In this document: in pieces, positions 1 to 39,847 of the stretch
Layout: each line of letters starts with the position of its first letter
Position numbering within the stretch: position 1 is the stretch's first letter
Assembly (NCBI GenBank): GCA_947625155.1
Contig: CANQNG010000019.1
Span: 1-39,847, forward strand
DNA length: 39,847 nt
Source: an uncultured Clostridia bacterium
Lineage (GTDB): Bacteria > Bacillota > Clostridia > Oscillospirales > Ruminococcaceae
Reading direction: 5' to 3'
Program-made: the position numbers and the translations under genes
The notes under the pieces: generated by a model
Told to the model about the DNA's origin: nothing
Databases searched by the model: none
Seen by the model: the letters and a program-made list of their open reading frames with translations, nothing else

Positions 1-56
1 GCTGTCTTTCTCAACCGAGCGTGGCAGAGGTTCATTGGGGTACTCTTCAAATCACC

Positions 57-1019
57 CTAAAATCTATTATACGAGGATATGAGTGCTTGGAAATAGATAC
101 AGGCAAATGCAATGATGATGACCGCCGAGGTGATCAGAGAATTGACGATCTGTACGCCCCACCCGAACATTTTTCCAAGGACAAAAGACTCGATCAGATA
201 GCCCAATTTTTTTAACGGATCATTTGTGCTAAGGCTGTTTGACCGGCAGTTGATCTTCCGCAGCCGTACAAGGCACAGATCCATTTCCTGAAATCGGTTT
301 TCATCGGCATATTGATCGTAAGCGGCGATCATGATCTGGTGCTGGTGTTTTAGTTCAACGACCTTTTGAGAGACTGTGCCGCCTCTGAGCGCCTTTTGTC
401 TGTTCTGCAATGTTTTCAGGAAACGCTTCAATCCCTCTTTATTATCGATGAAAAAGCGCTCCAGCACAGCGCCTTCCTTGATGTCCAGCGAGCGGATGGG
501 AGCGTTGATATGCAGGAACTCGATATGACTGCTGTGCAGTTCTAAGGTATCGACCGCAGCATCCAGGCACGTAAACTTTGTAACACAACTGTCATTGATG
601 ATAAGCACTGCATCCGCTTTGCTGCTGGATGCCAAGGATATGCTCTTCACCTCGGAACTTTCGATCCTGAGTTTTGGTATATGGCAATAGTCTAAAACAA
701 AGGACTGTACCGACGACGATCCGATCACGATCGTTATGTCGCTCTGAAAAAACCGGATAGCATTGATCTGACAGTTGATAAACCGGATCTCTTTCATGTG
801 TGCGGCATGTTCATTCTTAATGCTGATCGTATCAAAAATACAGTTTTCAAACACCAGTTTCTGTTCCGTGGTCTTGGAATAGGCGATCTCTACCTCACTG
901 GAAAATTTCAGGTTCTTTATCTTGCTTGGCAGGAGCTGGTCATGCCAATTATTTTTTTTAGACTGTTCTTCCTCACAGATCATTTCTGCTCCGGCAGTTA
1001 CATCAAATACCTCACGCAT
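57..1019 (-). CDS. Beta-helix-like protein with one C-terminal membrane segment
   Basis: Unnamed protein of about 320 residues and last gene of a three-gene minus-strand operon. Residues about 35-200 are a run of short alternating hydrophobic strands that reads like a pentapeptide-type or other right-handed beta-helix (inference). A charged helical stretch follows, and the protein ends with FGWGVQIVNSL and a hydrophobic segment of about 20 residues (one membrane span). From memory, similar Firmicutes proteins continue into a potassium-channel pore loop with a second helix, but here a TAG follows the first span and no pore motif is seen in the 56 bases left. It may therefore be a truncated channel or a simple tail anchor. 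GTG (1022) and ATG (1019) are adjacent; ATG is preferred because AGAGG lies 6 nt upstream. The gene is 9 nt after the kinase stop. Confidence 0.6.
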   Translation of the reverse strand: MREVFDVTAGAEMICEEEQSKKNNWHDQLLPSKIKNLKFSSEVEIAYSKTTEQKLVFENCIFDTISIKNEHAAHMKEIRFINCQINAIRFFQSDITIVIGSSSVQSFVLDYCHIPKLRIESSEVKSISLASSSKADAVLIINDSCVTKFTCLDAAVDTLELHSSHIEFLHINAPIRSLDIKEGAVLERFFIDNKEGLKRFLKTLQNRQKALRGGTVSQKVVELKHQHQIMIAAYDQYADENRFQEMDLCLVRLRKINCRSNSLSTNDPLKKLGYLIESFVLGKMFGWGVQIVNSLITSAVIIIAFACIYFQALISSYNRF

Positions 1020-1028
1020 CACACACCT

Positions 1029-1679
1029 CTAAAGGCTTCTCAGATAGCCCCAAAATTCGGCATATCCGTCATCAGCCTGCTTACCATCCTTATGTAACAG
1101 TTCCCTGATCCTGCGGCATGTTTCAGACAGATCCGTATTTCTGATCACAACGGTAAAGGGTCTTTGGTGTTCGTTCATCATTGCGATACTATCTGCAAAT
1201 TCCTGTTCCATAGCCGCCAGCCGTTTTTGTATTTCTGTCTCTGTCTTATCTCTTAGCACGATCCTGTCATGCAGGACATCTTTGGTCTCCCATAGCTGTA
1301 TGTGACAAACATCCACCTTCGATCCATACTTCTTTTCAAACGCCGGGAGGCTCTGACAGAAGGCGTAATAATTTTCTATTCTGCCAATGTGGATGATAGG
1401 GCACAGATCCTCCTGCAAATAACCAAGCAGCGTATCTTCCGCTATCCCATAGTATCTGCCGTACCTTCCATGATACTGCAAAAATTCACCAGCTCTGATC
1501 TTCCGTTCAAATTCCTCGACAGAAATATTAAAATACGTATCCTTGCACGTGTCGGACGAGCCTACAGATCTGTGTTTTTTGAACGGGATGAACCGCTTCT
1601 CCGAAGCGCACAGGGCTTCCGTAACGGTATCCTTACCGCTGGCAGGCATCCCGGAAAAAACAACTATCTTTTTATCCAT
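1029..1679 (-). CDS. Guanylate kinase-like P-loop protein
   Basis: About 216 residues. The N-terminus MDKKIVVFSGMPASGKDT is a Walker A P-loop (GMPASGKD). The segment after it resembles the GMP-binding layout of guanylate kinases: an R-S pair near residue 38, then a Y-F-x-I-S-x-E-E-F-E stretch and HGRYGRYYG, where guanylate kinases have an NxYGT-type motif. The core fold is therefore guanylate kinase-like, but the canonical nucleotide-binding residues are altered, so it is unlikely to be the housekeeping Gmk. Its start overlaps the stop of the upstream kinase by 16 bases, which implies translational coupling. Substrate unknown; another nucleotide or a signalling role is possible. Confidence 0.7.
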   Translation of the reverse strand: MDKKIVVFSGMPASGKDTVTEALCASEKRFIPFKKHRSVGSSDTCKDTYFNISVEEFERKIRAGEFLQYHGRYGRYYGIAEDTLLGYLQEDLCPIIHIGRIENYYAFCQSLPAFEKKYGSKVDVCHIQLWETKDVLHDRIVLRDKTETEIQKRLAAMEQEFADSIAMMNEHQRPFTVVIRNTDLSETCRRIRELLHKDGKQADDGYAEFWGYLRSL

Positions 1680-2269
1680 CGTTTTACCTCCACCAATGTA
1701 TCGGTCAGCTTGGCTTCACAGTCATTCACATAGATATAGGCATTGAGTTCCGGTGCCGGCTCGATCCCCTCGATGGAATCCGCATACTCATCCCAATGGC
1801 TGAGTTTGTACGCATCACGGGAAGCACCACGTTTCAGGATATTCTTCTTTTCGGTATTGATGTCATGCTTTATCCAGATAAATTTTACGTTGACATCATC
1901 GCCGATCCTTGCCTCTTCCTTGATCGCCAGCCACTTTGACCGATCCCGGATCTGTCCGATAAACGGGATCGTCAGAACAACGCTGGTGCCGTTTTCAAGT
2001 ATCTCTCTGCACACCTTGAATGTCACCCGATATTCGATCGGCAGGATCTCATTTTTGTACAGATCCGATTCCCTGTCGCCCTCAAAAGACCCGGAGCGTT
2101 TCAGGATATGATCTGTATAGTCTCTTGTCACCGTATCTTTATCAATATAGGCATAACCCAATTGTTTGGCAAGCTCTTTTCCAACTGTCGTTTTTCCCGA
2201 ACCGGCACATCCGGTAATAACGATCAGATACAGACTGTTTTCATTTGCCCTCCTATTAAAAAAACTCAT
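1664..2269 (-). CDS. AAA_33-type P-loop nucleotide kinase-like protein
   Basis: First gene of the operon, about 201 residues. VITGCAGSGKTTVGKELA is a clear Walker A motif, followed by YIDKDTVTRD, the layout of small-molecule or nucleoside kinases of the AAA_33 / zeta-toxin / shikimate-kinase-like class. The reading frame is open 15 codons further upstream, but MSFFNRR is taken as the start because GGAGGG sits 6 nt before it. The gene is AT-richer than the housekeeping genes in the window. Its stop overlaps the next kinase gene. Two P-loop kinases plus a membrane protein in one operon suggests a small signalling or stress module rather than central metabolism, but the substrate cannot be read from the sequence. 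Confidence 0.7.
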   Translation of the reverse strand: MSFFNRRANENSLYLIVITGCAGSGKTTVGKELAKQLGYAYIDKDTVTRDYTDHILKRSGSFEGDRESDLYKNEILPIEYRVTFKVCREILENGTSVVLTIPFIGQIRDRSKWLAIKEEARIGDDVNVKFIWIKHDINTEKKNILKRGASRDAYKLSHWDEYADSIEGIEPAPELNAYIYVNDCEAKLTDTLVEVKRWIKR

Positions 2270-2318
2270 CCTGATCCCTCCATTACAGATCCACATGACT
2301 GTTTTCAATGTCACAATT

Positions 2319-2347
2319 ATTATATCATGTTTTTATTGGCTTGTCAA
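2319..2347 (-). promoter_or_regulatory. Consensus sigma-A promoter of the kinase operon
   Basis: On the minus strand TTGACA (2347-2342) and TATAAT (2324-2319) are separated by exactly 17 bases, a perfect consensus. The predicted start lies about 40 nt upstream of the kinase start codon at 2269. Confidence 0.85.
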
Positions 2348-2408
2348 GAGGGCTTGCGGCTTTGCAGTATTCCCCATAACACTATTTTGACTGTCAGGAC
2401 ATAACAAA

Positions 2409-2435
2409 GCCCATGAAGCGTATCGCTTCATGGGC
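2409..2435 (-). terminator. Intrinsic terminator of the sigma-dockerin operon
   Basis: Perfect 12-bp arms (GCCCATGAAGCG and its complement) around a 3-nt loop. On the minus strand a T-rich stretch (TTTGTT) follows. It lies between the last dockerin gene (stop at 2482) and the promoter of the kinase operon. Confidence 0.8.
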
Positions 2436-2481
2436 ATGTGCTTTGGTCGGTCAGAGGAAAAGCCTACTGTCCAGTGTCGGT

Positions 2482-3699
2482 TCAGGCATTTATCGGGAAA
2501 CTGTCGATCAGCTCGATCACATAGCACAGGATGTTCAGGGCATCCGCCGGGGAAACAGTACCATCGCCGTCTACATCAGCGAGTGCATATTCCACGGAAT
2601 TCAATTCTTCAAGGGCAAGCAGACTTCTGTTGACCACGATCACATCAGAAAGACTGACTTTTTCATCATAATTCAAGTCGCCCGTCATCCGGTCAGTCAA
2701 ATGAACGGGGATACCGTCCTCTTGGAAAGACCTGATGTTGCTTGATAAGCTGCTTTTGCAGTATACCACTGCATCGGGGCAATTTTCAATATTGAGCGTG
2801 TTGATGCTCTGCTCCAGATAAATGGCTTTCAGAGACGGACAGTCACTGATCCCAAATGCGATAAACCCGTAGTCTGCATCTTCGGAAAATGTCACTGCCT
2901 CCAGATCAAGACAATTGCTGATAGAATTGGTTTGCTGAAAAAAGCCCCCGATCGAGGGAACATGGAATTCTTTCTGCTTTGTTCCATACAAACATACACG
3001 GGGGTTTGCCGGTCGTCCTGCCAGATCCAGCGTTTCCAACGCATTGCAGTCCCGGAACATACAATCGACCGCAGGTCGCTCCATCCCCTCGCCATCGGCA
3101 AAATACAAGGCTTTCAGGGAACTGCATCCTTCAAAAACATCATACCCGACCATCGGCACAGGTGCGCCCCCCAGCTCCTCAAGTGCCGTACAGCCATAAA
3201 AAGCCTGTGCGCCGACTTCTGTCAGGCTTTCCGGCAGCTTCACCGAGGTGATGCCGGTGCAGTCCTGAAATGCTCCGTCAAAGATCTTCACAGTACCCTC
3301 TGGAATTTCGACGCTCCCCTTTTTGCCTCTCGGACAAAAGAGCAGGGTGGCATTGCTTTGGGAATACAAAACGCCGTCATAGCTGATAAATTCAGAGGAA
3401 GCATCTTCGATCACGATCTCTTCGACCTTATTGTTGTCCCGAAGCATATCAGGGACTGAAACAATAGAGACTTGTCTGCCTTCGATCTCGCTATGGAATG
3501 TAACAGATACCGCATCTTCCTCTGTAAGTGCGACAGGTATCAGCTCGCTGCCATATTCATCTACATCATACACAACACCGTCATAGACAACGCTTTCCGC
3601 CTCTGCCTGTGTTGCCATTATATCATCCTCTGCATGTGCTTGCATCCCCAAAGGGGACACAAGCAGCAGGAAAGAAAGGAAAATAGCTGTCGATTTCAT
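2482..3699 (-). CDS. Secreted BspA-like leucine-rich-repeat protein with dockerin
   Basis: 405 residues. A signal peptide (1-23, ending QAHA) leads to LRR_5/BspA-type repeats from about residue 110: phrases such as EIPEGTVKIFDGAFQDC and LPESLTEVGAQAFYGC repeat the F-x-x-C pattern of this family. The last 65 residues are a dockerin with two EF-hand-like calcium loops, GDLNYDEKVSLSD and ADVDGDGTVSPAD, each followed by the hydrophobic helix that contacts cohesin. No catalytic domain is visible, so this is a cellulosome-attached or cohesin-anchored LRR protein, possibly for adhesion or binding (inference). It is the last gene of the operon that begins with the sigma factor, 18 nt after the previous dockerin gene, and is followed by a strong terminator. 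Confidence 0.88.
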   Translation of the reverse strand: MKSTAIFLSFLLLVSPLGMQAHAEDDIMATQAEAESVVYDGVVYDVDEYGSELIPVALTEEDAVSVTFHSEIEGRQVSIVSVPDMLRDNNKVEEIVIEDASSEFISYDGVLYSQSNATLLFCPRGKKGSVEIPEGTVKIFDGAFQDCTGITSVKLPESLTEVGAQAFYGCTALEELGGAPVPMVGYDVFEGCSSLKALYFADGEGMERPAVDCMFRDCNALETLDLAGRPANPRVCLYGTKQKEFHVPSIGGFFQQTNSISNCLDLEAVTFSEDADYGFIAFGISDCPSLKAIYLEQSINTLNIENCPDAVVYCKSSLSSNIRSFQEDGIPVHLTDRMTGDLNYDEKVSLSDVIVVNRSLLALEELNSVEYALADVDGDGTVSPADALNILCYVIELIDSFPINA

Positions 3700-3717
3700 A
3701 ATAGTATCCTCTTTTCC

Positions 3718-4542
3718 TTAAAATGTTCCTAAGTTCAAAAGCACATTATTAACTATTTGTACATCCTCCACAGTAACCTTGCCATCAAAATTCACATCAG
3801 CAGCCAGTTCAAATGCAGCAGCATCAAGTGAACCATCAGATACAACTGTCCCGTTTACATAAACGAGCATATTAAGTTCATCCATTGGTTCAAGTTTGCC
3901 GTTTCTGTCAACATCTCCAAGAGCATAGACACACTTATACAACGGTGTACCGTTTGATAGTCCCAGAATTGTAGATGGTTCTTCGTACCTACTTGTGTAT
4001 ATATGCAGATCCCATTCAGAAGGGATCAGCTCTTCTTCAATTTCACCCATTTCATAAGTGAACAGAACTTCAGCCTTGCTTACTGTCACATCAGGAATAC
4101 TTAGATCGACCTTAAAAGACTTAACATTGCTTTGAACATTAGTTACAGACACGGATTTGATCGAGGAATTGTCCTTGAATGCAGGACCAAGCCTAAAGCG
4201 GGATATGCTGCTGTAATTGTTTGTGGGAAGAATATTTGCATTAACATAAAACTCAGTCGATGCACTTCTAAGCCGTGCCCCCTTATTAGCCAAGACACCA
4301 AAGTAACGAGGAGTAGAGCAGTAGTCATCCTTAATGTATTGGTCATACGGCACAAAATCACTGGATGCCTCTTGTTGTACTGCCTTTATCTGTTCAGCCT
4401 GTTCCATAATTTGCGCAAGTTGAGCTTCTGCCTGCGCATTCTCTACAGATGCATCTGCGGCATTAACAGCCACTGTCCCAAACGTTCCCATCATCATGAT
4501 AGCAGCAGTCAGAGCTGCTGTGACCTTGTTGAACTTTTTCAT
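3718..4542 (-). CDS. Secreted dockerin protein of unknown function
   Basis: 274 residues. The N-terminal signal peptide (about 1-29, MKKFNKVTAALTAA...VNAA) is followed by a Q/E/A-rich helix (about 33-62). Residues about 95-195 are beta-strand-rich (KSVSVTNVQSNVKSFKVD), suggesting a beta-sandwich of unknown family, perhaps a cohesin- or CBM-like fold. A dockerin fills residues about 207-272, with calcium loops GDVDRNGKLEPMD and ADVNFDGKVTVED separated by an unusually long linker. Its sequence differs from both other dockerin types in the window. Preceded by AGGAGG 7 nt before ATG. More AT-rich than neighbouring cellulase genes. No enzyme motif recognised. Confidence 0.8.
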   Translation of the reverse strand: MKKFNKVTAALTAAIMMMGTFGTVAVNAADASVENAQAEAQLAQIMEQAEQIKAVQQEASSDFVPYDQYIKDDYCSTPRYFGVLANKGARLRSASTEFYVNANILPTNNYSSISRFRLGPAFKDNSSIKSVSVTNVQSNVKSFKVDLSIPDVTVSKAEVLFTYEMGEIEEELIPSEWDLHIYTSRYEEPSTILGLSNGTPLYKCVYALGDVDRNGKLEPMDELNMLVYVNGTVVSDGSLDAAAFELAADVNFDGKVTVEDVQIVNNVLLNLGTF

Positions 4543-4569
4543 AATATGACCTCCTGTTGAAAGATATGT

Positions 4570-4605
4570 TTAATTTGAACTTTTGGACACAATTACCTGA
4601 CCCAT
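4570..4605 (-). CDS. Possible 11-residue leader or peptide ORF
   Basis: In the gap between two secreted-protein genes a strong AGGAGG stands 8 nt before an ATG that opens an 11-codon frame, MGQVIVSKSSN, ending in TAA. A second AGGAGG follows for the dockerin gene 28 nt later. The spacing is ideal for translation, so either a very short peptide is made or this is the remnant of a lost gene start. No homology can be judged at this length. Confidence 0.35.
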   Translation of the reverse strand: MGQVIVSKSSN

Positions 4606-4633
4606 TGGAAACACCTCCTTTTCTGAGCTATGT

Positions 4634-5101
4634 TCAGGAAATTCTCAAAGTGTTCGACACACCCGGTTCGGTCTGTGTCTTTCCAAGAATACCGAGCAAG
4701 CCTTTTTCTTTGGCATAATACGTACAGGTCACCCTGTAATAATACCCAGACTGCACACTCTCCTTTCTGGCTTCAATACGGCAGGTTTTGTCGTTAGATG
4801 TCAGAATATCACCCAGCGTGCGGTATGTCGTCCAGTTCGACCCGTTAGTGCTCTGCTCGATCTTAAGCTCCTTAAAACCCAAGGATGCCATTTCATTATC
4901 ACAGCGCACCTGTCCATTGAGGCAAAGCTGACCATTAACGTTACTGATATTGATGTAGTAAGCGCCGATCAGACCCTCTGCCATGACCGAAGCATCTCCG
5001 TTCACAGTTTTCACATCCTGTGCAGCTGCACTGACAGGCATTGCCGACAGACCGACAAGCGCTACCACAAAAGCCAGCAACATTGCAAAATATTTACGCA
5101 T
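4634..5101 (-). CDS. Small secreted protein, DUF6147-like
   Basis: 155 residues with a signal peptide (1-26, MRKYFAMLLAFVVALVG...SAAA). The mature part has a two-layer beta pattern: it refers to paired strands such as KELKIEQSTNGSNWTTY and ends with SGYYYRVTCTYYAKEKG, which resembles the YYYRV-C-H/Y pattern I associate with the DUF6147 family of Clostridia (recalled, not searched). Cysteines are few and no catalytic motif is visible. It sits 21 nt after the anti-sigma-like gene with AAAGGAGG before the ATG, so it belongs to the sigma operon and may be its main extracellular product or the ligand-side partner of the sensor. Confidence 0.7.
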   Translation of the reverse strand: MRKYFAMLLAFVVALVGLSAMPVSAAAQDVKTVNGDASVMAEGLIGAYYINISNVNGQLCLNGQVRCDNEMASLGFKELKIEQSTNGSNWTTYRTLGDILTSNDKTCRIEARKESVQSGYYYRVTCTYYAKEKGLLGILGKTQTEPGVSNTLRIS

Positions 5102-5122
5102 GACTACACCTCCTTTCAGCTC

Positions 5123-5935
5123 TCATCTGATCGAATCTATCACTTTGTCACACTCACTATAATCCAAATATTCCATGTATATAACTGTTTCTAACAGGTC
5201 GTTCAGATAAACTAATGTACATTGTCCATCCTCTTTGGACACAATAGCCGGATTTCCGTTGATGTCTACTTCTGTCAGGTTGAAATCATCACATGGTACC
5301 CCTACGGTAGAACCATCCTTGTTGGCATACTTTGTATAGAAAAGGCATATTTTCCTATCACCTTTGTAAAACCAAAAACTCATTGACTCACACGAAGTTA
5401 GATCCGAATATTCCATATCTACCAGCACAAACCCTTCCGGGATATAGGTCGGCGCTTCCACCTCGATTCCGTGTTCTGCACAAGCTGTCCGGATACCATA
5501 GGGGTCGTCGGGGGACGTTTCCAGTTCCAAGGGATCGGGGGTGAAGTCCACGGAAAAGCCTTCATTTGAGATCTTCACAATGACAGAATAGAGCGACATA
5601 TCCAACGCCGACACCGTAAACGCATTCGCCGCAAGGAGCAAAACGGCTGCGATCCCCGCCGTGAGCATCAGCCGTATCCGCACAGACGGACGTGGTCTTC
5701 CCGCATGGGGGTGCTTTTTCTGCAAGTCAGCCCAGCCCTGTTCTGCCGCCTTTTCGAGCTGTTCCTCATCCGCCGCAAGGCAGGCGTAGGCATCCGTCAA
5801 TGCCTCGATCTTGTCATAGTTCCTGTCCTTTTCCGGTCTGGCAAGTTCCGCATCGAGCAATGTCTCCACTTCCCGGAGCGCCTCCTGCTCAAAACGATCA
5901 GAGATCAGATGTGTATAATTTTCTTTCATATCCAT
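5123..5935 (-). CDS. Membrane anti-sigma-like protein with DUF4367-type ectodomain
   Basis: 270 residues. Residues 1-85 are soluble, acidic and helical (cytoplasmic), 88-110 form a single membrane span (IRLMLTAGIAAVLLLAANAF), and the rest is extracellular. Residues about 160-268 match the layout of DUF4367 (APTYIPEGFVLVDMEYSD then alternating strands), a domain common on anti-sigma-like proteins of Firmicutes. There is no HxxxCxxC zinc motif, so it is not a ZAS-type anti-sigma factor. It lies 93 nt downstream of the ECF sigma gene, the usual arrangement for a cognate regulator. Probable role: hold the sigma factor until a signal, perhaps polysaccharide or envelope stress, reaches the ectodomain (inference). 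Two ATGs (5935, 5929) are possible starts. Confidence 0.75.
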   Translation of the reverse strand: MDMKENYTHLISDRFEQEALREVETLLDAELARPEKDRNYDKIEALTDAYACLAADEEQLEKAAEQGWADLQKKHPHAGRPRPSVRIRLMLTAGIAAVLLLAANAFTVSALDMSLYSVIVKISNEGFSVDFTPDPLELETSPDDPYGIRTACAEHGIEVEAPTYIPEGFVLVDMEYSDLTSCESMSFWFYKGDRKICLFYTKYANKDGSTVGVPCDDFNLTEVDINGNPAIVSKEDGQCTLVYLNDLLETVIYMEYLDYSECDKVIDSIR

Positions 5936-6028
5936 GCCCCCTCAAGGCTTTCTACTTAGTACTGTCGGAAATACCCCTGTTTCTTAACAGCAAAAAGTAA
6001 ACTTTGTATGCTTGACCAATTTCAACAC

Positions 6029-6490
6029 CTAAAATTTGTTGGTTTCATCTAAAGCCTTGCGCAGCTTTTTCTTGATCCTTGCCATTGTGACATAAAGCGA
6101 CTGTAACGTGATACCCTTTTCCTCTGCGATCTGCTGTTTGTCTGCCTTGCTGTAGTAGGCATCCACCAGTTCCCGTTCCTCTTGGCTCAAAACATCCAGC
6201 GCACTTTCCGGAATGTCCGGAAAATCACCCGTTCCCGGCTCTGCATCCGCCTCCACCGGGCAAGGATTTTTGCGCTGATAGGCTTTCACCACCCGGTCAG
6301 CCGAACGGTAAAGCCACGGACGAATGTCCTTTGTCATGTCAAGCGAATTGATCTTCCGGTAAAGCAGCAGGAACACATCCTGCGTGCAGTCCTGTGCAGC
6401 ATGCATATCACCATGCAGGCATTTGCAGCAGTATTTCAGGATATGCGGATATTGCTCTTGTATGATACTGTCCAGCACTGATCTCTTCAT
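6029..6490 (-). CDS. ECF-type RNA polymerase sigma factor
   Basis: 153 residues from the chosen start. Residues about 8-70 form sigma region 2 (YPHILKYCCKCLHGD, AAQDCTQDVFLLLYRK, then DIRPWLYRSADRV), a short acidic linker follows, and residues about 98-148 form region 4 (LSQEERELVDAYYSKAD, then QQIAEEKGITLQSLYVTMAR) with the helix-turn-helix that reads the -35 box. Sigma-70 region 2 motifs are somewhat degenerate but the length and order fit an ECF sigma factor. Start MKRSVLD is chosen because GGAGG lies 7 nt upstream; the frame is open further up. It heads an operon with an anti-sigma-like protein, a secreted protein and two dockerin proteins. Confidence 0.85.
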   Translation of the reverse strand: MKRSVLDSIIQEQYPHILKYCCKCLHGDMHAAQDCTQDVFLLLYRKINSLDMTKDIRPWLYRSADRVVKAYQRKNPCPVEADAEPGTGDFPDIPESALDVLSQEERELVDAYYSKADKQQIAEEKGITLQSLYVTMARIKKKLRKALDETNKF

Positions 6491-6549
6491 CGTCATCCCT
6501 CCGTGTATTTGCGCATTCCCGTTCCTGCCGTCCATTTCTTTCTGCTTTC

Positions 6550-6578
6550 ATCATAACACAGATCATGGAAAAAAGCAA
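6550..6578 (-). promoter_or_regulatory. Promoter of the ECF sigma operon
   Basis: TTGCTT (6578-6573) and TATGAT (6555-6550) on the minus strand with a 17-base spacer, about 60 nt before the sigma start codon. It is weaker than consensus. Confidence 0.65.
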
Positions 6579-6616
6579 GATGCCGATCGAATTTTTATCC
6601 GTGGAGATAGAAAAAG

Positions 6617-6644
6617 GGCTGCATGACCGCTTGGTCACGCAGCC
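6617..6644 (-). terminator. Terminator after mutY
   Basis: Stem GGCTGC-x-TGACC with its complement and a 4-nt loop. On the minus strand it is followed by CTTTTT. It ends transcription of the metS-like/GH9/mutY operon before the sigma operon promoter. Confidence 0.75.
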
Positions 6645-6678
6645 TGTTTCCCGGTCGGAAAAGCTGCTTTCTCTGCCC

Positions 6679-8313
6679 CTAGGAAAGGGCATCGGCGTTT
6701 CGGTCCAGTATACACCGGAACGCTGTCGGCAGAGAATACGCCCCTGCTAAAGCCGCTTCATCCGCCCAGACGAACGCCGCCGGCATGGCAGAACACTCTA
6801 CAAATACCCCCTGCATTTCCCACGTGATATGCGTAAAGACATGCTTTCTCCTCACGATCTTCCGCAGCTCCAAGGGCTTTACGCCCCAGTCTTTTACCAA
6901 GGCGACCGCCTGTTCTTCGGTGAGAAAGCCCGCCGCATGCGGCAGCTCCCACAGCCCGGCAAGCAAGCCCTTGGCAGGACGCTTGCGGAGGGCGGTCTTC
7001 CCGTCACAGCACAGCACGAACACCGTGAGCTGCTCTGTGCGGCGCTTGGTCTTGGTTTCCCGGACGGGCAAAAGGCGGGCGCTCCCGTTCTCCTGTGCCA
7101 GACAGATGCCCTTGAGCGGACACACCTCGCAGTGCGGCGCACCGTTCGGCAGACATACCGTTGCCCCGATCTCCATGAGCGCCTGTGTCAGCATGCCGCA
7201 GTCTGCCTGCGGGTAGATCTGCGCAAGTGCTCCGGCGGTCTCCTGCTTTACAGCGGGGTCAAGCACGTTCCGGAAGTCCTCCCGCAGCCTTGCCATGACC
7301 CGCAGCACGTTCCCGTCCACCGCCGGTGTAGGCAGTCCGAAGCAGATCGAGCAGACCGCCCCTGCCGTGTAGTCCCCGATCCCCGGAAGCGCCCGCACCG
7401 CCGCAAAAGTATGCGGAAATCTGCCGCCATGGTCCTTGACGATGCGCTGCGCCGCCTTCTGCATATGGCGCACCCGGTTATAGTAGCCAAGCCCCTCCCA
7501 GAGTTTCAGGAGCTGCTCTTCCGGGCAGTCCGCCAGCGCCTGCACATCCGGGAGAGCCGCCAAAAATCGGGCATAATAGCCCCTGACAGCTTCCACCCTC
7601 GTCTGCTGGAGCATGACCTCCGAGACCCACACATGGTAAGGATCCCTGTCCTGCCGCCAAGGCAAGTCCCGCTTGTGTGACGGATACCAGCGCAGCAGGG
7701 GAGAAAGCATTTCACCCGGTATCGCCTGCTTCCGGGCGTACAGCTCCCGCATCCGCCTGACGAGCTTCTGATAGATCGGCAGCATATGTGCTTCTGTACA
7801 GTATGCGGCGATCTCGGAGACTGGTAGCCAGCGAACGTCCCTGTTTTCGTCCGGCTTGTCTGCGATAGGCTGGTCTTTCGGGGCGACCAGCCCGTAAGTT
7901 ACATTATAGTGAATATGTGCCGGAACGGGCTTGCCGTGCTTTTCATGCGGCGGTACGGGGAGCATATCGATCGACAGGATACGCCTTGAAAAAAGGCAGA
8001 TGCGGGCGGCAGAAGTCTCCTCCTTTGCCTCCCGCAGTGCCACACCGGGCAAGTCCGGATCGCCGTCCGCATGCCCGCCTGTCCAGCCGACCGACCGGTA
8101 GATCAGGTGGTATGCCATGAGCGTTTCCGCCATGTCCGGCGACAGGATGAACACGGAACAAGTGATATGCCCTGCCCGGCAGTCCCGGTCAAGCAGATGC
8201 GCCCCCTGCTCTGCCAGAAGTGCAAGGAGCGTCTGCTTTGCGGTCTGTTCCTCCGGTGTGCAGGGACAGAAAGCCCCGATCTCCGCTGCCAGATGTGCCT
8301 GTATCTCCATCAT
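6679..8313 (-). CDS. mutY: Nudix-MutY fusion: A/G-specific adenine glycosylase
   Basis: 544 residues, about 190 longer than ordinary MutY. Residues about 50-185 are an N-terminal Nudix domain whose box keeps REAKEET (94-100) but has proline where the first glutamate is expected. Residues about 205-405 are the MutY glycosylase: WVSEVMLQQTRVEAV with catalytic Glu232, helix-hairpin-helix LPGIGDYTAGAV, catalytic Asp333 in AVDGNVLRV, and four [4Fe-4S] cysteines at 387, 395, 398 and 404 (first gap 7 residues). Residues about 425-535 are the MutT-like C-terminal domain that reads 8-oxoG. MutY removes adenine mispaired with 8-oxoguanine. The start codon overlaps the stop of the GH9 cellulase (ATGA), implying coupled translation from the same transcript. 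Confidence 0.93.
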   Translation of the reverse strand: MMEIQAHLAAEIGAFCPCTPEEQTAKQTLLALLAEQGAHLLDRDCRAGHITCSVFILSPDMAETLMAYHLIYRSVGWTGGHADGDPDLPGVALREAKEETSAARICLFSRRILSIDMLPVPPHEKHGKPVPAHIHYNVTYGLVAPKDQPIADKPDENRDVRWLPVSEIAAYCTEAHMLPIYQKLVRRMRELYARKQAIPGEMLSPLLRWYPSHKRDLPWRQDRDPYHVWVSEVMLQQTRVEAVRGYYARFLAALPDVQALADCPEEQLLKLWEGLGYYNRVRHMQKAAQRIVKDHGGRFPHTFAAVRALPGIGDYTAGAVCSICFGLPTPAVDGNVLRVMARLREDFRNVLDPAVKQETAGALAQIYPQADCGMLTQALMEIGATVCLPNGAPHCEVCPLKGICLAQENGSARLLPVRETKTKRRTEQLTVFVLCCDGKTALRKRPAKGLLAGLWELPHAAGFLTEEQAVALVKDWGVKPLELRKIVRRKHVFTHITWEMQGVFVECSAMPAAFVWADEAALAGAYSLPTAFRCILDRNADALS

Positions 8314-10616
8314 TGCACTGGCAGCTCTTCGATCAGCTCGATCACATACTGCAAAATATTCAGCGCATCAAATGGTGCGACACTACCATCCCTGTCCACA
8401 TCCGCATTTTTCATCTGCTGATCGTCCAGAACGTCAAGGTTCAGCAGATACAGATTCAAGGCGACCACATCATTCAGCTTGACCTTGCTGTCCAGCGTCA
8501 CGTCCCCGTAGACGATCTCTTCTTCCGTTCCCGCAGGCTGTGTCGCTGGTTCGGTCGAAGGCGCTGTGGGCTTTTCGGTCGGTCCGGGGCTGACAGGGTC
8601 TTTGCCGGGCACAGCATTGCCGTCCGCAGACGTGCCGTCCGGCTCGATGCCATAGTACAGCTCCCCGTCCACATAGACCGGGATATACGGTGTCACGATG
8701 CCCTTTACTGTGCCTGCCTCATCCGCTTCGCCTGCCTTGCCGAGGATGTCCTGATTCGAGTAATCATTTTCGGCATCCCAGCCAGTTCCGTAATTCGGGT
8801 ACACCAGCGCCAGCAGGATCTCGCACTGCTGCATGCCCTCGGAGACTGGCAGCACAGCCCTGCCGTCCGGCAGTGTCACTTCTACATAGTAGATATTGCC
8901 CTGATAGTGCTGTATGCCCGAGATCTCCGCCGATGCGACACCCTTGGAAGCATACATGGCAGACTGGTCACGATCACAGCGAACGACCACATCTTCCGGC
9001 TTCAGACCGGCATCGAGGATCTCGCTCAGATCCATGTAATACCGGAACGAAAGGTCATCCTGCACCCTTGCCGGCCATGCGGAATGGTTGGTGATCTTGA
9101 AGCTGACAGTAGCCCCCTGTGCGGAAATGCCCTTGTCCAATGCCTCCACATAGAATTCCGGACCGTCATGCTGTTCCACAGGTGGGAAAGCCGGGTCGGA
9201 CTTGCCGCCGTAAATACTCAGCATCCGGCACAGTGCTGCCGTAAAGCCAGCATTGTAGTCGGTCGCTACCTCGTTATTGATGTAATTCTGCCGGTCGTCC
9301 TCATAGCTGCCGTTTTCCGTAGGACCGCCGACCAGCGCACCGTAGAGGATATGGCGATTCGTGTCGGGAATGGCAAGATCATTCTTCCACGAAGCGTGCG
9401 CCGTCCTGTGGTGGGGGTTCTGGGGTGCATTTTCCCCGTAGCCGACCACGTAGCTCTGGTCATCGGGGTTGACACCGAGGGCATAGTTCACCTGCTCCTC
9501 ACAGAATTCCCGGTATTTGTCCGTATTTTCATCCGCAAACAGCGTATCACACGCCACGCCCACGATGAACGAAGCCGTTTCCGCATAGCGCAGACAGCCC
9601 CATGTCGTAAGCCAGCGCAGTCCGCCGTCCAGTTTTGCCACAGAATCCGTCCAGTAGTCCATGTGCTTCTTCACACGGGCAATGTAAGTCGGGTCGCCTG
9701 TATTGATCGCATACAGCAGCATACCGCCCTGCATGGCATCATCCCAGCAGTGCCCCCAGCTATATTTCAGCTCATCACTGCCCAGTTCCTTGTCCAGATG
9801 TGAAATATATCCGGTCGCCTTGTCTAAATACGCCTTGTCGCCTGTCGCAATGTAAAGCCAGTTCGCAGCGTAAAACAATTCGTCATAAAAATGACTGGAA
9901 CGGTAGAAACCGGATGCGTCGCTGTCATTGTAGACCGTATCGCTTGGCGAAGCGGAGGCGATGCTGAAAATATTTTCTGCGTGTGCAAGATAGTCCTCCC
10001 GCTTGCTTTCGTCGATCCTGCCGTCCAGAGCGCAGTACCCTGCCGCTAAAGCCGCTGCCATATCCCCGAACACAGCCGAACAGCCCTCGGAGGATCCCAG
10101 TGTTTCCCGTGCCGCCTCGTAGGATGTGCCGGCATCTTCCATGCCGTACTGATACAGTTCCACAGGTCCCCACCATGTGTGGTCGATCGTGCCGTTGCCG
10201 ACCTGATACACCACGGAATCTCCCCTGTCGCAGGCAGCAAGATAATCCATGACGTATTCGAGGTTATTCACGTAATTGTCCAGTTCCCCGGACTGTTCCA
10301 CGCCCTCCGGGTACTGATACAGCCCCCAAGCCAGCATCGCAGCCGAATAGGACATGGGGAGATTGAATTTCACATGGTCGCCGGCATCGTACCAGCCGCC
10401 GTCCACTTCGTCAATGGTCGTGGCATCTCTGCGCCATTCGACCCGGTTCCAGTCCGGCAAATGCCCTGCCTGCTGACATTCGTAGAAGTACAGCGACATC
10501 TGCAAGGCGCTTGCATAGTCCGGCTCCTCTGCCGCCGTGACCGGAACAGCAAAGTTCCCCACACCGGCAAGCAGCATGGCAGCCGCAGTGGCTGCGCCTG
10601 TGATCCTTTTTTTCAT
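8310..10616 (-). CDS. Cellulosomal GH9 endoglucanase (GH9-CBM3c-dockerin)
   Basis: 768 residues. Signal peptide 1-29; GH9 catalytic domain about 34-470 with the aspartate pair D77/D80 in WYDAGDHVKF, the substrate-site HHRTAH motif at 402-407 and the catalytic acid E449 in NNEVATDYN. Residues about 485-625 form a family 3c carbohydrate-binding module (GPEFYVEALDKGI...LVYPNYGTGWDAENDY), the module that gives GH9 enzymes processivity. A P/T/S-rich linker (about 665-698) leads to a dockerin (about 703-765) with loops GDVTLDSKVKLND and ADVDRDGSVAPFD, close to the LRR protein dockerin. It cuts internal beta-1,4 bonds of cellulose outside the cell. AAAGGAG is 6 nt before ATG. It sits only 14 nt after the tRNA synthetase gene and overlaps mutY. 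Confidence 0.96.
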   Translation of the reverse strand: MKKRITGAATAAAMLLAGVGNFAVPVTAAEEPDYASALQMSLYFYECQQAGHLPDWNRVEWRRDATTIDEVDGGWYDAGDHVKFNLPMSYSAAMLAWGLYQYPEGVEQSGELDNYVNNLEYVMDYLAACDRGDSVVYQVGNGTIDHTWWGPVELYQYGMEDAGTSYEAARETLGSSEGCSAVFGDMAAALAAGYCALDGRIDESKREDYLAHAENIFSIASASPSDTVYNDSDASGFYRSSHFYDELFYAANWLYIATGDKAYLDKATGYISHLDKELGSDELKYSWGHCWDDAMQGGMLLYAINTGDPTYIARVKKHMDYWTDSVAKLDGGLRWLTTWGCLRYAETASFIVGVACDTLFADENTDKYREFCEEQVNYALGVNPDDQSYVVGYGENAPQNPHHRTAHASWKNDLAIPDTNRHILYGALVGGPTENGSYEDDRQNYINNEVATDYNAGFTAALCRMLSIYGGKSDPAFPPVEQHDGPEFYVEALDKGISAQGATVSFKITNHSAWPARVQDDLSFRYYMDLSEILDAGLKPEDVVVRCDRDQSAMYASKGVASAEISGIQHYQGNIYYVEVTLPDGRAVLPVSEGMQQCEILLALVYPNYGTGWDAENDYSNQDILGKAGEADEAGTVKGIVTPYIPVYVDGELYYGIEPDGTSADGNAVPGKDPVSPGPTEKPTAPSTEPATQPAGTEEEIVYGDVTLDSKVKLNDVVALNLYLLNLDVLDDQQMKNADVDRDGSVAPFDALNILQYVIELIEELPVQ

Positions 10617-10630
10617 GAACAGCTCCTTTC

Positions 10631-12631
10631 TCAGTCCGTGTTGAACTGACTTTCGTGGCGGGTGAAGAAATCCGTCCTCGGCGGGAGGAATTTCAGCTTG
10701 TGACCCGTTCCCGTGAAATAATTGACAGGCTCAAAGATCGTGTCCCATGACCAGATACGTTCATCCGTTCCCAGATATTCCCGCAGTTTCTCCGTCCCGA
10801 ACGGTGCCATCGGGTGCAGCAGCACCCCGGCAATGCGGATGATATAGAACAGGTTTGCCAGCACCTGTGCGGCTTCCTCCGGGGGAGTGTCGTCTTTCAG
10901 CGCCCTTGCCATGTACTTGCTGCCATTACGGATATAGCTGTCCAGTACATAGGTACACTGGTGGAACGCAAATTTTGCCATATGCCGTTCGTAGTCCAGT
11001 ACTGCTTTTTTCGCATCGGCAAGGAACGTTTCTTCGGGCGCATTGTCCGGCATCACGCCGTCAAACAGCTTCTGTGTCGTGTAAAATGCCGTGCGTATCA
11101 TGCGGTTGTAGACATTTGAGAGGAGCAGACCGTCCTTGATCACGGGATCCTGTACTTTCGGGTCGGCATCGGGGTCGAACACTTTCGGCATGAAGCTGAC
11201 CGACTGCTGCCCCAGTCCCAGTCCCAGCCAGTGCATCCGGAGCTGTTCCGGCGTATAATAGGCAAGCAGTTCGTCCGCCATGGGCGGCTTGACCGCACCG
11301 GAACTGGAGGCTTTCTTGTTCAGGAACAGGATATGGTGGTTGGCAATGATAGTCGGCATCTGAAGCTCCCCCTCCGGCGGTTCGGAGGTCTTTTCTTCTG
11401 CCGCCTGCTGTGCCATCCACATAGACGGCTCGGCTATGCCGTAGAAGTAGATATTATCCTGCCCGATGAACTGGTACACGCCGGATCTTTTGCTGCACCA
11501 GTAGTCTTTCCACTCGTCCCGGCTCCTGCCCTGTGACTCAAGATATGCCTGTGTGAAAGAGATCGGCGCCCAGAGGGATTCGGGCCACACCCACACGGTC
11601 AGCCCGGTCTCGCCGTCCAGTTCCGGCGCAGGTACGCCCCATTCGATATTGCCCGTCAGGCGGAACGGCACGAGCGTCTTGCCCGTCCGGAAACGAACAC
11701 CATGCTCCGTGAGGATGTGTGTCGCCGTATCGCAGTCGGGGAGATCGGAAAACTCGATCGTAAAGGACGGCTTCTTCGGTTCTTCAAGATACTTATGCGC
11801 CGGGAGCTTGTCTTTCAGGGCAAGATACGTTTCCTCGTACTCACGCTTCACATAAATGACCGGCGGCTTGAGGAATTCGGAGATCGTTTTCCACACGACC
11901 GGGCGGACAGTCTTGTCTTTCTGAAGGCGGGCAGTCCATTCCTGCATCAGCTTTTCATGATCCCGCAGGCGGAAATACCAGTTCGTGACCGGCTTCATGG
12001 ATGGCTTTTCTCCGGTGAGGGTGCTGACGGGGTCGATGAGGTTTTCGGGCATATACTGATGCCCCAGATCGCATTCATCGGCATATGCCTTTTCAGACTG
12101 GCAGCCCTGCACGGGGCACTTGCCAACGACCTGTCTGCCGTTGAGGAACATTCCGGCTTTTTCATCATAAAACTGCATGGTCGTGATCTTATCGAGCTGT
12201 CCCTTTTCGTAGAGGGAACGCAGGAACCAGTCTGTCACCTCGGCATGGATCTCCTTCGTCCTGCCCAGTCCGGATGCACCGAACAAGTCCAAGGAAATGC
12301 CATAATCGTGCAGTGTCTGCTCCTGCTTTTCGTGGTTGGCATTGACGAATTCTTCCAGTGTGCCGGAAAATTCGCCCTTTTCGACTTTCTGCCGCCAGCC
12401 CTCGGCAATGGGCGAACCGTAGCAGTCCGTACCGCAGACGAAAATGACATGCTCCTTCCCGATGCGGTCACGCAGGAAACGGGCAAAGGTATCGGCAAAT
12501 ACGAACATGCCGCCGACATGCCCGAAATGCAGTTCCTTGTTGCCGTAGGGCATACCGCCGGTAATGACGGCACGCTCCGGAAACACGGGGCGGGGTATCT
12601 CATAGGGTTTCGAGGGTCTCTGTTTATCCAT
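10631..12631 (-). CDS. Divergent methionyl-tRNA synthetase (class I)
   Basis: 666 residues from MDKQRPSK. Class I core: ITGGMPYGNKELHFGHVGG contains the HIGH-type motif HFGH (35-38), with VCGTDCYGSPI downstream as in MetRS. The zinc knuckle is altered (C172-x4-C177-x9-C187-x3-H191 instead of two CxxC pairs), and the KMSKS loop reads KKASSS (439-444). TNWYFRL, GNIEWGVPAP and the anticodon-binding helices after about residue 490 support MetRS; no C-terminal tRNA-binding (EMAP) domain is present. It may be the sole MetRS or a paralog. The frame opens with a GTG at 12682, but that falls at the predicted transcription start, so the ATG at 12631 is preferred. No T-box leader fits the short 5' UTR. 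Confidence 0.85.
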   Translation of the reverse strand: MDKQRPSKPYEIPRPVFPERAVITGGMPYGNKELHFGHVGGMFVFADTFARFLRDRIGKEHVIFVCGTDCYGSPIAEGWRQKVEKGEFSGTLEEFVNANHEKQEQTLHDYGISLDLFGASGLGRTKEIHAEVTDWFLRSLYEKGQLDKITTMQFYDEKAGMFLNGRQVVGKCPVQGCQSEKAYADECDLGHQYMPENLIDPVSTLTGEKPSMKPVTNWYFRLRDHEKLMQEWTARLQKDKTVRPVVWKTISEFLKPPVIYVKREYEETYLALKDKLPAHKYLEEPKKPSFTIEFSDLPDCDTATHILTEHGVRFRTGKTLVPFRLTGNIEWGVPAPELDGETGLTVWVWPESLWAPISFTQAYLESQGRSRDEWKDYWCSKRSGVYQFIGQDNIYFYGIAEPSMWMAQQAAEEKTSEPPEGELQMPTIIANHHILFLNKKASSSGAVKPPMADELLAYYTPEQLRMHWLGLGLGQQSVSFMPKVFDPDADPKVQDPVIKDGLLLSNVYNRMIRTAFYTTQKLFDGVMPDNAPEETFLADAKKAVLDYERHMAKFAFHQCTYVLDSYIRNGSKYMARALKDDTPPEEAAQVLANLFYIIRIAGVLLHPMAPFGTEKLREYLGTDERIWSWDTIFEPVNYFTGTGHKLKFLPPRTDFFTRHESQFNTD

Positions 12632-12685
12632 AGCTGTATCGTTCCTTTCAGGGCAGCGGACTGCCGCTATTGTTCGTTCCACTCT

Positions 12686-12714
12686 ATTATATCACAGAAA
12701 AGGGGAAATTGCAA
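12686..12714 (-). promoter_or_regulatory. Promoter of the metS-like/GH9/mutY operon
   Basis: TTGCAA (12714-12709) and TATAAT (12691-12686), 17-base spacer, minus strand. It gives a 5' UTR of about 48 nt before the ATG at 12631. Confidence 0.8.
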
Positions 12715-12741
12715 GCGGCTGATGCAAAACAAAAGCAAAAT

Positions 12742-13932
12742 TCAGATGATTTTTTCCCGGATCAGTGCTTCCCCTGCCGCATTCAGAGACGGGAACGTCC
12801 GCCATGACAGGGCATTGCTCTCCACATTCGGGCGCTGCACGTCCGGGATCTGCACCGTGAACAGCCCTGCCCGGTAGGCACTGCGCAGACCATTCACAGA
12901 ATCCTCAAAGGCAAGGCACTCTGTCGGCTGCAATTGCAGGGCTTCACACGCTTTCTGGTAAATTTCCGGGGCAGGTTTGCCTTCCGTCACCATGTCCCCT
13001 GTGATGACCGCATCGAAGAAATGCAGCAGCCCGGCACGGGAGAGCTGGTCTTTCACGGTCTCTTCCCTCGTGGAACTTGCCACCGCAAGGCGGATGCCTC
13101 TTTCCCGGCATGCCTGTAAGATGTCCGCAGCACCTGCCTTGACAGGTACCTGCACATCCGTCACCGCATGGATCAGCGCCCTTGCCCTCGCCCGGAAACC
13201 GGCATAGTCAAATCCTTCCCCGAAATGTTCGAGAAAATAGGCTCTCGTGCTGTCCTCGTTCAGCCCCCGGCAGGCATTGATCGTTCCGGAAACATCCGGG
13301 AGAGAGAATTCCGCCCCGGCAGCCGCCCAAGAACGGTCAGCGATGCGCTCTGTGTCCAGCAGCAGTCCGTCCATGTCGAACACTGCACCCCGGATCTGCA
13401 CCGGCTCGCCGAACGGAAACAGTCTCGTCCCCGGGAACCGCATCCGGTACAGGTCGAACAGATAATTCTGGAACGTGTAGGGAATGACATTGCGTGTCGC
13501 AAGCAGTGCTTCCCATTCCGGGCGTGTGACCCAGCGGACGGCGGCGACTTCCTCTTTCTGAAGGGTGAGCGGTGTGCGGGAGTTGATCTGCACCAGCCAG
13601 TAGTCGTCAAACAAATTTTCCGTCCGGAACTGGAACACCGGTTCTGTATCGCTCAGGTCAAGCTGCAAGCCGAGTTCCTCAAAGGCTTCCCGCTGTGCGG
13701 CTGTGCGGCTGTCGTCGCCTGCCTGCGCCATGCCGCCGAGGGAGATGTCCCACATGCCGCCCCAGCTGCGCTTGTTTTTGACACGCTGCTGCACAAGAAA
13801 GCGCCCGTTTTCGTCAAAGATCAGCATGTGGATGACAAGCACGAATTCGCCCGCCTGCCGGGGCGTGCCCCGTTCAATGGTTTTCCCCGTGCGCTCTCTG
13901 TGGATGTCATAAATGTCCTGTAATTCCGGCAT
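12742..13932 (-). CDS. Nudix hydrolase-HAD phosphatase fusion
   Basis: 396 residues with two enzymes in one chain. Residues about 1-165 are a Nudix domain of the isopentenyl-diphosphate-isomerase-like type: FLVQQRVKNKRSWGGMWD and a box ending REAFEELG (81-88), with Asp replacing the first Glu of the box. Residues about 180-390 are a HAD-superfamily hydrolase like beta-phosphoglucomutase: motif I VFDMDGLLLDTE (Asp186 nucleophile, Asp188 acid), motif II VASST, motif III lysine in GKPAPEIY, motif IV FEDSVNG, plus a helical cap. It probably hydrolyses a nucleotide or sugar phosphate; coupling of diphosphate hydrolysis with dephosphorylation is an inference. AGGAGGG lies 7 nt before ATG. It has its own perfect promoter and diverges from the GH5 cellulase. 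Confidence 0.88.
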   Translation of the reverse strand: MPELQDIYDIHRERTGKTIERGTPRQAGEFVLVIHMLIFDENGRFLVQQRVKNKRSWGGMWDISLGGMAQAGDDSRTAAQREAFEELGLQLDLSDTEPVFQFRTENLFDDYWLVQINSRTPLTLQKEEVAAVRWVTRPEWEALLATRNVIPYTFQNYLFDLYRMRFPGTRLFPFGEPVQIRGAVFDMDGLLLDTERIADRSWAAAGAEFSLPDVSGTINACRGLNEDSTRAYFLEHFGEGFDYAGFRARARALIHAVTDVQVPVKAGAADILQACRERGIRLAVASSTREETVKDQLSRAGLLHFFDAVITGDMVTEGKPAPEIYQKACEALQLQPTECLAFEDSVNGLRSAYRAGLFTVQIPDVQRPNVESNALSWRTFPSLNAAGEALIREKII

Positions 13933-13962
13933 GGTATTGCCCTCCTTTTTCTTTCTGTTTCT

Positions 13963-13991
13963 ATTATACTAAAGTTTACAGGATCTGTCAA
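13963..13991 (-). promoter_or_regulatory. Consensus promoter of the Nudix-HAD gene
   Basis: Minus-strand TTGACA (13991-13986) and TATAAT (13968-13963) with 17-base spacing. Confidence 0.88.
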
Positions 13992-14104
13992 CTGCCGGAG
14001 CAAGAAATACCGGGAAAAGCCGCATGATCATTACAAAAATGTGAACTTGTTTTTCTGCTTTTTTCTTCATAAATAATTTTACAAAAGTTTTCGCCCCGGA
14101 TCCA

Positions 14105-14133
14105 TTGACAAGCACCCTGAAAACGTTTATAAT
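14105..14133 (+). promoter_or_regulatory. Consensus promoter of the GH5 cellulase
   Basis: TTGACA and TATAAT with 17-base spacing, about 37 nt before the ATG. AGGGGG precedes the start. Confidence 0.88.
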
Positions 14134-14169
14134 GAAACTATAAATATCAAGTTTAAGGGGGAATTTCTC

Positions 14170-16083
14170 ATGAAAAAAACTTCCGGCAGACTTGTCTCTG
14201 CACTTTCCGCCGCAGCGCTTTCCGTGACAGCCCTCGGCGCTTTTTCTGCTGTACTGCCTGCACAGGCAGCCGGGCTTTCCGGTCTGGATGCCAAGGGCAT
14301 CACTTCTCAGATGGTGATCGGCTGGAATCTGGGCAACACGCTCGACAGCAGCGGCACAAATCTTCCGAGCGATGCCGCACCGCAGAAATTTGCGACTGCA
14401 TGGGGCAATCCCGTTCCGTCCGAGGAACTGATCCAGACCGTCAAGGACGGCGGCTTCAACACCATCCGTATCCCGACCACGTGGTATGAGCATCTCGAAT
14501 GGGACGAAGGTTCCCAGATGTACCTCATCAATGACGAGTGGATGGACTTCGTGAAGCAGACCGTAGACTATGCCTATGACCGTGACATGTTCGTCATCCT
14601 GAACGTACACCACGAGGACTGGGTCAATGTCGGGGAATTCACCGATGCTACGTTCCAGACTGCTTCCAAGAAGCTGACCGACATCTGGTCGCAGGTCTCC
14701 GAGGAATTCAAGGACTACGACCAGCACCTGATCTTTGAGGGCATGAACGAACCCCGTCAGACAGGGCTTGGCGGCTCTGTAGAATGGGGCGCAGGCGACA
14801 GCAACTCGTGGAGCTACATCAACCGCCTGAATGCACAGTTCGTCAATACCGTCCGTGGACAGGGCTCTGCTGCCAACAAGGAGCGTCTGTTGATGCTCCC
14901 CGGCTACTGTGCATCTTCCACACCGGAGACGATCCGTGCCATTGAGATCCCTGCCAATGCCGGCAACGTGGCACTTTCCGTCCATGCGTATTCGCCGTAC
15001 TTCTTCACCATGGCGACCGATGAGTACGCTAACCACTCCTTCCCCGGTCAAAGCGGCTACGGAGAGGACTATGACGGTGCGCTGTCCAATATGTTCAACG
15101 AGTTCAGCGCTATCATGAATGAGAAAAATTGCCCGATCATCATCGGCGAGTTCGGTGCATCCGACTTCGGCAACACCGAGGACAGAGCAAGATGGGCAAC
15201 TTCTTACCTGAGCAAGGCAAAGGCAGCTGGTATCCCCTGCGTGCTGTGGGACAATAACGTTGTCAGCGATGGCACGGAGAACGGCGAAGCACACGGCTAT
15301 ATTTACCGTGCGACCAATACATGGTACCCGAATTCCGCACCGGTCATCCAAGCAATGATGCAGGTATACGGTGTCACACCGAACCTCAAGCCCTATGAGG
15401 AGCTGAAGTTCGACTGGAGCAAGGTCACGATCGGCGACGACTGGATCAAGCTGTACCGTGAGGACAACGGCAAGGAAGTTAAATCGTGGAAAAACTTTAC
15501 CGTAAGCGGCTGGCAGGACTATGTGAACGAGAATTATGATCTTGTCATGATCTATGAATCTTCGAGCGGTCCGGAACTGGTGCTGCAGGGCAGCGGCACA
15601 GATAACTGGAACCGGATCCAGTCCGGCAGTGTCAGCGAAAACCCGTTCATGCAGTATTTCAGCTATGAGGACGTGATGCAGGCACTTGGCGGCAAGCCGC
15701 TTTCTGACATGCAGAATTTCTACATCAGCGCAAGCAACAGCGACATGACCGCTTATGCCCTCTATGCAGCTCCCAAGGGCAGCGTTGTAGAGCCGACCGA
15801 GTCCGTCGGACCGACCGAGGCAACAACGGAGGCTGTTGAGCCGACTGACAAAACAGAAGCTACAGATACCCCCGTTGTAACAGAGACAGGAGCTGGTCCT
15901 GTGGAGGGTGTGATCCTTGGCGATGCAGACGGTAACAACACAGTGGAAGTGGCAGATATTGTTACGCTCCAGAAATATCTGCTCGGCATGGATGTGCCAA
16001 TTAAGGCAGGCGCAGAGCTGAACGGCGATGGTGTTGTGGATATCTACGACCTCGCACTGCTCAAGCATATGCTCGTTCACTAA
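14170..16083 (+). CDS. Cellulosomal GH5 endoglucanase with dockerin
   Basis: 637 residues. Signal peptide 1-33 (to AQAA); GH5 catalytic barrel about 35-400, with GWNLGNTLDS, the RIPTTW strand, NVHHEDW, the acid/base E194 in GMNEPR and the nucleophile E327 in IIIGEFGA; the layout fits subfamily GH5_4 (endoglucanase/xyloglucanase). Residues about 410-535 form a second beta-rich domain with aromatic residues, probably a carbohydrate-binding module, perhaps CBM80-like (inference). A Thr/Glu/Pro linker (about 540-578) leads to a dockerin (about 582-637) with loops GDADGNNTVEVAD and ELNGDGVVDIYD, of the same type as the PL11 protein and unlike that of the GH9 enzyme. Transcribed alone from a perfect promoter and ended by a strong hairpin. 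Confidence 0.96.
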   Translation: MKKTSGRLVSALSAAALSVTALGAFSAVLPAQAAGLSGLDAKGITSQMVIGWNLGNTLDSSGTNLPSDAAPQKFATAWGNPVPSEELIQTVKDGGFNTIRIPTTWYEHLEWDEGSQMYLINDEWMDFVKQTVDYAYDRDMFVILNVHHEDWVNVGEFTDATFQTASKKLTDIWSQVSEEFKDYDQHLIFEGMNEPRQTGLGGSVEWGAGDSNSWSYINRLNAQFVNTVRGQGSAANKERLLMLPGYCASSTPETIRAIEIPANAGNVALSVHAYSPYFFTMATDEYANHSFPGQSGYGEDYDGALSNMFNEFSAIMNEKNCPIIIGEFGASDFGNTEDRARWATSYLSKAKAAGIPCVLWDNNVVSDGTENGEAHGYIYRATNTWYPNSAPVIQAMMQVYGVTPNLKPYEELKFDWSKVTIGDDWIKLYREDNGKEVKSWKNFTVSGWQDYVNENYDLVMIYESSSGPELVLQGSGTDNWNRIQSGSVSENPFMQYFSYEDVMQALGGKPLSDMQNFYISASNSDMTAYALYAAPKGSVVEPTESVGPTEATTEAVEPTDKTEATDTPVVTETGAGPVEGVILGDADGNNTVEVADIVTLQKYLLGMDVPIKAGAELNGDGVVDIYDLALLKHMLVH

Positions 16084-16102
16084 TTACACAGAACAGAAAA
16101 TT

Positions 16103-16129
16103 CCCCGCTTTCCGGCGGGGATCTTTTTT
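16103..16129 (+). terminator. Terminator of the GH5 gene
   Basis: CCCCGC / GCGGGG stem with a 6-nt loop, then a seven-base T tract. Located 20 nt after the stop codon. Confidence 0.85.
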
Positions 16130-16140
16130 TATATACCCCC

Positions 16141-16169
16141 TTGACAAACAGAGAAAAGTATGGTATAAT
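16141..16169 (+). promoter_or_regulatory. Consensus promoter of the metal ATPase
   Basis: TTGACA and TATAAT with 17-base spacing. The -10 box abuts an inverted-repeat operator. Confidence 0.88.
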
Positions 16170-16171
16170 AC

Positions 16172-16200
16172 ATTTGAACATTCGTTCAAATATTCAAACG
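16172..16200 (+). promoter_or_regulatory. ArsR/SmtB-type operator
   Basis: Perfect inverted repeat ATTTGAAC-ATTC-GTTCAAAT (16172-16191), followed by an extra half-site, ATTCAAAC. It overlies the transcription start just after the -10 box. The sequence type and position match operators of CadC/SmtB/ArsR metal-sensing repressors. No such regulator gene is in the window, so it must be encoded elsewhere. Confidence 0.7.
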
Positions 16201-16218
16201 TAAAAGGAGGCGCTTCTC

Positions 16219-18363
16219 ATGAAGCTGATCTATACCGTAGAAAATCTCGATTGTCCGCACTGTGCTGCCAAGATCGAAGCAGCCATCCAGAAAATAGAGG
16301 GCGTGCAGGAAGCATCGCTTTCCCTGCCGACCGGAAAATTATTCGTGACCGCCGCAGCGGAAGAGGACCTGCTCGAACAGATACAGGCAGCCGCTGACAG
16401 CATCGAGGACGGCGTGCTCTTCCGGAAAAAAGGGCAGGAAACCTCCCACACCCATGACCACGAACATCACCACGGGGAAAGCTGCACCTGCGAACATACC
16501 CACGAACACGCACACACCCATGTACATGAAGAACACGGCAAAAGCGATGTGTACGCTTTGCTCTTTGGGATCGTATTGTTTGCCATTGGCATTGCGCTGC
16601 TCCTGTTTGCGGGAAATGTGCCGTACCTGCCGCAGGCAGTTCTGGTGCTTGCCTATCTGGTGCTTGGCTGGGAAGTGCTGGTCGATTGTGTCAAAAGCAT
16701 CGGCAAGGGGCAGTTCTTTGACGAAAACCTGCTGATGAGCGTTTCCACAGTAGGCGCACTCTGCATCGGCTGCTTTGAGGAAGCCGCAGGTGTCATGCTG
16801 TTCTTCCGCATCGGTGAGCTGTTTGAACACCTCGCCGTGGAGCGCAGCCGGAGATCTGTCACCGAAGCAGTCGATATGCGCCCGGAAACGGTGCAGCTCC
16901 TTGTGGACGGCAAGCCGGAGACCGTTCCCGCCGGAGATGTCGAGCCGGGTTCGCTGCTGTTAGTCCGGGTGGGAGACAGGATCCCTCTGGACGGCATTGT
17001 CCGGCAGGGGCAAAGTACGCTCGACACCGCCGCTATGACGGGCGAACCGCTCCCCGTGGCAGTGCAGGCAGGCGACAGTGTCATGTCCGGCTGCGTGAAT
17101 CTTTCAGGCGTGCTCGAAGTGGAAACTACGGCAGCCCTTGGGGATTCCATGGTACAGCGTATTCTGGACAGCGTGGAAAATGCCGCCGCCGGCAAGCCGA
17201 AGATCGACCGCTTCATCACCCGCTTTGCAAGGGTCTACACACCCGTTGTGGTGGGCATCGCCATTGTAACTGCCCTTGTTCCGCCGCTGTTCGGGGGGGA
17301 CTGGGGTCACTGGATCTATACGGCGCTGAATTTCCTGATGATCAGTTGTCCATGTGCGCTGGTGCTGAGTGTGCCGCTGGCATTTTTCTCCGGCATCGGG
17401 GCGGCTGCCTCGAAGGGCATTTTATTCAAGGACGGCATCTCGCTCGAAGCCCTTGCCAAAGTCAAGGCAGTGGTCATGGATAAGACCGGAACGCTCACAA
17501 AGGGCAGCTTTTCCGTGACAGAATTGGAGGGCGGCAGCGAAGTGCTGCGCCTTGCGGCAGCGTGTGAAACATGCTCCACCCACCCGATCGCAGGCTGTAT
17601 CGTGAAGCAGGCACAGGCGCAGGGCATTGCCATCCCGGAAGCGGAAGCCATACAGGAGATCGCCGGAAAGGGCATTGTCGGCACGGTGGACGGCAAGCGC
17701 ATCGCATGCGGCAATGACAGGCTGATGGCAGACGAGGGGGTCGCTGTTCCGGGGGCAGAGGGTACGTGTGTGTATGTTGCTGTGGACGGCAGATATGCCG
17801 GAAAGCTGCTCCTCTCCGATACCCTGAAGCCCCATGCCGCCGAGACGGTACAGGCACTGGCGCAGCGGGGGCTTTACACGGTGCTGCTGACGGGCGACAG
17901 CCCTGCCCACACCAAGACTGTTGCGAAAACGCTCGGCATTGCGGAAGTACACGCCGGACTGCTGCCGGACGAAAAGCCTAGGCACATGGAACAGATACGG
18001 CAGGAACACGGTGCTGTGCTGTTCGTGGGGGACGGTATCAACGATGCGCCGGTGCTTTCAGGGGCAGATGTCGGGGCAGCTATGGGCAGCGGTGCGGATG
18101 CTGCCATGGAAGCGGCAGATATGGTCCTGCTGGGCTCTGACCCGCAGTCCATACTGCTGGCAGTACAAATGGCAGAACGTGTGGAGCGGACAGCGGTGTT
18201 CTGTATCGTGTTTGCACTGGCAGTCAAGATCGGTATCATGCTTGCCGGGTTCTTGGGGTTTGCCAATATGTGGGTATCGGTCTTTGCAGATACGGGCGTG
18301 ACAATTTTGTGTGTGCTGTTCGTGCTGTGGCGCATTTATGCGTATTATCGTAAAAAGACATGA
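16219..18363 (+). CDS. cadA: Heavy-metal P-type ATPase (Zn/Cd/Pb exporter)
   Basis: 714 residues, P1B-type. An N-terminal metal-binding domain carries CPHC at 12-15; a histidine-rich stretch (about 76-107) adds extra metal ligands. Membrane helices follow, with the actuator TGEP at 274-277, the transport motif CPC (377-379), phosphorylated Asp421 in DKTGTLT, HP at 455-456 and GDGINDAP at 604-611. The last helices contain AVKIG and FADTGVT, the Lys and Asp typical of Zn2+/Cd2+/Pb2+ pumps rather than copper pumps. It exports divalent metal from the cytoplasm using ATP. Expression is probably induced by metal through the ArsR-type operator that overlaps its promoter. AAAGGAGG precedes ATG. Confidence 0.95.
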   Translation: MKLIYTVENLDCPHCAAKIEAAIQKIEGVQEASLSLPTGKLFVTAAAEEDLLEQIQAAADSIEDGVLFRKKGQETSHTHDHEHHHGESCTCEHTHEHAHTHVHEEHGKSDVYALLFGIVLFAIGIALLLFAGNVPYLPQAVLVLAYLVLGWEVLVDCVKSIGKGQFFDENLLMSVSTVGALCIGCFEEAAGVMLFFRIGELFEHLAVERSRRSVTEAVDMRPETVQLLVDGKPETVPAGDVEPGSLLLVRVGDRIPLDGIVRQGQSTLDTAAMTGEPLPVAVQAGDSVMSGCVNLSGVLEVETTAALGDSMVQRILDSVENAAAGKPKIDRFITRFARVYTPVVVGIAIVTALVPPLFGGDWGHWIYTALNFLMISCPCALVLSVPLAFFSGIGAAASKGILFKDGISLEALAKVKAVVMDKTGTLTKGSFSVTELEGGSEVLRLAAACETCSTHPIAGCIVKQAQAQGIAIPEAEAIQEIAGKGIVGTVDGKRIACGNDRLMADEGVAVPGAEGTCVYVAVDGRYAGKLLLSDTLKPHAAETVQALAQRGLYTVLLTGDSPAHTKTVAKTLGIAEVHAGLLPDEKPRHMEQIRQEHGAVLFVGDGINDAPVLSGADVGAAMGSGADAAMEAADMVLLGSDPQSILLAVQMAERVERTAVFCIVFALAVKIGIMLAGFLGFANMWVSVFADTGVTILCVLFVLWRIYAYYRKKT

Positions 18364-18379
18364 ATTCGCACGATCATTC

Positions 18380-18408
18380 TTGACAGGGATCCATTTTTGT
18401 GCTATACT
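18380..18408 (+). promoter_or_regulatory. Promoter of the lipoprotein gene
   Basis: TTGACA and TATACT with 17-base spacing, 32 nt before the start codon at 18440. Confidence 0.8.
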
Positions 18409-18439
18409 ATTTTTATATCCCAAAAAAGAGGAGACTGCT

Positions 18440-19273
18440 ATGAAACGGATCGCTGCATGCGCTTTGTGCCTTGCTTTTTTGTGTACCGCCTGTGCGGAAC
18501 AGGCAGAACAGACGGACTCTCTGGTGGAGCTGGCAACGGCACCCGCCTTTGCTGAAAACCTGAACGAAACAGCCGCACCGGAGACCACGGAAGCACTTAC
18601 CGAACCTGAAACGCTCCCCACCCCGCCGATGCCCTCACAGCCTGCGGAGACTGACGAAACGGCGGAGACGGAACCGCCCACCGAACCGCCTGCGGACTGG
18701 CAGATCGCTTACCGGGCGCTGTTGGCGGATGTGTATGCCGCTTCTTCGCATGAGGCATCCTACTTTGCGCTCATCGCCCTGAACGGAGACGAAACGCCGG
18801 AACTGGTCGTGCTGGACGATACGGAGATGCAGCTATACTGCTATAACGGAACGGAAACCGTCCTGCTGCTGGAGGATGGCTACAAGGACACCGCCTGCTC
18901 GGAACAGAATGTCTGCTTTCAGCCGTTGAGCGGCAGGATCGCAAGTGCCTTTTCCACCATGGGGGCAGGCAGCGGGTTCTATATCTTTGCATATGCGGAT
19001 ATGAACACGGTAGATGTGACCCGCTATAAGTTTGACAACAATGCGGACGAGGGCGGTGAACTGCCCTATGATCCGGTCTGGGACAGGGCGGCGGAATTCG
19101 GCGTGGTAAACAATGGCTACCACGATGTCACGCTGGACGATACGTGGACACACATCGGAGCTGACTTTCCGCAGTGCTGGGAACTGACCAAGGAGACCGC
19201 AGCCGCAGCCGGTGAGGGCTGGTCACTGGCGCTCGTGACCGGAGCAGGACCGGAGACCGAAGAGACCGAATAA
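18440..19273 (+). CDS. Putative secreted lipoprotein, unknown function
   Basis: 278 residues from MKRIAACALCLAF. The signal peptide ends in FLCTAC, a near-lipobox (the -3 residue is Cys rather than Leu), so lipidation is probable but not certain. Residues about 35-95 are a low-complexity Pro/Glu/Thr linker with many PxE/T repeats. The globular part (about 95-270) contains IALNGDETPELVVLDD, a pattern seen in proteins with FG-GAP/EF-hand-like repeats, then aromatic strands. The frame is open 43 codons upstream, but GAGGAG and the promoter place the start at 18440. No catalytic motif recognised. It ends at a hairpin shared with the convergent Nudix gene. Confidence 0.7.
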   Translation: MKRIAACALCLAFLCTACAEQAEQTDSLVELATAPAFAENLNETAAPETTEALTEPETLPTPPMPSQPAETDETAETEPPTEPPADWQIAYRALLADVYAASSHEASYFALIALNGDETPELVVLDDTEMQLYCYNGTETVLLLEDGYKDTACSEQNVCFQPLSGRIASAFSTMGAGSGFYIFAYADMNTVDVTRYKFDNNADEGGELPYDPVWDRAAEFGVVNNGYHDVTLDDTWTHIGADFPQCWELTKETAAAAGEGWSLALVTGAGPETEETE

Positions 19274-19282
19274 GGACTAAAA

Positions 19283-19308
19283 TATCCCCTCCGGGAACGG
19301 AGGGGATA
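19283..19308. terminator. Shared hairpin between convergent genes
   Basis: Perfect 11-bp arms TATCCCCTCCG / CGGAGGGGATA with a GGAA loop. T-rich on the minus side (ATTTTAG), weakly on the plus side, so it probably terminates both the lipoprotein and the Nudix gene. Confidence 0.75.
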
Positions 19309-19312
19309 CGGT

Positions 19313-19720
19313 TTATCCCTTGATGACCTGCCTTGCTTTGATGACGATGTTCTTGTCGTTTTCATAGGTCAGCATACTTGCCGCATGGTCGATGGCGACC
19401 CAGCGGATCTCGGAAATTTCCTCGAGCTGCGGCACATAGTCGTAATTTTTCGCCTTGGCGATGAAGTAGACCACGACCTTCTGGGTATCACGCTTCGGGC
19501 AGTAGGAAACGGTCTCCCGGAAAGTGGGGTCGATGATCACATCGATGGATGTCTCCTCCCGGATCTCCCGCAGGGCAGTCTCCACCTCAGTCTCCCCCGC
19601 CTCGACATGCCCTTTCGGGAAAGACCAGTGTCCGCTGTTGATGTGACGGATCAGCAATATTTCCAGATTGCCGTGAGATCTGCGGTATACGATAGCGCCG
19701 CAGGATTTTTCATGCTGCAT
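19313..19720 (-). CDS. Nudix hydrolase, Ap4A-pyrophosphatase type
   Basis: 135 residues. Starts MQHEKSCGAIVYRR, typical of bis(5'-nucleosyl)-tetraphosphatase-like Nudix enzymes, and has a near-perfect Nudix box GHVEAGETEVETALREIREET (about 38-58), with Ser where Gly normally follows. Likely splits diadenosine tetraphosphate or another nucleoside polyphosphate. The frame extends upstream, but AGGAGGGG lies 8 nt before the ATG at 19720, which decides the start. Monocistronic, from a clear promoter. Confidence 0.9.
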   Translation of the reverse strand: MQHEKSCGAIVYRRSHGNLEILLIRHINSGHWSFPKGHVEAGETEVETALREIREETSIDVIIDPTFRETVSYCPKRDTQKVVVYFIAKAKNYDYVPQLEEISEIRWVAIDHAASMLTYENDKNIVIKARQVIKG

Positions 19721-19760
19721 ACGGCACACCCCTCCTGACATTTTCAGATAGTCTCTCTTT

Positions 19761-19789
19761 AGTATAGCATATTTTATCAAATTTGTCCA
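19761..19789 (-). promoter_or_regulatory. Promoter of the Nudix hydrolase gene
   Basis: Minus strand TGGACA (19789-19784) and TATACT (19766-19761), 17-base spacer. Confidence 0.7.
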
Positions 19790-19868
19790 TATGTTTTTTC
19801 AGGTTTGTCTATTTTTTTCTCCGTGGAGCGCAAAACGGACAAAATTTTGATTTTTTTTCCGAAATGTA

Positions 19869-19897
19869 TTTACGAAACCGATTTTTTGTGCTACAAT
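19869..19897 (+). promoter_or_regulatory. Probable promoter of the CPBP protease gene
   Basis: TTTACG and TACAAT with 17-base spacing, about 70 nt before the start codon. Confidence 0.6.
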
Positions 19898-19906
19898 AGA
19901 AACAGG

Positions 19907-19937
19907 AGCAGGCAGGAAACGATCCTGCCCCTGCTCT
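19907..19937 (+). other. Hairpin at the 5' end of the CPBP protease transcript
   Basis: A 7-bp outer stem GAGCAGG/CCTGCTC and a 5-bp inner stem CAGGA/TCCTG with a 2-nt bulge, right after the predicted transcription start. No T tract follows, so it is not a simple terminator. It may stabilise the mRNA end or be incidental. Confidence 0.45.
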
Positions 19938-19968
19938 CCATTCCCGCTTCTGACCGAAGGAGAACACT

Positions 19969-21171
19969 ATGAACAAAGAAGATCCCATTTTTACCCCGGA
20001 ACAGTTCCGGGCACAGGCAGCAGAACTCAGCCGGGCAGTCACGGAGCTGAAGCGCCGGGACGAACAGTGTCCCGACCCGCACGACCCGTTCAGCAACCCG
20101 ACGGAGTTCAGGGACTATACCTGCGACTATGGCGAGATCGTTCCGCAGATACGCATTCCCGGCTGCCGCATCCCCCTCAAGCCCAACAAAAAAGAAAAAA
20201 AGCGTATCTGCCGCTTTCAGAACATTGTCGGCGGCGTATTGACCGGGCATGCCATTGTTTCCAACGTGCTGTTTCTGATCCTCATGGAGATCTTTATTCT
20301 GGGGGTCGGCTTGGTCGACCGCAGCGCAGGCGAGCTGCCGGCGGGCTATGAGGACATCGTAATGGACTATCTCTACGCCTCGTCCACGATCACTGCCCTG
20401 ACATTGCTGGTGTATGGGCTATGCAACTTTTTTGCGGCATGGCTGGGGTGTAAAGCGACCAAGATCCCCATTTCCTCCCTGTTTCAGACAAAGGGCTTCT
20501 CAGCGGGGAAAGCGGTCATGTACATCTGCATCGCCCTGTTCATCCAGACAGCAACGGGATATGCGGCAGTTTGGATCTCCGACCTGCTCGAAGGAGTCGG
20601 CATTTCGCTCTATGAAGCGGATTTTTCGACTGCCCCGGAGATCAAGAGCACGGCTGTCTCGATCGTGTACAGCGTGCTGGTCGCTCCGGTCACAGAGGAG
20701 CTGCTGATGCGGGGCTTTGTCCTGAAAAATCTCTCCCGCACCGGACAGCGGTTCGGCATCATCATGAGTGCGTTCCTGTTCGGCATCTGGCATGAAAACA
20801 TCTCGCAGTTCATACTGGCATTTGCGGCAGGGTGCTTCTTTGGCTACCTCACCGTCAAGCACGATTCCCTTGTGCCTGCCATTCTCTGTCACATGGCAGT
20901 CAACGGCTTTGCGGAGCTGTACTCGATCTTTGATACCTACCAGATGGGCTTTGCCTATGCGCTGACAGATATTGTATATATGCTTGCGGCAGCGGCAGGA
21001 CTGGTGCTGCTGGTCATCCTGTTCTTCCGGGAACGCATGCCGCAGAGCACACCGCACCAGACAGAACGCTGTCTGCGCATGACACTGCGCTCGCCGATGA
21101 TGCTGGTCATCATAGCCATTCATATCGGGGCGATACTCATGCTGATCTTTCAGGAATCCGGCATGCTATGA
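19969..21171 (+). CDS. CPBP-family intramembrane metalloprotease
   Basis: 400 residues. The first 85 residues are soluble and charged, ending in KPNKKEKKR; the rest has about eight membrane segments. The CPBP (CAAX protease/bacteriocin-processing) motifs are present in order: APVTEELLMRGFVL with the EExxxR glutamates (about residues 242-247), FGIWHEN with the metal-binding His, and CHMAVNGF with the last His/Asn motif. These enzymes cleave peptides inside the membrane; some process or give immunity to bacteriocins, and others act on unknown substrates. GAAGGAG lies a few bases before ATG. Followed by a terminator at 21232. Confidence 0.9.
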   Translation: MNKEDPIFTPEQFRAQAAELSRAVTELKRRDEQCPDPHDPFSNPTEFRDYTCDYGEIVPQIRIPGCRIPLKPNKKEKKRICRFQNIVGGVLTGHAIVSNVLFLILMEIFILGVGLVDRSAGELPAGYEDIVMDYLYASSTITALTLLVYGLCNFFAAWLGCKATKIPISSLFQTKGFSAGKAVMYICIALFIQTATGYAAVWISDLLEGVGISLYEADFSTAPEIKSTAVSIVYSVLVAPVTEELLMRGFVLKNLSRTGQRFGIIMSAFLFGIWHENISQFILAFAAGCFFGYLTVKHDSLVPAILCHMAVNGFAELYSIFDTYQMGFAYALTDIVYMLAAAAGLVLLVILFFRERMPQSTPHQTERCLRMTLRSPMMLVIIAIHIGAILMLIFQESGML

Positions 21172-21231
21172 ACGTGAAAAAGAGGAGCGATTTTTTCGCC
21201 CAGCTCCTTGAAAGTCAGGAATAACGAACAA

Positions 21232-21259
21232 GGCGCAGTCTCCATGGACTGCGCCTTTT
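21232..21259 (+). terminator. Terminator of the CPBP protease gene
   Basis: GGCGCAGTC / GACTGCGCC 9-bp arms, 6-nt loop, then TTTT. A nearly identical hairpin recurs at 22381. Confidence 0.8.
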
Positions 21260-21346
21260 CTCATCATCCATTGCTTTCCGGTTCAACAGGTAATAGCTGC
21301 CGTCCTGTAATTTCACGCCGGGGTCATGCACGGAATCACAAGCCTT
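21260..21346 (-). pseudogene. Possible GH43-like coding relic
   Basis: Reading the minus strand from 21346, one frame stays open for about 29 codons and gives CDSVHDPGVKLQDGSYYLL. HDP followed about 10 residues later by DGxYYL is the first-blade signature of family 43 glycosidases, whose catalytic base is the Asp of HDP. No start codon or remaining blades are present; upstream it runs into the inverted-repeat element, and downstream into the terminator. Chance similarity over so short a stretch cannot be excluded. Confidence 0.35.
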
Positions 21347-21507
21347 ATACTAATTTCATTCTAAAATCCGGCAATCTTTGCGATATCCTGCACCTGTTAC
21401 TGCGTCAAAGCGACTCGACATACGACAGTATGGCTTCGTCTCTTTTCCTTGTAACAGGCACAGTCTATCGCAAATCTTGCTCGCTTTTTAGAATGAAATT
21501 AGTATAA
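21345..21507. mobile_element. MITE-like inverted-repeat element, 163 bp
   Basis: The ends are perfect inverted repeats for 22 bases, TTATACTAATTTCATTCTAA and on, and the two arms stay similar for about 60 bases (both contain TTTGCGATA and CCTGTTAC in matching places). The whole element can fold into one long hairpin. No transposase is encoded. Possible TA or TTATA flank duplication is not certain. A non-autonomous element or a structured repeat RNA are the two readings. Confidence 0.7.
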
Positions 21508-21615
21508 TTTGAAATTTTCACATAACTTTCACACGATTTTCACCTATTTTTTTTTTTTTGATAAAATGATAAAAAGATGTTATGAGTCGATCATCAGAAA
21601 CAGGAGGTAACAAAA

Positions 21616-22317
21616 GTGGAAGAAAAAGATTTGTGCAGGGCAAGGATCGAGGGCGGTTTTACTCGTAAAACGGTAACTATTTTCTGGATCATTTATGCGA
21701 TATTGTTCATTCTCGGTTTTTTCTTTGGGTCAAGATGTTATGATGATGGAAGCCTTTTTATATACTGGTATAATTTAGAGCTTTTCTATCATTATGTTGG
21801 GAGACATTATGTGGAAAACGGAATAGATTTTTTATGTGTAACCTTTTTTGCAATCATAGTACTTCTGCCGCCATTGGTGTTTTTTATCTGGAGAGCATTG
21901 GTTCGCAAAAGCTGTTCCCAGTCTACGCTTGTTCTGACAACGGAAAAGATCTACGGTGCACATAAATGGTTCCTGAAAGATGAACAGATCCTGATGCCGA
22001 TGCCAAAGATCGATAACATCATCGTCCGCTATAATTTTATCGACCGGCTTTACGGCGGCGGTGGTCGTACTGTCCGCATTGCATCCAATTCCGGCTTTGT
22101 CAATTTCCCCTGTGTCCAGAATGCAGAGGACTTTGCTAACCTTGCCATGGAGCAGCTCGAAAAATACCGGAAGAGCCTGAATACTGACGCTGCATCTCCC
22201 GCTCCGGACAGTGCTATCGTCAACAAGCTCCAGTCCCTGCAAGCCCTGAAAGAACAGGGCATCCTCTCCGAAGAGGAGTTCAATGCCAAAAAAGCAGAAT
22301 TGCTCTCCAAAATGTGA
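21616..22317 (+). CDS. Membrane protein with PH-like region and C-terminal SHOCT domain
   Basis: 233 residues, GTG start with AGGAGG 8 nt upstream. Two membrane helices (about 18-38 and 70-92) are followed by a cytoplasmic bacterial-PH-like region (about 100-180: STLVLTTEKIYG, then MPKIDNIIVRYN and GGGGRTVRIAS). The C-terminus, ALKEQGILSEEEFNAKKAEL, is a classic SHOCT motif, a short helical hairpin often appended to membrane or secreted proteins and thought to mediate oligomerisation. Function unknown. It stands alone, between two related terminators, in a part of the window with an AT-rich leader. Confidence 0.8.
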   Translation: MEEKDLCRARIEGGFTRKTVTIFWIIYAILFILGFFFGSRCYDDGSLFIYWYNLELFYHYVGRHYVENGIDFLCVTFFAIIVLLPPLVFFIWRALVRKSCSQSTLVLTTEKIYGAHKWFLKDEQILMPMPKIDNIIVRYNFIDRLYGGGGRTVRIASNSGFVNFPCVQNAEDFANLAMEQLEKYRKSLNTDAASPAPDSAIVNKLQSLQALKEQGILSEEEFNAKKAELLSKM

Positions 22318-22324
22318 ACCCCCG

Positions 22325-22350
22325 AATGCCCATGCAGCTGCGTGGGCATT
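22325..22350 (+). terminator. First hairpin after the SHOCT gene
   Basis: AATGCCCA / TGGGCATT arms with an inner GCAGCTGC palindrome, then TCTGTTTG. Directly after the stop codon. Confidence 0.6.
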
Positions 22351-22380
22351 TCTGTTTGTCTCCCCTTTTACTGAAGATAA

Positions 22381-22412
22381 GGCGCAGTCTCTATGGACTG
22401 CGCCCGTTTTTT
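22381..22412. terminator. Bidirectional terminator between SHOCT and PL11 genes
   Basis: GGCGCAGTC / GACTGCGCC 9-bp arms around a 6-nt loop. On the plus side CG then TTTTTT; on the minus side TTATCTT. It serves the convergent SHOCT and PL11 genes. Confidence 0.8.
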
Positions 22413-22447
22413 GGATCTAATATACACGGCTCATCCTTCAAGAAGCA

Positions 22448-25417
22448 TCAGCCGTTGGTCAGCAAACATTTCAGCATCGCCAGATCAAACACATCAATGA
22501 CCGCATTTTCATCCATGTCCACATTCTGCCATCTCGTGAGGGTCCCGGCTTTGAGCAGCCATTTCTGGAGCATGACCACATCGGCGACCTCCACGTTCCC
22601 GTTGGCATCCGCATCGCCTTTCAGCGTTCCGGAAGTCACATTCGCTTTGGCAAATACTGTATAATTCACACAATAAGCCGACTGTCCGTTCGTGCCGAGC
22701 GTGACAGTATCGCCGGACTTCACGGTTTTTTTGTATGCCGTAAATGTCACATCTCCGTCATTGGCAAGGGTCAGCTCCGTTTTCTCCCAATCGGAGAGCC
22801 ATTCCGGCAGCGGGTCAACACGGCTGTCCATTGCCACATACACCGTCATATCTGCCCCTGCCGTAAAGACCGCAAGGTCATTCTCGCTGAGTTTGGCATC
22901 GCAGGCAGTCCGGAGCAGTTCCGCACCGAGCAGTTCTTCCGGGATCACCGTATATGTCACCTCTCTGTCCCCGAACACAAGGTCGCCCACCTCTGCACTG
23001 CTGTCGATGCTCCAGTTCCGGTAGGTGTTCAGATCCTTGACGGTCAGATCCCGGAACAGTTTGCCGTTGAGGGGGTCGATCTTGACCGCAAGCGTCCATT
23101 TCTGGTTATCCGAGCCGTCACAAGCCCACTGCACGACATTCGCACCGCTTTCCGTGCTGCCCGCTTCAATGCCGAGACAGCTTGCATCGGCAGTCGCTTT
23201 GGTCGTGATGGTATAGGTGCTGTCGCCATTATCTACAAATTTGAACAGCTGCGCATCGCTTGCGGTATCGCCCCAGATGCCGATATTTGTGCCGTTATCC
23301 GTCTTGCCATAGTCGAGATCAAGGAGATAGCTCCTGCCGTCACCTGCTTCAGAATACAGCCGGTAATACCCGTTCCCGGCATCCTCAAAATACCAGCCGT
23401 CTGCACCGTTTCCGCCCTGCTGGACATTCGTGCCGTTGGCAGGTGTCTCCTCCGCCAGCGCAAGAGGCAGCCCGCTGCCCACGTTGGTGATCACATATTT
23501 ATGCGCCGTGTCGATGACAGCGCCCGTCTTTCCGGCAGGACTGCCGTCATTGACCGTGCAGTCTGTCGGGCGTGCCGGCAGATCATAGCCCGTTCCGAGG
23601 AAGAAGCTCGTATGCGGCGGCTGGTTGTATGCCGTATTCTGCGCCGAGACCTGCATCCGGTACTGCGCATCGTGCATCAGTGTGGTGATCCTGTAGTCCG
23701 TGTCGTAGGGCGTTGCATAAATGCGGACAGACTTGCTGTCAGCGGCACGGACGATGAGTTCCTCACGCCAGTCCCCGAAAATATCCGCCGACAGGCAGGG
23801 CGTGCCCTTGGTCGTGTTGCAGGTGTAGTAACCGTCCGTGGAGAGGAGCGTGGTCAGCGTGCCGTCCTCTTTCATTTTGGTGATAGTCGCCGGAGAATCC
23901 GTGTAGCCGTCCAAAATTTCACGCTCCAGATCGCCGTCCCAGTAGCTCAGGAAATTGATAGCCGGTCTCCTGCATGAAAGCGTCTCACCGCTCACATTTT
24001 TGACAGGTGTCGAACCGTCCGCTTCCTTGTTTCCCCAGAGTTCTGCGCCGGGGTTTCCTGCCCAGACATTGTCGCCGCAGCATCTTCCCGTATCGCCGTC
24101 ACCGTCATTGTGGAACAGAATTTTGCCCGTATCACAATCCACCAGTGAAACGCCATATGGCTTATCCTCGTGGCAGATCCAAGCCTCAATTCCTGGGTTT
24201 GTCGGGTCAAGGTCGCCTACGTGCATCGCATCACCGTGCCCCTTGTTCAGACACCAGAGCAGTGTTCCGTCATCGTCAATGCAGGTCGAACCGGTGATGA
24301 TCTCCTGCCTGCCGTCACCGTCCACATCGGCAGGCATGGAATTATGGTTTCCGTCACCGTATCCCGGCGTACTGCTGCTGGTACCGGTATCGAACATCCA
24401 GAGCTTTTTGAGCTTCTTATTCTCGACCGTGTAGGCGACTGCCGTCATTCTCCCGTAATAGCCACGCCCGGCAACGACGCAGGGATGTACGCCGTCCAGA
24501 TAGGCGACTGTCCCCCAGAACCGGTCTACACGGTTGGTCTTGTCGCTGGATTTGCCCCACTTGGTCGGATCGCCTCTGCCGGGTCCGTAGTCGATCGTAT
24601 CGAGGGCTGCCCCTGTCTCACCGTCAAAGAGCGTGTAAAATTCATTGCCTGTGTAAATGAAACCGTTCCCGTCCCGGTAGGTCTGTGAAGCATCGCCGAT
24701 GACTTTGCCCGTGCCGTCCACTGTACCGTCCGAGGTCTTGCAGGTCATTTCGCACTTGCCGTCCAGATCGAAATCGCCCACGAAAAATTGCGTATAATGC
24801 GCCCCCGCACGGATATTCCAGCCGAGGTCAATGCGCCAGAGCCTTGTGCCGTCCAGCCGCAGACAGTCTATGTAGACTTTGTCGGTCTTGCCTTTCTGAG
24901 AGTTGTCCTTGGAATTGGAGGGGTCCCATTTCAGGAAGAGTTCATACTGCCCGTCTCCGTCCACATCGCCGACGGACATATCATTCGGGCTGTAGGTCAC
25001 GCCGGATGCGGTGGGCGGTTCGAGGGGAACGTCAAACCACGCATCCCCTGAGATCAGCTTGCAGGTCTCCGAGGAAACGACTTTTCCGCCCGAAAGCGTG
25101 TCCACCCGATACTTCGAGGCAGCCGTTCCCTGTGCATCGAGATAGCAGGTCGCCTGTCCGGCTTCACTGGTATAAATGAGTGTGCCGTCCCGGTAGAGCT
25201 CATAGACAGCATCGTCCGCATCGTTGGCAAGATACCGCCAGCTCACGAGCATCCCCGAACCTGTGCCGACAGCAGAAATGCCCCTGTCCAGATACTCCAG
25301 CACTTTCCCAGAGGCGGCATCTGCCCGCAGCTCTGTGTACGGCTTTCCGGGCATAGCAAGACCTGCCGCCCCGACGAGCAAAGCTGCCAATACCGCTGTG
25401 ATACGTCTTTTCTTCAT
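22448..25417 (-). CDS. Cellulosomal rhamnogalacturonan lyase PL11 with ricin-type domain and dockerin
   Basis: 989 residues from MKKRRITAV (GGAAGG upstream; the frame opens 35 codons earlier, before the promoter). A signal peptide is followed by a PL11 catalytic domain to about residue 615: SVGDVDGDGQYELFLKWDPS, GDFDLDGKCEMTCKTSDGT and DVDGDGRQEI are the calcium-loop-rich propeller blades of YesW-type enzymes that cleave rhamnogalacturonan I in pectin. Next comes a ricin-type beta-trefoil (about 630-765; QW-like motifs such as NVVQWACDGSDNQKW). Then a beta-rich module (about 770-925; GAELLRTACDAK, TVYVAMDSR) of a type seen in other pectin lyases, and a dockerin (about 932-985: GDADANGNVEVAD, DENAVIDVFD). 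The second dockerin loop is degenerate. The enzyme acts outside the cell on pectin hairy regions. Confidence 0.93.
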   Translation of the reverse strand: MKKRRITAVLAALLVGAAGLAMPGKPYTELRADAASGKVLEYLDRGISAVGTGSGMLVSWRYLANDADDAVYELYRDGTLIYTSEAGQATCYLDAQGTAASKYRVDTLSGGKVVSSETCKLISGDAWFDVPLEPPTASGVTYSPNDMSVGDVDGDGQYELFLKWDPSNSKDNSQKGKTDKVYIDCLRLDGTRLWRIDLGWNIRAGAHYTQFFVGDFDLDGKCEMTCKTSDGTVDGTGKVIGDASQTYRDGNGFIYTGNEFYTLFDGETGAALDTIDYGPGRGDPTKWGKSSDKTNRVDRFWGTVAYLDGVHPCVVAGRGYYGRMTAVAYTVENKKLKKLWMFDTGTSSSTPGYGDGNHNSMPADVDGDGRQEIITGSTCIDDDGTLLWCLNKGHGDAMHVGDLDPTNPGIEAWICHEDKPYGVSLVDCDTGKILFHNDGDGDTGRCCGDNVWAGNPGAELWGNKEADGSTPVKNVSGETLSCRRPAINFLSYWDGDLEREILDGYTDSPATITKMKEDGTLTTLLSTDGYYTCNTTKGTPCLSADIFGDWREELIVRAADSKSVRIYATPYDTDYRITTLMHDAQYRMQVSAQNTAYNQPPHTSFFLGTGYDLPARPTDCTVNDGSPAGKTGAVIDTAHKYVITNVGSGLPLALAEETPANGTNVQQGGNGADGWYFEDAGNGYYRLYSEAGDGRSYLLDLDYGKTDNGTNIGIWGDTASDAQLFKFVDNGDSTYTITTKATADASCLGIEAGSTESGANVVQWACDGSDNQKWTLAVKIDPLNGKLFRDLTVKDLNTYRNWSIDSSAEVGDLVFGDREVTYTVIPEELLGAELLRTACDAKLSENDLAVFTAGADMTVYVAMDSRVDPLPEWLSDWEKTELTLANDGDVTFTAYKKTVKSGDTVTLGTNGQSAYCVNYTVFAKANVTSGTLKGDADANGNVEVADVVMLQKWLLKAGTLTRWQNVDMDENAVIDVFDLAMLKCLLTNG

Positions 25418-25493
25418 AACATCCTTCCTTTCTGTGTGTGATCTGGAAACCATATCTTTGTTGCGGTTTCCGGAAAATAATACCCATGCTTTT

Positions 25494-25522
25494 ATTATAT
25501 TACTTATTTGTGAATTTGTCAA
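25494..25522 (-). promoter_or_regulatory. Consensus promoter of the PL11 gene
   Basis: TTGACA (25522-25517) and TATAAT (25499-25494), minus strand, 17-base spacer. This sits inside the open frame upstream of the true start, confirming the start at 25417. Confidence 0.88.
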
Positions 25523-25545
25523 TAGGTCATGACTGTTAATTTATT

Positions 25546-25615
25546 AAAAAAACACGCCTGTCGGATGCCCTTCTCTGTGCCGTAAGCGGTGCGGAGAAGG
25601 GCAAATGCGGCGTGT
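25546..25615 (-). terminator. Terminator of the M23 gene
   Basis: Two-tier hairpin: outer ACACGCC/GGCGTGT and inner GCCCTTCTC/GAGAAGGGC. On the minus strand it is followed by a run of seven T. Confidence 0.85.
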
Positions 25616-25650
25616 CTCTGTTTTAGGGACCGGGCAGGAGCTGCTTGCAG

Positions 25651-26424
25651 CTATTGGATATAGGCAGCCGGGTCGATATACGTTTCCCCCTGCATCACCT
25701 CAAAGTGCAGGTGGGTCGCCTGTGAACTTTCCACATCCGCAGTATCACCGACCGCACCAATGGGCGAAGTATTGGTCACGCTGTCGCCCTCCGTTACGGT
25801 CACACCGGCATTGAGGCTGCAATAACGGCTATAGATACCGTTCTGGTGGTCGATCGTCACGCTGATGCCCCAGAGAGGATCGTCCTCGACCTTGAGGACG
25901 ATCCCGTCGTCCATGGGATAGACGGCATCCCCCAAGGATGCGGCAATGTCAATGCCGTTGTGGGTCTGCCAGACACCGGTCGTGGGAGATTTGACAAGTT
26001 CTCCGCCGCTGAAACTCTGGATGATCTCACCGTCCACCGGAAAGCGGGACGGCTGGTGCGGGGGGGCTGTTGGTTCGGTCACAGCTTCGGTCACGGTCTC
26101 CGCATGGGGCTTGGCGGCAGGCAATGCGGCAGCGGCAGCGGCTGTCTCCGGTCTGGTCTCCGGCGGGACATAGGGCTTGGCGGCAGGCAGGGTCGCCTGT
26201 GCAGCGGGCGCTTCGGTGGCAGCGGGGCGGACAAGATCGGTCTCCGGCTTAGCAGCCGTGATCTCACGGTCAAGCACGGATCCCAGCTCCATCTCCAGAT
26301 CCTGTGATGTCTGTGTATAAGCGAACCAGCAGGAAACGCCGATCATTGCCGCACACAGCAGCATGACCAGCCAGAAGCTCAGATGCCCGGTCTTCTGTTT
26401 TTTTGCATAATTGTATTCTTTCAC
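25651..26424 (-). CDS. SpoIIQ-like M23 (LytM) membrane-anchored peptidase-family protein
   Basis: About 257 residues from a GTG at 26424 with GGAGG 8 nt upstream; the frame is open further but lacks a ribosome binding site there. A short basic N-terminus, one membrane span (about 13-35) and a Pro/Ala/Glu-rich spacer (about 50-120) precede an M23 domain. Its zinc ligands are visible: THNGID (His, Asp) and HLHFEV (HxH). The segment FSGGELVKSPTTGVWQTHNG closely follows the pattern of SpoIIQ, the forespore-side partner of SpoIIIAH in sporulation, and the zinc site is complete as in clostridial SpoIIQ. Alternatively a general cell-wall endopeptidase. Confidence 0.85.
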   Translation of the reverse strand: MKEYNYAKKQKTGHLSFWLVMLLCAAMIGVSCWFAYTQTSQDLEMELGSVLDREITAAKPETDLVRPAATEAPAAQATLPAAKPYVPPETRPETAAAAAALPAAKPHAETVTEAVTEPTAPPHQPSRFPVDGEIIQSFSGGELVKSPTTGVWQTHNGIDIAASLGDAVYPMDDGIVLKVEDDPLWGISVTIDHQNGIYSRYCSLNAGVTVTEGDSVTNTSPIGAVGDTADVESSQATHLHFEVMQGETYIDPAAYIQ

Positions 26425-26479
26425 GAATAACACCTCCGTTGATAGGTTTGTCCGAAAAAAATAAAATATACATGACCAG

Positions 26480-26508
26480 TTGCAAAAATCTTCGTTTTCT
26501 GGTATAAT
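26480..26508 (+). promoter_or_regulatory. Promoter of the ABC exporter operon
   Basis: TTGCAA and TATAAT, 17-base spacer. TTGCAA is self-complementary, so it might also act as the -35 of the divergent M23 gene, with a weak TATTTT 16 bases away on the minus strand. Confidence 0.75.
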
Positions 26509-26538
26509 AATTCTATCACACCATACAAGGAGAAGGCT

Positions 26539-28248
26539 ATGCAAAAATTATTTCGTTTTCTGAAGCCCTACCGCCGGGAGCTGATCATCGGTCCGCTGTT
26601 CAAGCTGTTGGAAGCGATCTTTGAGCTGATCGTTCCCGTTGTCATGGCAAAGATCATTGACAACGGCATCGTCCGGCAGGATACCGGGTATATCCTCCGG
26701 CACTGCGGGCTGATCGTTCTGCTCGGTATTTGCGGGTTGTGCTTTGCGCTGACCTGTCAGTACCTTGCCGCAAAATGCGCTTTCGGCTATGGCACAACGC
26801 TCCGGAAAGAGCTGTACCGTCATATCAACACGCTCTCCTGTACGGAACTGGACAGGCTCGGCACGTCTACCCTTGTTAACCGTATCACGAACGATGTGAC
26901 CGCTTCGCTGTCGGGAGTGAATATGTTCATCCGCCTTGCATCCCGTGCGCCGTTCCTGATCATCGGTGCGGTCGTCATGGTGCTGATCATTGACTGGCGG
27001 CTGTCTCTGATCTTTCTGGCGATCGCGCCGATCGTGGCATTTCTGCTCTGGTTCGTCATGCACAAGACCATTCCCATGTACGGGGCAAATCAGAAGCGGC
27101 TGGACGGCATTGCCCGCCGCACGGGGGAAACGCTGGACGGGATGCGTGTCATCCGTGCCTTTTCCCGGCAGAAAGAGGAAGCAAAGCGATTTGCGGACGA
27201 CTGTGCCGATCTGGAGCAGGCGATGCTTGCTGTCGGCAGGATCTCCGCTGTACTCAACCCGCTGACCTTTGTCATCATGGATCTGGGGATCGTTGCCGTA
27301 CTCTGGTTCGGCGGGCTGCATGTTGATACAGGTTTGCTCAGTCAGGGAGACCTGACCGCCTTTGCTAATTACATGACACAGATCCTGCTGGCAATGGTCG
27401 CACTTGCCAACCTCATCCAGATCCTTACCAAGGCACAGGCTTCTTCTCTGCGTGTGGCAGAAGTGCTGGAAACGCCCGGTTCTATGCAGGACGGCACGGC
27501 AGTCCCCGACACTTCCGAGGAAGAGGCGATCGCTTTCGAGCATGTGAGCTTTACCTATCAGGGCGCAGGGGACACGGCGCTGGCAGACATCAGCTTTACG
27601 CTGCAAAAAGGGCAGACCCTCGGCATCATCGGCGGAACGGGCAGCGGCAAGTCAACACTGGCTTCTCTGATCTACCGTGCCTATGATGCTGTGGAGGGAG
27701 AAGTTCGCCTGTTCGGGAAAGACATCCGCACTTACAGCTTAGATGCGCTGCATCACTGCATCGGCACAGTCCCGCAGAAGGCTGTGCTTTTTACCGGAAC
27801 GATCGCCGAAAATCTCCGCTGGGCAGATGCAAATGCCACAGAGGATGACCTGCATCGGGCATTGGAGACCGCACAGGCGGCGGACTTTGTGGATGCGCTG
27901 CCCTATCAGATGGAGACACACCTTGTGCAGGGCGGGCGCAATCTTTCGGGCGGACAGAAGCAGCGGCTGACGATCGCAAGGGCGCTTGCCGGAAAGCCGG
28001 CAATGCTGATCTTAGACGACAGCATGAGCGCATTGGACTATGCAACGGATGCGGCGCTCCGGAAAGCCCTTGCGGCGTGCAGGGACATGACGAAGGTCAT
28101 CATTTCGCAGCGTGCGACTTCCATTGCGGATGCCGATCTGATCTTGGTGCTGGAGGACGGGGTCTGCGTGGGGCAGGGAACGCATACAGAATTACTGGAA
28201 CGGTGTACGGTCTACAAGGAGATCTACGATTCTCAGATGCAGCAATAG
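26539..28248 (+). CDS. Heterodimeric ABC exporter, degenerate-NBD subunit
   Basis: 569 residues: six-helix membrane domain (about 15-305) then an ATPase domain. Walker A is GGTGSGKST, Q-loop GTVPQKAVLFTG, signature LSGGQ, Walker B MLILDDS. In the last, Asp replaces the catalytic glutamate, and the switch histidine is Gln (ISQRATS). This subunit therefore forms the inactive site in a heterodimer, as in BmrCD/LmrCD/TM287-288 exporters. Its intact LSGGQ would complete the active site of its partner, encoded 9 nt downstream. Likely exports drugs, lipids or peptides; substrate unknown. Confidence 0.92.
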   Translation: MQKLFRFLKPYRRELIIGPLFKLLEAIFELIVPVVMAKIIDNGIVRQDTGYILRHCGLIVLLGICGLCFALTCQYLAAKCAFGYGTTLRKELYRHINTLSCTELDRLGTSTLVNRITNDVTASLSGVNMFIRLASRAPFLIIGAVVMVLIIDWRLSLIFLAIAPIVAFLLWFVMHKTIPMYGANQKRLDGIARRTGETLDGMRVIRAFSRQKEEAKRFADDCADLEQAMLAVGRISAVLNPLTFVIMDLGIVAVLWFGGLHVDTGLLSQGDLTAFANYMTQILLAMVALANLIQILTKAQASSLRVAEVLETPGSMQDGTAVPDTSEEEAIAFEHVSFTYQGAGDTALADISFTLQKGQTLGIIGGTGSGKSTLASLIYRAYDAVEGEVRLFGKDIRTYSLDALHHCIGTVPQKAVLFTGTIAENLRWADANATEDDLHRALETAQAADFVDALPYQMETHLVQGGRNLSGGQKQRLTIARALAGKPAMLILDDSMSALDYATDAALRKALAACRDMTKVIISQRATSIADADLILVLEDGVCVGQGTHTELLERCTVYKEIYDSQMQQ

Positions 28249-28257
28249 GAGGAAGCC

Positions 28258-30012
28258 ATGAAAAATACGATCTTGCGCATTTTGCGCTATACCAAGCCCT
28301 ATTGGGCATATCTTGTGCTTACACTGTTCTGTACGCTGATCGGGGTGCTGCTGTCGCTGTTCGTGCCGATCCTGATCGGCGAGGCGGTCGATCTGGCACT
28401 GGGGGTCGGGGCAGTGGATCTTGCAGGGCTGGGACAGGTACTTGTGAAGCTGGTGGCATTCGTGATCGTGAGCGGCGTGTTCCAGTGGCTGGCAGGGCTG
28501 TTCGTGAACCGCCTTGCCTTCGGGGTCGTGCGGGAGCTGCGCACGGAGCTGACCGAAAAGCTGGGGAAAATGCCCATTTCCTACATTGACGGGCATGCAA
28601 GAGGCGACATCATGGCAAGGGTCGTGCCGGATATCGAGATCCTTTCGGACGGCTTGTTGCAAGGGTTCGCACAGTTGTTCACGGGGGTGGTGACGATCGG
28701 CGGGACGCTGTATTTCATGCTGACGAGAAATGTCCGCATCACGGCGATCGTCGTGCTGATGACACCGCTTTCGCTGCTGCTGGCTGCCAAGCTGACCACG
28801 CTGTCCCACAGCACGTTCCAGAAACAGACACAGCTCCGGGGCGACATTGGCGCTCTGACAGAAGAACTGGTCGGCAACCAGCGCATCGTCAAGGTGTTTG
28901 CCTACGAAAAACGGGCAGAGGAACGTTTCAGCGAAGTCAATGCTGCCCTCGGAGAAGCTGGCAGGAAGGCGACATTTTATTCCTCACTCAGCAACCCGTC
29001 TACCCGCTTTGTCAACGGGCTGATCTATGCGGCTGTCGGCACGGTGGGAGCGCTCGGGGCGATCGGGGTGCTGCCGTGGGTCGGGGTGATGAGTATCGGT
29101 ATGCTGGCAAGTTTTCTCTCCTATGCCAATCAGTATACCAAGCCGTTCAATGAGATCTCGGGCGTTATCACGGAATTGCAGAACGCTGTGACCTGCGCCC
29201 AGCGGGTCTTTGCGGTGCTGGATGCCCCGCCTGAACCGGATGACAGTCACTGTCTGACACTGACGGACAGCAGAGGGCATATCGTGCTGCGGGATGTGAG
29301 CTTTTCCTATGTGCCGGAAAAGCCCCTCATCCGGCATTTCAGCATGGAGGCAAAGCCGGGGCAGCGGATCGCCATTGTCGGACCGACCGGGTGCGGCAAA
29401 TCTACGATCATCAACCTGCTGCTGCGGTTTTATGAGATCGATGGCGGCGAGATCCTGCTGGACGGCAGAAGTACGAAGGAACTGACGAGGGACAGCCTGC
29501 GCAGTCAGTTCGGGATGGTCTTGCAGGAGACGTGGATCTTCACGGGGACGGTGGCGGAGAATATCGCCTACGGAAAGCCGGATGCGACCCCAGAGGAGAT
29601 CGAACAGGCTGCCCGTGCCGTCCATGCGCACGGCTTTATCAAGCGTCTGCCGGAGGGCTATCAGACGGTCATCTCCGAGAACAGCGGCTTGTCACAGGGG
29701 CAGAAGCAGCTGCTGTGTATTGCCCGTATCATGCTGACAGACCCGCCAATGCTGATTTTAGACGAGGCGACAAGCAGCATTGACCTGCGCACGGAACACC
29801 GCATCCAGCGGGCGTTCGAGAAGCTGATGCGTGGGCGGACAAGTTTTATCATTGCGCACAGGCTTTCCACGATACGCAGTGCCGACCATATCCTTGTCAT
29901 GCGGGACGGCAGTATCATCGAGCAGGGAGACCATGCTTCCCTGATCGCAGAGAACGGCTTCTATGCGGAGCTTTACAACAGTCAGTTCGCCGGAAGCGGC
30001 GAGACAGCATGA
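28258..30012 (+). CDS. Heterodimeric ABC exporter, catalytic-NBD subunit
   Basis: 584 residues with an N-terminal membrane domain (about 18-300) and an ATPase domain with canonical Walker A GPTGCGKST, Q-loop VLQETWIFTG, Walker B MLILDEATSSID and switch His in IIAHRLST. The signature reads LSQGQ rather than LSGGQ. It pairs with the upstream subunit: this chain provides the working Walker B and the partner provides the standard signature, giving one active and one degenerate site. GGAGG lies just before the ATG, and spacing shows co-translation from one mRNA. Confidence 0.92.
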   Translation: MKNTILRILRYTKPYWAYLVLTLFCTLIGVLLSLFVPILIGEAVDLALGVGAVDLAGLGQVLVKLVAFVIVSGVFQWLAGLFVNRLAFGVVRELRTELTEKLGKMPISYIDGHARGDIMARVVPDIEILSDGLLQGFAQLFTGVVTIGGTLYFMLTRNVRITAIVVLMTPLSLLLAAKLTTLSHSTFQKQTQLRGDIGALTEELVGNQRIVKVFAYEKRAEERFSEVNAALGEAGRKATFYSSLSNPSTRFVNGLIYAAVGTVGALGAIGVLPWVGVMSIGMLASFLSYANQYTKPFNEISGVITELQNAVTCAQRVFAVLDAPPEPDDSHCLTLTDSRGHIVLRDVSFSYVPEKPLIRHFSMEAKPGQRIAIVGPTGCGKSTIINLLLRFYEIDGGEILLDGRSTKELTRDSLRSQFGMVLQETWIFTGTVAENIAYGKPDATPEEIEQAARAVHAHGFIKRLPEGYQTVISENSGLSQGQKQLLCIARIMLTDPPMLILDEATSSIDLRTEHRIQRAFEKLMRGRTSFIIAHRLSTIRSADHILVMRDGSIIEQGDHASLIAENGFYAELYNSQFAGSGETA

Positions 30013-30031
30013 CGGGAAAGGGAGGAAGATC

Positions 30032-31144
30032 ATGTATCATTATCTGATCGTGGGGGCAGGACTGTATGGTGCTGTCTTTGCACAGCAGGCAAGGCAGGCG
30101 GGGAAAAGCGTGCTTGTCATCGACAAGCGGCCGCATATCGCCGGAAATGTATATACCGAGGAGATAGAGGGCATTGCGGTACACCGGTACGGGGCGCATA
30201 TTTTCCACACGAATGACCGGCAGGTCTGGCAGTATATCACACAGTTCGGGGAATTCAACCGCTTTACGAATGCGCCGGTCGCTAACTACAAGGGGGAGCT
30301 GTATTCTTTGCCGTTCAATATGTACACATTCCACAAAATGTGGGGCGTGGTGACACCGGAGGAGGCTGCCGCAAAACTGGCGGAGCAGCGGCAGGAGATC
30401 ACCGGTGAACCGAAAAACCTCGAAGAACAGGCGATCTCCCTTGTCGGTCGGGACATTTATGAAAGGCTTGTCAAGGGCTACACCGAAAAGCAGTGGGGAC
30501 GGGACTGCCGGGAGCTGCCGGCGTTCATCATCCGGCGGCTCCCGGTGCGGCTGACCTTTGACAACAACTACTTCAACGCACGCTTTCAGGGGATCCCGGT
30601 CGATGGGTATACTGCCCTTGTGGAACACCTGCTTACGGGTGTGGAAGTGCGGCTCGGTGTGGATTATCTGGCAGACAAGGAGGCGCTGGATGCGCTTGCG
30701 GAACGGGTGATCTATACGGGGGCGATCGATGCGTATTTCGGGTATGCGCTGGGGGCGCTGGCATACCGGAGCGTGCGGTTTGAGACAAAGCTGCTGGATA
30801 TGCCGAATTTTCAGGGCAATGCGGCAGTCAACTACACCGACCGGGAGACCCCGTGGACACGCATCATCGAGCATAAATGGTTTACGTTCGGCAAGGACAG
30901 GAACGGCTGCGACATCCCGAAAACCATGATCAGCTACGAATACAGCAGTGAATGGCAGCCCGGTGAGGAACCATATTACCCAGTCAATGACACGGAGAAC
31001 AATGCTCGCTATGCCCGTTACAGGGAACTGGCTGCGGGGGAGGACAAGGTCCTTTTCGGGGGCAGGCTGGGAGAGTATCGGTATTACGATATGGATGCTG
31101 TCATTGCGGCTGCCCTGCAAAAAGCCGGACAGCTCCTGACATGA
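30032..31144 (+). CDS. glf: UDP-galactopyranose mutase
   Basis: 370 residues from MYHYLIVGAGLYGAV. The N-terminal FAD fold shows GAGLYGAVFA and IDKRPHIAGNVYT; YGAHIFHT and FTNAPVANYKGELYSLPFNM are hallmark UGM motifs, and EYSSEW with GRLGEYRYYDMD closes the FAD site. The enzyme interconverts UDP-galactopyranose and UDP-galactofuranose, the donor for galactofuranose-containing surface glycans. GGAGG is 6 nt before ATG. It begins 19 nt after the exporter subunit, in the same transcript, which hints at glycan export but does not prove it. The open frame extends 23 codons upstream inside the ABC gene. Confidence 0.95.
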   Translation: MYHYLIVGAGLYGAVFAQQARQAGKSVLVIDKRPHIAGNVYTEEIEGIAVHRYGAHIFHTNDRQVWQYITQFGEFNRFTNAPVANYKGELYSLPFNMYTFHKMWGVVTPEEAAAKLAEQRQEITGEPKNLEEQAISLVGRDIYERLVKGYTEKQWGRDCRELPAFIIRRLPVRLTFDNNYFNARFQGIPVDGYTALVEHLLTGVEVRLGVDYLADKEALDALAERVIYTGAIDAYFGYALGALAYRSVRFETKLLDMPNFQGNAAVNYTDRETPWTRIIEHKWFTFGKDRNGCDIPKTMISYEYSSEWQPGEEPYYPVNDTENNARYARYRELAAGEDKVLFGGRLGEYRYYDMDAVIAAALQKAGQLLT

Positions 31145-31147
31145 AAA

Positions 31148-31171
31148 ACGCTCCCGGAAAGGGAGCGTTTT
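31148..31171. terminator. Terminator between glf and a convergent gene
   Basis: ACGCTCCC / GGGAGCGT arms with a 5-nt loop, flanked by A's and T's on both sides, so it can act in both directions. Confidence 0.82.
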
Positions 31172-31184
31172 GTGCCGTATTGCC

Positions 31185-31934
31185 TTAGTCTGCCACATGG
31201 GTCAGGATGAGGTCGCCGACCGTTGTGAAAAATGTCTTGGGGTCGTCATAGCCGGAAGCAAGCGTGCCGTCATTGGATCGCAGGGTGGTGCTGATGTCCA
31301 CATAGTGCAGACCCTTTTCATCTGCCAAGGTAAACAGCGCTGCGTTCCATGTGTCGATGCGCTTGTTTTCTTCCGGGTCGGCTGTCGGCGTTGCTGTCAG
31401 GAGATAGATCGGGATATCCGGTGCCTGCTCTGTGAGCTGCTCCGTCAGGGTCTGTAGGGAAGCGGCTGCCTTTTCGGTATCTTCCGGGCATTGATACCAG
31501 ATGTACAGGGCAAGGGGCTTGGCATCCGCAAGGCTTCTGCCGATGCTGCGCATCCTCGATTCCGCAAGCCCGGTGATCGCATCCGTGAATACCATATTCT
31601 GGTTCGTCTCATAGTACCCTGCAAAGGTCGCTACGTCCCCCATGAACGCTGCCATGCTCATGCGGCTCTCGTCTGCCCGTTCTGAGGAAGGGACGGGGTT
31701 GACCACATCTGCCCGTTTGCTGCTGCTGTCTGTCTTGCCGTTATCCTCGAGCATGCTGGCAACGATCTCTTTTTCCCAGTAATCCTCCTGAGAAAGCGCC
31801 GATACCATATACCATGCAAAGCATCCGCCGAAGCAGAACAATACGATGATCACAATGACACCCGGCTTGAAGCGAAGCCTTGCCCGCTGCTGTCTTGCTT
31901 CTACCTTGCCGTGGCGCTGTCTTTTCCGTGCCAT
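31185..31934 (-). CDS. Membrane-anchored SGNH-like protein of unknown function
   Basis: 249 residues. A basic N-terminus (1-23) is followed by one membrane span (about 25-46, VIVIIVLFCFGGCFAWY) and an extracytoplasmic part. In it LALYIWYQCPEDTEKAAAS, IPIYLLTATPTADPEENKRI and GLHYVDISTTL alternate like the beta-alpha layers of an SGNH/GDSL-type hydrolase of cell-surface glycans, but a clear GDSL serine motif is not seen. Assignment of the fold is an inference. Start supported by GGAGG 8 nt upstream. Single gene from its own promoter, convergent with glf. Confidence 0.65.
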   Translation of the reverse strand: MARKRQRHGKVEARQQRARLRFKPGVIVIIVLFCFGGCFAWYMVSALSQEDYWEKEIVASMLEDNGKTDSSSKRADVVNPVPSSERADESRMSMAAFMGDVATFAGYYETNQNMVFTDAITGLAESRMRSIGRSLADAKPLALYIWYQCPEDTEKAAASLQTLTEQLTEQAPDIPIYLLTATPTADPEENKRIDTWNAALFTLADEKGLHYVDISTTLRSNDGTLASGYDDPKTFFTTVGDLILTHVAD

Positions 31935-31966
31935 GTGCTGTGCCTCCGTTCGTTGTTTATAATATT

Positions 31967-31995
31967 ATTATAACCGAAAGTCCTTTCTTTTGCAA
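31967..31995 (-). promoter_or_regulatory. Promoter of the SGNH-like gene
   Basis: Minus strand TTGCAA (31995-31990) and TATAAT (31972-31967), 17-base spacer, back-to-back with the asnB promoter. Confidence 0.8.
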
Positions 31996-32034
31996 GGGTT
32001 TTTCTGATGTTTTTCATAAATTTCGGAAAATTTG

Positions 32035-32063
32035 TTGCAAAATCCGAAGATCTATAGTATAAT
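32035..32063 (+). promoter_or_regulatory. Promoter of the asnB-pyrB-guaA operon
   Basis: TTGCAA and TATAAT with 17-base spacing. The start of asnB is about 115 nt further on, so the transcript has a long leader. Confidence 0.8.
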
Positions 32064-32069
32064 AAAATG

Positions 32070-32183
32070 GTGTGGGTGCAGCGGCGCAGTAACAGGTACT
32101 TCCCTGAAAGGCAAACGGGAGAGGCAGCCTGCCGCCGGGCATCACGGGTGCAGCGCCTCGCCGCATGGGAAGGAGTAACGGGT
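32070..32183 (+). other. Structured GC-rich leader of asnB
   Basis: 114-nt 5' UTR that contains a 10-base direct repeat, GGGTGCAGCG (32074-32083 and 32146-32155), and short complementary GC stretches such as GGCAG/CTGCC. An open frame runs through it, but the conserved N-terminal Cys2 of AsnB fixes the start at 32184. No known riboswitch was recognised. Confidence 0.45.
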
Positions 32184-34052
32184 ATGTGTGGTTTTGTGGG
32201 CTTTACAAATCAGATCGACAATGCTGGACAGGTCGTGGAGGCGATGATGGATGCGATCCGTCATAGAGGTCCGGACGCTTCCGGGAAATATGTGGACGGG
32301 GACATTGCCCTTGGGCACAGGCGGCTGAGTATCATTGACGTATCGGCACAGGGAGACCAGCCGCTGTACAGTGAGGACGGCAAGCTGGTGCTTTGCTTCA
32401 ACGGGGAGATCTACAACTTCATGGACATCCGCAGGGAGCTGGAGGGAAAAGGCTATCGGTTCGCCACCAATACGGATTCCGAGGTGCTGATCTACGGCTA
32501 TCGGGAGTACGGGACGAAGCTGCTGAACAAGCTCCGGGGGATGTTCGCATTTGTCATCTGGGATAAGGAGACAAAGACCCTGTTCGGGGCAAGGGATCTC
32601 TTCGGCATCAAGCCGCTGTATTATGCGCAGATGAACGGCACTTTCCTGTTTGGCTCGGAGATCAAGGCATTTCTGAAACATCCTGCCTTTGACAAGCAGC
32701 TCAACACGGCGGCGCTGGAGGAATATCTGACGTTCCAGTATTCGGCGATGGATGAGACGTTCTTCAAGGGCGTGTATAAGCTCCAGCCGGCGCATTATTT
32801 CCTTTACAAGGACGGGAAACTGGATATCCACCGCTACTGGGATGTGCATTTCCAGCCGGACGAAACGCCTACGCTTGACCAGTGGGTCAAGGCGATCTCT
32901 GAAGTGTTCCATGATTCGGTGAAGGCGCATAAGATCGCAGACGTGGAGGTCGGGTCGTTCCTGTCGTCCGGTGTGGATTCAAGCTATGTGGCTGCCATTG
33001 CGGATGTGGATAAGACCTTTACGGTCGGCTTCGGGAAAGAGGAACGGTACAACGAGATCGGGTGGGCGAAAAACTTCTCGAAGGCGATCGGCAAGAAGAA
33101 TTACTCGAAAGTCATTGGACCGGAGGAATACTGGGGAGAGCTGGAACACATCCAGTATCAGATGGACGAACCGCTTGCCGACCCGGCTGCCATTGCGCTG
33201 TATTTTGTGTGCGGACTTGCGGCGGAACAGCTCAAGGTCGTGCTCTCCGGGGAGGGGGCAGACGAGATCTTCGGCGGGTACAATGTCTACAGCGAACCGA
33301 ATGCGACTGCCTATGACAAGCTCCCACGTGGTGTGCGGCGCACGATCGGCAATGTGGCAGAACATCTTCCGGCAAAGCGGGGCGTGAATTTCTTCGTCCG
33401 CAAGGGGAAGGATCTGGAGGAACGCTTCATCGGCAATGCCTATATGTTCACCCCGGAACAGCGCAAGGCGCTCCTGAAGATCCGGACGGATGCACCCGAC
33501 CCGCAGAAGCTGACAGCACACTACTACAAGCGGGTACAGGATGCGGATGATGTCACGAAAATGCAGTACCTTGATCTGCATATGTGGATGGCAGGTGATA
33601 TTCTCCTGAAAGCGGATAAAATGAGCATGGCGCATTCACTGGAGCTGCGAGTGCCGTTCCTCGACAAGAAGGTCATGGAGCTGGCGGAGAAGATCCCGAC
33701 ACGCTTCCGGGTGACACGCAAGGATGTCACGGACGAACATACGCCCTATATCACGAAATATGCCATGCGCCTTGCGGCAAAGCAGGACACGCCGCAGGAA
33801 ACGGCAAAGACGGCTGCCAAGAAAAAACTCGGCTTTCCGGTGCCGATCCGGGTATGGCTGAAAGAGGAAAAATACTATAACATCGTCCGGTCACGCTTCG
33901 AGAGCGAGGCTTCACAGCAGTTCTTCCATACGGAGCAGCTTGTCAAGCTGCTTGACGACCACAAGGACGGTAAGGCGGACAACAGCCGGAAGATCTGGAC
34001 GGTGTTCATGTTCCTGACGTGGTATCATGTATATTTTGAGACGATGAAATAA
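32184..34052 (+). CDS. asnB: Asparagine synthetase (glutamine-hydrolysing)
   Basis: 623 residues. MCGFVGFTN puts the catalytic Cys2 at the N-terminus of the class II glutaminase domain (1-210; RHRGPDAS and FNGEIYNF are substrate-site motifs). The synthetase domain (about 230-600) has the pyrophosphatase loop FLSSGVDSSYVAA, GEGADEIFGGY and MSMAHSLELRVPFLD. It converts aspartate, glutamine and ATP to asparagine. AAGGAG lies before the ATG. First gene of a cluster with pyrB and guaA, all enzymes drawing on glutamine or aspartate. Confidence 0.95.
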   Translation: MCGFVGFTNQIDNAGQVVEAMMDAIRHRGPDASGKYVDGDIALGHRRLSIIDVSAQGDQPLYSEDGKLVLCFNGEIYNFMDIRRELEGKGYRFATNTDSEVLIYGYREYGTKLLNKLRGMFAFVIWDKETKTLFGARDLFGIKPLYYAQMNGTFLFGSEIKAFLKHPAFDKQLNTAALEEYLTFQYSAMDETFFKGVYKLQPAHYFLYKDGKLDIHRYWDVHFQPDETPTLDQWVKAISEVFHDSVKAHKIADVEVGSFLSSGVDSSYVAAIADVDKTFTVGFGKEERYNEIGWAKNFSKAIGKKNYSKVIGPEEYWGELEHIQYQMDEPLADPAAIALYFVCGLAAEQLKVVLSGEGADEIFGGYNVYSEPNATAYDKLPRGVRRTIGNVAEHLPAKRGVNFFVRKGKDLEERFIGNAYMFTPEQRKALLKIRTDAPDPQKLTAHYYKRVQDADDVTKMQYLDLHMWMAGDILLKADKMSMAHSLELRVPFLDKKVMELAEKIPTRFRVTRKDVTDEHTPYITKYAMRLAAKQDTPQETAKTAAKKKLGFPVPIRVWLKEEKYYNIVRSRFESEASQQFFHTEQLVKLLDDHKDGKADNSRKIWTVFMFLTWYHVYFETMK

Positions 34053-34087
34053 AAGATAGGTCTTGTAAAAAATAAGGGAGGGCGCAT

Positions 34088-35170
34088 ATGGTTTCGGACT
34101 ATCCGCATCTGATCGACTTGAATGACCACCCGGTGAGCTGGTGGAACGGGCTGCTGGACTTGGGACAGGAGATCTTGCAGAATCCTATGCTCTATGCCAA
34201 TAGCTGCAAGGGGAAGATCATGGGTACGCTTTTCTATGAACCGTCTACCCGCACGCAGATGTCATTCCAGACGGCGATGCTCCGGCTGGGGGGGACGATC
34301 ATCGGGTTTGACAATCCGCAGACTTCCTCGGTCGCAAAGGGCGAAAATCTTAAGGACACGACGAAGATCGTCAGCGGCTATTCGGATGTGCTTGTCATCC
34401 GTCATCCGACTGTCGGTGCTGCGAAGGCTGCGGCACTGACGGCGGACTGCCCGGTCATCAATGCGGGGGACGGGGGACACCTGCACCCGACACAGACACT
34501 GACGGACATGCTTACGCTGAAATGCGAAAAGGGCAGGCTTTCGGGCTTGACGATAGGGCTTTGCGGCGATCTGCTCAACGGGCGGACGGTGCATTCCCTC
34601 TGCAAGGCGTTGAGCTGCTATCCGGACAACCGGTTCGTGATGATCTCCACGAGGGAGCTTGCCATGCCGTCCTACATCAAGGACATCATCCGGGCGCATG
34701 GATGCAGCTTCACGGAGGTCACGAGCCTTGAGGAAGTCATGCCGGAGCTGGACATGCTGTACATGACACGCATCCAGCGGGAGCGGTTCGCTTCGGAGGA
34801 GGACTATCTGGCGCAGAAAGACACCTACATCCTCACGCCGCAGAAGATGAAGCTTGCCCGCCCGGATATGATCGTCCTGCATCCGCTGCCAAGGGTGGAT
34901 GAGATCTCAGTCTCCGTAGACGACGACCCGAGGGCGCTGTATTTCAAGCAGGCAAAATACGGGATGTACGTGCGGATGGCACTGATCCTGACGATGTTAC
35001 AGAGTACGAAGAAAACGGAGCTGCTGTCCGGGGCGGTACATCCGGGCGTGGTCTGCCGCAACCCGAAATGTATCACCCATGCCGAACCCTATTTGCCGAA
35101 GAGCTTTATCGGCAAGGGGACGATGCTCACGTGTGAATACTGCGATGAGCGCTTGTTATTAGAGCATTGA
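34088..35170 (+). CDS. pyrB: Aspartate carbamoyltransferase with fused PyrI-type zinc ribbon
   Basis: 360 residues, about 50 longer than a usual PyrB. Catalytic motifs are complete: carbamoyl-phosphate loop [12 protein letters not shown], the AKGENLKD loop, [10 protein letters not shown] and HPLPRVDE. From about residue 318 comes a C-terminal zinc ribbon with C323-x4-C328-x20-C349-x2-C352. This matches the zinc domain of the regulatory chain PyrI (CxxxxC ... CKYC), including the phrase CITHAEP, but the nucleotide-binding allosteric domain is missing. The enzyme makes carbamoyl-aspartate for pyrimidines. GGGAGGG lies before ATG, 35 nt after asnB. Confidence 0.93.
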
Positions 35171-35214
35171 ATGCGTTTATCTATCAAACCAATTCAGGAA
35201 AGGACGGGAATGCT

Positions 35215-36753
35215 ATGGAACACCAGCTTGTAATTGTTCTGGATTTCGGAGGACAGTATGATCAGCTCATTGCACGCCGTGTGCGGGACTGCGGGGTCTA
35301 CTGCGAGGTACGCAGCTACAAGACACCCATTGAGGAGATCAGACGGCTTTCGCCTGCTGGCATTATTTTTACGGGAGGTCCGAACAGTGTCTATGATGAA
35401 AGTTCTCCGCACATCGGGAAGGAGATCTTTGAACTGGGTATCCCGATCTTAGGGATCTGCTACGGGTGTCAGCTGATGGCATATACGCTCGGCGGCAAGG
35501 TCGCCGCTTGTGACAGATCGGAATACGGCAAGACGGAGACATATTACGACCGTTCCAGTGTGCTGTTCGGGGGTATCCACCTGCCGGAAACGGCGACAAG
35601 CTGGATGAGCCATACGGACTATGTGGCAGAGCTGCCGGAGGGGTTCCGGGTCACGGCACACACGGCTAACTGCCCGGCGGCAGCCTTTGAGTGCCCGGAG
35701 CGGAAACTGTATGCGGTGCAGTTCCACCCGGAGGTGAACCACACCTTTGCCGGGCAGGGGATGCTGGACAGCTTCTTGAAAAATGTCTGCGGGTGTATCG
35801 GCGACTGGACGATGGCAGGCTATGCGCAGACGGCGATCCAGCAGATCCGGGAAAAGGTCGGGGACGGGAAAGTCCTGCTGGCGCTTTCGGGCGGCGTGGA
35901 CAGTTCGGTCGCTGCGGCACTGCTGGCAAAGGCTGTGGGGGAACAGCTGACCTGCATTTTCGTGGATCATGGGTTCATGCGCAAAAACGAGGGCGACGAG
36001 GTCGAGGCGGCATTCCAAGACAGCGGGATGCGGTTTATCCGGGTGAATGCCAAGGAACAGTTCATGGCGAGGATGCGTGGTGTTTCCGACCCGGAGACGA
36101 AGCGGAAGATCATCGGCGAGGAATTCATCCGGGTCTTTGAGCAGGAAGCCAAAAAGATCGGCAAGGTAGACTACCTTGTACAGGGGACGATCTATCCGGA
36201 CGTGATCGAAAGCGGGCTGGGGGATTCGGCTGTCATCAAGAGCCACCACAATGTGGGGGGCTTGCCGGACTATGTGGATTTCAAGGAGATCATTGAGCCG
36301 CTGCGGATGCTGTTCAAGGACGAGGTGCGGAAACTCGGCACGGAGCTGGGGCTTTCGCCGGTGCTGGTGTGGCGGCAGCCGTTCCCGGGACCGGGGCTTG
36401 CGATCCGGATCATCGGGGAGATCACAGACGAGAAGCTGACGATCCTACAGGATGCCGATCTCATTTTCCGGCAGGAGATCGCAAAAGCCGGGCTTGACCG
36501 GGAGATCAACCAGTATTTTGCCGTGCTTACGAATATGCGCTCTGTGGGCGTGATGGGGGATTTTCGGACGTATGACTATACGGTAGCGCTCCGGGCTGTT
36601 ACGACGAGCGATTTCATGACGGCGGATTTTGCGCAGATCCCTTATGAGACGCTTGCAGCTGCCGCTTCCCGGATCGTCAATGAGGTGCCTTCTGTTAATC
36701 GGATCGTTTATGATGTGACGACGAAACCACCGGCTACGATTGAGTGGGAATAA
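35215..36753 (+). CDS. guaA: GMP synthase (glutamine-hydrolysing)
   Basis: 512 residues from [18 protein letters not shown]. The N-terminal class I glutaminase has the nucleophile Cys in [11 protein letters not shown] and the His/Glu pair in FHPEVNHT. The ATP pyrophosphatase part begins near residue 220 with the P-loop [16 protein letters not shown]. The C-terminal dimerisation domain ends PPATIEWE, as usual. It converts XMP to GMP. Follows pyrB by 44 nt. Its 3' end is a known integration hotspot for genomic islands, and accessory genes indeed follow here. Confidence 0.97.
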
Positions 36754-36761
36754 TAAACAGC

Positions 36762-36796
36762 CCCTTGAAAATCCCTGATCACAGGGGTTTTCAGGG
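36762..36796 (+). terminator. Hairpin after guaA
   Basis: Long dyad: CCCT-TGAAAA-TCCCTG pairs with CAGGGGTTTTCAGGG (one bulge, 4-nt loop). No T tract follows on the plus strand, so termination strength is uncertain. Confidence 0.55.
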
Positions 36797-36892
36797 TACT
36801 GCACAAGCCCGTGATAACAAATTGATAACATTTCATCAGTATGCAGGGTGACTACAGAACAATGTGAAATGGAAATAATGGAGGTACTATAA

Positions 36893-38632
36893 ATGTCAAA
36901 ATTGAACATAGACCAGAAAACAATAGAATCGCTTTTCAGCGACCCGAAAACCGATTTTTTGATCCCGGATTATCAGCGCCCTTATGCTTGGTCGGAGACA
37001 GAATGCAGGACACTGTGGGACGATATATTTTCTTTTGCATTTCCTGATGACAATAGTGAGAAATTCAAAACGACGGATGAATATTTTCTCGGTCCGATCG
37101 TGACATTCAAGAATGATGACAATAAACAAGAGATCATTGACGGGCAGCAACGCCTGACAACGCTGATGCTTCTTTTAAGGGCATTTTATGCACGCTTCGG
37201 CAAAATGAAAGATTCAGATACAAAATTAGTGCAGGAACGTGTTGAAAAATGCATATGGAAAAAAGACGAACTTGGAGCGATCATCAAAACACAGCTGAAA
37301 ATTGATTCTGAAGTTGCAACAGATGTACAGAAAGATGAATTTCTCAGTATTCTTAAAACAGGAGAAGCTCCTGAAAATATGAAAAGCCAATATGCTGTGA
37401 ATTACCGTTTCTTTCAGGAAAAGATCAATGTTTTTTTGAATGACTATCCCACATATTTCGCCTATCTGCCGGCAAGGCTCATCAACAACTGCATCCTGCT
37501 CCCCATTGAAGCGGAATCACAGGATACAGCCCTGCGTATTTTCTCAACACTGAATGACAGAGGCATGCCGTTATCGGATTCCGATATTTTCAAGGCTCAG
37601 TTTTACAAATTCTTTTCCTCACAAGGCAAAAAAGATGATTTCATCAGAAAATGGAAAGAATTAGAAGAGCTTTGCAACAAGATCTTTCATCCGATCTCCG
37701 GCACCCCCATGGACGAACTGTTTACCCGGTATATGTATTATGAAAGGGCAAAACAGGGGATCAAAAGCTCCACTACGGAAGCTCTTCGCAAGTTTTATGA
37801 GAAAAATTCCTACGCCTTGCTGAAAAGCGAGGATACATTTGAAAATCTGCGAGATCTAGCGGATTTCTGGAATGATGTGTCGAATCAGAGTAAAGACAGA
37901 TTTTCTGAAAATATATTGCGGAAATTGTTCGTTCTGAATTATGCGCCAAATGGTATGTGGTATTATTTTGTATCTGTATACTATCTGCACAACCGTGATG
38001 CGGAAGGTGATCTGGATGATGATGCATTTTCTGTCTTCCTTGAAAAAATAACTGCATTCATCTGGACATATGCTGTGACTAATCCTGGCGTTAATATGCT
38101 CCGTACCCCTGTGTATGCAGAGATGGTCAACATTGTCAATGATAAGCCTGTGTCCTTTGACGATTTTAAGTTTGATATAAGCTCAGTAAAGACTGCTTTC
38201 CTTAATTTCAGTTTCAATAATGCACGTCCGATCACTAAGGCAATGTTAGCTTGGTGGGCTTTCCTCGATGGATCACAGGGACTTCTTTCTTTAGAAACTG
38301 TATTTGAAATTGAGCATATCTATGCGAAAAATCGTCAGGATAAGGAAAAATCATTAACAGACGTAAAAAATCTTGAATCGCTCGGCAACAAGGCTATGCT
38401 TGAAAAGCGCATCAACATCCGTGCCTCCGACTATCGCTTTGAGGATAAGAAGAAATATTACAATGGATATATCAACAGCAGAAATCAGGAGAAAAAAGGG
38501 ACAGGGATCAATGAACTCCTGAACCTTGCAAAAACAAAGGATGATTTCACTGAAAATGATATTATCATGCGTAAAAATGATATTATAGACAGGTTCATGC
38601 AGTATATTGCCGAAAACGGCTTGGTGAAATAA
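36893..38632 (+). CDS. DUF262/DUF1524 protein, GmrSD-like nuclease
   Basis: 579 residues. N-terminal DUF262 (ParB/sulfiredoxin-like) domain: FLIPDYQRPYAW (about 23-34) and EIIDGQQRLTTL (about 82-93) are the family's signature lines, where the DGQQR arginine/glutamine cluster binds nucleotide. The C-terminal part (about 460-570) is DUF1524 with the HNH-type start FEIEHIYAKNRQ. This order is that of GmrSD-type modification-dependent (type IV) restriction enzymes and related anti-phage proteins, here as one fused chain. More AT-rich than guaA, suggesting recent gain. GGAGG lies 8 nt before ATG. No recognisable -10 box; a terminator follows. Confidence 0.88.
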   Translation: MSKLNIDQKTIESLFSDPKTDFLIPDYQRPYAWSETECRTLWDDIFSFAFPDDNSEKFKTTDEYFLGPIVTFKNDDNKQEIIDGQQRLTTLMLLLRAFYARFGKMKDSDTKLVQERVEKCIWKKDELGAIIKTQLKIDSEVATDVQKDEFLSILKTGEAPENMKSQYAVNYRFFQEKINVFLNDYPTYFAYLPARLINNCILLPIEAESQDTALRIFSTLNDRGMPLSDSDIFKAQFYKFFSSQGKKDDFIRKWKELEELCNKIFHPISGTPMDELFTRYMYYERAKQGIKSSTTEALRKFYEKNSYALLKSEDTFENLRDLADFWNDVSNQSKDRFSENILRKLFVLNYAPNGMWYYFVSVYYLHNRDAEGDLDDDAFSVFLEKITAFIWTYAVTNPGVNMLRTPVYAEMVNIVNDKPVSFDDFKFDISSVKTAFLNFSFNNARPITKAMLAWWAFLDGSQGLLSLETVFEIEHIYAKNRQDKEKSLTDVKNLESLGNKAMLEKRINIRASDYRFEDKKKYYNGYINSRNQEKKGTGINELLNLAKTKDDFTENDIIMRKNDIIDRFMQYIAENGLVK

Positions 38633-38679
38633 TTATAAACACAATGGGGAAATTACGTTGATCTCCACGCTATAAAGCA

Positions 38680-38712
38680 AAAAAGCTGTCTGATAGATCC
38701 AGGCAGCTTTTT
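38680..38712 (+). terminator. Terminator after the DUF262 gene
   Basis: AAAAAGCTG / CAGCTTTTT arms plus an inner CTG/CAG extension. Confidence 0.8.
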
Positions 38713-38735
38713 GTTGGATAATTTATTGGTACATT

Positions 38736-39168
38736 ATGTACAAATCAAAACGCACTGACGGCGATGCAACAATTGAAGTTTCAGGCAGAGATCAGCCGGA
38801 CAGGAAATTCACGATTTCCCGGAACAGGGAAATTCTCTGCTGGGATCTCAAGGGAGAACAGTCGCCAAATTACGCTGGACTGCCTGAACCTGTGCTTGAA
38901 ATGATCGGAAATTTCATCAATGCGGACGGCTTGGGAGGGAACGGCTACCGAACTGATCGAAAAACTGGAGCTTGACATCAAGCCGAATACGCTGTCATTG
39001 AAACTGAATGTCAATGCAGGAAAACTGTACAATTTGTACTTTGTGAAGTACAGCAACAAGCGGACGCACAAGGCAAAGCTGATCCAATTCCGCTACGATG
39101 CAGATCATCCGATCGTGATCTCCCCTGAACCTGAAAAAGAGGAAACCGAAATCCCGGCAACGCTTTAG
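38736..39168 (+). pseudogene. Frameshifted C-terminal remnant of a mobile-element replication ATPase/primase
   Basis: Two overlapping frames join into one protein: the first gives MYKSKRTDGDATIEVSGRDQ and on to NFINADG; the second continues WEGTATELIEKLELDIKPNT to LKLNVNAGKLYNLY and SNKRTHKAKLI. An extra T near 38931-38932 would account for the shift. The GRDQPDRKF and WxGTATEL...KLN...Y.NKRTH pattern is what I recall at the C-terminal end of RepA-like or primase/ATPase proteins of integrative elements; no N-terminal ATPase part is present. Assignment is from memory. Confidence 0.6.
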
Positions 39169-39467
39169 CGTGACGATGTGCGTCGATGCGTCGATGGTTT
39201 GAGGGTTGTGTAAAACATCGTCACCACCGACGCACATCGACACAGTCGGCTGCTCTGTCAGCCGTCAATGCCCCGCAGGGCGCAATAGATACTTTTGATA
39301 GACGGGCACTCGGCTGTCGAAAGTATCTTTGCGTTACTCTTGCCAAGAGTAACAGAAGCAAATTCGGCTCCTGCCGAATTTTTCGGAGCTGCGCTCCGAT
39401 CATCTGCTGTGCAGGCTCATCCTATTTTCAGCCGCTATTGCGGCGTACTTATAAGGAGAGTGATCTT
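39169..39467. other. Hairpin-dense non-coding region, possible transfer-origin remnant
   Basis: Seven or more dyads lie in tandem: CGATGTGCGTCG with its complement (39174-39185/39228-39239), an alternative GTGACGATG/CATCGTCAC, CGGCTG/CAGCCG (39247-39264), AGATACTTT/AAAGTATCT (39287/39320), GTTACTCTT/AAGAGTAAC (39333-39353), AATTCGGC/GCCGAATT (39361-39380), CGGAG/CTCCG (39384-39398) and GCCGC/GCGGC (39431-39444). It ends in AAGGAG just before the relaxase remnant. Such hairpin clusters upstream of mob genes suggest oriT or leader functions (inference). Confidence 0.6.
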
Positions 39468-39785
39468 ATTGTACAGAGAACTTTAAGCGGCTGTTTCGGT
39501 CGTGGAGACCTTAACCACAACAACCGTTCTATCATAACTGAAAATGTCAAAAAGGACAGAATCAATGATGATATTATCATCTGCCAACGATCTCTTAAAC
39601 AACTCTATCATGAGCTGTTCGATGAAGCACTTGCAGAGTATAATGATAAACAGAAAAGGCGTGATCGAAAAATCACAAATTATCAGGAGCATATCCGCCA
39701 CAGCCGACAGGAAAAAGAATTCTGCGAAGTAATATTTCAGGTCGGTAATCGTGATGATACTGGAGTGGATCCTGATGGTGTATAA
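39468..39785 (+). pseudogene. N-terminal fragment of a MobV-type relaxase (plasmid recombination enzyme)
   Basis: The frame reads VQRTLSGCFGRGDLNHNNR, then KQLYHELFDEALAEYNDKQK and RQEKEFCEVIFQVGN before a stop at 39783. HNNR is motif I of MobV/Mob_Pre relaxases, and the FDEALxxYNxKQxRxDRxI line is typical of them. AAGGAG stands 9 nt before an ATT where ATG would be expected, so the start codon appears mutated. The chain ends after about 105 residues, without the HxDE and HxH catalytic motifs, so it is inactive. Confidence 0.75.
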
Positions 39786-39791
39786 TAAAAC

Positions 39792-39820
39792 TTGACACAT
39801 CCGACTCAAAGAGATATAAT
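39792..39820 (+). promoter_or_regulatory. Consensus promoter at the window edge
   Basis: TTGACA and TATAAT with 17-base spacing, then a GGAG-like site at 39838. It drives a gene that begins beyond the window. Confidence 0.85.
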
Positions 39821-39847
39821 CAATAAAAAAGAGAAAAGGAGTGTCAG

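Follow-up and report, generated by a model that had tools for sequence, protein, structure and literature searches.

The window, a stretch of 39,847 nucleotides from an uncultured Clostridia bacterium of the Ruminococcaceae, carries on its minus strand a run of five genes (6535-2482) whose open reading frames and Pfam/NCBIfam matches correspond to a sigma factor (SIGMA) and a presumed anti-sigma factor (ANTI), followed by P3, which is small and secreted, and by two proteins with type I dockerins. Terminator-like hairpins flank the group on both sides, at 6644-6617 and 2435-2409. Its features are as follows.

6550..6578 (-): putative housekeeping-type promoter before SIGMA, TTGCTT-17-TATGAT, extended -10 (sequence, 8/12 matches)
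6029..6490 (-): SIGMA, sigma factor of the ECF type, ~153 aa counted from the ATG at 6490, open frame to 6535 (Pfam, NCBIfam, alignment A1, relatives)
5948..6024 (-): conserved promoter-like element between SIGMA and ANTI (EM, profile searches)
5123..5935 (-): ANTI (P0002), single-pass membrane protein, presumed anti-sigma factor with a DUF4367 ectodomain (Pfam, alignments A2 and A5, AlphaFold2 model, fold searches)
4634..5101 (-): P3, small secreted beta-sandwich protein (alignments A3 and A4, AlphaFold2)
3718..4542 (-): P0004, secreted dockerin protein (Dockerin_1, 26.3 bits; genome match C19:3736-3921)
2482..3699 (-): P0005, secreted BspA-type LRR protein with a C-terminal dockerin (LRR_5, 52.8 bits; Dockerin_1, 32.7 bits)
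2409..2435 (-): terminator-like hairpin, 12 pairs

The initial annotation had described an ECF-type sigma factor, a membrane anti-sigma-like protein with a DUF4367 ectodomain, and two dockerin proteins in a group of five genes running in one direction with gaps of 18-93 nt, one promoter, and one terminator. The arrangement is borne out, with all five genes on the minus strand, intergenic gaps of 93, 21, 91, and 18 nt, and the hairpin at 2435-2409 closing the group. The single promoter is the part that needs revision: a promoter-like site does read from 6578, but the description is incomplete because a second conserved promoter-like element sits within the group at 5948-6024, and the five genes are probably not one simple transcript from a single promoter. 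The site before SIGMA scores 8/12, under the 9/12 limit of our promoter scan; the closest relative (locus L087) has a promoter of the same type in the same place, also scoring 8/12.

The proteins named in that annotation were likewise recovered. ECF (group 4) sigma factors are recognized by sigma regions 2 and 4, a length of about 150-200 aa, and the absence of region 3. By its domains SIGMA is assigned to this group, with Sigma70_r2 (33.9 bits, Pfam cut-off 24) and sigma70-ECF TIGR02937 (60.9 bits, NCBIfam cut-off 42.9) both above their cut-offs and a weak region 4 (Sigma70_r4_2, 16.9 bits, under the Pfam cut-off of 25.7); its sequence relatives in the PDB include the ECF factors SigW, RpoE, and SigL. 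The start at 6490 (MKRSV...), which has GGAGGG just 5' of it and is backed by alignment A1, is more likely than the one at 6535. An ANTI-like gene comes after SIGMA in 39 of the 41 loci where no contig end interrupts the sequence at that point. The sole Pfam domain in ANTI is DUF4367 (26.6 bits at residues 162-268, cut-off 22.1), and its sequence holds one strongly hydrophobic segment at residues ~89-107. In the AlphaFold2 model, the ectodomain has RseB and MucB, which are partners of ECF anti-sigma factors, as top Foldseek matches. Its predicted fold is thus most like RseB/MucB, a likeness that may reflect merely a common fold, since PsbP and LpqN tie with them by Z (9.5 and 9.3).

Both P0004 (Dockerin_1 at residues 208-269) and P0005 exceed the Dockerin_1 cut-off of 22.9 bits, and their N-termini appear, judged by eye from the sequence, to be hydrophobic signals, so that the two are assigned to the type I dockerin proteins. 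P3 of the window matches no Pfam family above its cut-off, and its AlphaFold2 model is a beta-sandwich with pLDDT >90 across most of residues 41-155. The P3 of some relatives bears a sortase-type tail (the NCBIfam model Rumino_NPXTG matches two of four tailed relatives, below cut-off), and in those species the protein looks cell-wall anchored.

The order SIGMA-ANTI(-P3)-dockerin recurs in Ruminococcus, including R. flavefaciens XPD3002 (locus L130), in close relatives, and in some other genera of the family. The closest relative, L087, has no P3. A dockerin gene is present in the downstream co-directional run at 20/34 informative relative loci, compared with 7/209 other anchor genes of the same loci, counts that are not independent because the loci share kinship. 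Dockerins make up 30 of the 112 genes inside these runs and 19 of the 324 outside. Family-wide, 6/8 SIGMA runs contain one, against 1/12 runs of other ECF factors, a comparison unadjusted for the dockerin content of those 12 genomes. The linkage between SIGMA and dockerin genes exceeds chance and is no local accident, and the recurrent order supports the earlier proposal of a link between dockerin genes and an ECF-type sigma/anti-sigma-like pair distinct from SigI/RsgI.

These counts weigh against an ordinary envelope-stress sigma/anti-sigma pair behind which frequent dockerin genes merely hitch-hike, a reading that we consider unlikely. It draws its strength from the abundance of dockerins, present in all 38 genus genomes with 39 to at least 126 matches each (E<=1e-4), from the 14/34 informative loci whose run is free of dockerin genes (L089, L091, L093, and L104 among them), from a SIGMA-ANTI-P3 set without dockerins in another genus (L212), and from two further, different ECF runs of the window's own genome (C22 and C2) that also hold a dockerin gene. 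Against it stand, besides the enrichment, some extra copies of the conserved element that precede dockerin genes elsewhere.

This element, about 75 bp long, was recovered by EM in two position sets with a log-likelihood about twice that of shuffles. In a held-out test, a profile made only from relatives' copies upstream of SIGMA found the window copy with E=3e-8 in 562,711 bases. At E<=0.01 it is detected at 38/46 SIGMA loci, 22 of which are training loci (16/24 of the non-training loci have it), and is not found at the remaining 8/46. Its position varies among relatives: before SIGMA, in the SIGMA-ANTI gap, between ANTI and the P3/dockerin genes, or, rarely, before separate dockerin genes. 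Among the top 17 genus-wide matches, training copies included, 16 are at SIGMA/ANTI loci. Where the element lies upstream of SIGMA, a housekeeping promoter score of >=10 before that gene occurs at 0/18 loci, compared with 15/20 where it lies downstream (the exceptions in the latter class are the window, at 8/12, and four other loci at 7-8); therefore, in the upstream class, a promoter has to lie within the element or close to it. Both its position and its co-occurrence with SIGMA fit the autoregulated promoters expected of ECF factors, which makes it a candidate for such a promoter, albeit one with no assignable -35 and -10 boxes. Neither an RNA fold for the element nor an Rfam match in window positions 1-11000 was detected.

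The same promoter count, together with strong copies (E<1e-6) in 14/17 genomes with SIGMA and 0/21 without it, all 38 being dockerin-bearing, argues against the element being an operator read by a transcription factor encoded elsewhere, with SIGMA among the targets. We regard this as improbable, even with a palindromic upstream block, TTTGT-N8-ACAAA, in several loci, by virtue of which another DNA-binding protein could read the element. Of 18 other places inspected, four (L189, L190, L191, and L200) have a copy before a dockerin gene, L190 belonging to a genome without SIGMA, and at 14 the element is not directly before one; at L099, a copy precedes a divergent dockerin gene, and weaker or partial matches precede non-dockerin genes. 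The window's genome has no second strong copy (the next best, E 3.1e-4, is before groES) and thus gives no sign of a wider regulon.

It is highly improbable that P3, as a toxin-like or immunity protein that is secreted, is the true effector and the dockerins its partners in bacterial competition: its profile matches 14 proteins across the 46 loci, some in runs without dockerins, the cargo includes two subtilases and one trypsin-like protease, and T6SS immunity proteins are among the PDB matches of the ANTI fold, but these are tied with unrelated proteins, the window P3 is a beta-sandwich outside known Pfam families at their cut-offs, and many dockerin-bearing runs lack P3.

We consider it probable, on the evidence of sequence comparison, that the locus is a Ruminococcus-lineage ECF sigma/anti-sigma module whose candidate target promoter drives ANTI, P3, and the dockerin genes and thereby controls cellulosome-attached proteins. 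The housekeeping-type promoter would provide a basal supply of SIGMA. ANTI, predicted to cross the membrane once with its DUF4367 domain outside, presumably keeps SIGMA inactive through its N-terminal region in the cytoplasm. A cell-surface signal sensed by this domain, and perhaps also by secreted P3, would free SIGMA, which would bring RNA polymerase to 5948-6024, as the element's placement and its co-occurrence with SIGMA suggest, so that ANTI, P3, and both dockerin genes would be transcribed. Lying within its own target operon, ANTI would therefore provide negative feedback, and the secreted dockerin proteins would attach, judging from their domain, to cohesins either in the cellulosome or on the surface of the cell. 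More tentatively, SIGMA and its promoter may form an ECF class and promoter class of Ruminococcus's own, devoted to reshaping a cellulosome fraction that is largely non-enzymatic (LRR/protease dockerin proteins), with sensing through P3 and an ANTI with a fused RseB-like domain; the displayed outputs may feed back into this sensing, so that the cell monitors its own surface machine.

The best reading of the module is a logic like that of SigI/RsgI in Clostridium (Acetivibrio) thermocellum and Pseudobacteroides, carried out by different proteins. In both, a sigma gene adjoins a membrane anti-sigma gene (presumed in the case of ANTI), extracellular domains vary, and there is a link to cellulosome genes. 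Unlike that system, SIGMA is ECF-type and lies outside the genome's three matches to the SigI profile TIGR02895 (at C10 and C4, weak at <=30.9 bits, cut-off 185), ANTI has a DUF4367 ectodomain rather than a carbohydrate-binding module, and dockerin genes share the run. Missing matches set SIGMA/ANTI apart from SigI/RsgI pairs: TIGR02895 has none at C19:6029-6535 (E<=0.001), and RsgI_N (PF12791) has none in ANTI or in any of the 38 genus genomes (E<=0.001), with the B. subtilis positive control detected. The contrast with SigI/RsgI drawn at the outset stands in this genome, but 7/38 genus genomes have SigI-like proteins. In E. coli sigmaE-RseA-RseB, RseB is a separate protein, whereas ANTI unites the presumed anti-sigma factor and an RseB-like domain in one polypeptide; from Pseudomonas AlgU-MucA-MucB, MucB is, like RseB, the best fold match of the ectodomain as predicted by the model. 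In SigV-RsiV of Firmicutes, the anti-sigma partner of the ECF sigma factor crosses the membrane once and detects a ligand with its outer domain, and SIGMA/ANTI would resemble it in this pairing; ANTI differs in having only DUF4367 (Pfam) and in being linked to genes of dockerin proteins. In R. flavefaciens FD-1, head-to-tail dockerin genes, as here, were proposed as operons and dockerin proteins include LRR and other non-enzymatic ones, but, unlike for the window's group, sigma is a word that never appears in the paper (PMC2930009). Within the portions of the literature searched, no description of an ECF sigma/anti-sigma module with dockerin genes was found.

According to a 2014 report, the regulation of ruminococcal cellulosome components in the rumen was yet to be understood (PMC4081043). 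RsgI_N, the partner in the known cellulosome switch, was found in 0/38 genus genomes. A conserved sigma factor, the membrane protein next to it, and a promoter-like element of defined extent make the regulation of ruminococcal cellulosomes directly testable. The mostly non-enzymatic dockerin proteins are possibly a co-regulated class. In this gut cellulose-degrading bacterium and its relatives, a switch that is probably membrane-controlled adjoins, and probably activates, proteins that dock to the cellulosome.

The gene group lies on the minus strand of contig C19, part of a 1.96-Mb genome (38 contigs, 86.5% complete) in which 63 matches to dockerin reach E<=0.001. Its nearest relative among the genomes compared, G036, has 87-88% identity in SIGMA, the ECF-type sigma factor, and 81% in ANTI, the presumed anti-sigma factor, a single-pass membrane protein with a DUF4367 ectodomain.

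Features of the gene group (window coordinates)
6644-6617: terminator-like hairpin between SIGMA and the upstream genes
6578-6550, minus: promoter-like site
6490-6029, minus: SIGMA, followed by a 93-nt gap
5935-5123, minus: ANTI
5101-4634, minus: P3, a small secreted protein
4542-3718, minus: dockerin protein (P0004)
3699-2482, minus: LRR-dockerin protein (P0005)
2435-2409, minus: terminator-like hairpin

Beyond the hairpin at 6644-6617, a GH9-CBM3-dockerin gene and mutY are found upstream of SIGMA; the MutY-type glycosylase (6679-8313, minus strand) carries an extra N-terminal NUDIX domain and a C-terminal NUDIX_4 domain. Between P3 and P0004 is an 11-codon open frame (4604-4569, minus strand) with a strong ribosome-binding site, a leftover or a leader peptide. 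A 12/12 consensus promoter at 2347-2319 precedes the genes in 57-2347 (minus strand), which encode two P-loop kinase-like proteins and a membrane protein weakly matching the anti-phage HalA family.

The initial annotation had tied this sigma/anti-sigma pair to dockerin genes, and relatives bear this out: the order recurs, and it is almost certain that the gene set, taken alone, does so. SIGMA relatives (E<1e-12) were identified in 17 of the 38 genus genomes, its own included, those in G028, G029 and G030 being fragments or containing stops, and full-length ANTI relatives in nine of the 38. Scanning the contigs of 84,980 species with two peptide patterns, which may miss distant members, yielded 60 loci, of which we counted 45 (L087-L131) and excluded 15 weaker ones, mostly from other phyla (L132-L146). 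The titles of the counted loci are Ruminococcus, Oscillospiraceae or Clostridia MAGs and one Lachnospiraceae (L131), many of them naming rumen, rectum or faeces as the source; the sole isolate is R. flavefaciens XPD3002 (L130), and many loci come from genomes also among the 38. Dockerins were called with a local profile that took the window's dockerins as its seed (E<1e-4) and runs were defined by gaps of at most 300 nt; a dockerin was present in the downstream run at 20 of the 45 loci. With runs cut by a contig end without a prior dockerin removed, the proportion was 20/34 for SIGMA loci vs 7/209 for other anchor genes in the same loci, and with a 450-nt limit it was 23/33 vs 10/188. The corresponding Fisher p-values (8e-15 and 5e-16, respectively) overstate the case, because several loci are closely related and anchors share runs, so the events are not independent. 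In other genera of the family, six of eight SIGMA-clade runs include dockerins; among 12 runs of ECF sigma genes with lower scores, one does (L217), counts unscaled for the dockerin content of those 12 genomes. One of the eight (L208) has its dockerin by weak scores only, another (L206) and L113 are probably one contig, and one of the twelve (L212) has ANTI and P3 and lacks a dockerin.

The run of SIGMA is not the only place for dockerins in the window's genome: of the 16 sigma-region-2 genes there, three (on C19, C22 and C2) stand first in a short run that includes a dockerin gene. The run on C22 (L077, 476-3266) consists of a different ECF sigma factor, a membrane protein and a dockerin, an order shared by L070, L071 and L217; that on C2 (L147, 4680-11099, minus strand) has a sigma gene, a membrane protein, a lipoprotein and, 235 nt further on, a protein of 1059 aa that matches dockerin weakly.

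A promoter-like element of about 75 bp (window 5948-6024) was first spotted by eye in the regions examined, upstream of SIGMA and in SIGMA-ANTI gaps. EM was run separately on two chosen sets of 14 and 18 sequences and gave, at width 18, a block ending in TACAAA from both sets and, at width 24, a downstream block from the first set, with log-likelihoods of 102-155 vs 45-71 for shuffles that kept base composition alone and used fewer seeds. The consensus of 22 aligned sequences is roughly TTTGTGnAnTCATACAAAnTTT-N11-TGTCnAAAAA-N5-TTTTTnnGACATTAATATATAGA. A DNA profile from 11 upstream-of-SIGMA copies, its rows drawn from the joint alignment, recovers the window copy (6022-5948; E=3e-8 over 562,711 bases), and its 28 matches at E<=0.01 all adjoin SIGMA or ANTI, including two that lie on the other strand ahead of a divergent gene (L099, L102). 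The full model places the element at 38 of 46 loci (E<=0.01), 22 being the training sequences and 16 coming from the remaining 24 loci. The copies occupy three positions: ahead of SIGMA, in loci whose SIGMA and ANTI genes mostly touch or overlap; between SIGMA and ANTI, as in the window; and between ANTI and P3 or the dockerin gene (L107, L111, L113 and L118, with second copies in L126 and L128). Where the element lies ahead of SIGMA, no housekeeping promoter at that place exceeds 9/12 (10 or more in 0/18); where it is downstream, 15 of 20 loci have one scoring 10-12 of 12, and the window and four other loci of this class have 7-8 of 12. This pattern would be expected if the element were an alternative-sigma promoter, with basal SIGMA expression housekeeping-driven in the second arrangement.

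The element also co-occurs with SIGMA across the 38 genus genomes, all of which contain dockerins (39 to at least 126 matches each). Sixteen of the 17 best element matches, training copies included, lie at SIGMA/ANTI loci, and at E<1e-6 the element is present in 14/17 genomes with SIGMA and 0/21 without it, the best matches in the latter being 4.1e-6 (G017) and 1.0e-5 (G003). Four of 18 further matches, picked from the genus-wide listing and inspected, directly precede a dockerin gene: L190 (a 281-aa protein), L200 (1052 aa) and the two-dockerin operons L189 and L191, the copies at L189, L191 and L200 being partial. The other 14 are not directly ahead of one, their neighbours including groES, an ABC transporter and unrelated genes. 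Since the genome of L190 lacks SIGMA, this copy counts against a strict element-SIGMA link. Beside SIGMA, an element copy precedes a divergent dockerin gene in L099, and another precedes the truncated counterpart of that gene in L102.

From the runs, we picked 35 dockerin-bearing proteins, the window's two among them, omitting truncated and some weak ones. Pfam (E<=0.001) recognised Dockerin_1 in 29, LRR_5 in 8, subtilase in 2, and trypsin-like and GH44 domains in one each; therefore, the recognised cargo is mostly non-enzymatic or proteolytic, not polysaccharide hydrolases. ANTI relatives alignable over their full length (26 sequences) have a mean column identity of 34%, and DUF4367 was recognised in 23. 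Two genomes (L059/L099 and L061/L102) combine an ANTI-like N-terminus with an LRR-like ectodomain, 26-27% identical to P0005 by BLAST, for which Pfam named no family in the protein scanned; these fusions (L059, 1055-2815; L061, 3-1361) have the appearance of ectodomain swapping. A single frame in L211 (8271-9152) scores 39 bits against SIGMA and 167 bits against ANTI, an apparent sigma fragment-anti-sigma fusion. In some species P3 is probably anchored to the cell wall, because four of 15 aligned members (L105, L109, L112 and L114) have a Thr-rich linker, a sortase-like SPxTG motif, a hydrophobic segment and a basic tail; the NCBIfam ruminococcal NPXTG anchor matches two of these four, below its cut-off.

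Dockerin operons and LRR-dockerins of R. flavefaciens are already described, but in the open-licence PMC literature the word "sigma" is absent from both PMC2930009 and PMC4081043, the latter stating that the regulation of these components in the rumen is yet to be understood. PMC2721979 contains "sigma" twice and "anti-sigma" nowhere, and excerpts of PMC12484212, PMC3573020 and PMC5742341 in the same literature hold nothing on this system. RsgI-type control is assigned to Acetivibrio and Pseudobacteroides in a section of PMC11557425, and SigI factors, unlike ECF factors, are without a sigma4 domain according to part of PMC6056542. The contrast with SigI/RsgI pairs drawn in the initial annotation holds for the window's genome, where the 38-genome search found no full-length SigI-like protein, but it should not be drawn too sharply, because seven of the 38 genomes (G017, G018, G019, G020, G021, G022 and G026) have such proteins, which at 150-171 bits fall short of the TIGR02895 cut-off, and no RsgI_N match.

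The genes, their recurring order and the element, with its positions and its co-occurrence with SIGMA, are observed; in the mechanism that we infer, ANTI would bind SIGMA, a surface signal may be sensed by the ANTI ectodomain and perhaps by P3 too, SIGMA would read the element as its promoter, and the dockerin proteins would become part of the cellulosome. As a whole, we consider it probable that these genes form an element-driven ECF sigma/anti-sigma module controlling cellulosome-attached proteins.
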